From: Phaeacidiphilus oryzae TH49
GTDB lineage: Bacteria; Actinomycetota; Actinomycetes; Streptomycetales; Streptomycetaceae
Direction of reading: 5' to 3'
Length of the DNA stretch: 64,000 bases
Assembly (NCBI RefSeq): GCF_000744815.1
Contig: NZ_JQMQ01000005.1
Span: 1,186,055 to 1,250,054 of the forward strand
In this document: in pieces, positions 1 through 64,000 of the stretch
How the letters are laid out: each line of letters opens with the position of its first letter
Numbering within the stretch: position 1 is the stretch's first letter
Notes under the pieces: generated by a model
Databases searched by the model: none
What the model was told of the DNA's origin: nothing
The model's input: only the letters and a program-made list of their open reading frames with translations
Translations under genes and position numbers: made by a program

Positions 1-388
1 TGGCGCGGCCGGCCAGCATGGTGACCAGGCGGGCCTGCAGCCGCACCGCGGGGCCGTTGTCGATCGCGCGGTAGAGCGCGGTCCACGACCACGGGGCGCT
101 GGACAGCATCCGCTGGTAGGAGTTGAGCACCATGCGGCCCACCGGGCCGGGCAGGGTGTCCAGGAAGTCGCAGCGCTCGACCTCTACTCCGGCCTCGCCG
201 AGGCGGGCGGCCAGCTCGGCGGCGACCGCGTCGTGTCCCGCGCCGACCCGGGCGGAGAAGATCACCGCGCGGGGGGACGGGGCGGGGCGGCCGGCTCCGG
301 CCGGAGTCGCCCCCTGCGCGGCGGCCCGCAGGCGCCGGCCACGACGCGTGCCGCGGCGCTGTGCAGGGAGTGAGATCAGCTCGCCCAA
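1..388 (-). CDS. MGDG-synthase-like glycosyltransferase (3' part outside window)
   Basis: Only the N-terminal ~130 codons lie in the window; the gene runs off the left edge on the minus strand. The translation contains VIFSARVGAGHDAVAAELA followed by CDFLDTLPG and NSYQRMLSSAPWSWTALY. This is the N-terminal nucleotide-sugar transferase fold of the monogalactosyldiacylglycerol synthase family, with its GxGH glycine loop. Family members transfer a sugar to a lipid acceptor at the membrane. The start is uncertain: TTG at 388 has GGAAG four bases upstream, an in-frame GTG at 418 has no clear ribosome site, and GTG at 265 would begin right at the conserved core. An Arg/Pro-rich leader of about 40 residues precedes the core. 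Family call is firm, substrate unknown. Confidence 0.75.
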   Translation of the reverse strand, partial: MGELISLPAQRRGTRRGRRLRAAAQGATPAGAGRPAPSPRAVIFSARVGAGHDAVAAELAARLGEAGVEVERCDFLDTLPGPVGRMVLNSYQRMLSSAPWSWTALYRAIDNGPAVRLQARLVTMLAGRA

Positions 389-563
389 GGTTCTTCCGCC
401 GTTCTTCCGTTCGGTCACCGGTGGGAGATCACCGGCCGGTGGGGACCACCGGTCGTTACGGGGGCGGATCCAAGCTAACGAGGGGATTCGCCCAGGAAGA
501 GCGACCGGGGAATGATTCACGGCAGCCGGTCGGGTAGTCCCGCTGACGCACGATCGAGCGCGT

Positions 564-581
564 GTACTCCTCTGGGAGTAC
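564..581. promoter_or_regulatory. Inverted repeat upstream of the VOC gene
   Basis: GTACTCC and GGAGTAC form perfect 7-bp arms around a 4-nt spacer, in the divergent intergenic region between the glycosyltransferase and the VOC gene. The size fits a dimeric repressor site. No regulator can be assigned from sequence alone. Confidence 0.35.
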
Positions 582-673
582 GGGAGACGGTGGGGTCATC
601 CCCAGGGGGAACCCTGCGGCCATCCGGAAGGCGCTGTCTCGCGCCGCCGGGGGGCCCGCCCTAGCGTGGGGCG

Positions 674-1069
674 ATGGTTCACGTACTGAGCAGTCGGATC
701 CTGCTGCGCCCGACCGACCTGGAGCGCAGTCGTGCCTTCTACCGGGACGTCCTGGGGCTGGAGATCTACCGGGAGTTCGGGCCGTGGGAGGAGCGCGGCA
801 CGGTCTTCTTCCTGGGCGGGGGCTACCTGGAGGTGTCCGGGCGAACCGAACCGCCGGAGTCGCCCGCCGGGCCGGGGATGCGGCTGTGGCTCCAGGTCCC
901 GGACATCGAGGAGGCCCGGCGGCAGATCACCGAGGCCGGCGCGGACATCCTCCGCGAGCCGCGCAGGGAGCCGTGGGGGCTGCTGGAGATGTGGCTCGCG
1001 GATCCGGACGGGGTGCGGATCTGCGTCGTGGAGGTCCCGGCGGACCATCCCATGCGGTACCGCCCCTAG
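674..1069 (+). CDS. VOC (glyoxalase/bleomycin-resistance/dioxygenase) family protein
   Basis: A 131-residue single-domain protein of the vicinal-oxygen-chelate fold. It opens with the typical RILLRPTDLERSRAFYRDVLGL beta-alpha unit (RSRAFYRDVLGL) and ends with the second unit WLADPDGVRICVVEV. Two beta-alpha-beta-beta-beta units are visible, as expected for a glyoxalase I-like dimer. Family members include lyases, dioxygenases, epimerases and drug-binding proteins, so the substrate cannot be named. The metal-ligand positions seem only partly conserved, so a binding role is possible. The ATG has a GGGG run just upstream. It is transcribed away from the partial glycosyltransferase and stands alone. 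Confidence 0.85.
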   Translation: MVHVLSSRILLRPTDLERSRAFYRDVLGLEIYREFGPWEERGTVFFLGGGYLEVSGRTEPPESPAGPGMRLWLQVPDIEEARRQITEAGADILREPRREPWGLLEMWLADPDGVRICVVEVPADHPMRYRP

Positions 1070-1100
1070 CGACCGCCCCTAGCGCCGGGGACTCGGGCGG

Positions 1101-1139
1101 GGTCGTCGGCCGGGGTCGTCGGCCGGGGTCGTCGGCCGG
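1101..1139. repeat. Three 13-bp tandem repeats
   Basis: GGTCGTCGGCCGG occurs three times head to tail between the VOC stop and the DUF5134 gene. Each unit contains CGGCCG. No function is apparent. Confidence 0.8.
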
Positions 1140-1231
1140 GCTGCTTCCGTGCGCCCCCTTCTGCGCCCCTGCTGGAGGGGAACCTGCTCGTCGAGGGTTG
1201 ATCGTGAGGTCCCGCGAGCACGGAGGAGCCG

Positions 1232-1896
1232 ATGCACGAACCCGCGGCGGTGGGCTGGCTGCTGGTCGCGCTCTGCGGAGCGATCGGGACGTACTGCGTG
1301 GCACGGCTCTGCTCGCGGGCGCCGAGGGAGGCGGCGGAGCGGCACGCCGACGCGGCCGAGGGGCTGATGGCCGCCGGGATGGTGGTGATGGCGGTCCCGG
1401 GCGGGCTGGGGATGCGGGTACCGGTGGCGATCTGGGCGGGGGTGTTCGGGGCGGCGCTGCTGTGGGTCCTGGTGGCCGGGGCGGTAGCGGCGCTGGAGGC
1501 GTCTCCGGGGCGCGTGCGGCTGCCGCGCGCGGGCTGCGGGCGCCGCCCGCACCGGGCGCACCACCTCTACCACGTGGTGGGGATGGCGGCGATGGTCTAC
1601 ATGGCGGTGGCGGCGGCCCGGGCGCTGGACGGGACACACGGGACGGACGGCATGGCGGGCATGGCCGGGATGGCCGGGATGCCGGCCCAGGCCGCCGGGG
1701 TGCCCGCGGTGACCGGGGCGCTGCTCCTCTTCTTCGGCGGGTACGCGGTGTGGCAGGGCTGCCGGCTGGTCTCCGCGGGCGCCGCCGTCCGGGATCCGGG
1801 GGGTCCGCCCGGGGCGCTGTTCGGCGGGGTCGCGGGCCGGAGGTGTGCCGGATGGCGATGGGGCTGTCGATGCTGTCCATGCTGCTGGCGCTCTGA
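1232..1896 (+). CDS. DUF5134 membrane protein, disrupted by a 1-bp frameshift
   Basis: The ATG at 1232 follows GGAGGA. The first ~190 codons give a small polytopic protein: hydrophobic segments at about residues 5-22, 45-65, 70-88, 112-130 and 150-168, a Met/Gly-rich loop with repeated MAG motifs at about 140-155, and a His cluster (HRAHHLYHVVGMAAMVYMA). This matches actinobacterial DUF5134 proteins of unknown function. The expected C-terminal helix (VCRMAMGLSMLSMLLAL then TGA at 1894-1896) is encoded in the next frame. The span is 665 nt, one short of a multiple of three, so one base is missing, most simply in the six-G run at 1798-1803. Repaired length would be 221 residues. As written, the ribosome would read through to 1960 with a Cys/Trp-rich tail. 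Confidence 0.75.
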
Positions 1897-2016
1897 GCGC
1901 GGCGTGGCGTCGATCACGCCTGCGGGGAAAGCGGTACCGCCTGCGGCGGGCGGCGCCTAGGTTGGGCGGTGCGCGCGGTGCTGCGCGCCCCTGGTACGGC
2001 TCCGTGGAGGTCCGCG

Positions 2017-3009
2017 ATGAGCGTGCTGCCGTTTCTTCTGGTGGCGTGCGTCGTGCTGGCCTGGAGCGGTCCGGTGGTGCTCACCGGCGCCCGCTGGACG
2101 GACCGGGAGCCCGTGCTCGGCCTGCTGCTGTGGCAGGCGCTGGTCGGCGCGGTGCTGCTGAGCTGCGCCCTCTCCCTCGCGCTGAGCCTGGCCGCGGCCT
2201 GGCCTGCCGCCCACGCGATCCTCTTCACCGGGGCCCCGCGCAGCGTGGCCGCCGCGTACGGGATCGTCTGGGCGCGGCAGTGGGTGGCGGCCGGGGCCGT
2301 GCTCCTCGCGTTCGGCGGCGTCCGCACCCTTCTCGCGCTGAACTCCGAGTTCCGCGGGCAGCGGGCTTGGCGGCGGCGCCGGGCAAGCGAGTTGACGGAG
2401 CGTGCGCCGAGGCTGCCACGGGCTCTGGAGACGGACGGCGCTCCCGGAGGCGGGCGCCGCGGCCGCGGGCCGCGTGAGCGAGAGCGGCTGGTGGTGCTGG
2501 AGAACTCCGCCGCGGAGGCCTGGTCGCTGCCCGGTCCCGCCGCGCACCTGGTGGTCACCACGGGGGCGCTGCGGCGGCTCTCCGACCGCGAGTTGGCCGC
2601 CGTCCTCGCCCATGAGCGCGGCCACGTGCGGGCGCGCCACCACTGGCTGCTGCAGAGCGCGCAGGCGCTGGCCTCGGCCTTTCCCGGGGCGCGGATCTTC
2701 ACCGACTTCCTTGACGAGACCGGCCGGCTGGTGGAGCTGGCCGCCGATGACGCGGCGTCACGTCGGCACGGGCGGCTGGCGACCGCGCTGGCGCTGGTGG
2801 AGCTGAACGAGGCGCGCGGGGTCTTCGGCGGCTGCTACCCGCGTCATCTCTCCGAGCTGCCGCACCGGGTGGACCGGCTGCTGGCCGGGGAGCGGCGGCT
2901 GTCGCTGGCCCGGCGGCTGCGGCTGACGGCCGCCGCGGTGGCGGCCCCGGCCGTGCCGATCGTCCTGGCGCTGGCGCCGGGGCTGCGTGCGCTGCTGTTC
3001 CGCGGCTAG
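2017..3009 (+). CDS. M56-family membrane zinc metallopeptidase
   Basis: A 330-residue protein with N-terminal membrane helices at about residues 2-22, 30-60 and 80-100, a cytoplasmic or linker segment rich in Arg/Gly, then the zinc-peptidase core LAHERGHVRARHH carrying the HExxH motif. A downstream ELAADDAA supplies the likely third ligand. A final hydrophobic helix lies near the C-terminus (about 300-318). M56 proteins (BlaR1/HtpX-like) are integral-membrane peptidases, usually sensors paired with BlaI repressors. No BlaI gene is adjacent here, unlike the second M56 gene at 54394-55383. The ATG at 2017 is preferred over an upstream GTG because GTGGAGG lies just before it. Confidence 0.85.
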   Translation: MSVLPFLLVACVVLAWSGPVVLTGARWTDREPVLGLLLWQALVGAVLLSCALSLALSLAAAWPAAHAILFTGAPRSVAAAYGIVWARQWVAAGAVLLAFGGVRTLLALNSEFRGQRAWRRRRASELTERAPRLPRALETDGAPGGGRRGRGPRERERLVVLENSAAEAWSLPGPAAHLVVTTGALRRLSDRELAAVLAHERGHVRARHHWLLQSAQALASAFPGARIFTDFLDETGRLVELAADDAASRRHGRLATALALVELNEARGVFGGCYPRHLSELPHRVDRLLAGERRLSLARRLRLTAAAVAAPAVPIVLALAPGLRALLFRG

Positions 3010-3305
3010 CCATCGCCGGGCCCCCGGAAGGGCTGAACCACGGAGTGCCGGGCAGGCGTCATCACCAGGGGGGACCTTTCGGGGGGATGAGAATCGGGTG
3101 AGGGTGATGGGGCCTCAGAACGTCGCGGTGTACGGGTGTTGGGCCTCGTCAGGCCGTGGGGCGGGGGTGGCGTGGGGTCCTCCGGCTGACGCAAGCAGGA
3201 GTCCGATCGCGAACTCCCGCGCTACTCTTCTGAGGAACTGTCCGTGGCCGAGTACCCGGTGCCGTCGGCTGGCCGGGGCGTGGTACGTAGTCGGGTGATT
3301 CGAGC

Positions 3306-4292
3306 GTGACGGTCTTCTTGCTGGGAGTGGGCGCGGCCCTCTTCCTGGGCCTGGGTTTCGTGCTCCAGCAGCACGCGGCGCAGCGCGCTCCGCGGGCCGA
3401 CATCCTGTCCTTCCGGCTGCTCCTCGACCTGATGCGGGTGCCGGAATGGCTGCTCGGCATCCTCTTCATGGTGATCGGCCAGGTGCTCAGCGCGATGGCG
3501 CTGGCGCAGGGCCGGATCTCGCTGGTGGAACCGCTGTTGGCGACGAACCTGCTGTTCGCCATGGGCTCCGCCCGGCTGCTCACCAGACAGACCCTGGGCC
3601 GGGCCGGCTGGGGCGGCGTGCTCCTGCTGGCCGGCGGCGTGACCACGTTCATCATGGCCGGCCAGCCGCAGGGCGGCGGCGTGGAGGCGGACGCGCTGCG
3701 GCACTGGCTGGTCTTCGGGGTGGTGGCCGGCCTCGGCCTGCTGCTGGTCTCGATCGCCAAGCGGCTGCCGGTCTTCGAGGAGGCCACGCTGCTCGCCCTG
3801 GCCGCCGGGCTGCTCTACGGCCTGCAGGACGCGCTGACCCGGCTGACCAGCATCCGCTTCGACCACGGCGGCCTGGCCCTGACCGTCACCAGCTGGCAGC
3901 CGTACGCCGTGGTGGGGATCGGCGTGGTCGGGCTGGTCCTGGTGCAGAGCGCCTTCGAGTCCGCGCCGCTGAAGATGTCGCTGCCCGCGCTGACCGCGGC
4001 CCAGCCGCTGGCCGGGATCGCCTGCGGGGTCGGCTTCCTGGGCGACCGGCTGCGGGTCACCCCGGGGGCGATGGCCTGGGAGGCGATCGGGCTGCTCTGC
4101 ATCGTCCTCGGCGTGGTGGTGATCGGGCGCCATCCCGCCCTGCCGGACGCCTGCGTGCTGGAGGCGGCGAAGACCGTCGAGGGGGCGCCCTCGGCCGGCC
4201 GGGCCGTCGCCGGCGGCATCCGCCGCCCCAGCGGGGCGGTGGCCTCGCGGGCCGCGCGCCGGGAGCCGGCGCGGGCGGCCGGACGCCGCTGA
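3306..4292 (+). CDS. DMT-superfamily (EamA-like) permease
   Basis: A 328-residue protein with about nine or ten hydrophobic helices spread over residues 1-280 (for example LLGVGAALFLGLGFVLQQ and AIGLLCIVLGVVVIG), followed by a soluble Arg/Ala-rich tail of about 45 residues. The two-fold helical arrangement with short loops is typical of drug/metabolite transporter family members, including the actinobacterial DMT proteins with an FVLQQHAA first helix. Direction and substrate are unknown. The start is GTG at 3306; no strong ribosome site is visible. A hairpin follows at 4332-4362, and the TetR regulator lies 132 bp downstream. Confidence 0.75.
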   Translation: MTVFLLGVGAALFLGLGFVLQQHAAQRAPRADILSFRLLLDLMRVPEWLLGILFMVIGQVLSAMALAQGRISLVEPLLATNLLFAMGSARLLTRQTLGRAGWGGVLLLAGGVTTFIMAGQPQGGGVEADALRHWLVFGVVAGLGLLLVSIAKRLPVFEEATLLALAAGLLYGLQDALTRLTSIRFDHGGLALTVTSWQPYAVVGIGVVGLVLVQSAFESAPLKMSLPALTAAQPLAGIACGVGFLGDRLRVTPGAMAWEAIGLLCIVLGVVVIGRHPALPDACVLEAAKTVEGAPSAGRAVAGGIRRPSGAVASRAARREPARAAGRR

Positions 4293-4331
4293 CCGCTCAC
4301 TCCCCCGCCTTCGCTCGGGGAAACCGAAGAA

Positions 4332-4362
4332 GGCGGCGCTGATCCCCCGTGTCAGCGCCGCC
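4332..4362 (+). terminator. Hairpin after the DMT permease gene
   Basis: Perfect 11-bp arms (GGCGGCGCTGA / TCAGCGCCGCC) around a 9-nt loop, 40 bp after the permease stop codon. There is no long T tract, as is common in high-GC actinobacteria. It separates the permease from the TetR promoter. Confidence 0.6.
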
Positions 4363-4391
4363 GTACTCCGGCCGAGTGGCTTGCACAGTAT

Positions 4392-4408
4392 ATTGGCTGG
4401 CAGCCAAT
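4392..4408. promoter_or_regulatory. TetR-type operator, probably autoregulatory
   Basis: ATTGGCTG-G-CAGCCAAT is a perfect 17-bp palindrome 16 bp before the tetR ATG. It overlaps a possible -10 element TATATT (4389-4394), so a bound dimer would block transcription. The layout fits autorepression by the adjacent TetR protein; binding is inferred. Confidence 0.7.
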
Positions 4409-4424
4409 CAGCGTACGGAGAACG

Positions 4425-5129
4425 ATGTCACCAAGGCGCGCAGCAGTCAACGAGGCGATGCGAACACGTTCTCGCCAGAGCATCATGCAGGCGACCGTGG
4501 AGCTGGTCGGAGAGCGGGGATACGGCGAGACCACCCTCGGCGACATCGCCAAGCGCGCCGGCGTGGCCCGCGGGCTGGTCTCGTACTACTTCCCCAGCAA
4601 GCGGTATCTGCTGCAGAACGCCGTCCACCGGCTGATGCATCTGACCCTCGGGGCCGCGCTGGACGATCTCCCCGCGGACGCCGGGCCGGAGGAGCGGATG
4701 TCCCGCACCATCGACGCGATCCTCGGGATCGCGGTGGTGCGGCCGCTGCTGATGCGCACCCACCTGGCGTTCATCCTCGCCCCGGACGCGGACGGCTTCG
4801 TCGAGGACCCGGAGCAGCAGCAGCTCGGCCGGCTGCTGCAGGGGGTGCTGGCGGGGCGGACCGGCTCGCGCGATCCGGTGGCGGAGCACGCCGTGCTGCG
4901 CAGCGCCCTGATGGGCGGCTGCATGGGGCTGCTGCTGCCGAACGCGGAGACCCCGCTGCTGCCGATCCGGGCGGATCTGTACGCGCGCTACGGGCTGGAC
5001 CCGCTGGTCGGGCGGAAGCCCTATCTTCCGCCGGCGGAGCTGCCGTGGGCTGCGGCGGAGACGGTGGAGGTCGGGCCGGTGGAGGTCGGGCCGGTGGACG
5101 CGGCGGCGCCCGGCGGGCGGGTGGAGTAG
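4425..5129 (+). CDS. TetR/AcrR family transcriptional regulator
   Basis: A 234-residue regulator. The N-terminal helix-turn-helix spans about residues 12-60, with the signature TLGDIAKRAGVARGLVSYYF followed by SKRYLLQNAV. The C-terminal ligand-binding half is helical and not recognisable to a specific effector class. The last ~25 residues contain a duplicated VEVGPVEVGPV low-complexity segment. The ATG follows ACGGAG. A perfect palindrome lies over its promoter. The only nearby candidate target besides itself is the DMT permease upstream, which is in the same orientation and ends before the operator, so its target may be elsewhere. Confidence 0.9.
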   Translation: MSPRRAAVNEAMRTRSRQSIMQATVELVGERGYGETTLGDIAKRAGVARGLVSYYFPSKRYLLQNAVHRLMHLTLGAALDDLPADAGPEERMSRTIDAILGIAVVRPLLMRTHLAFILAPDADGFVEDPEQQQLGRLLQGVLAGRTGSRDPVAEHAVLRSALMGGCMGLLLPNAETPLLPIRADLYARYGLDPLVGRKPYLPPAELPWAAAETVEVGPVEVGPVDAAAPGGRVE

Positions 5130-5166
5130 AGCCCGGCCGGGCGGCGCCGCGGGGCGGCCGCCCGGC

Positions 5167-6033
5167 TCAGAAGTCCTTGCGGATGTCCGCGAGGAGGTCG
5201 GGCGTGGTGTCCGGGGGCTGGCTGTCCACCGAGAGGCGCTCCATCACCTGGATGTACTGGTCCACGTCGTCCCGCTTGTCCAGGTAGAGCGCGCTGGTCA
5301 GCTGCTCGATGTAGACGACGTCGGAGACGTCCTCGTCGGGGAAGCGGAGGATGGTGAACGCCCCGCTCTCGGCCGCGTGGCCGCCGAACCGGAAGGGCAT
5401 CACCTGCACCACCACGTTGGGCAGCTCGGAGGCGTCGATCAGCTTCTGGATCTGCCCCTTCATCACCTTCGGGCCACCGACCGGGCGGCGCAGCGCGGCC
5501 TCGTCGATGATCGCCCAGAGCCGCGGGCCCGAGCCGTCCTCGAGGAGCTTCTGCCGGCGCATCCGGAGGTTGATCCGGCGGGCGACCTCCTCCTCGGCGA
5601 GCCCGGGGCGGTTGAGGTTCATGATGGCCCGCGCGTACTCCTCGGTCTGCAGCAGACCGGGGATGAACTGCACCTCGTAGGTGCGGACCAGGGACGCGGC
5701 CTCCTCCAGTCCGACGAAGGTCTGGAACCAGTTGGGCATGGCGTCGCTGAAGCTGTGCCACCAGCCCGACTTGTTCGCCTCGCGGACCAGCCCGAGGAGG
5801 GCCTCGCGCTCGTCGACATCGTCGATCCCGTAAAGACTGAGGAGGTCCGCCACGTCACGCTCCTTGAAGCTGACCCGTCCCAGTTCCATGCGGCTGATCT
5901 TCGACTCGGAAGCCCTGATCGCGTATCCCGCGTCCTCGCGGGTGATCCCCTTCGCCTCCCGGAGCCGGCGCAGCTGTGAGCCGAGGAGAATGCGGCGCAC
6001 CATCGAGCCGCTCCCCGACTGAACCGTCGTCAT
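5167..6033 (-). CDS. XRE-family DUF5753 regulator, WhiJ-like (Scr1 type)
   Basis: A 288-residue protein with an N-terminal helix-turn-helix (about residues 15-70: GSQLRRLREAKGITREDAG, then ASESKISRMELGR) and a C-terminal DUF5753 domain (about 90-275) containing WWHSFSDAMPNWFQTFVGLE and FIPGLLQTEEYARA. This architecture is that of Streptomyces WhiJ and its many paralogues, which sit beside DUF397 (BldB-like) and HATPase genes and affect development. The ATG at 6033 is chosen because GGTGGAGG lies upstream; an ATG at 6048 lacks this. The gene is divergent from the HATPase gene, and the shared promoter region is packed with GTGCAC repeats that may be its own operator. Confidence 0.88.
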   Translation of the reverse strand: MTTVQSGSGSMVRRILLGSQLRRLREAKGITREDAGYAIRASESKISRMELGRVSFKERDVADLLSLYGIDDVDEREALLGLVREANKSGWWHSFSDAMPNWFQTFVGLEEAASLVRTYEVQFIPGLLQTEEYARAIMNLNRPGLAEEEVARRINLRMRRQKLLEDGSGPRLWAIIDEAALRRPVGGPKVMKGQIQKLIDASELPNVVVQVMPFRFGGHAAESGAFTILRFPDEDVSDVVYIEQLTSALYLDKRDDVDQYIQVMERLSVDSQPPDTTPDLLADIRKDF

Positions 6034-6135
6034 CCGTCGAACCTCCACCCGAAGAAATCAGCGCACAGTCTGCCACTTTCCGGCTGCGAAGGGTGCCGGT
6101 CCGCGGATCTTCGCTGCTAGAGAGGACGGTACCGC

Positions 6136-6240
6136 GTGCACGTGCATCCGCGCGCGCAGATGCACTAACCCCACATGCACGTGAATCGGCTCTTGCATCT
6201 GATGTGTGCAGAGAGGACCATGGTGCACGTGCACATGCAC
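6136..6240. promoter_or_regulatory. GTGCACGTGCA repeat cluster in the divergent WhiJ-like/HATPase promoter
   Basis: The region holds GTGCACGTGCAT (6136-6147), GATGCAC (about 6159), CATGCACGTG (6174-6183), TTGCATC (about 6193), the perfect 12-bp palindrome GTGCACGTGCAC (6223-6234) and a further ATGCAC. The same core recurs at 7343-7375 upstream of the DUF397 gene, so the sites mark the promoters of all three module genes. A shared operator for the DUF5753 regulator is the simplest reading, by inference. Confidence 0.6.
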
Positions 6241-6332
6241 GCCCACTGGAAGCCTGGTGGCAGCTCGGAGGTGTCCCCCGGATGAGCCCCGCGGGTCCAG
6301 CGGTGTCAGCGCCCTTATGGGAGGAGCTCTTC

Positions 6333-6800
6333 ATGGGCGCGAGCCCGGCGGTGGCGGCCGACCCGGACGTGGTCAGCTGCACTCTCACCCCTCGCCACGA
6401 CTCGGTCCGGCATGCGCGTGAGTTCACCCGGAGCACCTTGCGGCGCTGGGGACTTGACGCCCTGTTCGACGACGTCGCCCTGGTGGCCTCCGAACTGGTC
6501 ACCAACGCCCTGCGCCATGGAGTCGGACTGCAGATGCCCGGCTCCGCCCCCCCGACCCCCGGAACCCTGCCGATAAGACTCAGCCTGGTCCGCCGCGAAC
6601 CGCAGGTGGTCTGCGCGGTGAGCGACCCGAGCAGCGCGGGGCCGGTCGCCCGCAAGCCGGGATGCCTGGACTTCGAGTCGGAGTCCGGACGCGGCCTGCA
6701 GCTGGTGGCCTCGTTCAGCCAGTCCTGGGGATGGCACCCCGTGGCGGCCGGCAAGGTCGTCTGGGCCCTCTTCATGGACCCTTCGCACGCCGGCGGCTGA
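6333..6800 (+). CDS. RsbW-like ATP-binding (HATPase_c) protein of the WhiJ/BldB-like module
   Basis: A 155-residue single-domain GHKL ATPase with the N-box region DDVALVASELVTNALRHG (E, N and H of the ATP-binding site) and a G2-like ESGRGLQLVASF. It resembles anti-sigma factor serine kinases, which in Streptomyces often accompany WhiJ/BldB-type genes; partner sigma or anti-anti-sigma factors are not encoded nearby. Two starts are plausible. ATG at 6333 has GGGAGGAG eight bases upstream and is preferred. ATG at 6282 has GGAGG ten bases upstream and would add 17 residues including a rare TTA codon (6315-6317). A strong bidirectional terminator follows the stop. Confidence 0.85.
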   Translation: MGASPAVAADPDVVSCTLTPRHDSVRHAREFTRSTLRRWGLDALFDDVALVASELVTNALRHGVGLQMPGSAPPTPGTLPIRLSLVRREPQVVCAVSDPSSAGPVARKPGCLDFESESGRGLQLVASFSQSWGWHPVAAGKVVWALFMDPSHAGG

Positions 6801-6814
6801 ACCGCACCGGATCT

Positions 6815-6861
6815 CCCGCCCTGCCCGACCGCGACCGAGGAGCGCGGTCGGGCAGGGCGGG
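6815..6861. terminator. Bidirectional terminator between HATPase and DUF397 genes
   Basis: Nineteen-base perfectly complementary arms (6815-6833 and 6843-6861) around a 9-nt loop, located just after the HATPase stop and in the convergent gap with the DUF397 gene. Confidence 0.8.
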
Positions 6862-6951
6862 CTTCGCCGCCGCTTCTCCTTGTTCTTGTGTCCCCGAAAT
6901 CCCGGTGTCCCCGATGCGCCACTCCGGCGCCCGCGGACGCCGCAGACGCGA

Positions 6952-6992
6952 ACGGGGCCGCCTGCGGCGGGTGGTACCGCCGGCGGCCCCGT
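6952..6992. terminator. Second hairpin in the HATPase/DUF397 convergent gap
   Basis: Perfect 11-bp arms ACGGGGCCGCC and GGCGGCCCCGT with a 19-nt loop, 42 bp past the DUF397 stop on the minus strand. It probably terminates the DUF397 transcript. No T tract is present. Confidence 0.5.
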
Positions 6993-7034
6993 CGGAGAGC
7001 GGGTTCTCGTGCTGCGATCGCTGGGGGTCCTGGA

Positions 7035-7280
7035 TCAGTCGGCCACTCCGACCAGGTGGTCGAACTCTCCGTCCTTGGCCCCGAGAAGAAGGGCGACGAT
7101 CTCGGCACGGGTGTAGACGAGTGCCGGGCCCTCGGGGAAACGGGAGTTGCGGACGGCGACGTCGCCGCCGGGAAGCCGGGCGAGCTCGACGCACTGCCCC
7201 TGCGAGTTGCTGTGCCGGCTCTTCTGCCAGGTCACGCCGGATATTTCGGCCGCTGACATGCCGTTGTACGGCTGGCGCAT
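7035..7280 (-). CDS. DUF397 (BldB-like) small protein
   Basis: An 81-residue protein with the DUF397 signature from about residue 15: WQKSRHSNSQGQCVELA, then VAVRNSRFPEGPALVYT and a C-terminal helix. DUF397 includes Streptomyces BldB and many paralogues encoded beside DUF5753 regulators. They are thought to act with those regulators in a toxin-antitoxin-like or developmental switch. The ATG at 7280 follows GGGAGAG; an upstream extension would translate promoter repeats into a Cys/Thr-rich artefact. Its promoter carries the same TGCACGTGCA repeats as the divergent promoter 1.1 kb away, supporting co-regulation with the WhiJ-like and HATPase genes. Confidence 0.88.
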   Translation of the reverse strand: MRQPYNGMSAAEISGVTWQKSRHSNSQGQCVELARLPGGDVAVRNSRFPEGPALVYTRAEIVALLLGAKDGEFDHLVGVAD

Positions 7281-7342
7281 CACTACTCTCCCTCGGGACT
7301 GGGTACCCGCCTCACAGCACGTGATGATAGCGCTTGTGCAAC

Positions 7343-7375
7343 TGCACGTGCATGCGCTTGTGCTTGTGCACGTGC
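7343..7375 (-). promoter_or_regulatory. TGCACGTGCA repeats upstream of the DUF397 gene
   Basis: TGCACGTGCATGC (7343-7355) and GTGCACGTGC (7366-7375) lie 60-95 bp upstream of the DUF397 start, with extra TTGTGC half-sites between. They match the cluster at 6136-6240 in the WhiJ-like/HATPase promoter. Confidence 0.6.
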
Positions 7376-7645
7376 TTGTACCCAGGGTGACAACTTCCAT
7401 GCGGAGCTTGGTTGTTGACGGTTCGTAAGTGGGCAAATCGGGTCGGACCGGCGACGCTCTGTGGTGGCCCTCGGGCGAGATCACGAAGGGCCGATGCGAT
7501 TCGGTCGCAAATGATCACCGGAAACGGTGGAAACGGTGACGTAGCGTCAACAGCGAAAGGCGGACGGAGCGGTGGCGGCGAGGCGAAATCGGCGGTGTGA
7601 GGCGCACCACTCCGCCGTTCGGATGTGCGCGTTCCATGATCGACA

Positions 7646-7678
7646 CATGGGCACGGCATGGGCACCGCATGGGCACGG
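7646..7678. repeat. Three 11-bp tandem repeats
   Basis: CATGGGCACGG, CATGGGCACCG and CATGGGCACGG run head to tail, followed by a partial copy. They lie about 100 bp before the CbiX-like gene. Function unknown. Confidence 0.75.
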
Positions 7679-7780
7679 CATGGTCGGCACAGCGGTTCCC
7701 GAGGTGCGGAGCGATGTCGAGGGCGCGGACCTGCCGACCGCGCGGCGGCGGACCGTGCGTATGACCTACCATCGTCCGTC

Positions 7781-8821
7781 ATGAGCTCTGCCGCCAATCC
7801 GGGCACGCCGTTGCCCGTCCGCACGCCCGGCTCCCGAGCGCGGGGGCGCCACCGCCGTCCGGAACGGCCCGAGATACCCGCGGGCGCGCCGTCACTCCTG
7901 CTCGCCATCCCGGCGCCGGCGGGACCCGAGGTCCGGGCGGTCGTCGAGGAGATCGTCTCCGTGGTCCGCGGAGAGCAGTTCGGGATCGACATCCGGGCCG
8001 GGTATCTGAGCCGGCCGGCCGCCGCGGATGGTGGCGCCGGCACCGGTGGGGGCGATCCAGTCGAGGGGGGCTCCGAGTCGGATTCTGGGGTTTCGGTCGA
8101 CGGTGAGCCGACCGCGTCGGCCGAACCGGCCGCGCCAGTCGAGGGGGCACCGGCGGTCGAGGAGTCCGCCGGGGCCGCCGAACTCGACCCGCGGGACTAC
8201 CCGCTGATCACCGAGCTGCTCGCGCAGGCGCGGGACGCCGAGCTGCCGCCGCCGATCGTGGTGCCGCTGCTGGCGGGGCCCGCGGGGGACGTCCACAACG
8301 CCGTGGAGGCCGCGCTGGCGGGCTCCGGGGCGCAGCTGGTCGACGTCCTGGGCCCGCATCCGCTGCTCGCCGAGGCCGTCCATGTGCGGCTCTCCGAGGC
8401 GGGGCTGGCCCGGGCGGACCGGGCGCGGCTCTTCACCATCAACACCGCCGCGGACGGGGTCGTGCTGGCCACCGTCGGCGGCCACGAAGGCATGCAGCAG
8501 GCCCAGTCGGTGACCGGGGTGCTGCTGGCCGCGCGGCTGGCCGTGCCGGTGCTGGCGGCCGCGCTGGACGTGCCGGGGTCGGTCGCGGCCGCGGTCGAGC
8601 AGCTGCGGGCGGCGGGGTGTGCGCGGCCGGCGCTGGCGCCGTTCCTGATCGGCCCGGAGGCTCGGCCGGGGGCACTTGAGGCCGCGGCCGAGGAGGCCGG
8701 GTGCCCGCTGGCTGCGCCGCTGGGGGCGTACCCCGGGGTCGCCCGGCTGGTGCTTGGCGCCTACCTGGGTGCCATCGGGGTGGAGATGGAGCAGCCGGCG
8801 CAGCCGGCGCCGATGGGGTAG
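7781..8821 (+). CDS. CbiX/sirohydrochlorin-chelatase-like protein, catalytic motif not conserved
   Basis: A 346-residue protein. A basic N-terminus (PGSRARGRHRRPERP) is followed by LLLAIPAPAGPEVRAVVEEI, then an acidic Ala/Glu-rich insert at about residues 85-145. A second half reads VVPLLAGPAGDVHNAV, LGPHPLLAEAVHVRLSEAGL and LATVGGHEGMQQA. The order and spacing resemble the two-lobed CbiX chelatase fold as found in a conserved Streptomyces protein often annotated as sirohydrochlorin chelatase. The metal-binding HGS motif that should follow the first strand is replaced by PAP, so chelatase activity is doubtful. The start is ATG 7781; upstream in-frame sequence is the 11-bp repeat region. It ends at a shared terminator with the export cluster. 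Confidence 0.6.
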   Translation: MSSAANPGTPLPVRTPGSRARGRHRRPERPEIPAGAPSLLLAIPAPAGPEVRAVVEEIVSVVRGEQFGIDIRAGYLSRPAAADGGAGTGGGDPVEGGSESDSGVSVDGEPTASAEPAAPVEGAPAVEESAGAAELDPRDYPLITELLAQARDAELPPPIVVPLLAGPAGDVHNAVEAALAGSGAQLVDVLGPHPLLAEAVHVRLSEAGLARADRARLFTINTAADGVVLATVGGHEGMQQAQSVTGVLLAARLAVPVLAAALDVPGSVAAAVEQLRAAGCARPALAPFLIGPEARPGALEAAAEEAGCPLAAPLGAYPGVARLVLGAYLGAIGVEMEQPAQPAPMG

Positions 8822-8849
8822 GTCGGGTCCTCGCTTTCGCGCTGAGCGC

Positions 8850-8896
8850 GGGGCGGGGCTCGGGGCGTGCTGGTTCTCCGCCCCGAGCCCCGCCCC
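8850..8896. terminator. Strong bidirectional terminator
   Basis: Eighteen-base perfect arms (8850-8867 and 8879-8896) with an 11-nt loop, followed by TTTT on the plus strand. It ends the CbiX-like gene and, on the other strand, the peptide-export operon. Confidence 0.9.
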
Positions 8897-8944
8897 TTTT
8901 GCGTGCGAGAACGGGCCCGCGGGGCTCCCGGGCGGCAGCCCCGG

Positions 8945-11929
8945 CTAGGCGAGTTGGCGGCGGGTCAGGGCGTGGAAGGGGCCGGTGGGGTCGGCGAGGA
9001 GGGTGGCCGGGGGGCCTTGCTGGACCACCCGGCCGGCGTCCAGGACCAGGACGCGGTCGGCGTCGAGGATGGTGGAGAGGCGGTGGGCGATGACGATACG
9101 GGTGGTCTTCATCGCGCGGGTGGAGTTGATGATGATGCGCTGGGTCGCGTTGTCCAGGGCGCTGGTCGCCTCGTCCAGATAGAGGATCCGGGGGCGGCGG
9201 ATCAGGGCCTGGGCGATCATCAGGCGCTGCCGCTGGCCGCCGGAGACCGAGCCGCCGCCGTCCGAGAGGACGGTGTGCATCCCCATCGGCATGGCGCGGA
9301 TGTCGTCGGCCAGGCCGGCCATCTCCGCGGCCTGCCAGGCCTCTTCGAGGGTGAACTGCTCGGTGCCGCAGATACAGTCCAGGATGGAGCCGGTCAGCGG
9401 CTGGGCGTTCTGCAGGACGACTCCGCACTGCCGGCGGACCATCGACTGGTCGAGGGCGGAGAGGTCCTGGCCGTCGTAGAGGACCGCGCCCGAGGTCGGC
9501 GCGTCGAAGCCGATCAGAAGGCGGAGGAGGGTGGACTTCCCGGAGCCGCTGGCGCCGACGACGGCGACGAACTCGCCCGGCTGGACGGAGAAGGTGACGT
9601 CGTCCAGGACCAGGGGCGCGTCCGCCGAGTAGCGGTAGGTGAGGGAGCGGGCCTCGACGGCGCCGGTGAGCTCGCCGGGGGCGACCGCGCCGGCCGGGAC
9701 CTCGGGGGCGGCCCGGAGGATCGGCTTCACCTGCTCGTACATCGGCAGCACGGAGACCGCCGAGATCAGCGCGTTGGTGACCTGGGTGACCGAGGTCAGC
9801 AGCATGGTGACGGCGCTGTTGAAGGTCAGGAAGGCGCTGGCGGAGAGGCTGCCCCGGGCCGGTCCCGCCAGCACCATGAACATGATCAAGGTGGCCAGCG
9901 GGAGGTAGACCGCGTTGGTGATCGAGATGATGTTCTTCATCCGGCCGACCCGCTGCTGGAGTTCCCGGCTCTTGGCGAACTCCTCGGCCCAGGCGGCGTA
10001 GGCGAAGCTCTCGGCGGCGGCCACCCGTAGCTTGGGCAGGCCGCGGAGGGTCTGGAAGGCGCGGTTGTTGAGCTTGTTGTTGAGCACCACCAGCTTGCGC
10101 TGCCACCAGAGTTGGCGCAGCCCGAGGGAGAGGAAGACGGCCGCGATCACGGCCAGCATGGCCAGCGTCAGAAGGGTCAGCGGCACGCTGAACCAGAGCA
10201 GCATGACCAGGTTGACCATGCCGATGGTGCCGGCCTGCACGGTGACCGAGCTGATCCCGGAGAGCACCCGGCGCATGCTGCTGATGCCCATGGCGGCGCT
10301 GGCCAGTTCGCCGGTCGAGCGGCCGGCGAAGAAGCGGGTGGGCAGCCGCAGCACGCGGTCCCAGATCGCCGACTGCAGGGTCGCCTCGATCCGTCCCTCG
10401 ATGCGGAGGACGGCGACGTTCTCCAGGAGGGAGAAGAAGGCGGAGACGACGGTGGCTGCGATCACGGCCACGGCGGTCAGGACGATCGGGTTCTTCTCGG
10501 CGTGGGGGACGTACTCGCCGAGCACCCGGCCCGTCGCGAGCGGGACCAGGGTGCCGAGGAGGACCGCGACCAGGCCGCCGATCACGAGGTTGCGGAGGTC
10601 CGAGCGGTTGCCGTGGAAGGCGAACCCGGCCAGCCGGAGGGGGCTCAACGGGCGGGTGGGCAGCGGGCGGTAGAACATCACCGCGCGGGAGGCGTAGCGG
10701 CGGGCGGCGTCCGCGCCGAGGCGGGTGCGGGTGCCGGCGGCCGGGTCCACGGCCTCGTAGCGGCCCCGGCGCCAGAGGAGGGCGACCGGCCGGCCGGACT
10801 CCGTCTCCTCGCCCTCGGGGGCGGACCGGGAGTCGGTGCGGCGGAGGCCGAGGAGGGGGCCCGCGTTCTCCTTCCACCAGTTGCCGGCGAGCTTGACCTC
10901 GCGGATCCGGCAGCCGGAGGCGAGGGCGATCCGCTCCACGGGGTCGATCCGGCCGCCCCCTCCCCCGGCGGCCCCGGAGGCCGGCGCCTCGACGGTGATC
11001 CCCGCGGCCTCGCCGACCAGGCGGGCGGCGGCGAGCACGGCACCCTCGTCCGCCGCGGCCCGGCCGCCGCGGCGGCCCGCGCTCTGGCCCGCCGTGCGGC
11101 TGCCCCGGCGGATGGCCGCGATCAGGTTCTCGTCGGCGTCGGCGCGGGCGTCCCGGCCTGCCGCCAGACCTGCCGCGGCGCGGTCCTCGTGGGCCCGCTC
11201 CAGGCGCTCGATCCAGCGGTCCAGGGCGTGCCGGAGGCGGGACTGCTGGTCGACCATCCGCTCCCAGAGGCCGCCGTCGATCAGCAGGTCCTGGGCGCAG
11301 TCCGCGCTGTACGCGGAGCCGTACTGAAGGCTGCCGGGGTGGACCGGAAGCCATTCGATGCCGTCGTCGGCGGTGGCGAGAGCGCCCGGGCCGCCCCCGG
11401 CCGGGTCGGCCAGGCCGTCCACCGAGGGGTCGAAGAGGACGCGGAGGCTGCGGGCCAGTCCGTGCTCGCAGGCCTGGTCCAGCAGGGTGGCCACCGGCTC
11501 GCCGAACTCCGTGTACTGCAGCGGCGGTTGGTAGCCGGGGTAGAGCTCGCGGAGCTGGATCCGGCGGACCGCGCCCTCCTGGGTGGGGCGGGCGATCAGG
11601 GTGTGCCGGGGGCCGTCGACCGGTCCGAGGAGCAGCGCCCCGGCCTCCAGCCGGCCGAGGTAGTGCCAGCGGCCCTGGGCCTCGGCGTCCACCGCGAAGA
11701 GGTCCAGGGCTCCTGCGGTGACTAGCCAGAGGACCTGGGGGCCTTCCAGCGGAAGGGTGCGGACGCCGGTCAGGTCGACCGGGCCGCCCATGCCGTCCAG
11801 GGCCTGGAGCACCGGGTCTTGGAGCACCGGGTCCTGGAGTGCCTGGTCCTGGAGTGCCGGGTCCTGGACCATCGGGTCCTGGGCGGGCGGCGCCTGGTGG
11901 CCGGTGATCTGCGGGATCTCTGAGGTCAT
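8945..11929 (-). CDS. NHLM-type bacteriocin-export ABC transporter, permease/ATPase subunit 2
   Basis: A 994-residue ABC exporter. Residues 1 to about 400 form a soluble N-terminal region without the C39 cysteine peptidase, as in the second (ABC2) subunit of NHLM microcin systems. A six-helix membrane domain follows at about 430-700. The ATPase at about 755-985 has Walker A VGASGSGKST, signature GGSVSGGQRQR, Walker B ILYLDEATSALD and the switch IVIAHRLSTI, all intact. The extreme N-terminus has a PVLQDPVLQ-type repetitive stretch (residues 15-45). The ATG begins one base after the stop of the upstream C39 transporter, so the two are co-translated or tightly coupled. It probably forms the export complex with that protein and the HlyD-type adaptor. 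Confidence 0.9.
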   Translation of the reverse strand: MTSEIPQITGHQAPPAQDPMVQDPALQDQALQDPVLQDPVLQALDGMGGPVDLTGVRTLPLEGPQVLWLVTAGALDLFAVDAEAQGRWHYLGRLEAGALLLGPVDGPRHTLIARPTQEGAVRRIQLRELYPGYQPPLQYTEFGEPVATLLDQACEHGLARSLRVLFDPSVDGLADPAGGGPGALATADDGIEWLPVHPGSLQYGSAYSADCAQDLLIDGGLWERMVDQQSRLRHALDRWIERLERAHEDRAAAGLAAGRDARADADENLIAAIRRGSRTAGQSAGRRGGRAAADEGAVLAAARLVGEAAGITVEAPASGAAGGGGGRIDPVERIALASGCRIREVKLAGNWWKENAGPLLGLRRTDSRSAPEGEETESGRPVALLWRRGRYEAVDPAAGTRTRLGADAARRYASRAVMFYRPLPTRPLSPLRLAGFAFHGNRSDLRNLVIGGLVAVLLGTLVPLATGRVLGEYVPHAEKNPIVLTAVAVIAATVVSAFFSLLENVAVLRIEGRIEATLQSAIWDRVLRLPTRFFAGRSTGELASAAMGISSMRRVLSGISSVTVQAGTIGMVNLVMLLWFSVPLTLLTLAMLAVIAAVFLSLGLRQLWWQRKLVVLNNKLNNRAFQTLRGLPKLRVAAAESFAYAAWAEEFAKSRELQQRVGRMKNIISITNAVYLPLATLIMFMVLAGPARGSLSASAFLTFNSAVTMLLTSVTQVTNALISAVSVLPMYEQVKPILRAAPEVPAGAVAPGELTGAVEARSLTYRYSADAPLVLDDVTFSVQPGEFVAVVGASGSGKSTLLRLLIGFDAPTSGAVLYDGQDLSALDQSMVRRQCGVVLQNAQPLTGSILDCICGTEQFTLEEAWQAAEMAGLADDIRAMPMGMHTVLSDGGGSVSGGQRQRLMIAQALIRRPRILYLDEATSALDNATQRIIINSTRAMKTTRIVIAHRLSTILDADRVLVLDAGRVVQQGPPATLLADPTGPFHALTRRQLA

Positions 11930-11930
11930 G

Positions 11931-14869
11931 TCAGCGCTCCCGGACCAGCTGGGCGTACGGGCCGCCGGCGGCGACGAGTTCGTCGTGCCGGCCGCGTTCG
12001 ACGACGGTGCCGCGGTCCAGGACGACGATCTCGTCGCTGTCCCGGACGGTGGAGAGGCGGTGGGCGATGATCACGCAGGCGCAGCCGCGGCGGCGGAGGT
12101 TGTCCATGATGGCGAGTTCGGTCTCGGCGTCCAGGGCGCTGGTGACCTCGTCCAGGACCAGGACGCTGGGTCGGCGGACGAGGGCACGGGCGATCTCCAG
12201 GCGCTGCCGCTGACCGCCGGAGAAGTTGCGGCCGTCCTGTTCGACCGCGGCGTGGATGCCGCCGGGCCGGCGGGCCACCACGTCGTCCAGGGCGGCGTCG
12301 CGGAGGGCGGCGATCACGGCCTCGTCGGAGATGGACGGGTCCCACAGGGCGACGTTGTCCCGGATGGTGCCCTCGAAGAGGAAGACGTCCTGGTCCACGA
12401 AGGAGACGGAGGCGGCCAGGGAGCCGCGCGGAATGTCCGAGATCCGGCGGCCGTCGATCCGGATCACCCCCTCCCACGGCTGGTAGAGGCCGGAGATCAG
12501 GCGGGAGACGGTGGACTTGCCGCTGCCCGAGCCGCCGACCAGGGCGACCTGGCGGCCGGGGCCGACCTGCAGCGAGAACTCCTTGAGCAGCGGCGGGTCC
12601 AGCGGGCTGTAGCCGAAGGTGATCGCGTCCAGCTCGACGTGGCCGTCGAGGCGGGTCACGGAGGCGTCGCCGGGGCCGCTGCCGGTGCCCGGTTCGGCCG
12701 GGAAGGACTCGACGTCCTTGAGGCGGGCCACGTCGGCGGCGAAGTCCTGGATCCGGCCGGCGACCCCGTTGAGCCGGTTGACCGGGGCGGTGAACGAGGT
12801 GACCAGGGACTGGAAGGCCACCAGCAGGCCGATGGAGATGTGCCCCTCGACCGCGCGCAGGCCGCCGATCAGCAGGATCAGCGCGGAGTTGAGCGAGGCC
12901 AGCAGCGGGGCGACCACACTGAGGACGGCGCTGGGCACACCGAGCCGCTGCTGGTTCTCCAGGGTGAGCGCGTGCTGACCGGCCCAGCGGCGGAAGTAAC
13001 CGGACTCGCCGCCGGTGGCCTTCATGGTCTCGATCAGCTGGAGGCCGCTGTAGGCGGTGTTGGTCAGCCGGGCGGTGTCGGCGCGGAGCTTGTGGACGCC
13101 GGTGGCCCGGATCCGGACCACGATCCGCAGCGCGAGGACGTTGAAGAGGGCCACCCCGATGCCGAGCAGGGTGAGTTGGGGGTCGTAGGTCCACAGCAGG
13201 ATCGCGTAGAGGACGACGATCACCGCGTCCACTCCGGCCGAGGCGAGGTCACGGGCGAGGGTCTCGGCGACCGAGTCGTTGGACTGCAGGCGCTGTACCA
13301 GGTCGGCCGGGTTGCGCTGGGCGAAGAAGGTCACCGGCAGCCGGAGGAGGTGCCCCAGGAAGCGGGCGCTGGTGAGGGTGGAGGAGATGATCCGGCCGCG
13401 TAGCAGGTTCATCTGCTGGAGCGCGGTCAGCACCACGGTCAGCAGGAGGGTGGCCGCCATTCCCGCGAAGAGGACGGGCAGCAGCGAGGTCTGGCCGCCG
13501 ATCAGGAAGGAGTCGATGTAGGTGCGGCTGAGCGCCGGGCTGGCGGCGCCGACCAGGACCAGCAGGAAGCTGGCCGCGACCGCGGCGAGCATGGTCCCGG
13601 AGGTGCCGCGGAGCCGGGTCGGCATGGCGCCGGCGATGCCCGGACGGCGGCCGCCGGGACGGAAGTCGGGGCCCGGCTCGAAGGTGAGGACGATGCCGGT
13701 GAAGCTGGTGTCGAACTCCTCCGGGGTGACGAAGCGCCGGCCGCGGGCGGGGTCGTTGAGCCGGACGCCGCGGCGGCCGAGGCGCCGGCCGAAGCCCTCG
13801 AAGACGACGAAGTGGTTGAACTCCCAGAAGAGGATGGCCGGGGCGCGGACCTCGGCGAGCGCCGACAGGTCCATCTGCATGCCCTTGGCGGTGAGGCCGT
13901 AGCCGCGGGCCGCCTTGAGGATGTTGCTGGCCCGGGAACCGTCCCGGGACACCCCGCAGGCGATCCGGAGCTCTTCCAGGGGGACGTGCCGGCGGTAGTG
14001 GCCGAGGACCATGCCGAGCGCGGCGGCGCCGCATTCGACGGCCTCCATCTGAAGGATGCTCGTGGTGCGCCCGCGCCGGGCGGAGCGACCGCGCGGGGCG
14101 CGGGGGACGGCGCCTGCCTGCGGCGGCGGTCGGCGCGCGGCTGGGGCGCCGGGGGCGCGGCGGAGCCGCCGGGGCGGTGGCGGGCGGCTCCGGGGGCGGG
14201 CGGAAGGTCGGCGCGGGGAGCTGAGGAGGCGGCGGGGGCGGGGCCGGCGCGGCCGCTCCCCGGCCTGCGGGGCGGGGGCGGGGCCGGCGCGGCGCCGGAC
14301 GGGGCGGCGGGGCGCGGGGCGACGGGGGCCGTGGGGGCCGCAGGGCTCTCGGGGCTCTCGGGGGTGCTGCGGGCGGGCGCCGGGCGATGGCTGCGGCCGG
14401 GGCCGGATATGGGGCCGAGAGGGGCGTCGGGGCCGGGTGCGGGCGCGGGTGCGGGGTACGCCTCGCCGCGGCCGGGCGAGGCCGGGCTTTCCTGGGGCTG
14501 GGGGTAGTCCTGCGGCTGCGTGTAGACCTGCGGCTGCTGCGGATACGCGGGCGGCTGCGCGTAGGCCTGCGGCTGCGACTGCGCGTACTCCTGCGGCTGC
14601 GTGTACTCCTGCTCCTGCGGCCGCGCGTACTCCTGCGGCTGCGGGTAGCCCGTGGGCTGCGTCCCGTAGCCGGACGGTGCCGGGGTGCCGTAGCCCTCCG
14701 GGGCCGGGGGCTGGGCGGGGACCCGGGGGGTGGGGCCCGTGGCGGGGCCGGAGAGTTCGGCGGGGTCCGCGGTGTCGTACGCCGCCGCGTAGGCGGAGTA
14801 GTCGCCGTAGCCGGCGGGCTCCTCGGAGGGCGCGGGGCGGTCCGGGTTGCGGCGGTCGGGGGCCGTCAC
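11931..14869 (-). CDS. NHLM-type C39-peptidase ABC exporter, disrupted by a 1-bp frameshift
   Basis: The GTG at 14869 overlaps the adaptor's stop codon (GTGA). The first frame gives a Pro/Gln/Tyr/Ala-rich N-terminus (PQxY repeats at 14505-14690, then a Pro/Ala stretch). The C39 peptidase is in another frame: RTTSILQMEAVECGAAALG with catalytic Cys, the His region FWEFNHFVVFEGFG and the Asp motif LNDPARGRR. Five or six membrane helices and an ATPase (Walker A VGGSGSGKST, signature NFSGGQRQR, Walker B VLVLDEVTSALD) follow. The span is 2939 nt, one base short of a multiple of three; both frames are open between about 14055 and 14860, so the missing base lies there. Repaired length is 979 residues. 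The peptidase would cut leaders after Gly-Gly. Confidence 0.85.
14505..14690 (-). repeat. Degenerate tandem repeats encoding a Pro-Gln-Tyr-rich segment
   Basis: Roughly 21-bp imperfect units with the core CTGCGGCTGCG on the plus strand. On the minus strand they encode PQPQxYA-like repeats near the N-terminus of the C39 ABC exporter. Unit length varies, so copy number is approximate (about 7-9). Confidence 0.65.
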
Positions 14870-15672
14870 GGGAGGAGCCAATCGATCGGGTGCTGGGAGC
14901 TGAGCTGGATCGACGCGGACACCTGGGTCGTGCTGTCGATCGGGTACGGCGGGCCGGGCTCGCGGGACCAGCGGTAGCCGGACCTGCTGCCCGGGTCGCG
15001 GTCCAGCTCCACCACCACCGCGAGCGGCTGCCCGTCCTGGGTGTACTGCCCGGCCAGCGCCGGGTCGCCGAGGAAGTCGGTGATCTGCTGCCTGGTCTGC
15101 GGTGCGCGGGCCACCGCGAGCACCTTGCCGCGCAGTACGCCGTACTGCTGGGTGGGCACGGTCTGCACGGTGAGGTCGACGGACTGGCCCGCGCTGATCC
15201 CGGAGGCCTTGGCCGCCGGGGCGTACACCATGGCGATCAGCGGCTCGCCCGCCCTGGCGATCCGCTGGACGGTGGCGAGGTCGGCGCCGGTGGCGACCAC
15301 CGAGCCGGGCTGCGCGCTGACCGCGGTGACCTGGCCGGCCGAGACCGCGCGCACGGTGCGCACCGCGTCGCCGACCCGGATCTGCGCGACCGGCTGGTCC
15401 GCCCTGACCGTCTGGCCGCTGTTCACCAGCACCTGGGTGACCTGGCCGGCGTACGGGCTCTGCAGGAGGTAGCTGCCCTCCGGGTGGCTGAGGACGCCCG
15501 GGGCGGAGAGATGGGTGGTGACGGTTCCGGTGACGGCCCAGAACGCCGCCGCGGCGACGGCGAGCACGGTGACCGCGAGCACCAGCGCGCCCTGCGGCCG
15601 GGCGAACCGGACGGGGATGTCCAGTTCCTCCGGCGACTGGAGCTTGGCCAGCGCCTTCTGCCGGAACTCCAT
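14866..15672 (-). CDS. HlyD-family adaptor of the NHLM peptide-export system
   Basis: A 268-residue membrane-fusion-type protein. A cytoplasmic start MEFRQKALAKLQSPEELD is typical of NHLM HlyD subunits. It is followed by one membrane helix at about residues 30-50 (LVLAVTVLAVAAAAFWAV) and an extracytoplasmic biotinyl-lipoyl-like fold with GYLLQSPYAG-type motifs and repeated VxxGQTVxADQPVAQI. It is short and lacks the long coiled coil of Gram-negative HlyD, as expected for a cell without an outer membrane. The ATG follows AGGAAAGAGA. Its stop overlaps the C39 exporter start by 4 nt. It would couple the exporter to the cell-surface side. Confidence 0.88.
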   Translation of the reverse strand: MEFRQKALAKLQSPEELDIPVRFARPQGALVLAVTVLAVAAAAFWAVTGTVTTHLSAPGVLSHPEGSYLLQSPYAGQVTQVLVNSGQTVRADQPVAQIRVGDAVRTVRAVSAGQVTAVSAQPGSVVATGADLATVQRIARAGEPLIAMVYAPAAKASGISAGQSVDLTVQTVPTQQYGVLRGKVLAVARAPQTRQQITDFLGDPALAGQYTQDGQPLAVVVELDRDPGSRSGYRWSREPGPPYPIDSTTQVSASIQLSSQHPIDWLLP

Positions 15673-15723
15673 AGGGGTTTTCTCTTTCCTTCGGCGGGCA
15701 GCGCGCGGGCAACGCACAGCCCC

Positions 15724-15748
15724 CGGAACGCGAACTACGAGCGTTCCG
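15724..15748 (-). promoter_or_regulatory. Intercistronic hairpin between precursor 1 and the adaptor gene
   Basis: Perfect 8-bp arms CGGAACGC and GCGTTCCG around a 9-nt loop, about 70 bp after the precursor stop and 50 bp before the adaptor start. Without a T tract it could be a partial terminator or RNA-stability element giving more precursor than transporter mRNA. This is inference. Confidence 0.45.
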
Positions 15749-15816
15749 AGGGCCGTTGGCGTGGTCGGCTCAGACAGATCCGAGCCGCCGACCACCGATC
15801 ATGCAGATCAGGCGGT

Positions 15817-16044
15817 TCAGATCAGGTTCGCCGGCAGAACGCCCGCGGGAACGATGCCCGCGACGTTACCAGCGGCGGTCGAGAGGGCCTGGCCCAGCTG
15901 GGCGAAGCCGGCCTGCTCCAGGTCCTGCACGCTGCCGACGTGGACGTTGACGCCCGGCAGGTTCACGTTGGCGGTGGCGGCGCCACCGGCAACGGCGTCC
16001 AGCTCGGCGTCGTTCAGCTCGGCGGTCTCGATGTGGTCACGCAT
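15817..16044 (-). CDS. Double-glycine-leader peptide precursor 1 (bacteriocin-like)
   Basis: A 75-residue precursor. A 21-residue acidic leader starts MRDHIET and ends LDAVAGG. A 54-residue core follows, rich in Ala, Val, Gly, Leu and Asn (AATANVNLPGVNVHVGSVQD ... VLPANLI) with no cysteine. Leaders of this type are cleaved after GG by the C39 domain of peptide-export ABC transporters, and such a transporter is encoded just downstream on the same strand. Lack of Cys and of any lanthionine, radical-SAM or YcaO enzyme argues for an unmodified class II-like peptide. ATG 16044 follows GAAGGGA, also seen before the second precursor. An in-frame upstream extension to 16134 has no ribosome site. Confidence 0.85.
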   Translation of the reverse strand: MRDHIETAELNDAELDAVAGGAATANVNLPGVNVHVGSVQDLEQAGFAQLGQALSTAAGNVAGIVPAGVLPANLI

Positions 16045-16345
16045 GAGTGCGTTTCCCTTCTCAGTGTTTCCGGGGGTTAGCGGACGGTTATGCAAAAGCA
16101 CGGCCGAATCCGGTTGCGAGATCAAACCACGCACGGACTACGGCCGTCCAGTTGCAGGTCACGGGCAACGGAGAATACCCCTGGCCAACCGGAGGCGGAA
16201 TTCTTGCTTTCTTACCGCAAGCGCCTCGGGTCGGCGTGGCGTTCACCTTTTTCCCGACGTCTCTTCACCGCCCTCGGCCGGTCCGCGCCGGCCGCGGCGG
16301 CTCCTCGTCAGGTGCCCGCGGGGAGCTCCGGGGGAAGGAGCTGGA
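16045..16345. other. Intergenic region between the two precursor genes
   Basis: About 300 bp without a convincing coding frame. It contains the GAAGGGA ribosome site of precursor 1 immediately before its ATG and is less GC-rich than its surroundings. Precursor 1 may have its own promoter here, but no clear -10/-35 pair was found. Confidence 0.5.
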
Positions 16346-16552
16346 TCAGAGGCCGACGATGTCGGTGACCGGGGCGGCCGCACCGAGCACGGTGCCGGTG
16401 ACGGTGCCCACCAGGCCGGAGAGCGGCTGCGGCAGGGCGCCCTCAGCGGTGTTGGCGAGAGTGGCGACAGTGGAGGTCACCGGGCCGAGCCCGCCGGCAA
16501 CGGCGTCCAGGTCGGCGTCGGAGATCTCGCGGGTCTCGATCTGGTCACGCAT
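16346..16552 (-). CDS. Double-glycine-leader peptide precursor 2 (bacteriocin-like)
   Basis: A 68-residue precursor whose 21-residue leader (MRDQIET ... LDAVAGG) matches that of precursor 1 at 16 of 21 positions. The core of 47 residues (LGPVTSTVATLANTAEGALP ... APVTDIVGL) is unrelated in sequence to the other core but has the same Ala/Val/Gly/Thr/Leu-rich, cysteine-free, membrane-active look. A conserved leader with divergent cores is the hallmark of co-exported peptides sharing one C39 transporter. The ATG is preceded by GAAGGGATACGCA, almost the same as upstream of precursor 1. It is the first gene of the minus-strand cluster, 165 bp from a perfect inverted repeat. Confidence 0.85.
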   Translation of the reverse strand: MRDQIETREISDADLDAVAGGLGPVTSTVATLANTAEGALPQPLSGLVGTVTGTVLGAAAPVTDIVGL

Positions 16553-16938
16553 GCGCTGCGTATCCCTTCATAGCTCTGGGTATTACAGGAACGAGAAGAT
16601 GTTCCCGCAGGATCCAAGCATTTCGCCGATGATCGAGTCCACCTGAACCGGACGCTTCGAGGTGAAGGTTCAATTCGGGCACGTCGACCTTTTGTGACGG
16701 TTCTTCACATGATCATCTTAAGGGTGCCTTAAGGAAGATCCGCAACCCTTTTCCGGCAACGGCTCGCGGTTTTTTGTGGAAGTTTCGCCACACCATGGTC
16801 AAGCTGTGGAGAACTCGCGTCGATAATCTCGGGACAGGGCGATCGGGAACGCAGCGTAGCAGTTTATGTATTCAGCGTTACGGTGACCCCGAGGGCGCGT
16901 TGCTTGACTTGGCGCGGGGGCCTGGCTGTCATGGCGGA
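16553..16938. other. AT-richer divergent promoter region
   Basis: This 386-bp stretch between the precursor genes and hmgA is clearly less GC-rich than its surroundings and holds no supported gene. It carries the inverted repeat at 16717-16733 and probably promoters for both directions. Confidence 0.6.
16717..16733. promoter_or_regulatory. Perfect inverted repeat upstream of the precursor genes
   Basis: CTTAAGG-GTG-CCTTAAG forms 7-bp arms with a 3-nt spacer. It lies between the peptide cluster and the homogentisate genes and could control either. It does not match the canonical actinobacterial iron box. Confidence 0.55.
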
Positions 16939-18186
16939 GTGGCGTACTACCGGATCACCGGATCGGTGCCGCACAAGCGGCACACCCAGCATCGGGACGA
17001 GCAGGGGCGGCTCTACTACGAGGAGTTGATGGGCGAGGAGGGCTTCGCCTCGGACTCCTCGCTCCTCTACCACCGCTCCCTGCCCTCGGCGATGACGGAC
17101 AGCCGCGTCTGGCCGCTGCCGTCCGCCGCGGCCAAGACCGAGCCCAACCATCCCCTGAAGCCGTACCACCTGCGGCTGCACCAGCTCTTCCGCGGCGAGG
17201 CCTGGCGGCAGGCGGACGCCGTCCGGGATCGGCGGACGGTCCTCGGCAACGCCGACGTGCGGCTGGGCTACGCCGCTGCCGGGCTGCCCTCACCGCTCTA
17301 CCGCAACGCCCTGGGCGACGAGTTGGCGTATGTGGAGTCCGGAGCCGGGCTGCTGGAGACCGTCTTCGGGACGATCGAGGCCGGCCCGGGCGACTACCTG
17401 CTGCTGCCGCGGGCCACCACCCACCGCTGGGTGCCGCGGGGCGGCGAGCCGCTGCGGCTCTTCTTCGTCGAGGCCAACAGCCATATCTCGCCGGCCCGGC
17501 GGTACCTCTCGCGGTTCGGGCAGTTCCTGGAGCACGCGCCGTACTGCGAGCGGGATCTGCGCGGGCCGGAGGGGCCGCTGCTGCGGTCGTCCGAGGAGGG
17601 CGACGTCGAGGTGTACGTGAAGCACAGGGTCGCGGGCGGGGTCGGGGGTTCGGTGCTGAGCGTGCCCCACCACCCCTTCGACGTGGTGGGGTGGGACGGC
17701 TGCCTCTACCCGTACGCGCTGAACATCTCCGACTTCGAGCCGCTGACCGGGCGGGTGCACCAACCGCCGCCGCAGCACCAGGTCTTCGAGGCCCAGGGAC
17801 TGGTGGTCTGCAACTTCGTGCCGCGGAAGGTCGACTACCACCCCGACTCCATCCCGGTCCCCTACTACCACTCCAACGTGGACAGCGACGAGGTGCTCTT
17901 CTACTGCGGCGGGGACTACTCGGCGCGGAAGGGGTCGGGGATCGGGCAGGGGTCCGTCTCGCTGCATCCGGGCGGGCACACCCACGGGCCGCAGCCAGGG
18001 GCCTACGAACGCTCCGTCGGGGTGCACTTCTTCGACGAGCTGGCCGTGATGGTGGACACCTTCCGCCCACTGGAGCTGGGCGAGGCGGCCGGCGAGTGCG
18101 ACGACGGGCGGTACGCCTGGAGCTGGAGCGGACGCGGGCCGCAGGGTCCGATCGGGCCCGCGGCGGGCGGCGGTGGGGCCGAGTGA
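16939..18186 (+). CDS. hmgA: Homogentisate 1,2-dioxygenase
   Basis: A 415-residue cupin-fold enzyme that opens the homogentisate ring to maleylacetoacetate in tyrosine and phenylalanine catabolism. The start AYYRITGSVPHKRHTQHRD is typical of the actinobacterial branch. The iron ligands are visible in YYHSNVDSDEVLFY (His and Glu) and HPGGHTHGPQPG (His). SPLYRNALGDELAYVESG marks the first cupin half. The GTG at 16939 fits the family N-terminus but has only a weak ribosome site; the same frame is open further upstream without family similarity. The stop overlaps the next gene's GTG (GTGA), so it is coupled to the fumarylacetoacetase. Confidence 0.88.
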   Translation: MAYYRITGSVPHKRHTQHRDEQGRLYYEELMGEEGFASDSSLLYHRSLPSAMTDSRVWPLPSAAAKTEPNHPLKPYHLRLHQLFRGEAWRQADAVRDRRTVLGNADVRLGYAAAGLPSPLYRNALGDELAYVESGAGLLETVFGTIEAGPGDYLLLPRATTHRWVPRGGEPLRLFFVEANSHISPARRYLSRFGQFLEHAPYCERDLRGPEGPLLRSSEEGDVEVYVKHRVAGGVGGSVLSVPHHPFDVVGWDGCLYPYALNISDFEPLTGRVHQPPPQHQVFEAQGLVVCNFVPRKVDYHPDSIPVPYYHSNVDSDEVLFYCGGDYSARKGSGIGQGSVSLHPGGHTHGPQPGAYERSVGVHFFDELAVMVDTFRPLELGEAAGECDDGRYAWSWSGRGPQGPIGPAAGGGGAE

Positions 18187-19379
18187 CCTGGGTGCCGGTC
18201 GAGGAGGGATCCGGGTTCGGGCTGGAGAACCTGCCGCTGGGGGTGTTCACCCCGCCCGGGGAGGACGACCGGCCGCGGGTCGGTACGCGGATCGGGGACT
18301 TCGTGCTGGACGTGGCGGCGCTGTGGGCCGGGCTGCCGCTGGGCGCGGACCTCGCCCACGGCTCGCTGAACCGGTTCCTGCGCCGGGGGCCGGGTGAATG
18401 GGCGTACCTGCGGCGGGAGTTGGTGCGGGTGCTGAGCACCGACGAGCGCCGGGCGCACGCGGAGCGGAACCTCTACCCGGTGGACCGGGTGCGGATGCTG
18501 CTGCCGATCGAGGTCGCCGACTTCGCGGACTTCTACGCCTGCCGGGAGCACGCCGAGAACGCCGGACGGATCCTCCGTCCCGGCGAGCCGCCGCTGCTGC
18601 CGAACTGGCGGCGGATGCCGGTGGCGTACCACGGGCGGGCCGGGACGGTGGTGGTCTCCGGGACCGAGGTGCGGCGCCCGCGCGGGCAGTTGGGGCCGGG
18701 GGTGGTCGGGCCCACCGAGCGGCTGGACTTCGAGGCGGAGGTCGGCTTCGTGGTCGGGGCGCCGTCCCGGCCTGGGGTGCCGGTGGGGACGGGCGCGTTC
18801 GCGGAGCACGTGTTCGGGGTGGTGCTGCTCAACGACTGGAGCGCGCGGGACATCCAGGCGTGGGAGTACCGGCCGCTGGGTCCGTTCCTGGGGAAGTCCT
18901 TCGCCACCTCCATCTCGCCGTGGGTGGTGCCGATGGCCGCGCTGGAGGAGGCGCGGGTGGCGGGGCCGCGGCAGGAGCCGGAGCCGGTCGACTATCTGAA
19001 GGAGGAGCAGCCGGCGGGGCTGGACGTGGAGCTCGAGGTGCGACTGAACGGGGAGCTGCTCTCCCGGCCCCGGTACGGGGGGATGTACTGGTCCGCCGCG
19101 CAGATGCTGGCGCATCTCACCGTGGGCGGGGCGGCGGTGCGGACCGGGGATCTCTTCGGGTCGGGGACGGTCTCCGGGGAGGGGCCGGAGCGGCAGGGGT
19201 GCCTGCTGGAGATGACCCGGAACGGGGAGGTGCCGGTGCGGACGGGGGCCGGCCGGGAGCGATGGGGGTATCTGGCCGACGGGGACGTCATCACGCTGGG
19301 TGGGAGTGCGCGGGGGCCCGGGGGCGCGCGGCTGTCCCTGGGCGAGGTGAGCGGGCGGGTGCGGGCGGCGGAGGGCTGA
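18183..19379 (+). CDS. fahA: Fumarylacetoacetase
   Basis: A 398-residue enzyme that hydrolyses fumarylacetoacetate to fumarate and acetoacetate, the last step of tyrosine degradation. The N-terminal domain spans residues 1 to about 110. The FAH catalytic domain contains RMPVAYHGRAGTVVVSGTEV, the metal-binding LDFEAEVGFVV, and LLNDWSARDIQAWEYRPLGP. The length matches classical (not short FAH-like) family members. The GTG start overlaps the dioxygenase stop by 4 nt, giving a two-gene operon. The intermediate maleylacetoacetate isomerase and 4-hydroxyphenylpyruvate dioxygenase are not in the window, so they must lie elsewhere. Confidence 0.9.
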   Translation: MTWVPVEEGSGFGLENLPLGVFTPPGEDDRPRVGTRIGDFVLDVAALWAGLPLGADLAHGSLNRFLRRGPGEWAYLRRELVRVLSTDERRAHAERNLYPVDRVRMLLPIEVADFADFYACREHAENAGRILRPGEPPLLPNWRRMPVAYHGRAGTVVVSGTEVRRPRGQLGPGVVGPTERLDFEAEVGFVVGAPSRPGVPVGTGAFAEHVFGVVLLNDWSARDIQAWEYRPLGPFLGKSFATSISPWVVPMAALEEARVAGPRQEPEPVDYLKEEQPAGLDVELEVRLNGELLSRPRYGGMYWSAAQMLAHLTVGGAAVRTGDLFGSGTVSGEGPERQGCLLEMTRNGEVPVRTGAGRERWGYLADGDVITLGGSARGPGGARLSLGEVSGRVRAAEG

Positions 19380-19444
19380 CGCCCGGTCGGTCATTCCGCC
19401 CCTGCCCTCGCCCCTGCCCTGCCCCGGGCCCGCGAGCCGGAAGG

Positions 19445-20464
19445 TCACAGGAGGGGCGGAGCCACCGAGTCGCGGGGCACAAGGCGGGGGCGGAGGAGGA
19501 TCTCGCCGGACGGCGGGCGGGGGTCTCGCGCGGTGGCCAGGCGGCCGGCCCGGGTGCCGGCTTCGGTCAGCGGGACGTAGACGGTGGTGAGGGCGGGGTA
19601 GGCGTCGGCCGCGAAGGGGATGTCGTCGTAGCCGGCGACGGACAGGTCCTGCGGGACCCGGACACCGGACTCGCGGGCGGCGGCGAGGACACCCAGCGCC
19701 GCCAGGTCGTTGGCGGCGACGATCGCGGTGGGGCGCTCCCCGGCCGGCTCCGCGAGGAGTGCGCGGGCGGCGCGGTAGCCGGACTCGCGGTCGAAGCCGC
19801 CGGGGAGCACCCGCGTCGCCAGTCCGCCCATCGCCTCCCGGTAGCCGGCCAGCCGCGCCGCCGCCGTGGAGTTGCGCTCGGGGCCCTCGATGCAGGCCAC
19901 CCGGCGGTGGCCGGCGTCGAGGAGATGGCGGGTCAACTCGGCCACCCCGTACCGGTCGTCGAACTGCAGGGCCACGGCGTGGGTGCCGGGGAGGGGCGGG
20001 CGGCCGCAGAGGACGACGTCGGTGTCCCCGTCCGCGGCCTGCCGGAGGAGGGCGGTCAGCTCCGCGAGGTAGCCGGGGTCCTCGCGGCGGCCGCCGGTCA
20101 GCACGATGGAGCGGACGCGCTGGCGCAGCAGGAGCCGGACGTACCGCAGCTCCTCCTCCGGCGAGCCGGCCGTGGAGCAGATCAGGGCCAGCAGGTCCGC
20201 GGCGGCGGCCTCGCCCTGGACGGCGTCCGCCATCGTGCCGAAGTAGGGGTCGGAGATGTCGTTCACCACGACGCCGATGACGTCGGAGCGGCTCGCCGCG
20301 AGCGCCCGCGCATGGGCGTTCACCACGTAGTGAAGCTCGGTCACCGCCGCGAGCACCCGCTCCCGGGTGCGCTCCGCCACCGGATAGTTGCCGTTCAGGA
20401 CTCGCGACACGGTCGCCGAGGAGACCCCCGCACGCGCCGCCACATCCGCCAAGGTCGCCGCCAC
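19445..20464 (-). CDS. LacI-family transcriptional regulator
   Basis: A 339-residue repressor with a LacI helix-turn-helix at residues 3-50 (TLADVAARAGVSSATVSRVL, then NGNYPVAERTRERV) and a periplasmic-binding-protein-like sensor domain from about 60 to 330 (VVVNDISDPYFG, VAGYDDIPFA). The start is GTG 20464 with TAGGAT upstream. It is convergent with the homogentisate genes and divergent from the membrane protein at 20643; no sugar gene is adjacent. No perfect LacI-type palindrome was found in its own upstream region. Its effector cannot be inferred. Confidence 0.9.
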   Translation of the reverse strand: MAATLADVAARAGVSSATVSRVLNGNYPVAERTRERVLAAVTELHYVVNAHARALAASRSDVIGVVVNDISDPYFGTMADAVQGEAAAADLLALICSTAGSPEEELRYVRLLLRQRVRSIVLTGGRREDPGYLAELTALLRQAADGDTDVVLCGRPPLPGTHAVALQFDDRYGVAELTRHLLDAGHRRVACIEGPERNSTAAARLAGYREAMGGLATRVLPGGFDRESGYRAARALLAEPAGERPTAIVAANDLAALGVLAAARESGVRVPQDLSVAGYDDIPFAADAYPALTTVYVPLTEAGTRAGRLATARDPRPPSGEILLRPRLVPRDSVAPPLL

Positions 20465-20642
20465 GCCGGGATCCTACCGGCTGGTCGCCCGGTCGTCCGG
20501 GGCCGTAAGCGGACGCGTGCCGTCCGACCGCGCGGCGCCGGGAGTTCACCGAAGGGAAGGGGTAGCTTCCGGGAGGAAAGGGGCGCAGGCCACCGAAAGG
20601 CCCGAGAATCGTCGCCGCAGGAGCAGGAGGAGGGGGCGCAGG

Positions 20643-22504
20643 ATGCCGCCGTTGTCGAGCGCTGCCGCACGCTTACTCGGATCGTCGTCGCCCGCCGCCG
20701 ACCGCGCGGCGGCTGCCGGCCGGCCGCCGGAGACCTGGCATCGAGGGCTCTCGCTGCTGGCGATCGTCAGCCTCTTCCTGGCACTCGGGCCGCTGCAGGC
20801 CGAGTCGGCGGTGGCCGCACCGGGCCGCGGCGCCCTGCTGACCGGGGTGTACGGGGTGCTGCTGGCGCTCGCGGCCGCGGTCTTCGCGGTGCGCGGGCGG
20901 CGGGCACTGGCGGTGGTGGACCTGCTGGTGCTGGTCCTCGGCGCGCTGCGGGCCTGCGTGGGATTCGCGGTCGCGATCGGATCGGGCGGGCTGCCGTACG
21001 GCACGGACGAGGGGGTGCTGATCCATCAGGCGGCGGTGCTCCTCGCCCACGGCGGCGACATCTACTCCCCCTCCGCCCACTGGCCGCTGCCGGCCACCGC
21101 GCCGGGCGTCGGCGCGACCCCGCTGATGGGCGGGGGCTACGCCGACTCGTACGGGTACCCTCCGCTGCCCGCCCTGCTGACGGCGGCGGCGCTGCCGTTC
21201 ACCCACGGGCTGCCGACCGCGGCGGTGGTCGCGTTCGGCTGCCAACTGCTGGCCGCTGCCGCCATGTTCGTGCTGCTGCCGGTGGGCTGGCGGCCGACCG
21301 CGGCACTGCTCTGCTTCGGCCTGGACTTCCTGGGGTCCTACGCCCGGCAGGGGTACGCGGTGGTGATGGCGCTGCCGTTCCTGGTGGTCGCGGTGGCCTG
21401 GTGGACCCGGACCGGGGCGCCGGCCGGCGGGCGGCCGGGCGGCGGGCTCGGGCGGCGGGCCGTGCTCCGCGCCATCTGTCTGGGGCTGGCCGCCTCGACC
21501 CAGCAACTGGCCTGGTTTCTGGCGCCGTTCCTGGTGCTGGGGCTGTGGCTGGTGCGGCGGGGGGACGTCTCGGCGCCGGGGGCGACGGCGGGGCCGGGGC
21601 CCGGGCGGGGCGGACGACCCTCCGCTGGACGGCGGTGGCCGCCGGGACCTGGCTGGTGGTGGAGGCCCCGTTCCTGGTGCGGGATCCCGCCGGGTGGTGG
21701 CACGGGGTGCTCGGTCCGCTCACCCAGGACGCGGTGCCGAAGGGCGTCGGGCTGATCGACCTGGCCTTCTACCTGCGGGGCGGCAGCGGGGCGCTGGACT
21801 GGTTCGGCTATGCGGCCGCCCTGCTGCTGGTGGCGCTCCTCGCGGCGCTGGCGGTGGCTCCGCGCCGGCTGGGCGCGGCGGCGGTGCTGCTGCCCTGGCT
21901 GCCCTTCTACCTGGCCACGCGGTCCACGGACAACTACTTCACGCTGCCGGCGCCGCTGTGGGTGGTCGGGCTGGCGACGGCGGGGCCGACGGCGTTCGTC
22001 CGGGCCCGGGGGCTGCTCCGGCCGTCGGGGGGAGGGCGGGCCGGTGGACGCGGTGGGGCGGTGGGCGCGGTGGGGCGGTGGGCGCGGTGGGGGCGGTGGG
22101 CGCGGTGGACGCCTGCGGTGCCCGCGGCGCTCGCGCTGGGGGCGGCGGTGGGCGTGGCGGTGGCGGTGCTCAGTCCGGCGCCGCTCGGTCTGCGGGCGGC
22201 GCCGCTCGGTCTGCGGGCCGGCCGGGTCGAGGGCGCCTCGGTGCCGGGGCGCTTGGTGGTGGTGGCGGAGAACCGCTCCTCGCACGCGGTCTCCCCGCAC
22301 TTCGGGGTGACCAGGACCGCCGTGCTGGGGGCGTACTGGCGGGTGCTGTCCGGCCCGGCGACCCTCCGGCCGGGGGCCCGGGCGCGGTACGTGCTGCAAC
22401 GGCCGGCCTCCCGGGCGGGGCTGTCGGGGAGCGGGCCGCTGTGGCTGCGGGCGGTGTCGGCGCGGCCGATGACCGTCAGCAGCGTCCGGCTGACGACGGG
22501 GTGA
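20643..22504 (+). CDS. Polytopic membrane protein (GT87/DUF2029-like), disrupted by a 1-bp frameshift
   Basis: The ATG follows a strong AGGAGGAGGGGG site. Frame one gives at least seven hydrophobic helices and a periplasmic GTDEGVLIHQAAVLLAHGGD with the conserved YGYPPLPALL, a layout like polyprenol-phosphate-mannose-dependent GT87 transferases. Near 21,580-21,620 the coding signal jumps to the next frame, which continues TTLRWTAVAAGTWLVVEAPF and NYFTLPAPLWVVGLA and ends at 22504 with a beta-rich domain (VVVAENRSSHAVSPHFGV). The span is 1862 nt, one base short of a multiple of three, in a C/G-run-rich stretch. Repaired length is 620 residues. Tandem repeats at 22040-22120 and 22180-22220 add low complexity. 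Enzymatic role is a family inference only. Confidence 0.65.
22040..22120 (+). repeat. GGTGGGCGCGGTGGGGC-type tandem repeats inside the membrane protein gene
   Basis: About four imperfect units of 17-20 bp encoding a short Gly/Ala/Trp/Arg-rich loop before the last membrane segment. A separate CCGCTCGGTCTGCGGG duplication lies at about 22180-22220. Confidence 0.65.
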
Positions 22505-22535
22505 GGACCGGTCAGCCGGGCGGCCGCCGGCCCGG

Positions 22536-23243
22536 TCAGCCGCGGCCGGTGGCCATGGCGTGCTCGACCACGGCGACCAGGACCTGCTTCACGGACTCCC
22601 GGGAACGGGCGTCGCAGAGGAGCACCGGGACCTCCGGGTCCAGGTCGAGCGCCTCCCGCACCTGGCGGTGGGGGTAGATCCTGGCGCCGTCGAAGCAGTT
22701 GACGGCGACCACGAACGGGATGCCGCGCTGCTCGAAGTAGTCCACCGCGGCGAAGCAGTCCGTCAGCCGCCGGGTGTCGGTGAGGACCACGGCGCCGAGC
22801 GCGCCGACCGCCAACTCGTCCCAGGCGAACCAGAACCGCTCCTGGCCGGGGGTCCCGAAGAGGTAGAGGGAGAGGCCCGGCCGGATGTCGATCCGGCCGA
22901 AGTCCATCGCGACGGTGGTGGTGCCCTTGCGCTCGACCCCGCTGATGTCGTCGAGCGGCTCGCCGGCCGCGCTCAGCCGCTCCTCGGTGCGCAGCGGACG
23001 GATCTCGCTGACCGAGCCGACCAGGGTGGTCTTCCCCACCCCGAAGCCGCCGGCCACCAGCACCTTGAGCGAGACCTGCGCGGACGGCGCGGACGGCGCG
23101 GACGGCGCGGATGGCGGAGGCGACGTCGGCGACGGGGCCCGCACGGCCGAGGCGGCGGGCCCCGCGCTCGCGGCGGGCCCCGCGCTCGCGGTGGGGGCCG
23201 TGCGAAGCGGGCGGAGGCGGCGTTCAGAGCGCGCGGAGTCCAT
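22536..23243 (-). CDS. cvnD: Conservon GTP-binding protein CvnD
   Basis: A 235-residue small GTPase-like protein, last gene of a conservon. An unusual Ala/Pro/Ser-rich N-terminal extension of about 55 residues precedes the G domain. Walker A is VAGGFGVGKTT, switch II region FGTPGQERFWF, and the base-specificity segment VAVNCFDGA replaces the canonical NKxD. CvnD proteins cycle GTP and act with CvnA-C at the membrane in development and antibiotic regulation. The ATG at 23243 lies 20 nt inside cvnC. DNA behind the extension carries 9-bp repeats (about 23081-23115). Confidence 0.93.
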   Translation of the reverse strand: MDSARSERRLRPLRTAPTASAGPAASAGPAASAVRAPSPTSPPPSAPSAPSAPSAQVSLKVLVAGGFGVGKTTLVGSVSEIRPLRTEERLSAAGEPLDDISGVERKGTTTVAMDFGRIDIRPGLSLYLFGTPGQERFWFAWDELAVGALGAVVLTDTRRLTDCFAAVDYFEQRGIPFVVAVNCFDGARIYPHRQVREALDLDPEVPVLLCDARSRESVKQVLVAVVEHAMATGRG

Positions 23244-23946
23244 TGATCACTTCCCTCAGGAGGCGCTCGTCGGGCATGCGATCCCGGCCCACCGGCCGGT
23301 CCACCCGGACCAGTTCGGCGGCCAGCAGGTCGCCGAGGAGGATCCGTACGACTCCGACGGGCAGGTCGCATTCGGCCGCCAGCTCGGCGACCGAGAGCGG
23401 CTGGCGGCGCACCAGGTCGAGCAGGCGCTCGTGCTCGGGGGTGTGCGCCGGGCCGGTGTCGGCGGACTGGCCGGACTCGGCCAGGTCCGCCGGGTCGACC
23501 AGGGCGAGAGCGCGCTCGGTCGCGGTGATCTGCGCGATCAGGTCCAGGTCCGGGAGCTCCGCGCGGGCGCGGGTGCGTCCGCCGGTGAGGGTGTAGAGCC
23601 GAACCAGGCGGCCGGCACCGAAGTTCTCCCCCTCCCCCTCGTGTTCACGGCCGACGCTCCAGGCGCTCGGGAGCCCCTGGGGGCCGGGCGCGGCGGCGCG
23701 CGGTGCGGCGGGAGCCGCGGGGTCCGCGGGCGGGGACTCGGCGCGCGGGTCCTCCCCCTCGTCCGGCGATCCGTCGGCGGGCACGGTGGTTCCCGGCCCC
23801 CCCGAGGCCTCGGACGCGCCCTCCGCGCGGGCCGTCCACAGGCCGCGGGCGCCCCAGGCCTCCCAGCCGTCACGGATCGGAAGGCCGCCCCCGCGCTCCT
23901 CCGAGCCGGCTCGGCCCCCCTCGCCTTCGGATCCGGATCCGGTCAT
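23224..23946 (-). CDS. cvnC: Conservon DUF742 protein CvnC
   Basis: A 240-residue protein with a C-terminal DUF742 winged-helix-like domain (from about residue 110: GRLVRLYTLTGGRTRARAEL, then SVAELAAECDLPVGVVRILL and LLAAELVRV). The first ~105 residues are an unconserved Gly/Ala/Pro/Glu-rich segment, longer than usual since CvnC proteins are often about 120-150 residues. It overlaps cvnD by 20 nt and starts 10 nt after cvnB, as expected for a translationally coupled conservon. Its role is to join the CvnA-D membrane complex. Confidence 0.93.
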   Translation of the reverse strand: MTGSGSEGEGGRAGSEERGGGLPIRDGWEAWGARGLWTARAEGASEASGGPGTTVPADGSPDEGEDPRAESPPADPAAPAAPRAAAPGPQGLPSAWSVGREHEGEGENFGAGRLVRLYTLTGGRTRARAELPDLDLIAQITATERALALVDPADLAESGQSADTGPAHTPEHERLLDLVRRQPLSVAELAAECDLPVGVVRILLGDLLAAELVRVDRPVGRDRMPDERLLREVINGLRAL

Positions 23947-23955
23947 GTCGCCTCG

Positions 23956-24372
23956 TCACTCCCCATGTGCGAGTCCAGCCCTGGCTTCGGTCCCGAGATG
24001 CTCACCGACCCGCTTGACCAGCAGCGCCATCTCGTAGGCGACCTGGCCGACATCGGACTCGGCGGCGCTGAGCACGGCGAGGCAGCTGCCGTCACCGGCC
24101 GCGGTGACGAAGAGGAAGCCCTCGTCGAGCTCGATCATCGTCTGTCGTACGTTGCCGACACCGAAGTGCCGGCCCGCCCCCTTGGCCAGGCTGTGGAAAC
24201 CGGACGCGATGGCGGCCAGGTGCTCGGAGTCCTCCCGGCTGAGCCCGGCGGAGACGCCGGTCGCCAGCCCGTCGCTGGAGAGCACCACCGCGTGCCGGAT
24301 CTCAGGGACCCTCCGCACCAGGTCGTCGAGCAGCCAGTTGAGGTCGCCCGGCTGCTGGGTGGCTGAGGTCAT
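23956..24372 (-). CDS. cvnB: Conservon roadblock/LC7 protein CvnB
   Basis: A 138-residue roadblock/LC7 domain protein: LNWLLDDLVRRVPEIRHAVV, SSDGLATGVSAGL, and MIELDEGFLFVTAAGDGSCL. This family works as GTPase-activating or scaffold partner of MglA-like GTPases, here CvnD. The ATG at 24372 is favoured by AAAGGGA upstream and leaves a 22-nt gap to cvnA; an upstream in-frame start would overlap cvnA. Confidence 0.94.
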   Translation of the reverse strand: MTSATQQPGDLNWLLDDLVRRVPEIRHAVVLSSDGLATGVSAGLSREDSEHLAAIASGFHSLAKGAGRHFGVGNVRQTMIELDEGFLFVTAAGDGSCLAVLSAAESDVGQVAYEMALLVKRVGEHLGTEARAGLAHGE

Positions 24373-24394
24373 GGATGCAGTCCCTTTCTGGCCG

Positions 24395-27300
24395 TCACTC
24401 TTCATCCCGCCCGGGCTGCTGGTCGTCGGACGCTCGGCGTCCGCGGGCGAGGCCACGCTGGAACGAGCCGAAGGTGGCCCGTACCTCCTCCGGCGAGCGC
24501 TCGCGCGCGGCCGGGGAAGTCTCGTCGGCGGTGCGGACGCGCTCGGCGTCCTCCGCCGCTGTCCCGCCGTTCGCGCTCACGTCCGCGGCGGCGGGGAGGG
24601 CCGCGCCCTGGTCCGCCGAGGGGGCGGCGGAGCGGTCCCGCAGCTGCGGCGCGAGGCTGGCCTGCCGGACCCGGCGGGGCAGCGCGGGGGCGTCCTCGCC
24701 CACCCGGTGGCGGCCGGCGGCGGAGGCGCGGTTCGGCGACTCGGGGCGGGTGGGCTCCACGCCTCGGCGCGAGCGGCGGCGCGGAAGGGTGCCGGCGTCC
24801 GCGGCGGGGTCCATGTCGGCGGCGTCCGCGTCGGCGGGGCCGGCGTCGGCGGGATCGGCCGCCGGGACGGGCGGCTGCGCCGGGACGGGCGGCTCCGCGG
24901 CGGTCGCAGGAGGGGCTGACGGACCGTCAAGAAGCTTGTCCGGAAGGGCGGTCGGCGGCTCGGCCGCGGGAGGGGCGCCATCGGCGCCGGGACGGCCGGC
25001 CCGCCAGGAGGGCGGGGTGGCGTCGAGGAGGGCGGGGCCGGGGTCGGCCGCCGGCGCGGACCCGGTCTGGGCCCCGGTACCGGCTGCCGTCTGGGCGCCG
25101 GTGCCGGCTCCGGTCGTGCCGAATCCGGCGGCCGGACCGGGTGCGGGAGCCGGCGGCTGGCCGGGCGTGGGAGCGCCCTCCGGTGCGAGCGGCGCCGAGG
25201 TCGCCGGGGGTGCCTGCGGTGCCAGCGGGGACGGCGGGTAGCGGTCGAGCGAATCTGCCGTCCGCGCGTCGATGTCCGCGGGCGTCGGCGCGGTCGGCGG
25301 GACCGCGGCCGGACGGGTGCGGGGGCGGCGGCGCGGAAGGTCGGAGAGCTCGCTGCGGGTCGGCGGTGCGGCGGCCACCGGGCCGCTGGGGGCCTCCTCG
25401 ATCAGGCCGTAGTCGGCCGCGGGACGGTGCTCGCCGGAGCCGGCGGCGGGGGTGGCGGCGGCGGGGGTCTGGCCCGGGGCTCCGCCAGGGGGCGGGGCCT
25501 GTGTCCGGGTTGGGGTCTGTGTCCGGGTCGGCGCCTGGGCCTGGGCCGGCGCCTGGGCCGGTGCCGAAGACTGGGCCGATGCCGGTGCCGATGCCGGGGC
25601 CGGTGCCGCGGGCGTCGCGGCCGGCCCGGGGTCCGCCGCGCGGCGGCCGGCGATCGCGGCGGACGCCGTGCTCGGCCTCGGCTCCTGGAGGAGCTCGGCG
25701 GCCCGCTCCCGGCTCAGCCGCGAGCGGGCGGCGGCAGCGGCCGCGTCGGCCTCCGGCTCGGGACCGGCCTCCAGCGGCGAGGCCTCCAGCGGGGCGCCCG
25801 TCTCCGGATCGGCGAGGACCGTCAGCGGCAGCAGCACCACCGCCGTCGTACCGCCGTAGGCGTTGCCGGACAGGGAGACGCGGACGCCGTGCCGCTGGGC
25901 GAGCCGGCTGACCACGAAGAGGCCGAGCCGGTCGCTGTCCGCGAGGTCGAAGTCGCCGCCCGCGGTGAGCCGGTCGTTGGCCTCCAGCAGCGCTTCCTCG
26001 CCGACGCCCAGCCCGCGGTCGTCGATCTCCAGCACGAAGCCGTTGGCCACCCGCTCCCCGCGCAGCCGCACCCTGGTGTGCGGGGGCGAGTAGCTGGTGG
26101 CGTTCTCCACCAGCTCGGCCAGCAGGTGGACGATGTCCGAGACGGCCGAGCCCAGCACCGCGGTGTTCGGCAGCCGGGGCACGGCGACCCGGGTGTAGTC
26201 CTCGACCTCGCCGACGGCCGCCCGCACCACGTCGGTGACCGGCACCGGGCGGCGGCTGCCGCGTCCCGGCGCCGAGCCGGAGAGGATCAGCAGTCCGTCC
26301 GCGTGCCGGCGCATACGGGTGGTCAGATGGTCGAGCTTGAAGAGGTCCTCCAGGTCCTCGGGGTCGGCGACCCGGCGCTCCATCTCGTCCAGCAGGGTGA
26401 GCTGCCGGTTGAGCAGCGCCTGGCTGCGCCGGGCGAGGTTGACGAAGACCGAGGAGACCCCGCGGCGCAGCTCGGCCTGGTCCACGGCGGCGCTGACGGC
26501 GGCCCGGTGGACGGCGTTGAAGGCACGTCCCACCTGGGCGATCTCGTCGTGGTCGCCGTGCTCCCCGGAGTTGATCCCGATCGGCGGCGCCTCGACGGCG
26601 ACGTTCACCCGCTCGCCGTCCCGCAGCCGGCGCATCACCTCCGGCAGCCGGACGTTGGCCAGGTCGAAGGCGGCGTTGCGGAGCGAGATCAGCTCGCGCA
26701 CCAGCCGGCGGCCGGCCCGGATCGACAGCATCAGGGAGATGATCAGCGCGGCCAGCCCCAGCACGCCCACCAGCGCGTCCCGTTCGAAGACGGCGACCGC
26801 CGTGTCCCGGCCGCGCGCGGTGGCCTTGGCGGTGGCCTTGCCGTCGATGTCGGCCAGCGAGGCGAGGACGGAGTCCGCCGCGGCGTCCCAGCGGGCCGCC
26901 GGCACCGCGCGCCCGACGCCGTCCTGGCCCGCGTCGGAGACCGCCCCCTCCAGGTCGCTGAGCTGGGCGTAGCCCTCGCTCGCGGTGTAGTCCGCGTACA
27001 ACTTCTGCTCGTACGAGGGGAGTTCGGGGATGTGGACGGAGAAGAGGAGATGCTGTGCGGAGATCGAGGTGAGGAGGCTCTGGTACTGCCCGAGGGCGAG
27101 CCGGCCGCTCTCCCGGGCTCCGTCGACGAGGGCCTGCTCGCGGGATATGTACTCGCGGGCGCGGCTGAGCTCGATCAGGTTGCCGGCCTCCCGGGAGAGC
27201 TCGCCGGCCTGGTCCGAGGTGAGGTCCAGGCGGAGCTGGAAGAAGGGGTCCTGGAGGGCCGAGTACTGGTCGCCGGCGGAGGCCCAGCCGGCGTTGTGCT

Positions 27301-27721
27301 GGACCACGTCGTAGCGGAGGCCGTCGAGGGCCCCGCCCAGGGCGGTGACCTGCCTGAGGTCCGCGCGGGCGGAGCCGTTGATGCCGCTCAGCTCGGAGCC
27401 GTCGGCGGCGTGGGCGCGCACCGTGGCCAGAGCGCCGTCGGTGGCGGACTGCGCCTTCTTGTACGCCGCCAGCGGGCCGGCGGCCGCCGAGGGTGGGGCG
27501 GCGGCGAAGCGGACGGCGGCGAGCCGCTCGGACTGCAGATCGCGGGAGAGGGCGTCGGACGGGGTGCCGATCCACTTGTACAGGTCGCCGACCTGGATCA
27601 GGCCGTAGACGCTGTGGGCGTTGACGGCCGTGGTGTAGATCCACAGCCCTGCCAGCGACAGCAGGGGCAAGAGAAGCAGCGCGGTGATCCTTGCCCGGAT
27701 TGAGCGGGTTCGCAGTCTCAT
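24395..27721 (-). CDS. cvnA: Conservon sensor histidine-kinase-like protein CvnA
   Basis: A 1108-residue membrane sensor, first gene of the conservon. An N-terminal helix is at about residues 12-30, an extracellular nitrate-sensor-like region at about 40-310, and a second helix (LVGVLGLAALIISLMLSI) at about 320. A HAMP-like linker and the conserved LARRSQALLNRQLTLLDEME / RRHADGLLILSG block come next. The HATPase at about 510-640 has N-box ELVENATSYSPP, G1 DDRGLGV and G2 LGLFVVSRLAQRHG. Residues from about 660 to the end are Pro/Ala-rich low complexity. Classical response-regulator partners are absent, as usual for conservons. The ATG follows GGGGGA. Confidence 0.93.
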   Translation of the reverse strand: MRLRTRSIRARITALLLLPLLSLAGLWIYTTAVNAHSVYGLIQVGDLYKWIGTPSDALSRDLQSERLAAVRFAAAPPSAAAGPLAAYKKAQSATDGALATVRAHAADGSELSGINGSARADLRQVTALGGALDGLRYDVVQHNAGWASAGDQYSALQDPFFQLRLDLTSDQAGELSREAGNLIELSRAREYISREQALVDGARESGRLALGQYQSLLTSISAQHLLFSVHIPELPSYEQKLYADYTASEGYAQLSDLEGAVSDAGQDGVGRAVPAARWDAAADSVLASLADIDGKATAKATARGRDTAVAVFERDALVGVLGLAALIISLMLSIRAGRRLVRELISLRNAAFDLANVRLPEVMRRLRDGERVNVAVEAPPIGINSGEHGDHDEIAQVGRAFNAVHRAAVSAAVDQAELRRGVSSVFVNLARRSQALLNRQLTLLDEMERRVADPEDLEDLFKLDHLTTRMRRHADGLLILSGSAPGRGSRRPVPVTDVVRAAVGEVEDYTRVAVPRLPNTAVLGSAVSDIVHLLAELVENATSYSPPHTRVRLRGERVANGFVLEIDDRGLGVGEEALLEANDRLTAGGDFDLADSDRLGLFVVSRLAQRHGVRVSLSGNAYGGTTAVVLLPLTVLADPETGAPLEASPLEAGPEPEADAAAAAARSRLSRERAAELLQEPRPSTASAAIAGRRAADPGPAATPAAPAPASAPASAQSSAPAQAPAQAQAPTRTQTPTRTQAPPPGGAPGQTPAAATPAAGSGEHRPAADYGLIEEAPSGPVAAAPPTRSELSDLPRRRPRTRPAAVPPTAPTPADIDARTADSLDRYPPSPLAPQAPPATSAPLAPEGAPTPGQPPAPAPGPAAGFGTTGAGTGAQTAAGTGAQTGSAPAADPGPALLDATPPSWRAGRPGADGAPPAAEPPTALPDKLLDGPSAPPATAAEPPVPAQPPVPAADPADAGPADADAADMDPAADAGTLPRRRSRRGVEPTRPESPNRASAAGRHRVGEDAPALPRRVRQASLAPQLRDRSAAPSADQGAALPAAADVSANGGTAAEDAERVRTADETSPAARERSPEEVRATFGSFQRGLARGRRASDDQQPGRDEE

Positions 27722-27892
27722 CGCGCGTTTCCCCCGGGGCGGTTGAGGTCAATCGCGCTGGAGCTTACTACTTCGCCGACCGACAGTTCGAGGCCCGCGT
27801 GAGCGCGCAGCGCCGTCGGCGGCGCGCTGCGGGCGCGCGTGGGGGGCGCGCGGAACTGCGGCGCGACCGCTTCCCGCGCGCCCATCTCGGGC

Positions 27893-28810
27893 TCACAGCG
27901 GGTCCACCCGGACCCGGGGGCGCAACTCCTCGTAGACGCCCGCGTCGTACCCGCCGGCCACCGGGCTGGCGACCGCGGCGGCGCTGAGGGCGACCGCGTC
28001 GCGAACCCGGTCCTGCCAGGGGAGACCGCGGGCGACCCCGCGGGAGAGGGCCGCGACGGCCGCGTCCCCCGCCCCGGTCGCGTTGCCGTGGACGACGCGC
28101 GGCGGCGCCGCCCGCCACGCCCCCTCCGGGGTGACGGCCAGCATCCCCTCCGCGCCGAGCGAGACCACCACCGCCCGGGCCCCGAGCGCCAACAACCGCT
28201 CGGCACCGGCGAGTTCGCCGTCGCCGTCGCCCGCGACCCGGCGCAGCTCCGCCGCGTTCGGCTTGACCAGGTCCGGTCCGGCCGCGAGACCCGCCGCCAG
28301 GGCCTCCCCGTCCGCGTCCAGCAGCCACGGCACGCCCGCCGCCCGGGCGTCCGCGCCCAGTTGGGCGTACGCGTCGCCCGGGGCCCCCGGGGGCAGCGAA
28401 CCGCAGAGCGCCACCGCCCTCGTCCGCGCCAGCAGTTCGCGGTAGGCGGCCCGGAAGCGCGTCCACTCCCCCGCGGCCACCTCGGCGCCCGGCTCCCACA
28501 GGCCGGTGGCCTCGCCGCGCTCGGTGGCGACGACCGCCACCGTCCGCCGGGACTCCGCGGTCACCTCGGTCAGCGCCTCGGGAACTCCGGAGGCGGCCAG
28601 TTCGTCCCGTATGCGGCGGCCGGTGAGCCCGCCGGCGAGGCCGGCCGCCAGCACCGGCTCACCGAGGGCGTGGAGGACGCGGGCGACGTTGACGCCCTTC
28701 CCGCCGGCCCGCTCGCGGACCGAGCGGACCCGGTTCTCCTCCCCCGGCCGGAGTTCGGGAAGGTGGTAGCTGACGTCGAGGGCGGCGTTGGGGGTCACGG
28801 TGAGGATCAC
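27893..28810 (-). CDS. PfkB-family hexose kinase (1-phosphofructokinase-like)
   Basis: A 305-residue ribokinase-fold kinase starting VILTVTPNAALDVSYHLPEL, the typical start of 1-phosphofructokinase/tagatose-6-phosphate kinase (LacC/FruK) proteins. GGKGVNVARVLHALG is the first PfkB signature. GNATGAGDAAVAALSRG holds the second signature with the catalytic Asp (GAGD). It probably phosphorylates a sugar phosphate, perhaps fructose-1-phosphate, but no PTS permease or DeoR regulator is adjacent as would be normal for a fru operon. The GTG start at 28810 fits the family N-terminus; the open frame extends upstream to 28945 without similarity. It is divergent from the acyl-CoA synthetase. Confidence 0.88.
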   Translation of the reverse strand: MILTVTPNAALDVSYHLPELRPGEENRVRSVRERAGGKGVNVARVLHALGEPVLAAGLAGGLTGRRIRDELAASGVPEALTEVTAESRRTVAVVATERGEATGLWEPGAEVAAGEWTRFRAAYRELLARTRAVALCGSLPPGAPGDAYAQLGADARAAGVPWLLDADGEALAAGLAAGPDLVKPNAAELRRVAGDGDGELAGAERLLALGARAVVVSLGAEGMLAVTPEGAWRAAPPRVVHGNATGAGDAAVAALSRGVARGLPWQDRVRDAVALSAAAVASPVAGGYDAGVYEELRPRVRVDPL

Positions 28811-29139
28811 GGCACCCAGCGGATCATCGCGCCAGTCTGTCCGGCAAGCCCTCGGAGCAAACGTCCCCGGGTGGACATCGCGTGGAAATTCGCCGCCGCC
28901 GCAGTGCGTACCGCGTGTGTGACATGCGTTGAACAAGGTGCACAAAGGGGGCAGTTGCCCGAAAAGAGAAGTCTACTTGTGTCGCCCCGACCACAGTAGC
29001 CGCTCTACCCCCCCACACCCTCCACGAACGTGACTGTCCGTACAACTGCCCATGGAGTAACTTTCGATTCCCCGTGTTGTCGACGGTGCCGTCTCAGTCG
29101 ATAGCCGACCCCACCCACCGTGTCCCGAGGAGCAAGAGG
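28811..29139. other. Divergent promoter region (kinase / acyl-CoA synthetase)
   Basis: About 330 bp, less GC-rich than its neighbours around 28870-29070, with no supported gene. Promoters for both flanking genes must lie here. I found no operator or riboswitch that I could defend. Confidence 0.5.
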
Positions 29140-30984
<1,845 letters not shown>

Positions 30985-31216
30985 CCGCCGGCTGGCCCGC
31001 GGGCGACCGCACCCGGCGCGTCAGCCACTCCACCGCGGACGACCGGCGCTGCGCGTCGGCCCGGCGTCACCCTCGGCGGCACCGCCGGAGCGGTCCGGGG
31101 CGGACGGGGCGCTGGGTGCCCACTGCCGTGCGGTGGACACCCAGCCGGTCACCCGCTCGCGGGCGTGCCGTCAACGGGCGTGCGCCCGCGGTGCGAGGGC
31201 CGCTCCGCCCGATTCG

Positions 31217-34200
31217 TCACCCCGGCTGGTTCGTCGCACCGGGACTCGGGGCGGACGAGGTCACGAAGTCGGTGCAGTTGCTGTCGGTGTCGGCGCCGTC
31301 CGGGGAGCGGACCGTACTCTGGCCGGTGGGCGGTGTGGGGGCCGTGCAACTGGTCTGACCGGAGGCGGTCCTCCCCTGGAAGCCCTCGGCGAGCCACGGG
31401 TCGACGAGGCTCCCGTAGTCGAGGCTGTCCGCGACCAGACCACGGGCGTCGCGCAGCACCATGGCGCCCCCGCCGGTGGAGAGCGCCGGACCGCCGAACC
31501 ACTGGTCCGGCGCCGGCGTGCCCTGGTAACCCGCGGCCGTCACGGCGCCGTCGACGACCGGCGTGTCCACCGGATGGGCGGCGGCGAGGGGGCGGTCGAG
31601 GGTGATCCCGCTGCCGAACGGCTGCACGGGCTCGTTGCTGGAGTGGGCGAACCGGGTGGCCGGGGTGAAGCTGACGCCCGTGCCCCGGTCGCTGAACGGC
31701 AGGTTCGAGGAGTGGGCGAACTTCAGCGGAGAGGCCAGGGTCAGCCCGGTCCCGTCCGCGCCGGCGGTGCCCACGGAGGTGACGGTGACGTTCTCGGTCC
31801 GCGCCCCGATGTCCAGGCGGATCCGGTCTCCGGCGCTGATGCCGCCGGTGGAGCCGACCTTGAGGTCGGTCGCGCCCGCCGGTGCGGCCGCCGCGAGCGA
31901 GTCCTGCCTGCCCGGCGTGCCGACGGCGGTCACCGTGGCGGTCTCCGCGTGGTCGCCGTACCCGATGGTCAGCTTCTGCCCGACGGTGAACCCGGTCGTG
32001 CTGGTGACGGGCACGTTGGTCGAGCCCGCGGGCACGGTGAGGGGACCGTCGGGCAGGGGCTGCCAGAGCGGAGTGGTGGCGTTCGCCCTCGTCGGGTCGG
32101 TGAGCACGGTCGCGTTCCGGCCGTTGCCCGAGGAGTCCACGACGGTCGGGCCGGAGTCCTCGTCGAACTTGTAGGAGGCCACGTTGCCGGCACCGGCCTG
32201 CCCGCCGGCCAGCGCGGCGATGTCGGCCGCCGAGAGCGCGTGGTCGTAGATCTGGAAGTCGTCGACCGTGGCGCTGAGGTACGGGTCGGCGTACTGCGAG
32301 CGGCCGATCCGGTTCTGGTCGGTGACGCCCAGGCTGGACGGGCTCAGGGTCATGTCCGGGTTGGTCGCCACCAGGTTGCCGTTGAGGTAGAGGCGGCCGG
32401 TGGTGCCCGAGAGCGTCACGGCGACGTGCGACCAGGTGTTCAACGGCAGTTGGCCGCCGCCGACGAGCCGCTGCTCGTTGGAGTTGCCGCTCTGGGTGAT
32501 GGCGAACCAGAGCCCCTGTCCGCCGCCGTCCACGGAGAGGTACATGTTCACCGTGGTGCCGGTGCCGAAGTCGAAGACGCGCGACCAGGTGCTGTCCGCC
32601 GAGGGGTTGACCCAGGTGGAGATCGTGTAGTCGTGGAGACCGCTGACGATGCCGTTCGGCAGCGCCACGTAGTCGCCGTTCCCGGAGAGCCGGAGCGCCT
32701 TGCCGATCCGGCCGGCGACGCGCGGACCGGTCGCGCCCGTGTCGGTGACGGCGGTGATGGTGCGGGTCTCGGCGCTGGGTCCGGTGCCGATCTGGACCTT
32801 GTCGCCCACGCTGAGCCCGGTGACGCTTCGCAGGTAGACGTCGCGGTCGCCGACGGCGGCCGGCGCGGCCAGCCCGGAGGGGGAGAGGCCGAGGAGGTAG
32901 TGCCCGTGGGCGGCGAGCCTCGTTCCGGCCGGGACGGTGATCGTCGAGGAGACCGCCTGCTGGGTGGGGTGCTCGGTCAGCGTCCAGCGGGACAGGTCGA
33001 CAGGCCTGTCACCGGCGTTGTAGAGCTCGATGAACGAGTCGGTCTGGTCGGTGCCGGTGCCGATCCGGAACTCGTTGATCTTGACGGGGCTGGTGTCGCG
33101 CACCCGCTCGGTCGTCCTGTCGCTCTGCCGCCCGCCTCCGGTGGGCTCGGTCCAGGCGGCCCTGCCGACGAGATCGCCGTTGAAGGCGGTCAGACCGGAG
33201 GTGACCTTGAAGGTGGCACTCACCTCCGCTCCGGGCGCGACCGAGTCGAAGGTCTTCGAGGCGTCCTCGGTTCCGTCGACGACAGCGCTCCAGCCGGCGG
33301 GCGCGGACAGACCGAGCCGCACTCCGACAGCGGGCGTGCCGGCGGTGTTCGTGAAGGTCTCAGTGACCTGCCGGCTCTCGCCGGGCGCGAACGTCTGGAC
33401 GCCGGGTGGCGTGCCGGTGGCGCCCGCCGGGACGAGGGCCAGCCGCTGGGCGCCGTACCGCGCCTTCACGATGTCGGCCTGGACGGCCTGGTCGGTGGCG
33501 TCGCTGGGGTAGCCGGTGGTCAGCACCCCCTCGTAGAAGGTGCCGGCCGAGCCGTTGCTGTTGTCACCGCCGTTGCCCAGCACGATGGCGCCCTGCTTGC
33601 GCATCGGGTCGTAGCTGGAGTCGACCCGCTGGCCGTCGTACATCGTGGTCAGGCCGCCCTGCTGGGAGTCCCCGCCGAGACTGGCCCAGTGGTGCGGCTC
33701 CCCCTTGGCGACCGCGGTCACGAACCGCGAGGTCATGTTGGGCAGGTCGGAGCAGAGCTTCGAGGTGCTGCCCGGGTTGACGCAGCCCACCAGGTTGTTC
33801 TCCTGGTCGGTCATGACCCATGGCCCCGGGGCGTTGCCGTGGTACCAGGCATTCGCGTTGCCGAAGTAGGAGGTCTCCATGGTGCCGTTGCCGTCGTCGT
33901 GGCTGTCGATCTCGGCGTTGCCGTAGTCGAAGCAGCAACCCGAGTTGTAATGACGGCCGTTGACCACCCAGTACATCCCCTCGGGCTGGTCGTCCACGGC
34001 GATGCCCCGGGTGTCGTCGTCGCGCAGGCCCATGCCGGGCTCGATCAGGACGCCGTAGACCTTGTGCCCGGAGACGGTGACCGGAGCCATGTCGGCGACC
34101 GGCAGGTTGTCGGCCCCTCCCATCGCCGGTCCGCTGAACGCCCCGCGCGGGGCCTGGGTGAGGTCGTTGTGGTGGGGCGACTGGTCGTAGATCTTCGTGA

Positions 34201-34570
34201 TGAGGCAGGTGGTGTCGGCGCAGAACGCGTCCTGGGCGGCCGCGTCGGCGTATCCGCCGGCGTCCCGCACCGGCGTCGCGCTCGGCGGGACGACACCGAT
34301 GTTCTTGACCCTGCCGTCCGACAGTCGCCGCACCTGGTAGAGCGGCCCGTTGTAGTGGGCGTAGAGCGCCCGGGTCGTGCTGTGGGCGGCCGCGCACGGG
34401 GTGCCGCCGGCCGCGTAGATGTCGCACGGCCCCGCGGGCCGGGCGGGGGCCGTCGGGCTGGCGACGGCCGGGGAGGTCAGGGTGAGCGAGAAGCTCACCA
34501 GGGCGAGTACGGCGGCCGCGAGCACGGCGAGTGCTCTGCGCCGAATCCAGGTGGTACCGGGTCTGAACAT
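31217..34570 (-). CDS. Secreted GH54-type alpha-L-arabinofuranosidase fused to NEW3, lamin-tail and LamG domains
   Basis: An 1117-residue secreted protein. A signal peptide covers about residues 1-38 (RRRALAVLAAAVLALVSFSL, cleavage near AVASP). The catalytic domain follows (about 45-375), starting CDIYAAGGTPCAAAHSTTRA and containing CCFDYGNAEIDSHDDGNGT and GNGGDNSNGSAG; these hold the Glu and Asp expected as nucleophile and acid/base in GH54 AbfB enzymes. Next is an NPCBM-associated NEW3-like domain. A lamin-tail domain (KINEFRIGTGTDQTDSFIEL) is split by a LamG domain and resumes at the C-terminus (SPDGADTDSNCTDFV). Three related beta modules (SVGDKVQIG, TVGQKLTIG, SAGDRIRLD) and repeated FAHSSN motifs lie between. 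The usual arabinose-binding CBM42 is not evident. A LacI-type operator lies upstream. Confidence 0.85.
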   Translation of the reverse strand: MFRPGTTWIRRRALAVLAAAVLALVSFSLTLTSPAVASPTAPARPAGPCDIYAAGGTPCAAAHSTTRALYAHYNGPLYQVRRLSDGRVKNIGVVPPSATPVRDAGGYADAAAQDAFCADTTCLITKIYDQSPHHNDLTQAPRGAFSGPAMGGADNLPVADMAPVTVSGHKVYGVLIEPGMGLRDDDTRGIAVDDQPEGMYWVVNGRHYNSGCCFDYGNAEIDSHDDGNGTMETSYFGNANAWYHGNAPGPWVMTDQENNLVGCVNPGSTSKLCSDLPNMTSRFVTAVAKGEPHHWASLGGDSQQGGLTTMYDGQRVDSSYDPMRKQGAIVLGNGGDNSNGSAGTFYEGVLTTGYPSDATDQAVQADIVKARYGAQRLALVPAGATGTPPGVQTFAPGESRQVTETFTNTAGTPAVGVRLGLSAPAGWSAVVDGTEDASKTFDSVAPGAEVSATFKVTSGLTAFNGDLVGRAAWTEPTGGGRQSDRTTERVRDTSPVKINEFRIGTGTDQTDSFIELYNAGDRPVDLSRWTLTEHPTQQAVSSTITVPAGTRLAAHGHYLLGLSPSGLAAPAAVGDRDVYLRSVTGLSVGDKVQIGTGPSAETRTITAVTDTGATGPRVAGRIGKALRLSGNGDYVALPNGIVSGLHDYTISTWVNPSADSTWSRVFDFGTGTTVNMYLSVDGGGQGLWFAITQSGNSNEQRLVGGGQLPLNTWSHVAVTLSGTTGRLYLNGNLVATNPDMTLSPSSLGVTDQNRIGRSQYADPYLSATVDDFQIYDHALSAADIAALAGGQAGAGNVASYKFDEDSGPTVVDSSGNGRNATVLTDPTRANATTPLWQPLPDGPLTVPAGSTNVPVTSTTGFTVGQKLTIGYGDHAETATVTAVGTPGRQDSLAAAAPAGATDLKVGSTGGISAGDRIRLDIGARTENVTVTSVGTAGADGTGLTLASPLKFAHSSNLPFSDRGTGVSFTPATRFAHSSNEPVQPFGSGITLDRPLAAAHPVDTPVVDGAVTAAGYQGTPAPDQWFGGPALSTGGGAMVLRDARGLVADSLDYGSLVDPWLAEGFQGRTASGQTSCTAPTPPTGQSTVRSPDGADTDSNCTDFVTSSAPSPGATNQPG

Positions 34571-34728
34571 GATCGAGATCAACTCCCGCGTCGTTCGGTC
34601 GACTGACGAAGGGTGAACCACGGCTGTTCCCAGCCCGCCCCGCTCGGCGGGGGCGAGCCTTCCGCGCTGTCCCGGAGGGCACGACGGCATGGCAGCGGCG
34701 AGGACCGCCATGGGCGGCCCCACACGAT

Positions 34729-34742
34729 TGTTAGCGCTAACA
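34729..34742. promoter_or_regulatory. LacI-family operator upstream of the arabinofuranosidase gene
   Basis: TGTTAGCGCTAACA is a perfect 14-bp palindrome with the central CG dyad and TTAGC/GCTAA halves typical of actinobacterial LacI-family sites. It lies 159 bp before the ATG at 34570. Neither LacI gene in the window is adjacent, so the cognate repressor is probably elsewhere. Confidence 0.7.
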
Positions 34743-34868
34743 TTCCGTCATCGATCATTCACGCTACGGAGGCGCGCAGGGAGCGTCAAGGTTTCTCACA
34801 TGATGTGTGAGGGACGCGGTGGCGCCAGCGCGTCGCGCGTGACGGGACGGCCGAGCGGGGCGGCGGGT

Positions 34869-35675
34869 TCAGGCCCCGGCGGCTGCCGCGAAGACGGGGA
34901 GGTAGCCGAGGGACTGGCCGGTGCGGGTGGGGTGGTAGGAGGTCTCCAGGGGATAGGCCACGGAGTGGAGCCAGGGCTGGGAGGAGCAGACCTCGTGGCC
35001 GGTGAAGGCCCGGCGGACGTCGGCGTAACGGAAGCCGGCATGGGCGGCGGCTGCGGCGATGACCGCGTCCAGGCGGTCCGCGGCCGTGTTGAGGGCCGCC
35101 CGGGAGGCGTCCGCGATGCCGAACGGGCAGTCGCCCGGCCGCTGGTAGAGGTGCGGGTAGCCGAGGACCACGACCCGCGCGGCCGGCGCGGCGGCACGGA
35201 TCCGGCGGTACAACTCGGCCAGCCGGCCCGGCAGCTGACGGTCGATCAGGCCGTCCGCAGCGGTGACCGCCTTCCCGCAGGCGGCGTCCCCGTGGAGGAC
35301 GCAGCTCTCCAGGGTGTCGGCGAAGCCCGCGTCGTTGCCGCCGGCGGTGAGGCTGATCAGCGCGGTGCTCGGACGCAGGGCGCTCAGCTGGGCGGTCTCC
35401 ACGGAGCGGGTGGTGGCACCGAGGCAGGCCACCGAGACGAACGGCGTCCCCGGATGGGAGGCCGCCCACAGCTCGGGGAAGGCGCTCGTACTGCGCTTGC
35501 ACGCCCCGCTCGCCGGGTCGTACGCCCCGGCGCCGACCCCCGCCGAGTAGGAGTCCCCCAGCGCCACGTACCCGGTCGGCGCCGCGGCCGCCGAGGCGTT
35601 CGGCGCCTGGGCCGGGCCGAGGAGCGACAGCGCGGTCGCCGCGGCGACCGCCATGAGCAGGGCCCGGACCCGCAT
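34869..35675 (-). CDS. Secreted SGNH/GDSL esterase-lipase
   Basis: A 268-residue secreted hydrolase. A signal peptide spans about residues 1-30 (VRALLMAVAAATALSLLG, then Ala-rich). SGNH block I is VALGDSYSAGVGAG (nucleophile Ser), block III LTAGGNDAGF (oxyanion Asn), and block V SYHPTRTGQSLGY (catalytic His). Six cysteines after the signal fit three disulfides, as in the Streptomyces SGNH lipase/SGHE family. The ATG at 35675 is preceded by GGGAGG. It is divergent from the PP2C phosphatase gene and transcribed toward the arabinofuranosidase region. Confidence 0.92.
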   Translation of the reverse strand: MRVRALLMAVAAATALSLLGPAQAPNASAAAAPTGYVALGDSYSAGVGAGAYDPASGACKRSTSAFPELWAASHPGTPFVSVACLGATTRSVETAQLSALRPSTALISLTAGGNDAGFADTLESCVLHGDAACGKAVTAADGLIDRQLPGRLAELYRRIRAAAPAARVVVLGYPHLYQRPGDCPFGIADASRAALNTAADRLDAVIAAAAAHAGFRYADVRRAFTGHEVCSSQPWLHSVAYPLETSYHPTRTGQSLGYLPVFAAAAGA

Positions 35676-35876
35676 GGAACCTCCCGAGTGGTGACGACCG
35701 GTCGTCGACCACCTCACCCGGTTCCGGGGCCCACGATCCACTGGATCCGCCCGCATTCCGGCCTTCGGGTGAACCCACTCACCCGAACACGGGACATTCG
35801 CCCCTAACGGGAGGGTATGGGGGTCTCCCTACCCTTGGCGTGTTTTGTTCTGCGACCGCCGCCCCGGAGGCAACCG

Positions 35877-37097
35877 ATGTCCCCACCCCCCGAGAAGGGC
35901 CGCCTCGATCCCCAGCTGGCGGTCCCCTGGGCGGTGATGGGGCTGCTCGCCCTCGCCGACCTGTATCCGGTCACCGAGGGCGGACTGCTGCCGGTCTTCG
36001 CCGCCGGGCCCGCGCTCGCGGCCGCCTCCGGCGGTCCCCGGCGGGTGTTCGGCGCCGGCGTCACCGCGGGCGCGCTCTGCCTGTGGATGGCCGCGGTCGG
36101 CGGCCTCCTCGGGCACACCCGGGTGTACCTCGCGCTCGCCGCGATCCTCGCCGTGACCCTGGCCGGCGCCTACGCCGCGACCGTGCGCCGGCGGACCGAG
36201 GCGGAGCTGTGCCAGGCCCGCACCCTGGCCGCCACCCTCGAACAGGTCCTGCTGAACCCGCCCCCGGCCCGGCTGGCCGGGCTGACCCTGGCCGCCGGCT
36301 ACGACTCGGCGGCCCGCGCGGCCCGGATCGGCGGGGACCTCTACGAGGTCGTCCCCGGGCCGGCCGGGACCCGGATCATCGTGGCCGACGTCCAGGGCAA
36401 GGGCCTGGACGCGGTACGGGGGGCCGCGGTCGTCCTGGCCGCGTTCCGCGAGGCGGCCCCCTACCTGGACCGGCTGGACGAGGTGGCCCGGCGGATCGAG
36501 CTCGCGCTGGAGCGGCACACCGACGGCGAGCGCTTCGTGACGGCGGTGCTGGCCGAGGTCGGTCCGGACGGCAGGGTGCTGCTGCACAACCACGGCCATC
36601 CGGAGCCGCTGGTCCTGCGCGCGGATGGGCGGCTGGAGCCGGCCGCGCCCGCGCTGCCGGGCCTTCCGCTCGGCCTGGGCAACCTCATCGCGAACCCCGG
36701 GCGGGAGCCGGAACCGAGCCCGGCGCCGCCCGGAGCGGTCGTCCCCGGCGAGACCATCCTCCGGCTCGGCCCCGGTGAGCGGCTGCTCTTCTACACCGAC
36801 GGCCTCTCCGAGGCGCGGGACAGCGACGGGCGGTTCTACCCGCTGCTGGAGCGGGCGGAGGCGCCCCTCTCCGTCGCCGATCCCGAGCAGGCCCTCTGGG
36901 AGCTCCGCGCCGACGTCTGGAAGCACACCCGCTCCAGGCCGACGGACGACTCGGCGCTGCTGCTGGTCGAGTTCGGGGCGGCTCAGCCGGCGTCCTCGTC
37001 CGCACCCTCACCCTCGCCGGCGCCGGCGTCCGCTCCCGCGCCGGCGCCCGCACCCGAGTCCGCACCGGCGTCCGAGTCCGCGCCGGCGTCCGCGTAG
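35877..37097 (+). CDS. Membrane PP2C (SpoIIE-like) serine phosphatase
   Basis: A 406-residue protein. Three or four N-terminal helices lie at about residues 18-105 (LAVPWAVMGLLALADLY ... VYLALAAILAVTLAGAYAA), followed by a SpoIIE/RsbU phosphatase domain at about 125-370. Metal-binding motifs are intact: RIGGDLYEV, IVADVQGKGLDA, FYTDGLSEARD and DDSALLLV. Such phosphatases dephosphorylate anti-anti-sigma factors. The last ~35 residues are an Ala/Pro/Ser repeat whose DNA overlaps, antisense, the 3' end of the convergent alpha/beta hydrolase gene by 115 bp. The ATG at 35877 follows CGGAGG. Confidence 0.9.
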   Translation: MSPPPEKGRLDPQLAVPWAVMGLLALADLYPVTEGGLLPVFAAGPALAAASGGPRRVFGAGVTAGALCLWMAAVGGLLGHTRVYLALAAILAVTLAGAYAATVRRRTEAELCQARTLAATLEQVLLNPPPARLAGLTLAAGYDSAARAARIGGDLYEVVPGPAGTRIIVADVQGKGLDAVRGAAVVLAAFREAAPYLDRLDEVARRIELALERHTDGERFVTAVLAEVGPDGRVLLHNHGHPEPLVLRADGRLEPAAPALPGLPLGLGNLIANPGREPEPSPAPPGAVVPGETILRLGPGERLLFYTDGLSEARDSDGRFYPLLERAEAPLSVADPEQALWELRADVWKHTRSRPTDDSALLLVEFGAAQPASSSAPSPSPAPASAPAPAPAPESAPASESAPASA

Positions 37098-37897
37098 AAA
37101 CCGGTGAGCGCCGGCGCCACCGCGTCCGGCTTGAGGAGGTGGGTCTGGCCGGGCAGGGTGCGGTGCCGCGCGGTGGGGATGGCGGCGGCCACCGCGGCCG
37201 TCGCCGAGCGCATCCAGTGCGGGCTCTTCCCGCCGTCCATCACCAGCACCGGGATCCGGATGGCGGGCCACGGCGCCTCCCCCAGCGGCCGGCCGGTGGA
37301 GTGCGGCGCCACGACGGCGAGGTCGTACGGCAGGGTCGGCGCGACGGCGGTGAGCTTCCGCCAGACCGGGAGCAGCCGCATGACCGCCACGGCAGGCGCG
37401 GGCGTGCCGACCCGGCGCAGGAAGAGCCGGACGGCGTCGCCCCGGCGGCCGGTGTCCACGGCCGTCCGGACCCGGGAGAGGAAGTCGGCGTCGAGCGGCT
37501 GCCCCGAGCCGTCCACCACGAACGGGGCCTCGTAGACGGCGAGGCGGGTGATCCCGGGCAGCCGACCGGCCGCCTCCAGGGCGAGGGCCGCCCCGGAGGA
37601 GATCCCGTAGACCAGGGCCTCCCCGCCGGCCTCCTCGATCAGGGCGGCGAGGTCCTCGATCTCGCGCTCGACCGCGTACGGCCGGGTGTCCCCGCTCTCG
37701 CCGCGCCCCCGGCGGTCGTAGGTGTAGACCGTGTACCTGGCGGCCATCCGCTGGGCCAGGTCGGCGCCGGGGCCGAAGGCCCGGTGGCAGAGGGCGCCGT
37801 CGACCAGCAGCAGCGGCGGCCCGCTGCCCTGCCGCGAGTACGCGATGCGGGTGCCGTCCTTGGAGACCACCTGTCCCCTGCCGGTGCCTTCGCTCAT
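36983..37897 (-). CDS. Alpha/beta-fold hydrolase
   Basis: A 304-residue hydrolase. The core (residues 1 to about 260) shows the nucleophile elbow YGISSGAALAL (Ser), the oxyanion region LLLVDGALCHRAFG and the catalytic His near GQTHLLKPD. YTVYTYDRRGRGESGDT is the typical strand before the elbow. Homologues act on small esters or amides; the substrate is unknown. The C-terminal ~40 residues are an Asp/Gly/Ala low-complexity tail (ADAGADSDAGADSGAGAG). It is encoded by the same simple repeat that, on the other strand, encodes the tail of the PP2C phosphatase. The ATG is preceded by GGAGG about nine bases upstream. Confidence 0.9.
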   Translation of the reverse strand: MSEGTGRGQVVSKDGTRIAYSRQGSGPPLLLVDGALCHRAFGPGADLAQRMAARYTVYTYDRRGRGESGDTRPYAVEREIEDLAALIEEAGGEALVYGISSGAALALEAAGRLPGITRLAVYEAPFVVDGSGQPLDADFLSRVRTAVDTGRRGDAVRLFLRRVGTPAPAVAVMRLLPVWRKLTAVAPTLPYDLAVVAPHSTGRPLGEAPWPAIRIPVLVMDGGKSPHWMRSATAAVAAAIPTARHRTLPGQTHLLKPDAVAPALTGFYADAGADSDAGADSGAGAGAGADAGAGEGEGADEDAG

Positions 37898-37964
37898 GCC
37901 GCCGCGCCTCCGTCCCTCGGGCCGGTCCCCCGCCGAATGGGGAGACGCTACGCCGGCGCCGGAG

Positions 37965-40151
37965 TCATCGCCCCGGACTGGAATCCTCCGCTTCCTCCCG
38001 GACGAGGTGCACCAGGCAGCCGGCGTAGTCGTCGGCGGGCAGCGTCAGCGGCAGTCCGCGGCTGAGGAGGACGGCCCCGTGGTGGACCCGGCCGGAGTCG
38101 GCGTCGCGGTAGCGGGCGTCCGGTTCCAGGCCCCGCAGCGGCAGCGGCGGTTCGGGATGGGCGTAGTGCCGCGCGCGGCGGTAGGCGAGGACGGCGGTGC
38201 CGGCGCCGTCCGGGGCGAGGAACTGCACGGCGCCGAGCTCCTCGCCGGGCGGGCGCAGCCGGTACCGCAGGCCGTGCTGGACCAGCGGGCGGATCCGCTT
38301 GTACGCCGCCACCAGCTCGGCCGCCCGCGCCAGCTCCCGTTCGCTCCAGCGGGTGAGGTCGCCGCCGATGCCGAGGACGCCGGCCATCGCGACGTGGAAG
38401 CGGAAGTCCAGCGGGAGTCGGCGGCCGGTCAGCGGGGTGGGGCTGTCGGTGACCCAGGCGGCCATCGCCCGGGCCGGGTAGAGCCGGGCGAAGCCGTCCT
38501 GGATGTGCAGCCGGTCGGCGGCGTCGGTGTTGTCCGAGGTCCACACCTGGTCGGTACGGGAGAGGATGCCCGGGTCGACGCGGCCGCCGCCGCTGCAGGA
38601 CTCTATCCGCAGGCCGGGGTGGTCGGCGCGGAGCCGGTCGAGGACGGCGTAGAGGTGCTCGACGTACTCGTGCCACAGCCGGTCGGCGCCCTCGGGGCCC
38701 GCCTCGGGCCAGCCGGCCTCGCTGAACGGGCGGTTCATGTCCCATTTGAGGAAGGAGATCCGGTGGCGGGTCAGCAGTCCGTCCAGCTGCCGGTGCACCC
38801 AGTCGGCGACGTCCTGCCGGGCGAGGTTGAGGACCAGTTGGTTGCGGTGCTCGCTGCGGCGGCGGTGCGGCTGGTGGAGCACCCAGTCGGGGTGGGCGCG
38901 GTAGAGCTCGCTCTCCCGGTTGACCATCTCCGGCTCGACCCAGAGGCCGAAGTCCATGCCCAGCGCGCGGACCCCGTCGATCAGCGGGTCGAGACCGTCC
39001 GGGAAGCGGTCCGGGTTGGGGTGCCAGTCGCCGAGGCCCGCGTGGTCGCCGGTGCGGGCGCTGCGGCCGGTGCCGAACCAGCCGTCGTCCATCACGAAGA
39101 GCTCGACGCCGAGCGCGGCCGCCTTGCCGGCCAGGGCGAGCTGTCCGTCCAGGGAGAGGTCGAAGCCGGTGGCCTCCCAGGAGTTGTAGAGCACCGGGCG
39201 GAGCTCGTCGGGGTGCGGCAGGGCGTGCCGGAGGAGGTGCCGGTGCCAGGCGCGGGATGCGGCGCCGAAGCCGCCGTCGGTCCAACTCCCCGCGCTGACC
39301 GGGGTGGTGAGGACCTCGCCGGGGGCGAGCCGCCGGCTGACCGGGTCGTGGCCGGAGCCCGCGCAGAGCACCGCCCGGTCGGCGGGGGTGCGTTCGGCGG
39401 TGAGCCGCCAGGTGCCGCTCCAGGCCAGGGCGCAGCCCCAGACCTGGCCGTGCTCCTCCCCCGCGGTGCCGTCGTCCAGCATCGCCCAGGGGTTGGCGTG
39501 GTGGCCGGTGATGCCCCGGCGGCTGGTCAGCACGGTCTCGCCGTACGGCAGGACGGCCGTGTGGAGGCGGGTCTCGGCGGCCCACCGGCCGTGCGCCTGG
39601 GTGAGCCGGTAGTCCCGCTGCCGGGGCGGGACCCAGCTCGCCGAGTCGGCGCGGACCACGGTGATCGGCTCCTCGCCGCCGGCCGCGGCGCCGGTGTGCC
39701 GCAGCACCAGGTGACGCTCGATCAACTCGCTGTCGTGGTAGAGGCGGTAGTGGCTCTCGACGGTCAGCGGGTAGTGGCGGTCGGCGAAGCGGAGGACCAG
39801 CTCGACGCCGTCCGCGTGGTCCGCCGTCTCGGCGCCGAGATGGCGCAGCTCCAAGTCCCTGGTGCCGTCCGGGAAGCGGACCTGGAGCTGGGCGTGGCCG
39901 AAGCGGAAGGCGGCGGCCGGGGCGAGGTCGAGCGGCGCCTCGGTGTCGTCCTCGAAGGCGCGGCCCGGCGGCAGAGGGTCGTCGAGGAGGGAGAGCGCCT
40001 GCTCGTCCGTCAGCCGCGGTCCCCAGTGGAGGTTGTGCAGCCGGCCCTGGTCGTCCAGGTGGAGGACGTAGCCGGTCCGGGCGGTGGCCAGGTTCCAGAG
40101 GCGGTGGGCGGGACGGGCGGTGACGGAGGCGCGCCGGGGGGAGGACGGCAT
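37965..40151 (-). CDS. GH36 alpha-galactosidase
   Basis: A 728-residue retaining alpha-galactosidase without a signal peptide, so intracellular. An N-terminal beta-supersandwich (to about 330) precedes the TIM barrel. It holds DDGWFGTGRSARTGDHAGLG, the nucleophile motif FLKWDMNRPFSE (Asp) and the acid/base motif ESCSGGGRVDPGIL (Asp), with NRESELYRAHPDWV between. The length matches family 36 clan-D enzymes. It is the last gene of the nine-gene sugar operon. The 131-bp gap to the mutase carries a 30-bp perfect palindrome, so its expression may differ from the upstream genes. The ATG at 40151 follows AAAGGG. In this operon it probably removes alpha-galactosyl branches from imported oligosaccharides. 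Confidence 0.93.
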   Translation of the reverse strand: MPSSPRRASVTARPAHRLWNLATARTGYVLHLDDQGRLHNLHWGPRLTDEQALSLLDDPLPPGRAFEDDTEAPLDLAPAAAFRFGHAQLQVRFPDGTRDLELRHLGAETADHADGVELVLRFADRHYPLTVESHYRLYHDSELIERHLVLRHTGAAAGGEEPITVVRADSASWVPPRQRDYRLTQAHGRWAAETRLHTAVLPYGETVLTSRRGITGHHANPWAMLDDGTAGEEHGQVWGCALAWSGTWRLTAERTPADRAVLCAGSGHDPVSRRLAPGEVLTTPVSAGSWTDGGFGAASRAWHRHLLRHALPHPDELRPVLYNSWEATGFDLSLDGQLALAGKAAALGVELFVMDDGWFGTGRSARTGDHAGLGDWHPNPDRFPDGLDPLIDGVRALGMDFGLWVEPEMVNRESELYRAHPDWVLHQPHRRRSEHRNQLVLNLARQDVADWVHRQLDGLLTRHRISFLKWDMNRPFSEAGWPEAGPEGADRLWHEYVEHLYAVLDRLRADHPGLRIESCSGGGRVDPGILSRTDQVWTSDNTDAADRLHIQDGFARLYPARAMAAWVTDSPTPLTGRRLPLDFRFHVAMAGVLGIGGDLTRWSERELARAAELVAAYKRIRPLVQHGLRYRLRPPGEELGAVQFLAPDGAGTAVLAYRRARHYAHPEPPLPLRGLEPDARYRDADSGRVHHGAVLLSRGLPLTLPADDYAGCLVHLVREEAEDSSPGR

Positions 40152-40240
40152 GGGGCCCTTTCGCGTGTCGCGTGCCACAGGGAGGACCGGCTGATCGGCG
40201 GAACGGCTGATCGGCCCATCGACCGACCGGCGCCCATCGT

Positions 40241-40270
40241 AGGCGGCCGCCGGGCGCCCGGCGGCCGCCT
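40241..40270. promoter_or_regulatory. 30-bp perfect palindrome between mutase and GH36 genes
   Basis: Two 15-bp halves are exact reverse complements with no spacer, all G/C except the terminal A and T. It sits 12 bp past the mutase stop inside the operon. As RNA it would form a very stable hairpin and could act as a partial terminator or stability element. Confidence 0.75.
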
Positions 40271-40282
40271 CGATCGATCTCC

Positions 40283-41680
40283 TCAGCCCCTGACCAGCGC
40301 GAGCACCTCGTCCCGCAGCGCGGCCATCGCCGGCCGGTCGCGGGCCTCGACGTTGAGGCGGAGCAGCGGTTCGGTGTTGGACGGGCGGAGGTTGAACCAC
40401 CAGTCCCGGCCGGCGACGGTCAGCCCGTCCAGCTCGTCCAGGGTCACGCCGGGGCGGCCGCTCCAGGCCGCGCGGACCGCCGCGATCCGCTCCGCCTGGT
40501 CGGCCACCGTGGAGTTGATCTCGCCGGAGGCGGCGTAGCGCTCGTAACGGGCCGTCAGCTCGGAGAGCGGGCGCGGCTGTTCGCCGAGGGCGGCGAGGAC
40601 GTGGAGGGCGGCCAGCATCCCGGTGTCCGCGTTCCAGAAGTCCCGGAAGTAGTAGTGGGCGGAGTGCTCGCCGCCGAAGACCGCGCCGGCCCGGGCCATC
40701 TCGGCCTTGATGAAGGAGTGGCCCACGCGGGTGCGGACGGGGATCCCGCCGGCCTCGCGGACCACCTCGGGGACGGTGCGGGAGGTGATCAGGTTGTGGA
40801 TCACGGCTGCCCCGGGGTGCTCGGCCAGTTCGCGCGCGGCGACCAGCGCGGTGACCGCCGAGGGCGAGACCGGTTCGCCGCGCTCGTCGACCACGAAGCA
40901 GCGGTCCGCGTCCCCGTCGAAGGCCAGGCCGAGGTCGGCGCCCTCGGCTCGGACCCGGGCCCGCAGGTCCACGATGTTCGCCGGATCCAGCGGATTGGCC
41001 TCGTGGTGCGGGAAGGTGCCGTCCAGCTCGAAGTACATCGGGACCACGGTCAGCGGCAGCCCGGCCAGCACGGTGGGGACGGTGTGCCCGCCCATCCCGT
41101 TGCCGGCGTCGACCACCACCTTGAGCGGGCGGATCGCGCCGAGGTCCACCAGGGAGCGGAGGTGGGCGGCGTAGTCGGCCAGGGTCTCCCGGGAGGTGGT
41201 CCGGCCCCGGGGCCCGGCGGCCGGCTCGGGGCCGCGGCCGGCGTCGAGCCACTCCTCGACCAGGGCCCGGATCGCGGCCAGTCCGGTGTCCTGGCCGACC
41301 GGCTCGGCACCGGCCCGGCAGAGCTTGATCCCGTTGTACCGGGCCGGGTTGTGCGAGGCGGTGAACATCGCGCCGGCCAGGCCGAGCGAGCCGGAGGCGA
41401 AGTAGAGCTGGTCGGTGGAGCAGAGGCCGATCTCGGTGACGTCCGCGCCCTGGGCGGTGGCGCCCCGGGCGAAGGCGGCGGCCAGGCCCGGCGAGGACGG
41501 CCGCATGTCGTGGCCGGTGACGATCGCCCCGGCGCCGGTGACCCGGACGAAGGCGGCGCCGAAGAGCTCCGCGGTGGCCTCGTCCCAGTCGTCGGGGACC
41601 ACCCCGCGAATGTCGTAGGCCTTCACCAGGCCGGAGAGGTCCGCTACGGGGGCGGTGTCGCGGTCAGTGGCGGCGGTCAT
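40283..41680 (-). CDS. Phosphomannomutase/phosphoglucomutase
   Basis: A 465-residue alpha-D-phosphohexomutase. In order: VKAYDIRGVVPDDW at the N-terminus, the phosphoserine loop MFTASHNPARYNG, the metal loop LAFDGDADRCF, the sugar-binding loop FGGEHSAHYYFRDF and the phosphate-binding loop LRPSNTEPLLRLN. These fit the PMM/PGM subgroup that interconverts hexose 1- and 6-phosphates. Placement with a GH130 phosphorylase is telling: phosphorolysis of mannosides gives mannose 1-phosphate, which this enzyme would turn into mannose 6-phosphate. The ATG follows GAAGGAGA, 17 bp from the GH13 stop. Confidence 0.93.
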   Translation of the reverse strand: MTAATDRDTAPVADLSGLVKAYDIRGVVPDDWDEATAELFGAAFVRVTGAGAIVTGHDMRPSSPGLAAAFARGATAQGADVTEIGLCSTDQLYFASGSLGLAGAMFTASHNPARYNGIKLCRAGAEPVGQDTGLAAIRALVEEWLDAGRGPEPAAGPRGRTTSRETLADYAAHLRSLVDLGAIRPLKVVVDAGNGMGGHTVPTVLAGLPLTVVPMYFELDGTFPHHEANPLDPANIVDLRARVRAEGADLGLAFDGDADRCFVVDERGEPVSPSAVTALVAARELAEHPGAAVIHNLITSRTVPEVVREAGGIPVRTRVGHSFIKAEMARAGAVFGGEHSAHYYFRDFWNADTGMLAALHVLAALGEQPRPLSELTARYERYAASGEINSTVADQAERIAAVRAAWSGRPGVTLDELDGLTVAGRDWWFNLRPSNTEPLLRLNVEARDRPAMAALRDEVLALVRG

Positions 41681-41697
41681 CGCCGTCTCCTTCTCGT

Positions 41698-43275
41698 TCA
41701 GGCTCGGACGAGCCACAGCGCGGTGTCGGCGGGGAGGGCGTCCCCGTCCAGGGGGCCGCTGCTCAGCACCAGGTGACCGGTCAGGCCGAGCCCGGCGAGC
41801 CGCAGCGGCTCCGGGCCGAGGTTGACCACGCAGGTCAACTCCCCCCGGTGGAAGGCGAGATGAGCGTCGCCGGGGGCCGAGAGCCAGGTCGGCGGGGCGG
41901 CCGGGTCCGGCGCCGGGTGCGCTCGCCGCAGCCGCAGGGCCTCGCGGTACAGCGCCAGCGTCGAGTCCGGGTCGTGCAGTTGGGCCGCCACGCTCAGCCC
42001 GGCCCAGTCGGCCGGCTGCGGCAGCCAGGCGGCCTCGGCCGGCGCCGTGCTGAAGCCGTACGGCGGCTCTCCGCCGGACCAGGGCAGCGGAACCCGGGCC
42101 CCGTCCCGGCCGCGCTCGGTGTGTCCGGAGCGCTCCCACAGCGGGTCGCGGATCCGCTCCACCGCCACCTCGGCCTGCGGAAGCCCCAGCTCCTCGCCCT
42201 GGTAGAGGTACGCGGAGCCGGGCAGCGCCAGCATCAGCAGCGCGGCGGCCCGGGCGCGGGCGAGCGAGCCGAGGCGGGTCGGCGGGCGGACCGCGTCGTG
42301 GCTGGAGAGCAGCCAGGTGACGGGGCTGCCGGGGACGGCGAAGGACTCCTCGATCACCCGCCGGAGCTCGCCGGCCCGCCAGGGCGCCTCCAGGAAGGCG
42401 AAGTTGAAGGCCTGGTGCATCTCGTCCGGCCGGATGTAGCGGCTGAGCCTGCCGGGGTCGAAGACCGCCGACTCGGCGACCATCACCCTGTCCTTCGGCT
42501 CCACCGCGCCCGGCGGCGCGGGGTGGGTGTCCAGCAGGGCGCGCCACTCGCGGTAGAGCGGGTGGAGCTCCTCCTGGTCGTAGTACGGCATCAGGTGGTT
42601 GCGCAGCGGGTCGGCGTGCTGGTCCGGCCCGGCGTCCGGCAGGCCCTCCGCCTTGAAGAGGGCGTGCGCCACGTCCACCCGGAAGCCGTCCACCCCGCGG
42701 TCCAGCCAGTGGCGCAGCACGCCGTCGAAGGCCTCCCGGACGCGCGGGTCGCGCCAGTTGAGGTCGGGCTGCTCGGGGGCGTGGAGGTGGCAGTACCACT
42801 CGCCGTCCGCATCGACCCGGGTCCAGGCGGGGCCGCCGAAGGCCGATCGCCAGTCGTTGGGCGGGAGTTCGCCGTCCCGGCCGCGGCCGGGGCGGAAGAG
42901 GTAGCGCTCGCGTTCGGCGGAGCCGGGGCCCGCCGCCAACGCGGCCTGGAACCAGGGGTGCTGGTCCGAGGTGTGGTTGGGCACCAGGTCGATGATCAGC
43001 TTGAGGCCGAGCCGGTGCGCCCGGGCGGTCAGCCGGTCGACGTCCGCCGCCGTGCCCAGATCCGGGGCGACGCCGGTGTAGTCGGCGATGTCGTAGCCGC
43101 CGTCGGCGAGCGGGGACGGGTAGAACGGGGTGACCCACACGGCGTCCGCGCCCAGGTCGCCGAGGTGCTCCAGGCGGGCGGTGAGGCCGGGGAGGTCGCC
43201 GACGCCGTCGCCGTCCGAGTCGGCGAAGGCGCGCGGGTGGACCTCGTAGCACACCATCGACTGCCACCAGCTCAT
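41698..43275 (-). CDS. GH13 family alpha-glucosidase-like hydrolase
   Basis: A 525-residue intracellular enzyme of the oligo-1,6-glucosidase/alpha-glucosidase type. Motifs: WWQSMVCYEVHPRAFADSDG at the start, region I LIIDLVPNHTSD, region II GFRVDVAHALF with the nucleophile Asp, region III VMVAESAVFD with the acid Glu, region IV LLSSHDAVRPP (His-Asp), and PGSAYLYQGEELGLPQ. Region IV has SSHD where NHD is most common. It overlaps the oxidoreductase gene by 4 nt. Specificity (alpha-glucoside or other) cannot be read from these motifs; in this operon it may remove alpha-glucosyl units from mixed oligosaccharides. Confidence 0.92.
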   Translation of the reverse strand: MSWWQSMVCYEVHPRAFADSDGDGVGDLPGLTARLEHLGDLGADAVWVTPFYPSPLADGGYDIADYTGVAPDLGTAADVDRLTARAHRLGLKLIIDLVPNHTSDQHPWFQAALAAGPGSAERERYLFRPGRGRDGELPPNDWRSAFGGPAWTRVDADGEWYCHLHAPEQPDLNWRDPRVREAFDGVLRHWLDRGVDGFRVDVAHALFKAEGLPDAGPDQHADPLRNHLMPYYDQEELHPLYREWRALLDTHPAPPGAVEPKDRVMVAESAVFDPGRLSRYIRPDEMHQAFNFAFLEAPWRAGELRRVIEESFAVPGSPVTWLLSSHDAVRPPTRLGSLARARAAALLMLALPGSAYLYQGEELGLPQAEVAVERIRDPLWERSGHTERGRDGARVPLPWSGGEPPYGFSTAPAEAAWLPQPADWAGLSVAAQLHDPDSTLALYREALRLRRAHPAPDPAAPPTWLSAPGDAHLAFHRGELTCVVNLGPEPLRLAGLGLTGHLVLSSGPLDGDALPADTALWLVRA

Positions 43276-44492
43276 GCGCCCGTCCTCCCCCTCGGCACGG
43301 CCTGCTCGGTGCCGGTGTCGGCGGCGATCGTCGCCGCCTCGGCGACCGCGACCGCGCTCAGGCCGGCGGCCGCGGCGGCGACCGGACGGGTGCCCTCGCG
43401 GGCGGACCGCACCAGGTCGGCCAGCGCGGCGCGGACGCTCTGCGCGTACACATACGGCTTGCGTGGCTCGCCGCCGAGGTCGAGGACGGCCCGGACCTGG
43501 TGCGGGACGGTCCGCTCCTCACCGCGCCCGCGGGCGGGTGCGGCCGACCCGGCGTTCCGCTCGACGCGGACCGCGATCCGCTCGCCGCCGTGCGGGGTGA
43601 AGCCGTCGACGGCGAGCAACTCGGTGGCCCGGGCGGGCAGTCGCTCCCAGAGCTCGGCCCCGGAATCGTCCACCCAGGCGGAGATCTCCCCGTGCACCGG
43701 AATCCACCCGGTGATCCGGGTCTCCGCGAAACCGTGGTCCAGCCGCATCAACTGCCGCTCGGCGCGGTGGGCGTGGGTGAAGGAGTGGAGGTGGGAGGCG
43801 AGGACGCCGCCGGGGTGGAGGACGTCCGCGCTGACCATGTCGACCGGGCCGCCGCCGGGGCGGGACGCGGCCGTGGCCCGCACGCTCAGCGGGTCGGAGC
43901 CGATCAGCGCCCGGGCGGCGTCGAAGAAGTGCACTCCGTGCTCGACGAAGATCCCGCCGGAGTGCGCCCGGTCCCAGAACCAGTGGTCCGGGCCCAGGTC
44001 CTGGTCGGCCGCGTCGTTCTCGAAGAGGAAGCGGCGCGGGGGCGCCAGCAGGCCCTCCTCGGTGAGCCGGGCCACCGCCCGCAGCAGCGGGTTGTAGCGC
44101 AGGACGTGGTCCACGACCAGAGCGCGGCCGGCCCGGCGGGCCTCCTCGGCGACGGCGGCCGCGTCCGCCGTCGTGGTGGCGAGGGGCTTCTCGCAGAAGA
44201 CATGGCGCCCCGCGCGCAGTGCGGCGACGGCCATCGCGGCATGGGTCGCGGGCGGCGTGGCGATCAGCACGGCCGCCACGTCCTCCCGTCCCAGCAGCTC
44301 GTCGAGGGAGCCGAGGGCGGGGACGCCGTGGCTGCCGCCCAGCCGCTCGGCGCGTTCCCGCGAGGGGTCGGCGACGGCCGCCAGGCGCAGGCCCGGCAGG
44401 CCGGCCGCGGCGTCCAGGACGAACTCCGCGAATCCGCCGCAGCCGACCAGGCCGATGCCCAGCGGCTCGGGCGCGGGGGCGCCGCCGGTCAT
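43272..44492 (-). CDS. Gfo/Idh/MocA-family NAD(P)-dependent oxidoreductase
   Basis: A 406-residue sugar oxidoreductase. The N-terminal Rossmann fold shows GIGLVGCGGFAEFVLDAA and VLIATPPATHAAMAVAALRAG. The conserved EKP motif (HVFCEKPLATT) carries the catalytic Lys. A C-terminal beta-sheet domain contains GGIFVEHGVHFFDAAR, with the typical G-x2-x-E/D-H-x-x-H pattern. Substrates in the family are sugars, inositols or glycosides through oxidation at C2-C4. ATG 44492 overlaps the GH130 stop (ATGA) and its own stop overlaps the GH13 start, so it is translated within the operon. It may epimerise or oxidise a released sugar; that is inference. Confidence 0.9.
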   Translation of the reverse strand: MTGGAPAPEPLGIGLVGCGGFAEFVLDAAAGLPGLRLAAVADPSRERAERLGGSHGVPALGSLDELLGREDVAAVLIATPPATHAAMAVAALRAGRHVFCEKPLATTTADAAAVAEEARRAGRALVVDHVLRYNPLLRAVARLTEEGLLAPPRRFLFENDAADQDLGPDHWFWDRAHSGGIFVEHGVHFFDAARALIGSDPLSVRATAASRPGGGPVDMVSADVLHPGGVLASHLHSFTHAHRAERQLMRLDHGFAETRITGWIPVHGEISAWVDDSGAELWERLPARATELLAVDGFTPHGGERIAVRVERNAGSAAPARGRGEERTVPHQVRAVLDLGGEPRKPYVYAQSVRAALADLVRSAREGTRPVAAAAAGLSAVAVAEAATIAADTGTEQAVPRGRTGA

Positions 44493-45598
44493 GCCGTGCG
44501 CTCCAGCAGGGCGACGCCGATGTGGGCGTCGGCCATGCCGTAGAAGACGTACAGCTGCCCGTCGATCTCCTCGATGGCGGTCGGGAAGACCACGTTGGGG
44601 ACGGTGCCGGAGCGCTCCTCCTCGGTCTCCGGCGCCATCAGCGGCACGTCGGAGCGGCTGAGGACCCGGGACGGGTCGGCCGGGTCGAGGATCATCGCAC
44701 CGGCGGCGTAGGAGACCTTCTGGTTCTGCGCCCAGGGGTCCTCGATGGAGCCGGAGACGCCGTGGTGGATCAGCAGCCAGCCCTCGGGGACCCGGATCGG
44801 GGCCGGGCCGCCGCCGATCTTCAGCGACTCCCAGGGGAACTCGGAGAGGGCCAGCAGCCGGTGCTGCCGCGGCCGGGCCAGCGCGCGGATGTCCGCCTCG
44901 ACCTCGGCCGCCGGGACGTAGGAGATCCAGATGCCGGGCCGCTCGTCGGTGACGCCGGCCGGCAGGTGGACGCCCTCGCCCGGACGGAACCAGCCCAGGT
45001 CCCACATCGGCCGGTGGAGCATGGCGTACGCCGGCTCGCCGTCCGGGCCGGGGACCGGCTCCGGGAAGTGGACGACGTCCTTGTTGGGGAAGAGGTTGAG
45101 GTCGGTGTCCAGATCGGGCTGGTAGGCGAACTGGATCGGGCCGAGCCGGGTCCAGTCGGTGAGGTTCTCCGAGACGGCCAGCGCCGGCTTGGGGCCGAGC
45201 GGGCCGTAGGCCACGTACGACATCACGTGCTTGCCGAGGGACGGGACCCAGGTCACCCGGGGGTCCTCGACGCCGGCGTTGTTCTTGCCGCGCTCCCAGC
45301 CCTCGTCGGGGGCCAGGACCACGCCGCGGCGCCGGACGCCGTTCGGGACGCCGTCCCCGTCGAAGACGACCTCGGCCAGGCCGACCCGGGACACGTTGCC
45401 CTCGGCGACCAGCCGGGGCAGCAGGTGGAGCCGGCCGTCGGGGGTGCGTCCGGAGGCGGGGTTGAGGACGCCCTCGACCTCGTTCGCCTCCCCGGCGAGC
45501 GGGGACATCACCACGCCCTTGCGCACCAGGCGGTAGGGGATGCGGACGGCGCCGTCGGTGGTGCCGGCGGCGGGGGTGTTCTCAGCGGTGGTGCTCAT
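44489..45598 (-). CDS. GH130 beta-mannoside phosphorylase-like protein
   Basis: A 369-residue five-bladed beta-propeller of family GH130. Evidence includes VRIPYRLVRKGVVMSPLAGE, the conserved KNNAGVEDPRVTWVPSLGKH that carries the catalytic acid region, and IGGGPAPIRVPEGWLLIHHG and SYAAGAMILDPADPSRVL farther on. Most members phosphorolyse beta-1,2- or beta-1,4-mannosides to alpha-mannose 1-phosphate; some are hydrolases. An adjacent phosphomannomutase and an ABC importer support phosphorylase activity on imported mannosides. The stop overlaps the oxidoreductase ATG, and the start is 8 bp after the permease gene. The start ATG has only a weak ribosome site. Confidence 0.9.
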   Translation of the reverse strand: MSTTAENTPAAGTTDGAVRIPYRLVRKGVVMSPLAGEANEVEGVLNPASGRTPDGRLHLLPRLVAEGNVSRVGLAEVVFDGDGVPNGVRRRGVVLAPDEGWERGKNNAGVEDPRVTWVPSLGKHVMSYVAYGPLGPKPALAVSENLTDWTRLGPIQFAYQPDLDTDLNLFPNKDVVHFPEPVPGPDGEPAYAMLHRPMWDLGWFRPGEGVHLPAGVTDERPGIWISYVPAAEVEADIRALARPRQHRLLALSEFPWESLKIGGGPAPIRVPEGWLLIHHGVSGSIEDPWAQNQKVSYAAGAMILDPADPSRVLSRSDVPLMAPETEEERSGTVPNVVFPTAIEEIDGQLYVFYGMADAHIGVALLERTA

Positions 45599-45606
45599 TC
45601 GGGGAT

Positions 45607-46536
45607 TCAGCCCTTTACTCCGGAGTCGATGTCGGTCGAGGTGAAGTGGCGCTGGAACAGCACGAACAGGGCCACGGCGGGGACGGCCAGCACGCAGGCG
45701 CCGGCCAGCAGGGCGCCGGCCGGATTCGACACGGTCCCCTGCAGGTTGGAGAGGAAGCTCGCCAGCGAGACCGCCAGCGGCTCCATGGTCGACTTCTTGG
45801 TGACCAGGAACGGCCAGAGGAACTCGTTCCACGGGCCGATGAAGGTGAGGAGCAGCGCGGTGAGGACGGCCGGGCGGGCCATCGGCAGCGCGATCCGGAA
45901 GAGGATTCGCAGCTCGCTTGCGCCGTCGATGCGGGCCGCCTCGAAGAGCGACTGGGGCATCGTCAGGAAGAACTGCCGGAAGAGGAAGACCGCGGTCGAG
46001 TTGATCGCGAACGGCAGCATCATCCCGAGGTAGTTGTCGCCCAGCCCGTAGTCCCGGACCACCAGGACGTACAGCGGCAGGGTGAGCAGCTGGAACGGGA
46101 CCATCTGGACCAGCAGCAGCACCGCGAAGACGGTGCCGCGCCCGCGGAAGCGGAGCTGGGCCAGGGCGTAGCCGGCGAGGAGGCCGAAGACCAGGGTGCA
46201 GACCAGCACCCCGATCGTCATGATCCCCGAGTTGAGGAGCGAGCGGCCGAGCGAGATGGCGCCGTTGATCGCCGAGTAGTTGCCGCCGGTCAGCCCGGTG
46301 GGGACGGCCGAGGAGAGGTCGCCGGCGGTCGTCCCGCGGAACGAGCCGACCAGCATGTAGTAGAAGGGGAAGAGGAAGACCAGCGCGCCCAGCGAGAGAA
46401 GGACGTACTGGGCGATCCGGCCCGGGCGGACCCGCCGGCGCGGGCGCGGGGCCGGCGCCTGGGGCTGCGACTGCGGCGACTGCGGCGGCGACTGAGGCTG
46501 CAACTGCGGCTGCGGCGGCTTTGCGGAGGCGGTCAT
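45607..46536 (-). CDS. Carbohydrate ABC transporter permease (MalG type)
   Basis: A 309-residue permease with six predicted helices and the EAA loop EAARIDGASELRILFRIALP (conserved EAAxxDGA), which contacts the ATPase. A cytoplasmic N-terminus of about 30 residues is a Pro/Gln/Ser repeat (PQPQLQPQSPPQSPQ). It starts one base after the MalF-type permease stop. No ATP-binding subunit is encoded in the operon, so it probably uses a shared MsiK-like ATPase, as is usual for streptomycete sugar importers. Confidence 0.93.
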   Translation of the reverse strand: MTASAKPPQPQLQPQSPPQSPQSQPQAPAPRPRRRVRPGRIAQYVLLSLGALVFLFPFYYMLVGSFRGTTAGDLSSAVPTGLTGGNYSAINGAISLGRSLLNSGIMTIGVLVCTLVFGLLAGYALAQLRFRGRGTVFAVLLLVQMVPFQLLTLPLYVLVVRDYGLGDNYLGMMLPFAINSTAVFLFRQFFLTMPQSLFEAARIDGASELRILFRIALPMARPAVLTALLLTFIGPWNEFLWPFLVTKKSTMEPLAVSLASFLSNLQGTVSNPAGALLAGACVLAVPAVALFVLFQRHFTSTDIDSGVKG

Positions 46537-46537
46537 G

Positions 46538-47485
46538 TCAGTTGCCCCTCTCGGTGAACTTGCGGGCGGCCAGCGAGACGACCAGGACGAAGGCCACCAG
46601 CACCACGCCCAGCGCGGCCGCGAAGTCGGGGTGGGCCTGCTCGATGCCCTTCTGGTACATCAGCAGCACCGGCGAGACCGAGGAGTTGTCCGGTCCGCCG
46701 CCGCCGGTCAGCAGGTAGGGCTCGCTGAAGAGGTTGGCGCCGGTGATGATCGCGTAGATGGCGACCAGGGTGGTGGCCGGGCGCACCCCGGGCACGGTCA
46801 CGGTGAAGAACTGCCGGATCCGCCCGGCGCCGTCCACCGAGGCCGCCTCGTACAGCTCGTTGCCGATGTTCTGCAGCGCGGCCAGGTAGAGCATCACGAA
46901 GAAGCCGAGCTGCTTCCAGGTGACGAAGACGGCGATCATCGGCATCGCCAGATGCGAGTTGACCAGCCAGGAGGGGTTCGGCGCGAGCGGGCCGAGGAGG
47001 TGGTTGACGAAGCCGTCGCTGCCGAAGAGGAACTGCCAGACCGCGACCAGCGCCACGCTCGCCGTCACGTACGGCACGTAGTAGGCGGCGCGGAAGAAGG
47101 ACCGGAAGCGGATCTTCGCGTTCAGCGCGGTGGCCAGCACCAGCGAGAGCCCCACCGTCAGCGGGACGTTGATCACCAGGAAGACCAGGATGTTGAGGAA
47201 GGCCTGGCCGACCACCGGATCGGTGAAGACGTCGCGGTAGTTGGAGAGCCCCACCCAGGGCGAGTCGACGTGGGTGCCCGGGGCGGTGAAGTAGAAGCGG
47301 TGGAAGGAGATCCACACCGTGTAGACCAGCGGCACGGCGAAGACGAAGACCACGAACAGCGCGTACGGGGTGACGAAGAGGGCGCCGGCGCGGGAGCCGA
47401 AGCGGCGCCGCCCGGCGGAGGCGGCCGCGCGGGCCGGCGTACCGCTGCCCCGGACGGCCGGGGCGGACTCGAGGTTGACTGTCAT
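46538..47485 (-). CDS. Carbohydrate ABC transporter permease (MalF type)
   Basis: A 315-residue permease with six helices (first at about 33-53: GALFVTPYALFVVFVFAVP). The EAA loop reads YEAASVDGAGRIRQFFTVTVP. It is the partner of the MalG-type protein encoded next. ATG 47485 overlaps the stop of the substrate-binding protein by one base (TGATG), which implies translational coupling. Confidence 0.93.
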   Translation of the reverse strand: MTVNLESAPAVRGSGTPARAAASAGRRRFGSRAGALFVTPYALFVVFVFAVPLVYTVWISFHRFYFTAPGTHVDSPWVGLSNYRDVFTDPVVGQAFLNILVFLVINVPLTVGLSLVLATALNAKIRFRSFFRAAYYVPYVTASVALVAVWQFLFGSDGFVNHLLGPLAPNPSWLVNSHLAMPMIAVFVTWKQLGFFVMLYLAALQNIGNELYEAASVDGAGRIRQFFTVTVPGVRPATTLVAIYAIITGANLFSEPYLLTGGGGPDNSSVSPVLLMYQKGIEQAHPDFAAALGVVLVAFVLVVSLAARKFTERGN

Positions 47486-48780
47486 CACTGGCCCTCGTAC
47501 TCGTTGAGCAGCTTGTCGATCTGGGACGAGGCGTCGCTCAGGGCGGCGTCGGTGGACTCCCGGCCGAAGATCACCGACTTCGTCCAGTCGTCCCTGAAGG
47601 CCTGCCAGATGTCCACCGAGCCGGGCACGTTGGGCACCTCGATGACGTGCCTGGCCTGCTCGGCGAAGGCCTTGTAGGTGGGGTTGGCCTTGAAGTAGGA
47701 GGCGTAGCGGGTGGTCAGGTCCTCCCGCATCGGCATCTGCCCGGTGGTCTGCAGGAACCGGCCGTCCTCGGCGGAGGAGGTGGCGAACTTCAGCAGGTCC
47801 CAGGCGGTGGCCCGGTTCCGGCAGGCGCTGAACATCGCGGCCGACTTCTCGTCGCTGAAGGTCGGTTCGGTGGCACTGCTGCCCTTCGCCGTCGGCACCG
47901 GGACCACACCGAGGTCCACGCTGTCTTTGTAGGCGGCGATCGCCCAGGGACCGACGGTCGCCATAGCCGCCTTGCCGTCCGCCAGCGAGTCGCCGGGGTA
48001 GGCCTCCTGGGGAGCCAGCTTCTCGGCGTAGAGCTCCCGCCAGAAGGCGGCGACCTGGCGCCCGGCCGGGTCGTCGAAGTCCGCCCTGCCGTTCTCCACC
48101 AGTTGCCTCCCCCCGCTGGCGGCGGCGAAGGCCGGGTAGAAGTCGTACCAGGGCTGGAAGAAGTCGCTGCTCGGCGAGGGCCAGATGGCGGCCTGCGCGG
48201 CACCGCTGCGGACCAGCTTGCGAGAGGTCCGCAGGAACTGCGAATAGGTCGACAGCTGAGGGTGGTTCGGGTCCAGCCCGGCCTTCCCGAAGAGCTTCTT
48301 GTTGTAGAGGATCATCACCGGATTGCTCTTCCACGGGAGTTGGTAGAACTTCCCGTCGGTGGACCGGTACTGGTCCGCGAGCGCGCCGGAGCGCCGGGCT
48401 ATGTAGGCGTCGCCGTCCGGGAAGTCGCTGAGCGGAACCAGGCCGTTCTGCTTCTGGAAGGTCGGCACCGCGGCCGGCGAGGTGTTGAAGACCAGGCAGG
48501 CGCTGGTGCCCGCGATGATCGAGGCGCTGATCGCCTCCTCAGAGGTCTTCCCCGCGGGGATCTGCTGCGCGGTCACATGCTGGTCCGGATGGGCCTTGTT
48601 CCAGGCCGCGACCATCGCGTCCCCCCACTGCACCTCCTGCGCGTTGTTCGACAGCCAGATCGTGATCGGTCCGCGCGCCCGGTCCGCGGTGGCCGCGTCC
48701 GGGCTGGTCCGCGCGCAGGCGGTGGCGGTGCCCGCGAGCGTCGCCAGCACGAGCAGCGCGTACGCCGTTCTCCTCAGCAT
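47485..48780 (-). CDS. ABC transporter sugar-binding lipoprotein
   Basis: A 431-residue extracellular solute-binding protein of family 1. The signal ends in a lipobox (LAGTATACA, lipidated Cys at about residue 22). PITIWLSNNAQEVQWGDAMV and WKSNPVMILYNKKLFGKAGL are typical of MalE-like proteins, and SDEKSAAMFSACRNRATAWD lies in the second lobe. It captures an oligosaccharide for the MalF/MalG permeases. The ATG follows GGAGAACAGTG. It lies 69 bp after the LacI stop; this gap has no operator-like palindrome, suggesting it is transcribed with the regulator. Confidence 0.93.
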   Translation of the reverse strand: MLRRTAYALLVLATLAGTATACARTSPDAATADRARGPITIWLSNNAQEVQWGDAMVAAWNKAHPDQHVTAQQIPAGKTSEEAISASIIAGTSACLVFNTSPAAVPTFQKQNGLVPLSDFPDGDAYIARRSGALADQYRSTDGKFYQLPWKSNPVMILYNKKLFGKAGLDPNHPQLSTYSQFLRTSRKLVRSGAAQAAIWPSPSSDFFQPWYDFYPAFAAASGGRQLVENGRADFDDPAGRQVAAFWRELYAEKLAPQEAYPGDSLADGKAAMATVGPWAIAAYKDSVDLGVVPVPTAKGSSATEPTFSDEKSAAMFSACRNRATAWDLLKFATSSAEDGRFLQTTGQMPMREDLTTRYASYFKANPTYKAFAEQARHVIEVPNVPGSVDIWQAFRDDWTKSVIFGRESTDAALSDASSQIDKLLNEYEGQ

Positions 48781-48849
48781 CACTGTTCTCCAACTGTGCA
48801 CGCCCGGCCTCGTCGCCGGACGGGAATCCCCCGCTCGCACCGGACCGCC

Positions 48850-49869
48850 TCACCCGCGAGGGGCGGGGCCGATCGAGGCGCGGGGGACGAACTCGGCGGG
48901 CGGCAGCTCCACATGCACCGCCTCGCCTCCCTCGATCGTCGCGTCCAGCGCACGGGCCGCCGCCTCCCCCCAACCCCGGGCGTCCGCCCGGGCGGTGGCG
49001 ATCGGCGGATGGCTGTACCTGGTCAGCGGGGCGTCGTCGTAGCCGACCACGGAGAGCTCCTCCGGCACCCGCACGCCCAGCTCCTGGGCGACCGAGAGGC
49101 CGGCCATCGCGGCCAGGTCGTTGCCGTAGACCACGGCGGTCGGCGGCTCGGCCAGGGCGAGCAGCTCGCGGGTGGCCCGCGCCCCGCCCTCCGGGGTGAA
49201 GCCGCCGGGGAGCAACGGGCCGAGGGGGAGCCCGAGTTCACCGAGGGTCTTCTCCCAGGCGGTCCGGCGCCGGTGGGCGTGCCGGAACTCCTGCGGTCCC
49301 TCGACGTGGGCGATCCGGCGGTGGCCGAGCTCGGCGAGGCGGCGGATGGCGGCGGCGTAGGCCGGTTCGTCGTCCAGGCTCACCGTCGGCAGCCCGTCGC
49401 CCCACTCGCGCTGGCCGACCACCACGGCGGGCAGACCGAGCCGGCGGACCAGCGGGGGCCGCGGGTCGGCGTGCCGGAGGTCGGTCAGCAGCACACCGTC
49501 CACCTGCCGCTCGGCGGCCAGCCGGGCGTAGACCTCGTGCTCCTGCTCGGGCGTGGTCATATGGACCATCAGCCCGTCGCCGCGGCGGCCTATCACCGCC
49601 TCGACCCCGGCGATGAAGGCAGGGAAGAACGGGTCCGCGCCGACCTGCTCCGGCTCCCGGGCCAGCACCAGGCCGAACGCCCCGGCCTTGCCGAGGGAGA
49701 GCGCCCGGCCCTGGCGGCTGGGCGTCCAGCCAAGCTCGCCGGCGGCGGCCAGCACCCGGGCCTTGGTCTCCTCGGCGATCCCCGGGCGGTCGTTGAGGGC
49801 GAACGACACCGTGGCCCGCGAGACGCCCGCCCGCTGGGCGACGTCTGCGATGGTGGGCTTCCTCGCCAT
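48850..49869 (-). CDS. LacI-family regulator of the sugar operon
   Basis: A 339-residue repressor with an N-terminal helix-turn-helix (PTIADVAQRAGVSRATVSFA, then LNDRPGIAEETKARV) and a sugar-sensor domain (VVYGNDLAAMAGLSVAQELG, LSVVGYDDAPLTRYSHPP). It is the first gene of the minus-strand operon. Two copies of AAACCGGTTT lie immediately upstream. The start may be ATG 49869 or GTG 49881; the latter has a close AGGGA. The most economical model is autoregulation together with the whole downstream operon, relieved by a mannoside or galactoside. Confidence 0.92.
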   Translation of the reverse strand: MARKPTIADVAQRAGVSRATVSFALNDRPGIAEETKARVLAAAGELGWTPSRQGRALSLGKAGAFGLVLAREPEQVGADPFFPAFIAGVEAVIGRRGDGLMVHMTTPEQEHEVYARLAAERQVDGVLLTDLRHADPRPPLVRRLGLPAVVVGQREWGDGLPTVSLDDEPAYAAAIRRLAELGHRRIAHVEGPQEFRHAHRRRTAWEKTLGELGLPLGPLLPGGFTPEGGARATRELLALAEPPTAVVYGNDLAAMAGLSVAQELGVRVPEELSVVGYDDAPLTRYSHPPIATARADARGWGEAAARALDATIEGGEAVHVELPPAEFVPRASIGPAPRG

Positions 49870-49897
49870 GGCGTCCGACACTCTTCCCTGAGTACCC

Positions 49898-49907
49898 AAA
49901 CCGGTTT
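49898..49907. promoter_or_regulatory. LacI operator 1 (AAACCGGTTT)
   Basis: A palindrome with central CCGG, 28 bp upstream of the LacI ATG. It is identical in core to the site at 49931-49940, with both preceded by CC. The two centres are 33 bp apart, about three helical turns, which suits cooperative binding or a shared face. Confidence 0.75.
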
Positions 49908-49930
49908 GAACCGCTGAACGAGGCCTAACC

Positions 49931-49940
49931 AAACCGGTTT
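49931..49940. promoter_or_regulatory. LacI operator 2 (AAACCGGTTT)
   Basis: Second copy of the palindrome, 33 bp upstream of the first. Both belong to the promoter of the LacI gene and, by inference, of the whole operon. Confidence 0.75.
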
Positions 49941-50019
49941 AAACGCGGGGCGTCAAGACTTCCGGCACTGTGACTCGCGCCACTGTCCCTGGATCGCGGC
50001 CCTGGTCGGCCCGCTCGGC

Positions 50020-51042
50020 TCAGACCGGGTAGGCCAGCCGGAAGCCGAGGTTGCCGGTCGAGCTGTCGGCGGAGTTGGCGGTGCGGGCGGCCACCCGGTA
50101 GCGGTTGCAGTAGGACTCGTGGCAGAGGTAGGAGCCGCCGCGCATGACGCGGGTGTCCGGGTCGGACGGGTCCCAGCGGTCGGCGCACCACTCCCAGACG
50201 TTGCCGGAGACGTTGTACAGACCATGGCCGTTGGGGCGGAAGGCGTGGACGGGGGCCGTGCCGCGGTAGCCGTCCTCGGCCGTGTTCCTGGTCGGGAAGC
50301 GGCCCTGCCAGATGTTGCAGCGGTGCTCGCCGCCCGGGGTGAGCTCGTCTCCCCACGGGTAGCGGGCCTGGTCCAGGCCGCCGCGGGCGGCGTACTCCCA
50401 CTCGGCCTCGGTGGGCAGCCGGCCGCCCGCCCAGGCGGCGAAGGCGCGGGCGTCGGACCAGCCGACATGGGTGACCGGGTGGTCCCAGCGGTCCTGGAGG
50501 GAGCTGCCCGGTCCCTCCGGGGCGCGCCAGGTCGCGCCCTCGACGCCGCACCACCACGGGGTGGCGTCCGGCCGCCGGGAGACCCGGCGCAGCTCACCGG
50601 GGAGGAAGCCGGCGAAGACGAAGCTCCAGCCGAACCGCTCGGCCTCGGTGACGTGCCCGGTCGCCTCGACGAAGGCGGCGAAGCGGGCGTTGGTGACGGC
50701 GTAGGCGTCGATCGCGAAGGCGTCCACCGCGACCTCGCGGACCGGGCCCTCCCGGTCGCCGGGGTTGGCGTCGGCGTCCTCACTGCCCATCCGGAAGGCG
50801 GCGGCGGGGAGGCTGACCCGGGTGTCGTACGCGGAGGCGTCGGCAGAGGGGTCGGGGGTGGGCGACGAGGGGAGGCCGCTCCCTGCCGCCGGTCCGGCGC
50901 CTCGCGCCGGGGCGCCTCGCGCCGGGGCGCAGCAGGAGGGCCGGGGCTCCCCCGGAGCCCCCGCATCCCTCGCGCGCCCAGCGTCCCCCGCGTCCCCGCC
51001 CGGGGCGCAGCCGCTCGTCGGCGGCTTCCTGACCTCTGCCAT
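50020..51042 (-). CDS. Formylglycine-generating enzyme (sulfatase-modifying factor family)
   Basis: A 340-residue FGE-sulfatase-domain protein. The N-terminal ~70 residues are low complexity with an ARGAPARGAG duplication. The core from about residue 75 starts VSLPAAAFRMGSEDADANPG and contains VTHVGWSDARAFAAWAGGRL, EAEWEYAARGG, NVSGNVWEWCADRW and the active-site stretch GGSYLCHESYCNRYRVAAR with both catalytic cysteines. Such enzymes oxidise the Cys of a CxPxR sulfatase motif to formylglycine using copper and O2. Both cysteines make it a true FGE rather than an EgtB-like or sulfatase-unrelated paralogue. No sulfatase gene is in the window, so its substrate is encoded elsewhere. The start is uncertain. 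Confidence 0.9.
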   Translation of the reverse strand: MAEVRKPPTSGCAPGGDAGDAGRARDAGAPGEPRPSCCAPARGAPARGAGPAAGSGLPSSPTPDPSADASAYDTRVSLPAAAFRMGSEDADANPGDREGPVREVAVDAFAIDAYAVTNARFAAFVEATGHVTEAERFGWSFVFAGFLPGELRRVSRRPDATPWWCGVEGATWRAPEGPGSSLQDRWDHPVTHVGWSDARAFAAWAGGRLPTEAEWEYAARGGLDQARYPWGDELTPGGEHRCNIWQGRFPTRNTAEDGYRGTAPVHAFRPNGHGLYNVSGNVWEWCADRWDPSDPDTRVMRGGSYLCHESYCNRYRVAARTANSADSSTGNLGFRLAYPV

Positions 51043-51160
51043 ACGGGCGATCGTGCCCTCTCGCCAGAATTTTCGTCAACACCTCGAACATAAATCACGG
51101 CGCTCGCCGCCAGGAAAACCTGTCGACAGCGAGGACGGCCACCCGGCAGAGTGGCGGACC

Positions 51161-51910
51161 ATGACCAGCAGCGACCTCTGGCCCCGTGAGACCGCCGAGC
51201 GCTACGACACCGAGGAGAGCGCCAACTCCACGCCCGAGGCCCTCGGCCCGGTCCTCGACCTGCTGGCCGAACTGGCGGACGGGGGGCGGGCGCTGGAGTT
51301 CGCCATCGGCACCGGCCGGGTCGGCGTGCCACTCCTCACCGATCGCGGGGTGCCGGTCGCCGGCATCGAGTACTCCGAACACATGGCGGCAGTGCTGCGC
51401 CGCAAGATCGACGAGGCCCGACTGCCGGTCGTGCTGGGCGACATGGCCACCGCCACCGCACCGGACGCCGGCCGGTACTCCCTCGTCTACCTCGTCTACA
51501 ACACCATCTCCAACCTCCTCACCCAGGAGGAGCAGGTGGCCTGCTTCCGCAACGCGGCCCGCCACCTCGCCCCCGGCGGCCGCTTCCTGATCGAACTCGG
51601 CGTCCCCCCACTGCGACTGCTGCCCCCCACCCAGACCGCGGTCCCCTTCGACGTCTCCGAGCACCACCTCGGCCTCGACACCGTCGACCCGGCGGCCCAG
51701 CTGCTGACCTCCCACCACCTCACCCGCGACGAGCGGACCGGCGCCTACCGCCGCACCGCCTCCCATCACCGCTACGCCTGGCCCGCCGAACTCGACCTGA
51801 TGGCCCAACTCGCCGGCCTCACCCTGGAGTCCCGCCACGCCGACTGGGACCGCACCCCGTTCACCGGCGACTCCCCCAAGCACCTCTCCATCTGGCGCAA
51901 GCCCGCCTGA
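51161..51910 (+). CDS. Class I SAM-dependent methyltransferase
   Basis: A 249-residue protein with a SAM-binding fold: ALEFAIGTGRVGVPL (motif I), VAGIEYSEHMAAVLRRKI (acidic residue for ribose), LVYLVYNTISNLLTQEEQ, and PGGRFLIELGVPPLRLLPPT. The N-terminus WPRETAERYDTEESANSTPE is typical of small-molecule methyltransferases of this type. The substrate cannot be inferred. The ATG at 51161 fits motif spacing; the frame is open upstream but there it is antisense to the FGE gene. The genes are divergent with a 118-bp gap. Confidence 0.88.
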   Translation: MTSSDLWPRETAERYDTEESANSTPEALGPVLDLLAELADGGRALEFAIGTGRVGVPLLTDRGVPVAGIEYSEHMAAVLRRKIDEARLPVVLGDMATATAPDAGRYSLVYLVYNTISNLLTQEEQVACFRNAARHLAPGGRFLIELGVPPLRLLPPTQTAVPFDVSEHHLGLDTVDPAAQLLTSHHLTRDERTGAYRRTASHHRYAWPAELDLMAQLAGLTLESRHADWDRTPFTGDSPKHLSIWRKPA

Positions 51911-52060
51911 CCGCCGGCGCCGGCACGGTCGGCGTCCGCCGGGCCAGTCCCTCAGCGGATCGCGGAACAGCGGAGCCTCCCGCTCCCGCCAACGCCCGTG
52001 GACGAGCGTGCGGCCCAGCCTCTGGGTCCAGAGGCCCCCGTCCCCGGCCGGGTAGGAACC

Positions 52061-52275
52061 TCAGGCCTCACCGCGCAGGTTGCGCACCCGGCACTTGATG
52101 CCGGGCGCCGCCGCGATCTTCGCGTCCAGGGTCAGCAATTGGGCCTTGAGCACCTCGGCCAGAGCGACATAGGAGGCGTCGTAGGGCGGAGCAGGGGGGT
52201 GTGCTCGTAACGCAGCATCGGGATGCGTGCGAGCAGATCCAGCGCCCGCCTGGCCTCGTCGGCCGGCAGTGTCAT
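52061..52275 (-). pseudogene. VapC-type PIN-domain toxin remnant
   Basis: An ATG at 52275 with a strong GGAGGAGGG site opens TLPADEARRALDLLARIPML and RYEHTPLLR. This resembles the middle of actinobacterial VapC toxins. The frame then fails. In the next frame comes the family C-terminus: YDASYVALAEVLKAQLLTLD, then AKIAAAPGIKCRVRNL, ending at TGA 52063-52061. The catalytic N-terminal third and the piece normally between the two halves (about 10-12 residues) are missing, and no VapB antitoxin lies beside it. It is a degraded fragment, not a working toxin. Confidence 0.7.
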
Positions 52276-52306
52276 CCCTCCTCCGCCGGGGGGCGGGCGG
52301 TGCGCG

Positions 52307-52729
52307 TCAGCCCAGGAAGGAGAGGCGGACGGTGCGGCGGGGGTTGTCGGTGTTGGTGTCGATCAGGACGACGGACTGCCAGGTGCCGAGGGCCAGTTCG
52401 CCGTTGAGGACGGGGAGGGTGGCGTGCGGGGGGACCAAGGCGGGGAGGACGTGGTCGCGGCCGTGGCCGGGGCTGCCGTGGCGGTGGCGCCAGCGGTCGT
52501 CGGCGGGGAGGAGGTCGCGGAGGGCGGACAGCAGGTCGTCGTCGCTGCCGGCGCCGGTCTCGATGATCGCGATGCCGGCCGTGGCGTGTGGGACGAAGAC
52601 GTTGAGCAGTCCGTCCCCGCCTCCGGCGGCGTCGCGGAGGAACCCGGTGCAGCGGTCGGTGATGTCGACGGCCGCCTCACGGCTGCCGGTGGTGAGTTCG
52701 AAGGTCTCGGTGCGCAGGGCGTTGCTCAT
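52307..52729 (-). CDS. YjbQ/UPF0047 family protein
   Basis: A 140-residue protein of the YjbQ family. Conserved motifs include LNVFVPHATAGIAIIETG, and PVLNGELALGTWQSVVLID with DTNTDNPRRTVRLSFLG at the C-terminus. Members have weak thiamin-phosphate-synthase-like activity in vitro but no agreed cellular role. The length equals the family norm. ATG 52729 is chosen for the family start; a second in-frame ATG lies 9 nt upstream. It is transcribed toward the VapC remnant. Confidence 0.88.
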   Translation of the reverse strand: MSNALRTETFELTTGSREAAVDITDRCTGFLRDAAGGGDGLLNVFVPHATAGIAIIETGAGSDDDLLSALRDLLPADDRWRHRHGSPGHGRDHVLPALVPPHATLPVLNGELALGTWQSVVLIDTNTDNPRRTVRLSFLG

Positions 52730-52880
52730 GGCGCCCATCATCGGCCATCGACTCGGCGGGTGCACAACGGGATTCCTCGGAGGTATTGCACCTCCTGAGG
52801 GACCGTCATAATCTCGGCTCGGTCCGGATTCTGAACATCGTTCATGTATCTGTCCACCGTTGTTCCGAGGGGAGTCCCCC

Positions 52881-54194
52881 ATGCTCCGCCGTCCCGCCCT
52901 ACAGGCGATGGCCGGTGTGGTCGCCGCCGCGCTGGCGCTGGCCCTGGGCGCGCTGGCGCCCAGCGCCTCGGCCGCGCAGACCTCCGATGCCGCCGCTGCC
53001 GTCGCCGCCAATCCGTCGCTCGTGCCCAGAACCGTGGTGCTGGACGGCAAGCGGCTGGCCGTCACCAGGACCCTGGTCCGGGCCGGCGTCCCCGCCCTGC
53101 GCGCACCGCTGTCCGAGCTGCTCGGCCAGGCCGACTCCTACCTCACGGCCGGCCCCTGGTCGGTGACGGACAAGCCGCAGACGCCGCCCTCCGGCGACAA
53201 GCACGACTACCTGAGCGAGGCCCCGTACTGGTGGCCCACCCAGCCGGCCACCGCTGACAACCCGTGGGGCTGCCCGTACGTCCAGAAGGACGGCGTGCGG
53301 AATCCGGCGATCGACACCGTCACCGACCACGCCGAGCGCGGCGAGATGTTCAACGCGGTCTACGACCTCACCCTCGCCTGGTGGTACACCGGCAAGGCCG
53401 AGTACGCCCAGCGGGCCGCGCTGGACCTGCGCACCTGGTTCATCGACCCAGCGACCCGGATGAACCCGAACCTGGACTACACCCAGTTCATCCCGTGCAA
53501 GACGGACGGGCGCGGGATCGGGATCATCGACTTCTCGCAGCAGTACACCGACGTGCTGGACGCGCTGGCGATGCTGAACACCGGCGCGCCCGGCTGGAGT
53601 CGGGACGACGAGTCCTCGATGACGGACTGGAACGCGCGGTTCCTGAGCTGGCTGCGGACCAGCCAGAACGGGCAGGACGAGGCCGCGGCGACCAACAACC
53701 ACGGCTCGTTCTTCGACATGCAGGAGGCGGCGCTGGCGCTGTCCACCGGGCAGAGCGCGCTGGCCCGGCAGATCGTCGTGGCGGCGGAGCGGAAGCGGAT
53801 CGACGACCAGGTCGCCGGGGACGGCAGCCTGCCGCAGGAGCTGTCGCGGACGCGGAGCTTCCACTACTCCACCTTCGACCTGGTGGCGCTGACCCGGCTG
53901 GCGATGATCGGGCAGCGGGTGGGGGTGGACCTCTGGCACTACACCGACCCGGCCGGCGGAAACCTCTTCAAGGCGGTCGACCTCCTGATCCCGGCGGCGA
54001 CGGGGAAGGCCGCCTGGACGTACCCGGAGCTGGAGTTCCAGGCGTTCGCGGCGACGGACGTGATCCACGCGGCGGCGGACGCGGGCGATCCGGCCGCGCG
54101 GGCGGCCGTCCCCGAGCTGCCGGCTCCGCCGGGCGGCGACATCTGGCCGCTGCGGCCGGCGGCCGAGCAGCTCGACCCGATCAGCGGCTCGTAG
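52881..54194 (+). CDS. Secreted alginate-lyase-family protein (polysaccharide lyase)
   Basis: A 437-residue secreted protein. The signal peptide covers about residues 1-33 (MAGVVAAALALALGALAPSA, cleavage near ASA/AQT). The rest is an alpha/alpha-barrel alginate_lyase domain. Diagnostic segments are SEAPYWWPTQPATADNPWG, ERGEMFNAVYDLTLAWWYTG, the catalytic-site motif NNHGSFFDMQ (Asn-His) and RSFHYSTFDLVALTRLA. These place it with PL5/PL38-like lyases that beta-eliminate uronic-acid polysaccharides; the exact substrate (alginate, glucuronan or another polyuronate) is open. The ATG follows GGGGAG. A 22-bp tandem array begins 17 bp after its stop. Confidence 0.85.
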   Translation: MLRRPALQAMAGVVAAALALALGALAPSASAAQTSDAAAAVAANPSLVPRTVVLDGKRLAVTRTLVRAGVPALRAPLSELLGQADSYLTAGPWSVTDKPQTPPSGDKHDYLSEAPYWWPTQPATADNPWGCPYVQKDGVRNPAIDTVTDHAERGEMFNAVYDLTLAWWYTGKAEYAQRAALDLRTWFIDPATRMNPNLDYTQFIPCKTDGRGIGIIDFSQQYTDVLDALAMLNTGAPGWSRDDESSMTDWNARFLSWLRTSQNGQDEAAATNNHGSFFDMQEAALALSTGQSALARQIVVAAERKRIDDQVAGDGSLPQELSRTRSFHYSTFDLVALTRLAMIGQRVGVDLWHYTDPAGGNLFKAVDLLIPAATGKAAWTYPELEFQAFAATDVIHAAADAGDPAARAAVPELPAPPGGDIWPLRPAAEQLDPISGS

Positions 54195-54210
54195 TCCACG
54201 GGCGGCCGGG

Positions 54211-54408
54211 CGCCACGTCACGAGCGCGGGAGCGCCACGTCACGAGCGCGGGAGCGCCACGTCACGAGCGCGGGAGCGCCACGTCACGAGCGCGGGAGCG
54301 CCACGTCACGAGCGCGGGAGCGCCACGTCACGAGCGCGGGAGCGCCACGTCACGAGCGCGGGAGCGCCCCGTCACGAGCGCGGGAGCGCCCCGTCAGGAG
54401 CGCGGGAG
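54211..54408. repeat. Nine-copy 22-bp minisatellite
   Basis: Nine head-to-tail 22-bp units start at 54211, 54233, 54255, 54277, 54299, 54321, 54343, 54365 and 54387. The core is GCCACGTCACGAGCGCGGGA. The first seven are identical; the last two have CCCC for CCAC, and the ninth also differs at one more base. The array fills the convergent gap and its last copy encodes the C-terminus and stop of the M56 gene on the minus strand. Confidence 0.92.
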
Positions 54409-55383
54409 GTGGGACTCCGCCTGGGCCACCTCCACCTGGTGGTGGAGGTCGTGGGCGGCGTCGAGGGTGGCGCCCAGGGAGGTCGTCAGGACGGCGGCCA
54501 GCAGCATGGCGATCAGCGCGCCCCGACGGCGCGGCGCGACCCCCGCCGCCCGCGCGGCGTCGCCGCCGAGGAGGGCGCCCACCCGGCGCGGAACGGAGCC
54601 GGAAGCGGCGGCCGGGACCACCGCCGGACGCCCCCTGCGCCCCGCCCGCGCCGGCGCGCGGGACCCGGCCAGCGCCGCGCGGCCGATCGCGCGCGCCGTC
54701 AGCCGACGGTCGCGGACCGCCGCCGCGGCGCACTCGTCGGCCCAGCGTTCGACCGAGTAGCGCACGGCGTCGCGCAGCGGCCGCAGCAGCGGATGGACGG
54801 CGGCGGCGAGTTCGGCCAGGGACAGGAAGAGGTGGTGCCGGCAGGCGAGATGCGCCCGCTCGTGGGCGAGCAGCACCTCCCGCTCGGCGGGCGCCAGCGC
54901 GCGCAGCATCCCGTCCGAGATCACCACCCGCCCGGGCGCGCCCGGCAGGGCGTACGCGTCGGGGGCGGAGTCCGGGAGGACCACCAGGTCGCCGTGGCTG
55001 CCGTGACGTTCCGCCAGCCGGCGCGCGGCGGCCAGCTCGCGCAGCTGGCGGCGGAGGGTGCGCAGCCCGGAGGCCAGCACCCCGGCGAGGAGCAGCCCGG
55101 CCGCCGCGCCGATCGGCACCACGGCCTCCGGCGCCATCGCGTCCACCAGCGGCAGCGAGATGTGGCCGAGGGCGGCGATCCACGGCAGGTGGAGCAGCGC
55201 GGAGCCGGCCAGCAGTCCCAGCGCCGCGCAGCCGGCCGCGGCCAGGCCGACCGCGGTGGCGGTCAGCGCCCAGACGGCGGCCCGGGGGTGCAGCCGGTCC
55301 GGGAGGGCGCGCACCGCGCCGATCGCCGCCAGCGGTACGACGAGCAGGGGAAGCAGCAGCGGCAGCCAGACGGAGAGGATCAT
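54394..55383 (-). CDS. M56-family membrane metallopeptidase (BlaR1-like sensor partner of BlaI)
   Basis: A 329-residue protein with N-terminal helices (about 3-30, 38-60, 85-105), a zinc-peptidase motif LLAHERAHLACRHH (HExxH) with ERWADECAAAA downstream as third-ligand region, and a C-terminal hydrophobic helix (LIAMLLAAVLTTSL). It lacks the penicillin-binding sensor domain of BlaR1. The ATG overlaps the BlaI stop by 4 nt, the standard pairing for a membrane protease that inactivates its BlaI repressor. The stop codon falls within the last copy of the 22-bp minisatellite. Confidence 0.9.
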   Translation of the reverse strand: MILSVWLPLLLPLLVVPLAAIGAVRALPDRLHPRAAVWALTATAVGLAAAGCAALGLLAGSALLHLPWIAALGHISLPLVDAMAPEAVVPIGAAAGLLLAGVLASGLRTLRRQLRELAAARRLAERHGSHGDLVVLPDSAPDAYALPGAPGRVVISDGMLRALAPAEREVLLAHERAHLACRHHLFLSLAELAAAVHPLLRPLRDAVRYSVERWADECAAAAVRDRRLTARAIGRAALAGSRAPARAGRRGRPAVVPAAASGSVPRRVGALLGGDAARAAGVAPRRRGALIAMLLAAVLTTSLGATLDAAHDLHHQVEVAQAESHLPRS

Positions 55384-55766
55384 TCCGGCCCCGCTCCCTC
55401 ACCGAGGAGGGCGCGCAGCAGCTGCTCGTCGTCCTCGCTCAGGCCGTCCACGAAGCGGGCCAGCACGGTGTCCCGGTCGGGGGCGTTCTCCAGCTCGCTG
55501 CGCATCCGCCGGGCCGCGAGCCCGGGCGCGTCCCGGGCCTCCTGCGCCGGGCTGTACGCGAACGCGCGGCCGACACGGTGGCGGAGCAGCACACCTTTCT
55601 CGTGCAGCCGGGAGAGGATGGTGTTCACCGTGGTGCGGGCCAGCTCGCCGCCCAGCTCCTGCTGGACGTCGCCGGGGGTGAGAGGGGTGCCGGCCGCCCA
55701 GAGGACCGCCAGCACCCCGGACTCCAGCTCCCCCGGGGAGCGGCGTCGGGAACCGCCGATCGGCAT
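55380..55766 (-). CDS. BlaI/MecI/CopY-family repressor
   Basis: A 128-residue winged-helix repressor: LESGVLAVLWAAGTPLTPGD, then VQQELGGELARTTVNTILSRLHEKGVLL split across the recognition helix region, and a C-terminal dimerisation part. BlaI proteins repress beta-lactamase or other operons until cleaved by a partner M56 protease, encoded here next in the operon with a 4-nt overlap. A matching operator lies 72 bp upstream of its ATG. No beta-lactamase gene is present, so the regulon is not obvious. Confidence 0.92.
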   Translation of the reverse strand: MPIGGSRRRSPGELESGVLAVLWAAGTPLTPGDVQQELGGELARTTVNTILSRLHEKGVLLRHRVGRAFAYSPAQEARDAPGLAARRMRSELENAPDRDTVLARFVDGLSEDDEQLLRALLGEGAGPE

Positions 55767-55838
55767 GCAGGCCTCCTTATCACTGCGTCGATTCCGTTCT
55801 TCCGGTCGCCATCGTCTACAGTGGGGCCGAACGAACGA

Positions 55839-55852
55839 CTACAACTGTGTAG
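55839..55852. promoter_or_regulatory. BlaI-type operator
   Basis: CTACA-ACTG-TGTAG is a perfect inverted repeat matching the TACA/TGTA arms of actinobacterial BlaI sites. A lone half site CTACAGTGG lies at 55816-55824. It sits in the divergent region between blaI and the DedA gene, so both directions could be repressed. Confidence 0.7.
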
Positions 55853-55948
55853 ACAGTACCGAGTGGCGGGGCCTCCCCGCCGGACCGGCGCCGGGCCGGA
55901 CCTCGAACCAGTGTCCATCTTGCAGCACGCGCAGGAGAGTGAAGCCCG

Positions 55949-56728
55949 ATGAACCTCGCGGTGAACCTGCTCGACGCCAACTCCCTGTTGGCGTCCTTCG
56001 GCGCGGTCGGCGTCGGCGTGATCCTCTTCGCCGAGACCGGGCTGCTGATCGGCTTCTTCCTGCCCGGCGACTCGCTGCTCTTCACCGCCGGCCTCCTCTG
56101 CAGCACCAGCAAGAACGGCGTCCACCTCAACCTGGCCGCCGTTCTGGTCTCGGCCGCGCTGGGCGCCCTGATCGGCGCCCAGGTCGGCTTCTGGATCGGG
56201 CGGCGCGGCGGCCGGGCCATCCTCAACCGCAGCAGGAACCGGCACCTCCAGGCGGGCGCGGTACGGGCGGAGGAGATCCTCGCCCAGTACGGCCACGCCA
56301 AGGCCGTGGTGCTGGGCCGGTTCATCCCGGTGGTCCGGACCGTGCTCAACCCGGTGGCGGGGGCGCTCGAGGTGCCGGCGCGCACCTTCACCATCTGGCA
56401 GGTCGTCGGCGGACTGGTCTGGTCCCTGGGCGTCACCCTCGCCGGGTACGCGCTGGGCTCCAGCATTCCGAACGTCGACACCTACCTCCTCCCGATCATC
56501 GGCCTCATCGTGGTCGTCTCGCTGATCCCGATCGCGCTCGAACTCCTCAGGGCCCGGCGCGGAGGCGGCGGCTCCAACGGCTCCGGCACCGGGACCCCGG
56601 CGAGCGGCGGCCGGCACGCGGCCCGCGCGACCGACGGCGACGCCACCACCCATCGCACCGGCCAGCGCCGCGACCGCGACCGCACCGATCCGGCCCCCTT
56701 CACCAGCAGCACGGAGCTCGGCAAGTGA
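55949..56728 (+). CDS. DedA-family membrane protein
   Basis: A 259-residue DedA/SNARE-associated family protein with about five membrane segments between residues 1 and 205. Key motifs are ETGLLIGFFLPGDSLLFTAG (conserved E and GDS), GAQVGFWIGRRGG and the signature GRFIPVVRTVLNPVAGAL (FxPxxRT). Family members are proposed phospholipid scramblase/flippase-like, for example undecaprenyl-phosphate carriers. The last ~50 residues are a soluble Gly/Arg/Thr-rich tail. Its stop overlaps the PAP2 phosphatase start (GTGA), suggesting joint work on lipid carriers. Confidence 0.93.
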   Translation: MNLAVNLLDANSLLASFGAVGVGVILFAETGLLIGFFLPGDSLLFTAGLLCSTSKNGVHLNLAAVLVSAALGALIGAQVGFWIGRRGGRAILNRSRNRHLQAGAVRAEEILAQYGHAKAVVLGRFIPVVRTVLNPVAGALEVPARTFTIWQVVGGLVWSLGVTLAGYALGSSIPNVDTYLLPIIGLIVVVSLIPIALELLRARRGGGGSNGSGTGTPASGGRHAARATDGDATTHRTGQRRDRDRTDPAPFTSSTELGK

Positions 56729-57363
56729 CCCCTCTCACCACGCTCGCGGCCAGCCTCGACGGCCGCTCGATCGACGGCTCCCTCTACACCTGGTTCCAGG
56801 ACCAGGTGGCCAAGGCGCCGACCTGGCTGAACGACTTCCTGTCCTTCTGGGCCACCTACGGCCTGGTGCTGTTCGCGGTGCTCTTCGTCATCGGCTGGTG
56901 GCAGGCACGCCGGGAGGGCCCGGCCAAGGTCGCGCAGTCCTTCGGGGTAGCCCTCGCGGTGCTGCTCGGCTATGTCGTCAACGACATCGTCAAGAGCGTC
57001 TTCGACGAGGTCAGGCCCTGCCAGGCGATCCCCGGCACGCACACCCTGCAGCCCTGCCCCGGGGTCGGCGACTGGTCCTTCCCCAGCAACCACTCCTCGA
57101 TCGGGATGGCGGCGGCGGTCGCGCTGCTGATGCTGGACCGCAAGCTGGGCAGCATCGCCCTGCTGGGCGCCCTGGTGCTGGGCCTCGGCCGGGTCTGGAT
57201 CGGCGCCCACTACCCGCACGACGTGCTGGTCGGCTGGGCCGTCGGGGCGATCGTCGGCGCGCTCTGCGGCTGGCTGAGCCCGAAGGCCGCGCCGCTGGTC
57301 GTGAGACTCTCCAGGACGCCGCTGCGGCCGCTGCTCACCGCGGGGGCCACGGCGGCCCACTGA
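56725..57363 (+). CDS. PAP2-type membrane phosphatase
   Basis: A 212-residue phosphatidic-acid phosphatase-2 family enzyme with six hydrophobic segments. The three catalytic motifs are intact: KSVFDEVRPCQ (KxxxxxxRP), WSFPSNHSS (PSGH-like, with PSNH) and GRVWIGAHYPHDVLVG (SRxxxxxHxxxD-like). Probable substrates are lipid diphosphates such as undecaprenyl diphosphate. The GTG at 56725 overlaps the DedA stop, so the pair is translationally coupled. This DedA/PAP2 combination fits lipid-carrier recycling and stands divergent to a BlaI repressor. Confidence 0.92.
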   Translation: MTPLTTLAASLDGRSIDGSLYTWFQDQVAKAPTWLNDFLSFWATYGLVLFAVLFVIGWWQARREGPAKVAQSFGVALAVLLGYVVNDIVKSVFDEVRPCQAIPGTHTLQPCPGVGDWSFPSNHSSIGMAAAVALLMLDRKLGSIALLGALVLGLGRVWIGAHYPHDVLVGWAVGAIVGALCGWLSPKAAPLVVRLSRTPLRPLLTAGATAAH

Positions 57364-57388
57364 CACCGGCCGGCGCCGGGGCCGACCT

Positions 57389-57436
57389 GGCGCCGCAGGC
57401 CACCTGGCGCCGCAGGCCACCTGGCGCCGCAGCGCG
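57389..57436. repeat. Three 17-bp tandem repeats
   Basis: Units of GCCACCTGGCGCCGCAG repeat about 2.8 times shortly after the PAP2 stop. They contain the palindrome GGCGCC. No function seen. Confidence 0.75.
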
Positions 57437-57456
57437 CCGCGCCACCCCACAGACCG

Positions 57457-57502
57457 CCGCACGGTCCGGGCACCCTCTCCCCCCTCGCCCCGGACCGTGC
57501 GG
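57457..57502. terminator. Bidirectional terminator between PAP2 and the metal-dependent hydrolase
   Basis: Fourteen-base perfect arms (57457-57470 and 57489-57502) around an 18-nt loop, followed by CTTTCCCC on the plus strand. It serves both convergent genes. Confidence 0.85.
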
Positions 57503-57529
57503 CTTTCCCCTTCCCCCGCTCGTCGTCCG

Positions 57530-58174
57530 TCAGGCGAGCGACAGCTCGTCCCCGGGCTTGGTCGCGGTGTACGGGGTGTCCTTGACCAGCTGGCCGAGGA
57601 AGTTGACGTTGACGCCCTGGCCCAGCTCGCTGAGCAGGGCGTCGTGGATACCGTAGGCGCGCTTGGCGCCGACCTCGCGCATGTAGTCGACCAGCTCGCC
57701 GAGCTTGGACCAGGGGGCGTGGGCGGGCAGCAGCAGGGTGTCCACCGGGTGCTCCGGGACGGTGAGGGCGTCACCGGGGTGGAAGACCTGGCCGTCGATC
57801 AGGAACCCGGTGTTCTTCACCAGCGGGACGTCCTGGTGGATCACGGCGTGCCACTCGCCGTGCGCCTCGACCTCGAAACCGGCCGCGGTGAAGGCGTCGC
57901 CGTGACCGACCACGCTGATCCGGGAGCCGGGGATGCCCGCCTGCTCCAGCTGATCGGCGGTCCCGTCGTTGGTCCAGACGCGCAGCCCCGGACGGCCGTC
58001 CAGGGCCTTCTTCAGGCGCTCCGGCTCCCAGTGGTCGAAGTGCTCGTGGGTGATCAGAACCGCGTCGGCGCCGTCCAGCGCCTCGGGCTCGGAGAAGGCA
58101 CCCGGGTCGAGCACCAGCACCTGGCCGTCCTTCTCCAGTCGGACGCAGGCATGTCCGTACTTGATCGCGCGCAC
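57530..58174 (-). CDS. Metallo-beta-lactamase-fold hydrolase (UlaG-like)
   Basis: A 214-residue MBL-fold protein. The metal motif is LITHEHFDHWEPERL (HxHxDH), with further ligands FHPGDAL and the C-terminal GIHDALLS. MRAIKYGHACVRLEKDGQVL at the start is typical of UlaG-type metal-dependent hydrolases. The reaction is unknown; relatives cleave lactones or phosphodiesters. The GTG start follows GAGGAGAA. It is convergent with the PAP2 gene and lies just downstream of the ammonium-transporter gene in the same direction. Confidence 0.9.
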   Translation of the reverse strand: MRAIKYGHACVRLEKDGQVLVLDPGAFSEPEALDGADAVLITHEHFDHWEPERLKKALDGRPGLRVWTNDGTADQLEQAGIPGSRISVVGHGDAFTAAGFEVEAHGEWHAVIHQDVPLVKNTGFLIDGQVFHPGDALTVPEHPVDTLLLPAHAPWSKLGELVDYMREVGAKRAYGIHDALLSELGQGVNVNFLGQLVKDTPYTATKPGDELSLA

Positions 58175-58204
58175 GTGGTTCTCCTCATGATGTCGGTGGC
58201 TGAC

Positions 58205-59689
58205 CTAACCTCCACCATCCTCCCCCGAGGCCCCGGCGGGCGACGAATCGGGCGCCCCGGTGGCGCCGGTCGCGCCGGTCGCGCCGGCGCCGTCCCGGGA
58301 GCCGGCCGGCGGACCGGACGGCGCGGGCTCGTGGGGAGCCGCCGTCGCGACCGCGGCCTCGCTGGGCGTGGCCTCCTCGTCGTGCAGCGCCAGGTCGCCG
58401 ACGGCGAGCGCCTCCTCGGGGGCGCGCAGCTTGATGAAGAGACCGATCGCCTTGAGGATCAGGAAGGTCATCAGCGCGTCCCAGACGATGATCGTCCCCG
58501 CCGCCCCGGCCTGGATCGCCAGCTCCTTGGGGTGCCCGTGGAAGAGACCGGAGAAGGAGACCGCGGTGGAGCCGTCCTTGTTGAGGTAGACCGCCATCGC
58601 CGGATCGGCGAAGAGGCCGACCATCAGCCCGCCGAGCAGCCCGGCCACCCCGTGGGTGTGCACCACCCCGAGGGCGTCGTCCACCCGCCGCATGAAGCGC
58701 AGCCTGGCCAGCTTGTTCCAGGAGAGCCAGACCACCGCCGAGGCGATCAGGCCGATCAGGATCGCCCCGGTGCCGGTGACGAAGCCGGCCGCCGGGGTGA
58801 TCGAGACCAGCCCGACGATCATGCCGTTGACCGCGCCCAGGAAGGTCGGCTTGCGGCGCGGGCTCGCGAAGAGGTCCAGCAGCAGCCAGGTGAGGAGGGC
58901 GACGGCGGTGCAGAGGTTGGTGTTGAGCACGGCCGCGGCGGCGTTCGCGCCGCCGAAGTACATGTCACCGCCGTTGAAGCCGTTCCAGCCGAGCCAGAGG
59001 AGGCCGGCGCCGCAGGCCACCATCGGCAGGTTGCTGGGCACCGCCCGTTCGCGGTCCCGTCTCGGGCGGGGCCCCACGACCGCGGCGGCCACGAAGCCGG
59101 AGACCCCGGCCGCCAGGTGGATGACGTACCCGCCGGAGTAGTCCAGCGCCCCGGACTGCGCCCACCAGCCCCCGCCCCAGAGCAGGAAGGCGTTGACCGA
59201 GTAGACCAGTCCGGACCAGAGCGGCACGAAGAGCAGCCAGGCCCTGAAGTTGATCCGGCCGACCACGCTGCCCATCAGCAGCAGCGGGGTGATCGCGGCG
59301 AAGGCGAACTGGAAGTAGGCCAGGGTGGACTGCGGGAAGCGGAAGGCCGGCATTCCGCCCGTGCCGCTGACCAGCGGGATGGACGCCCGGCCCTGCTCGC
59401 TGTGCGCGGAGAGGACGGTGCCCGGCCGGCCGACGGCGGCCCGCAGGATGCCGGGGCCGAGATGGAGCGGCTCGCCGAAGCCCATCTTGAACTCGTAGAG
59501 CACCCACGCGACCAGCACCAGGGAGAACCCGCTGAACGCCATCAGCAGGGTGTTGACGATCCACTTCCGCGGCACCAGGCCGCCGTAGAGGATGGCCAGG
59601 CCCGGCAGGCTCATCAGCCCCACCAGGGTCGCGGCCACCAACTGCCAGGTGTTGTCACCGGAGTTGAGCCAGCTGGGATAGGGAATCAC
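58205..59689 (-). CDS. amt: Ammonium transporter (Amt/Rh family)
   Basis: A 494-residue transporter with about eleven helices. DTVLSAHSEQGRASIPLVSG lies in an early extracellular insert. Conserved pore residues include the two histidines in LDYSGGYVIHLAAGVSG and DDALGVVHTHGVAGLLGG. The C-terminal ~75 residues are a cytoplasmic Ala/Gly/Thr-rich extension with GAT repeats, longer than in AmtB. It imports ammonium/ammonia. The GTG at 59689 with GGGAGGG upstream fits the family start (IPYPSWLNSGDNTW); upstream open frame to 59950 has no family similarity. No glnK/glnD gene follows, unlike the canonical amtB-glnK-glnD operon, so this is probably a paralogue. Confidence 0.93.
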   Translation of the reverse strand: MIPYPSWLNSGDNTWQLVAATLVGLMSLPGLAILYGGLVPRKWIVNTLLMAFSGFSLVLVAWVLYEFKMGFGEPLHLGPGILRAAVGRPGTVLSAHSEQGRASIPLVSGTGGMPAFRFPQSTLAYFQFAFAAITPLLLMGSVVGRINFRAWLLFVPLWSGLVYSVNAFLLWGGGWWAQSGALDYSGGYVIHLAAGVSGFVAAAVVGPRPRRDRERAVPSNLPMVACGAGLLWLGWNGFNGGDMYFGGANAAAAVLNTNLCTAVALLTWLLLDLFASPRRKPTFLGAVNGMIVGLVSITPAAGFVTGTGAILIGLIASAVVWLSWNKLARLRFMRRVDDALGVVHTHGVAGLLGGLMVGLFADPAMAVYLNKDGSTAVSFSGLFHGHPKELAIQAGAAGTIIVWDALMTFLILKAIGLFIKLRAPEEALAVGDLALHDEEATPSEAAVATAAPHEPAPSGPPAGSRDGAGATGATGATGAPDSSPAGASGEDGGG

Positions 59690-60236
59690 CGGGACCGCCC
59701 TCCCGTCGCGGAAACGCCGCGTACGCCGTCGTCGCAGTCGCGCGTCTACCGGAAGGTGGCCGTGGTGTGTTGCCCGGGCTTTTCGGCGGCGTTTCCGTTC
59801 CGCCAACACTTCCTCACGCTCCGTGCGGATCCTGAGCCGCGCGGGCGGGGGCGGGCGAGCCGAGGGTGAGCGACGCCACCCAGGCAATCCGCAGGCAAAA
59901 TCCGGACAGCCGCGGCGGGCCCCGACCCTGGTGACATCCATCGATATCACGACCAGTGATCAATCCACCAGGACACGGTGAGCAAGAAAAGACCTCGTCA
60001 GGGGAGTAAAGCCGCGAATTGCGCCCGCTTGTGCGCTTCCCGCCCACACGGACTCGGCCGCCGAACGCACATTTCGCGCCACCAGAGCACACAATTCGAG
60101 GCTCATCTTCCGTATCCTCATGGATTCTGACGCGCCATCATGGCGCTGATCTGTAGGCTGACGCCGCTGCGACCGGAGTTCTCTCATCACCCAGATGCCG
60201 CCCCGCTTGCCCGCCCCGACTGGAGAATGAAGACGT
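59690..60236. other. Divergent intergenic region (amt / GGDEF-EAL gene)
   Basis: About 550 bp, AT-richer between about 59930 and 60110. No supported gene. A perfect palindrome at 60132-60146 is the only strong signal. I found no clear GlnR box before amt. Confidence 0.55.
60132..60146. promoter_or_regulatory. 15-bp palindrome upstream of the GGDEF-EAL gene
   Basis: GCGCCAT-C-ATGGCGC is a perfect inverted repeat with a 1-nt spacer, 91 bp before the ATG. It could be a repressor site; no regulator is assigned. Confidence 0.45.
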
Positions 60237-62447
60237 ATGGCGCCCACCCCGGACCCGGCGGCAGCCCTGCAGAGCTTCGCCGCGATATGGGGCCGGGCCG
60301 TGCACCCGGTCAGCCAGGCCCGTCTGGAGCCGGCTGAACTGCAGGAGCTGCTGACCGAGTTGACGAACCGGTTGCGCACCGCCCTGCACGCGCAGCCCTT
60401 CGACCCGGCCCCGGGCCGGGCGGTGGGCACCGCCCTGGTCGCCGCCGGGTACGCGGAGCCGGAGGCGCTCAACCAAAGCCTGGGCGTCCTCCACGCGTAC
60501 CTCACCCTGTACTTCCCGCCGCCCCCGGTACGGCTGAGCCCGGGCCCGAACGCCGAGGAGCTCGCCGCCCGGGCGGCCCGGCTCCAGCACGCCGTCGCGG
60601 CCGGCTTCGCGCAGGGCGTCGCCGAGCGGGCCGCCGCCGACCGGGCCGCCGCGGACGCCGCCGCCGACACCGCCCGGCAGCAGGCCGAGGAGGCCAGGCA
60701 CGCCGCCGAGGCCCGGTTCCGGGCGCTCTTCGCGGAGGCCGCCGTCGGCATCTGCGTGATCAGCCTGGACGGCCTGATCACCGAGGTCAACCCGGCCCTG
60801 GCGGGGATGTTCGGGGCGACCGTCGACCAGTTGAACGGCAGCCAGGTCACCGACCACGAGCACCCGCTGGACGGGCCGGAGGTCTGGACCCTCTACGCCG
60901 ACCTGGTCCGCGGCAAGCGCGAGCACTACCGGGTGGAGAAACCGTACTTCCGGGTCGACGGCTCGGTCTTCTGGGCCGACCAGACGGTCACCCTGATCCG
61001 CGGGGCGGACGGCTCGCCGCTCTGCCAGCTGGCCATCCTCCAGGACATCACCGAGCGCCGGATGCTCCACAAGCTCCTCCGCCACCAGGCCACCCACGAC
61101 CCGCTGACCGGGCTGCCCAACCGATCCCTCTTCCTGGAGCGGCTGGAGAACGCCCTGGACCGGGACGGCGGCGCCGAGCGGGTCGCCCTGTGCTACCTCG
61201 ACCTGGACGCCTTCAAGACCGTCAACGACAGCCTCGGGCACGACATCGGCGACCGGGTGCTGGTCGCGGTCGCCGACCGGTTCCGCCGCTGCCTCTCCGG
61301 CCCGCACCAGCTGGTGGCCCGGATGGGCGGGGACGAGTTCACCGCGCTGATCGTCGACCCGGCGGACGAGGAGGAGGCGGTCGCCCTCGCCCAGCGCTTC
61401 CTGGACGCGCTGGACGAGCCGGTGGTGATCGACGGCCAGGACCTGAAGATCACCGTGAGCGTGGGGGTGCTGGAGGGACCGGTCGCCGCCCTGGACCCGG
61501 CCAAGGCCGTGCAGGGGGCGGACCTGACCCTCTACCGGGCGAAGGCGGCCGGCGGCAACCGGTGGGCGGTCAACGACCCGGAGGCCAACGAGGTGGAGAT
61601 CCGCCGGCACACCCTGGCCACCAACCTGCCGGGGGCGCTGGAGCGCGGCGAGTTCTTCGTCGAGTACCAGCCGCTGGTCTCGCTGCCGGACGGGCGGATC
61701 CGGGCCGCCGAGGCGCTGGTCCGCTGGCGCCACCCGGAGCACGGGGTGCTGGGGCCGGACCGCTTCGTGCCGATCGCGGAGAGCACCGGGCTGATCGTCC
61801 CGCTCGGGCGGTGGGTGCTGGAGCAGGCCTGCAAGCAGGTCAAGTCCTGGCAGCTGACGCTGGACGACCCCGGGCTGCGGGTGAACGTCAACCTCTCGCC
61901 GCGGCAGACCCGCAGCCCCACCCTGCTGAAGGACGTCGTCCACGCGCTCGACGAGTCCGGTCTCGAGGCCTCCTCGCTCTGCCTGGAGGTCACCGAGAGC
62001 GCGCTGATCGGCGCGGACGGGCAGTCCCTCGCCGCGCTGCGGGACCTCGCGGCGCTCGGCATCACCCTCGCGCTGGACGACTTCGGCACCGGATACGCCA
62101 ACTTCTCGCATCTGCGCGCGATGCCGGTGCACTGCCTGAAGATCGACCGGTCCTTCGTGGACGGTCTGGCCGTCACCATCGAGCCGGACGCCGACGGCGG
62201 GGTGGACCGGCTGGACCCGGCCGACCGGATCAAGGGCGCGGGGGTGGACGCGGCGCTGGTCGCCGGCATGGTCTCGCTGGCGCGGTCGCTGGACCTGGCG
62301 GTCACCGCCGAGGGCATCGAGACCGAGGAGCAGGCCCGCCGCCTCCAGGAGCTCGGCTGCGACACCGCCCAGGGCTGGTTCTACGCGAGGCCGGGCTCCC
62401 CTGAGCAGTTCGTCCAACTGAGCCGGGAGCGCGCGCTGGCGTCGTAG
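60237..62447 (+). CDS. PAS-GGDEF-EAL cyclic-di-GMP protein (RmdA-like)
   Basis: A 736-residue soluble protein. An N-terminal helical domain is at about 10-110, a coiled coil at about 125-160, PAS at about 160-280, GGDEF at about 285-450 (HDPLTGLPNRSLFLERLENA, MGGDEF), and EAL at about 465-730 (EALVRWRHPE, NLSPRQ, LEVTESAL, LDDFGTGYANFSHL, KIDRSFV, TAEGIETEEQ). Diguanylate cyclase and phosphodiesterase motifs both look intact. The RxxD inhibitory site upstream of GGDEF is not present (GPHQ at that place). An insertion of about 25 residues after DRSFVDGL (EPDADGGVDRLDPADRIKGA) is unusual. The layout resembles Streptomyces RmdA, which tunes c-di-GMP in development. The ATG follows TGGAGAATGA. 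Confidence 0.9.
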   Translation: MAPTPDPAAALQSFAAIWGRAVHPVSQARLEPAELQELLTELTNRLRTALHAQPFDPAPGRAVGTALVAAGYAEPEALNQSLGVLHAYLTLYFPPPPVRLSPGPNAEELAARAARLQHAVAAGFAQGVAERAAADRAAADAAADTARQQAEEARHAAEARFRALFAEAAVGICVISLDGLITEVNPALAGMFGATVDQLNGSQVTDHEHPLDGPEVWTLYADLVRGKREHYRVEKPYFRVDGSVFWADQTVTLIRGADGSPLCQLAILQDITERRMLHKLLRHQATHDPLTGLPNRSLFLERLENALDRDGGAERVALCYLDLDAFKTVNDSLGHDIGDRVLVAVADRFRRCLSGPHQLVARMGGDEFTALIVDPADEEEAVALAQRFLDALDEPVVIDGQDLKITVSVGVLEGPVAALDPAKAVQGADLTLYRAKAAGGNRWAVNDPEANEVEIRRHTLATNLPGALERGEFFVEYQPLVSLPDGRIRAAEALVRWRHPEHGVLGPDRFVPIAESTGLIVPLGRWVLEQACKQVKSWQLTLDDPGLRVNVNLSPRQTRSPTLLKDVVHALDESGLEASSLCLEVTESALIGADGQSLAALRDLAALGITLALDDFGTGYANFSHLRAMPVHCLKIDRSFVDGLAVTIEPDADGGVDRLDPADRIKGAGVDAALVAGMVSLARSLDLAVTAEGIETEEQARRLQELGCDTAQGWFYARPGSPEQFVQLSRERALAS

Positions 62448-62620
62448 CGCGGGGCTCGCGCGCCCCTCGACCCACCGTGCTGGGTTCGCGCCCCCCTCGG
62501 CCCACCCCCCTTCGGGCTTCGTCCCGGCGCCGCGAGCAGGGCGGAGAACAGGACGGGGAGCGGCGCGGGACACGCCCGTGGCGCACGCGCTGTCAGTGGC
62601 GGGGGTTAACGTCTTCAGCT

Positions 62621-63772
62621 ATGCGGCTGCTCCACACCTCCGACTGGCATCTGGGGAGGTCCTTCCACCGGGAGGATCTCCTCCACGCTCAGCGCGCCTT
62701 CCTCGACCACCTGGTCGCCGCCGCCGAGGCGCACGCCGTGGACGCCGTCCTCGTCGCCGGGGACGTCTTCGACCGCGCCATCCCCTCCCTCGGCGCGGTC
62801 GAGCTGTACGACCGGGTGCTCCGGCGGCTCTCCGAGCGCTCCATTCCGACCGTGCTGATCAGCGGGAACCACGACTCCGCGGGCCGCCTCGGGATGGCCG
62901 GCAGCCTCCTCCGCCAGGCGGGGATCCACCTCCGCACCGCCGTCCGCGAGCTCGCCGAGCCCGTCCTGCTGGCCGGCGGCGCGGTCGCCCTCTACGGCGT
63001 TCCGTACCTCGAACCGGCCCTGGTCCGCGAGGAGTTGGGGGCCGATTCGGCCTCGCACACGGCGGTGCTCGGCGCCGCCCTGGACCGCGTCCGCGCCGAT
63101 CTGGCCGCCCGCGGCCCCGGCGTCCGCTCGGTCGTCCTCGCGCACGCCTTCGTCACCGGCGGCGAGATCGGGGACAGCGAGCGGGACATCTCGGTCGGCG
63201 GCGTGCCCACCGCCCCCGCCTCCGTCTTCGACGGGATCGACTACGCGGCCCTCGGCCATCTCCACTCGCCGCAGGAGCTGGCCGGCGGGCGCATCCGGTA
63301 CAGCGGCTCACCGCTCGCCTACTCGTTCTCCGAGGCCGGAAAGGAGAAGTCGGTCACCCTGGTCGACCTCGACGAGGCCGGCGGCGCGGTCGTCACCCGT
63401 CCGCTCCCCTGCCCGGTCCCGCGCGCCGTCGCCCGCCTCCGCGGCCGCCTGGAGGAGCTGCTGGACGCCCCGGAGCACGATCCCCGTACCGACGACTGGC
63501 TGCAGATCACCCTCACCGACCCGGTCCGCCCCCGTCGCGCGATGGAGCGGTTGCGCGCCCGCTTCCCGCACACCCTCCAGCTGCTCTTCGAGCCGGACGC
63601 GGCGCCCGGCGCCGCCCTGGCGGTCGGGCGCGACTACGCCTCCCGGGTGCGCGGCCGCAGCGACGCGGAGATCGCCGAGGGCTTCGTCCAGCATGTCCGG
63701 GGCGACCAGCCCACCGCCTTCGAGCGCGAGCTGCTCGCCTCCGCGGTCGACGAGGGGAGGCTCGGCGGGTGA
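62621..63772 (+). CDS. sbcD: Exonuclease SbcCD subunit D
   Basis: A 383-residue Mre11-type nuclease. Metallophosphoesterase motifs: RLLHTSDWHLGRSFHREDLL (DxH), DAVLVAGDVFDRAIPS (GDxxD), VLISGNHDSAGRL (GNHD), VVLAHAFVTGG and YAALGHLHSPQEL (GHxH). It forms a complex with SbcC that cleaves hairpins and processes DNA ends. The ATG at 62621 fits the family start; it has no clear ribosome site. Its stop overlaps the sbcC start (GTGA). Confidence 0.95.
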   Translation: MRLLHTSDWHLGRSFHREDLLHAQRAFLDHLVAAAEAHAVDAVLVAGDVFDRAIPSLGAVELYDRVLRRLSERSIPTVLISGNHDSAGRLGMAGSLLRQAGIHLRTAVRELAEPVLLAGGAVALYGVPYLEPALVREELGADSASHTAVLGAALDRVRADLAARGPGVRSVVLAHAFVTGGEIGDSERDISVGGVPTAPASVFDGIDYAALGHLHSPQELAGGRIRYSGSPLAYSFSEAGKEKSVTLVDLDEAGGAVVTRPLPCPVPRAVARLRGRLEELLDAPEHDPRTDDWLQITLTDPVRPRRAMERLRARFPHTLQLLFEPDAAPGAALAVGRDYASRVRGRSDAEIAEGFVQHVRGDQPTAFERELLASAVDEGRLGG

Positions 63773-64000
63773 GGCTCCACCGGCTGTCCGTCCAGGCCTT
63801 CGGCCCGTTCGCGGGGCGGGAGTCCGTCGACTTCGACGCGCTCTCCGCCGGCGGGCTCTTCCTCCTCCACGGCCCGACCGGCGCGGGTAAGACCAGCGTG
63901 CTGGACGCGGTCTGCTTCGCCCTCTACGGGACGGTCCCCGGCCGCCGTCCGAAGGACAGACTGCGCAGCGACCACGCCGAGCCCGGCGTCCACACCGAGG
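63769..64000 (+). CDS. sbcC: Exonuclease SbcCD subunit C, 5' part
   Basis: Only the first 77 codons are present; the gene leaves the window at the right edge. RLHRLSVQAFGPFAGRESVD and the Walker A loop LLHGPTGAGKTSVLDAVCFA identify the N-terminal ATPase half of an SbcC/Rad50 SMC-like protein. The GTG overlaps the sbcD stop by 4 nt, the standard sbcDC arrangement. Confidence 0.95.
   Translation, partial: MRLHRLSVQAFGPFAGRESVDFDALSAGGLFLLHGPTGAGKTSVLDAVCFALYGTVPGRRPKDRLRSDHAEPGVHTE

Follow-up and report, generated by a model that had tools for sequence, protein, structure and literature searches.

By what are the palindromic repeats read that stand in front of all three genes of a WhiJ/AbaA/BldB-type module in Phaeacidiphilus oryzae TH49? 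A streptomycete has more than 10, sometimes more than 20, WhiJ-type regulators, and a review of 2013 says, in its accessible parts, that nothing was known of their targets (PMC4255298). The window considered here, that is, the whole analysed stretch of 64,000 nucleotides at C5:1186055-1250054 of the 7.81 Mb host genome, contains such a module, and an initial annotation had described operator-like GTGCAC palindromes at its promoters. Judged from sequence, the repeats are a genuine, deeply conserved and module-specific predicted operator array, a new operator type inside a known regulator family. We consider it highly probable that the array is autoregulatory, and that it is read by the WhiJ-like XRE-DUF5753 protein of the module at its own gene, at the HATPase gene and at the DUF397 gene.

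The genes had been called as XRE plus DUF5753, HATPase_c_2 and DUF397, and these calls are borne out by Pfam matches (Table 1). Thus, the locus has the composition of a three-gene WhiJ/AbaA/BldB module, in which an XRE-DUF5753 gene has HATPase_c and DUF397 neighbours, HTH_31 and DUF5753 being over the Pfam cut-offs. The HATPase gene sits between the other two, and the DUF397 gene does not adjoin the regulator gene. The regulator likely starts at ATG 6033, which is preceded by GGAGG.

Table 1. Genes of the module and elements of its predicted operator array (positions in the window)
Feature	Position	Strand	Basis or remark
WhiJ-like regulator, XRE HTH_31 + DUF5753	5167..6033	-	Pfam HTH_31 4e-16, DUF5753 2.6e-60
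Operator element I (predicted), GTGCACGTGCAT	6136..6147	.	exact core 6137-6146
Operator element II (predicted), core variant TGCACGTGAA	6174..6197	.	variant 6176-6185; TGCA 6194-6197, 18 bp from TGCA 6176
CATGGT, conserved AT[CG][AG]T box	6217..6222	-	exactly 31 bp from core II
Operator element III (predicted), GTGCACGTGCACATGCAC	6223..6240	.	exact core 6224-6233; overlapping variant 6230-6239
HATPase_c_2 protein, AbaA-like anti-sigma type	6282..6800	+	PF13581 1.6e-11 (longer ORF 5976-6800), translation
BldB-like DUF397 protein, 81 aa	7035..7280	-	PF04149 5.8e-18 (longer ORF 7035-7484), translation
TATCAT, inferred -10 of DUF397 gene	7324..7329	-	TAT[CG]NT recurrence in relatives
DUF397 operator array (predicted)	7330..7377	-	seven 6-bp units abutting -10; exact core 7343-7352, variant 7367-7376

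What is the unit of these repeats? Letters and coordinates of the initial annotation are correct, namely GTGCACGTGCA at 6136-6146 and 6223-6233, ATGCACGTGAA at 6175-6185, CTGCACGTGCA at 7342-7352 and GTGCACGTGCT at 7366-7376. Its statement that no others are visible in the window does not hold for GTGCAC: the hexamer has 16 copies there against 19.3 expected, and 12 of these are outside the interval. Being at chance level in the window, it was given up as the signal. A loose 11-mer at up to two mismatches is not over-represented in the window either (29 against 24.3 expected). The diagnostic unit is the 10-mer TGCACGTGCA, a perfect palindrome, and it is this 10-mer, its clustering and its phasing that are meaningful, not GTGCAC. 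At up to one mismatch the window has 7 matches to it where 1.78 are expected, a number which 0 of 100 shuffles reach, and 6 of the matches are in the module: the three exact copies of Table 1 and one-mismatch copies at 6176, 6230 and 7367, one more such copy being at 60385. The exact 10-mer has three sites in the 7.8 Mb host genome, all three in the module (reversed control pattern: 2), and is thus found nowhere else in the genome, where it might have been common at unrelated promoters. TGCA is densest in the window at the module as well, with 9 starts within 120 bp from 6137, while the best cluster outside the module has 4. In front of the DUF397 gene the units from 7371 to 7330 read GTGCAC-AAGCAC-AAGCGC-ATGCAC-GTGCAG-TTGCAC-AAGCGC, contiguous and running directly into TATCAT at 7329-7324. 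Operator-like repeats are therefore real and placed at the module promoters; what had to be replaced is their unit, which is TGCACGTGCA with TGCA mainly on a 6-bp grid.

Is the 10-mer, hereafter the core, kept with the module in relatives? Relatives were selected by the regulator protein alone, the best 80 of 117 being taken at one step and loci for the best matches at another, and a further 29 orthologs (L129-L157) and 20 paralogs (L211-L230), from which genus g6 is absent, were hand-picked from protein matches; L158-L174 (motif-picked or paralogs) and L205-L210 were excluded from the palindrome, partner-linkage and helix counts. With a cut-off of 200 bits for the regulator there were 123 loci, of which 90 remained for the palindrome count once near-identical promoters had been removed; the same procedure gave 108 loci for partner linkage and 77 for the helix. 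If up to 350 bp before each regulator, HATPase and DUF397 gene at the 90 loci are taken as promoters, the core has 130 copies in the resulting 62 kb; 59 control palindromes, equally 10 bp long and matched in composition, have 7 copies there in total and 4 at best. In the 623 kb of locus sequence left over, the core has 4 copies and the control palindromes have 67 in total, 18 at best. That the repeats come from chance or low complexity, for which one could say that GTGCAC by itself is at chance level in the window, is hardly credible at all, being refuted by this conservation and by the control palindromes (130 against 7 in 62 kb).

Presence of the core depends on the company of the regulator gene. 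Where a regulator of at least 330 bits has a DUF397 or HATPase neighbour, the core is found at 67 of 72 non-redundant loci, and the other five bear the variant TGCAAGNAC; lone regulators of the same strength have it at 0 of 17 loci. Among weaker relatives (200-330 bits, including L072, whose regulator frame is broken) it is found at one of 12 partner-linked loci and at none of 7 lone ones. The core travels with module genes through rearrangements in Embleya, Paractinoplanes, Streptomonospora and Glycomyces, and it also reaches the modules of Paractinoplanes, Streptomonospora, Frankia and Catenulispora. Embleya-type loci with changed gene order (L029, L030, L151, L152) have sites before the HATPase and DUF397 genes and none before the regulator gene, while Paractinoplanes, in which no linked HATPase match is seen, has them before the regulator and DUF397 genes. 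In Streptomonospora/Nocardiopsis (L044, L051, L056, L057) the sites stand before the HATPase and DUF397 genes, and in Glycomyces, Kibdelosporangium and a Micromonosporaceae MAG before the DUF397 gene. Frankia and Catenulispora have a lone copy of the regulator without core in the stretch examined and a second, DUF397-linked copy with core, in all six genomes tested; these represent six of the nine lone loci, five from Frankia and one from Catenulispora, and L046, L048 and L063 stand outside the test. An unlinked target, served in trans, was considered for these genera and dropped, as a second regulator copy adjoins each distant core-bearing DUF397 gene. Since the switch has kept such a tag in numerous soil-bacterial families, TGCACGTGCA is very probably the landing site of the module's own control protein.

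The word itself is not favoured by these genomes. In 11 other genomes of the family there are 3 to 28 core sites each, below the reversed control in all 11; therefore TGCACGTGCA is not enriched as such, and it is its placement that is special. A looser pattern that asked for the core and a TGCA 7-30 bp away was discarded: it matched in 296 of 297 genomes of the family, and the reversed control matched in many of these too. Extra sites of the form TGCACGTGCATC[GC]GG (G054, G078, G093, G114) were also set aside, and two of them, L165 (G078) and L167 (G114), are without a module gene. The extra site of L165 is near the 3' end of a long ORF, 3028-4041, which we take to be kinase-like. ORF 4138-5007 of L165 resembles by eye ORF 7658-8821, which lies beside the DUF397 gene in our window, has no Pfam match and is presumably sirohydrochlorin-chelatase-like. 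As another side observation, in L169 (G014:C1:5283500-5292500) three core sites fall inside about 2 kb, and the stretch encodes a diverged regulator with the helix SESKISRMELGRV; at E 1e-85 the genome G014 has no regulator match.

Which protein, then, reads the array? For 77 non-redundant loci at which a partner gene is linked and the regulator reaches 280 bits or more, the recognition helix was compared with the form of the operator. An S[EGD]SKISR helix is accompanied by TGCACGTGCA in 60 of 61 loci and by TGCAAGNAC in none of them, the sole exception, L080, having neither. A SHAKISR helix is accompanied by TGCAAGNAC in all 15 loci, as is SPAKISR in its one locus; 7 of the 15 SHAKISR loci have the exact core too, and the core is therefore not private to one clade. 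The SHAKISR group takes in Nocardia, Haloechinothrix and Actinophytocola, whose DUF397 promoters carry TGCANNTGCAAGAACGTT-type arrays, and also clade-2 paralogs in Streptomycetaceae that show 12-bp repeats. Among the latter is the second module of our host (L007, C5:757445-758641), which has 12-bp TGCAAG repeats at its HATPase/DUF397 promoter and a regulator 59% identical to that of the first. As the exact core is found in 8 of 11 clade-2 loci with a DUF397 match, cross-talk between the two kinds of module appears possible. As far as their promoters were read, the three remaining DUF5753 loci of the host genome lack an array of this kind, so that it is not the operator of the whole DUF5753 family. 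At paralogous DUF397/DUF5753 loci the motif occurs, in exact or related form, at clade-2 DUF397/HATPase promoters; of the four other DUF5753 loci of the host genome, the nearest paralog alone has a comparable array in the promoter sequence inspected.

It is to be noted that these statistics on helix and operator ignore kinship. The two helix types largely correspond to two clades, so that the loci are not independent, and common descent could be the whole reason for the agreement. With this reservation on kinship, the helix type agrees with the operator form, and the module's own regulator is therefore the likeliest reader. Another transcription factor, foreign to the module, might be supposed to read the motif instead, as palindromes of the CACGTG type are readable by other proteins and common descent could be all that lies behind the agreement. 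We regard this as improbable, for all three genomic sites are in the module, the form of the motif shifts with the helix type of the regulator, and the motif is missing at lone regulators. The DUF397 protein is an unlikely reader as well, because BldB was found not to bind DNA, according to the accessible text on WhiJ9 (PMC10294661). The operator reading of the initial annotation thus gains support from a predicted site which is specific in the genome, recurs at orthologous modules and follows the recognition helix in its form.

A known system with which the module can be compared is WhiJ9 of Streptomyces venezuelae, whose operator consists of CGNNCTCAAC direct repeats in the iosA-whiJ9 intergenic region; as far as the accessible parts of the paper go, full binding needs more than one repeat (PMC10294661). 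Both systems have a WhiJ-family XRE gene, repeats in a divergent promoter and a bldB-type gene nearby. The target of WhiJ9 is iosA, while our module has an AbaA-like HATPase gene (PMC10294661, accessible parts). The array described here also differs from the WhiJ9 operator, as known from those parts, in having a perfect palindrome, in its mainly 6-bp grid and in being present at the DUF397 promoter too. The WhiJ9 repeat at up to one mismatch has no match in 6034-6281 or 7281-7400. An attempt to derive the period of WhiJ9-type repeats was abandoned: a triple CTCAAC matched in 88 of 297 genomes, and 12 loci inspected were without a module gene.

How are the half-sites arranged? Distances between TGCA were counted in 121 promoter stretches of 56 loci chosen as core-bearing, and the counts describe such loci. 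They peak at 6 (180), 12 (110), 18 (113), 24 (51), 30 (34) and 36 (26) bp, of which the peak at 6 bp is partly built into the core and those from 12 to 36 are not. The grid is imperfect, as there is a weaker series offset by 3, at 15 (9), 21 (27), 27 (22), 33 (16) and 39 (42) bp; eight other palindromic tetramers have no comparable series among the five commonest spacings of each. In the divergent promoter of the window, TGCA at 6176, 6194, 6224, 6230 and 6236 (elements II and III) keep to one register of 6 bp; a second register, shifted by 3 bp, holds TGCA at 6137, 6143 and 6161, and the TGCA at 6207 belongs to neither.

A second component lies at a fixed distance. Of 61 loci chosen as core-bearing, 50 have an AT[CG][AG]T box at a distance of exactly 31 bp to a core, which was allowed up to one mismatch; for the other gaps between 10 and 61 bp the mean is 1.5 loci and the maximum 9. 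The core, the gap of 31 bp, the box and the HATPase gene follow in this order in 36 of the 61 loci; before the DUF397 gene the order is core-box-gene in 15 loci and box-core-gene in 9. Simple repression does not account for such a fixed 31-bp spacing in both gene orientations. We can offer, tentatively, a device of two parts that would work independently of direction, in which phased TGCA hexamers around TGCACGTGCA are combined with the AT[CG][AG]T box at exactly 31 bp, and a complex of the WhiJ-like and DUF397 proteins might polymerise there or reach the promoter box, the unit lying upstream at some promoters and downstream at others. A helix-to-operator code might then separate the modules of one cell or let them cross-talk, as the core in 7 of 15 SHAKISR loci would allow.

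Does the regulator act through this array as a repressor or as an activator? A TAT[CG]NT hexamer, which we take as the -10 box of the DUF397 gene, is found within 330 bp upstream of it in 49 of 56 core-bearing loci, a figure without a chance control. The core starts upstream of this box by 23 bp in the window, by 40-41 bp in Streptomyces (L036, L047; TATGAT) and by 39-53 bp in genus g9. It starts 37 bp downstream of TATCAT in Embleya, Paractinoplanes and the MAG locus L054, and 25 bp downstream of TATCCT in Streptomonospora/Nocardiopsis, where a partial site is present upstream as well. The array could be an activator site, from which the free WhiJ-like protein turns on the HATPase gene, as WhiJ9 does for iosA, under restraint by the DUF397 protein: in the accessible text on WhiJ9 the activation of iosA on loss of BldB requires WhiJ9 (PMC10294661), the core precedes the box and the HATPase gene in the 36 loci mentioned, and a core 40-41 bp upstream of TATGAT in the two Streptomyces loci would suit it. 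We rather doubt this possibility in view of the cores downstream of the presumed -10 boxes, a position from which activation of the classical kind would not be expected.

Repression by the module's own regulator is favoured over activation, because the site occurs on either side of the presumed DUF397 -10. The HTH of the regulator would read TGCACGTGCA and the nearby TGCA half-sites, mainly on the 6-bp grid, and several dimers would probably sit side by side along it. Acting both at the divergent regulator/HATPase promoter and at the DUF397 promoter 1.1 kb off, the protein would tie the three genes into one feedback circuit, in which it would repress the DUF397 gene and its own. At the HATPase promoter either sign is possible, because WhiJ9, as described in the accessible text, activates iosA and mildly represses itself (PMC10294661). 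The DUF397 protein would modulate the regulator by analogy with BldB and WhiJ9, and the controlled product would be an anti-sigma-type HATPase whose translation would depend on the bldA tRNA via a TTA codon.

The TTA codon is at position 12 of the HATPase gene in the window. It is present in 45 of 64 Streptomycetaceae-type copies of this gene and in none of 6 others; two copies have it at positions 15 and 42, the rest at 12 or 16. It is found in 0 of 85 regulator genes and 0 of 82 DUF397 genes (copies not de-duplicated). The circuit would thus be tied to bldA in the gene it probably controls. In the accessible parts of a review, TTA is nearly always present in the AbaA-like neighbour of the WhiJ-like gene (SCO3421/SCO3423) in Streptomycineae and not in other groups (PMC4255298), and 45 of 64 is less complete than that. 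A WhiJ-like gene of the SCO3421-SCO3423-SCO3424 type is present in nearly all complex actinomycetes, according to the same parts (PMC4255298). We infer identity of our module with this set of S. coelicolor from shared traits, and the accessible parts of two papers name no operator there (PMC4255298, PMC6767563). The sigma-E site assigned to SCO3424 in the accessible text of one of them (PMC6767563) leaves at least 8 mismatches in 29 at every locus tried.

XRE-DUF397 pairs have also been predicted as toxin-antitoxin systems, as stated in the accessible parts of two papers (PMC7159879, PMC6262351), so that an HTH antitoxin and a DUF397 toxin could be imagined to autoregulate as a type II pair via the site. 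For our module we hold this to be very unlikely: the HATPase gene bears the predicted operator too, and the DUF397 gene is apart from the regulator gene, behind the HATPase gene. Moreover, Scr1/Scr2 (SCO4441/4442) of S. lividans, likewise an XRE-DUF397 pair, did not act as a toxin-antitoxin system when tested, according to the accessible text (PMC6262351). In the same text Cpb1 of S. lividans is said to bind the chiA promoter, and the operator sequence is not given there (PMC6262351).

Has this operator been described before? The literature searched on DUF397/DUF5753, WhiJ, BldB/AbaA and SCO3421-3424, from accessible sources, with subscription papers mostly outside the search, gave no account of a TGCACGTGCA operator. 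When the letters of the motif were searched, no title on actinobacterial regulation appeared among the matches listed. A paper on fourteen XRE-DUF397 pairs (PMC10364602) does not use the terms motif, binding site, palindrome, inverted repeat, operator or EMSA, and in the accessible literature no mapped WhiJ-type operator sequence was found besides that of WhiJ9 (PMC10294661). The array would thus be a second, widely conserved predicted operator for WhiJ-type regulators after that of WhiJ9, and it belongs to a module which looks like one of the most widespread of the WhiJ type. It offers a candidate helix-to-DNA rule, S[EGD]SKISR versus SHAKISR, and usable probes of 40-120 bp.

Finally, what kind of protein is the regulator? 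Its AlphaFold model has a mean pLDDT of 90.6 and includes the XRE HTH. Against PDB chains it has no match by sequence at E 0.01, and the model has none by Foldseek at E 0.001 or better. In the model, 120-150 residues of the DUF5753 part (which spans residues about 100-290) can be aligned with proteins of the phospholipase D/Nuc type, for instance 7clg (Z 10.8, rmsd 3.1, 145 aligned), 4rct (Z 10.2, rmsd 4.3, 146) and 1byr (Z 9.3, rmsd 3.3, 129). A fold shared with these proteins is suggested and not put more firmly, because a background of 7-8 is usual and the Z-scores exceed it by a small margin. Literature joining DUF5753 with phospholipase D was not found. The archaeal regulator TrmBL2 (5box) aligns in a similar way (Z 9.4, rmsd 3.2, 123 aligned), and TrmB has a PLD-like sensor domain. 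It is possible that DUF5753, as modelled, is a degenerate PLD-like sensor domain.
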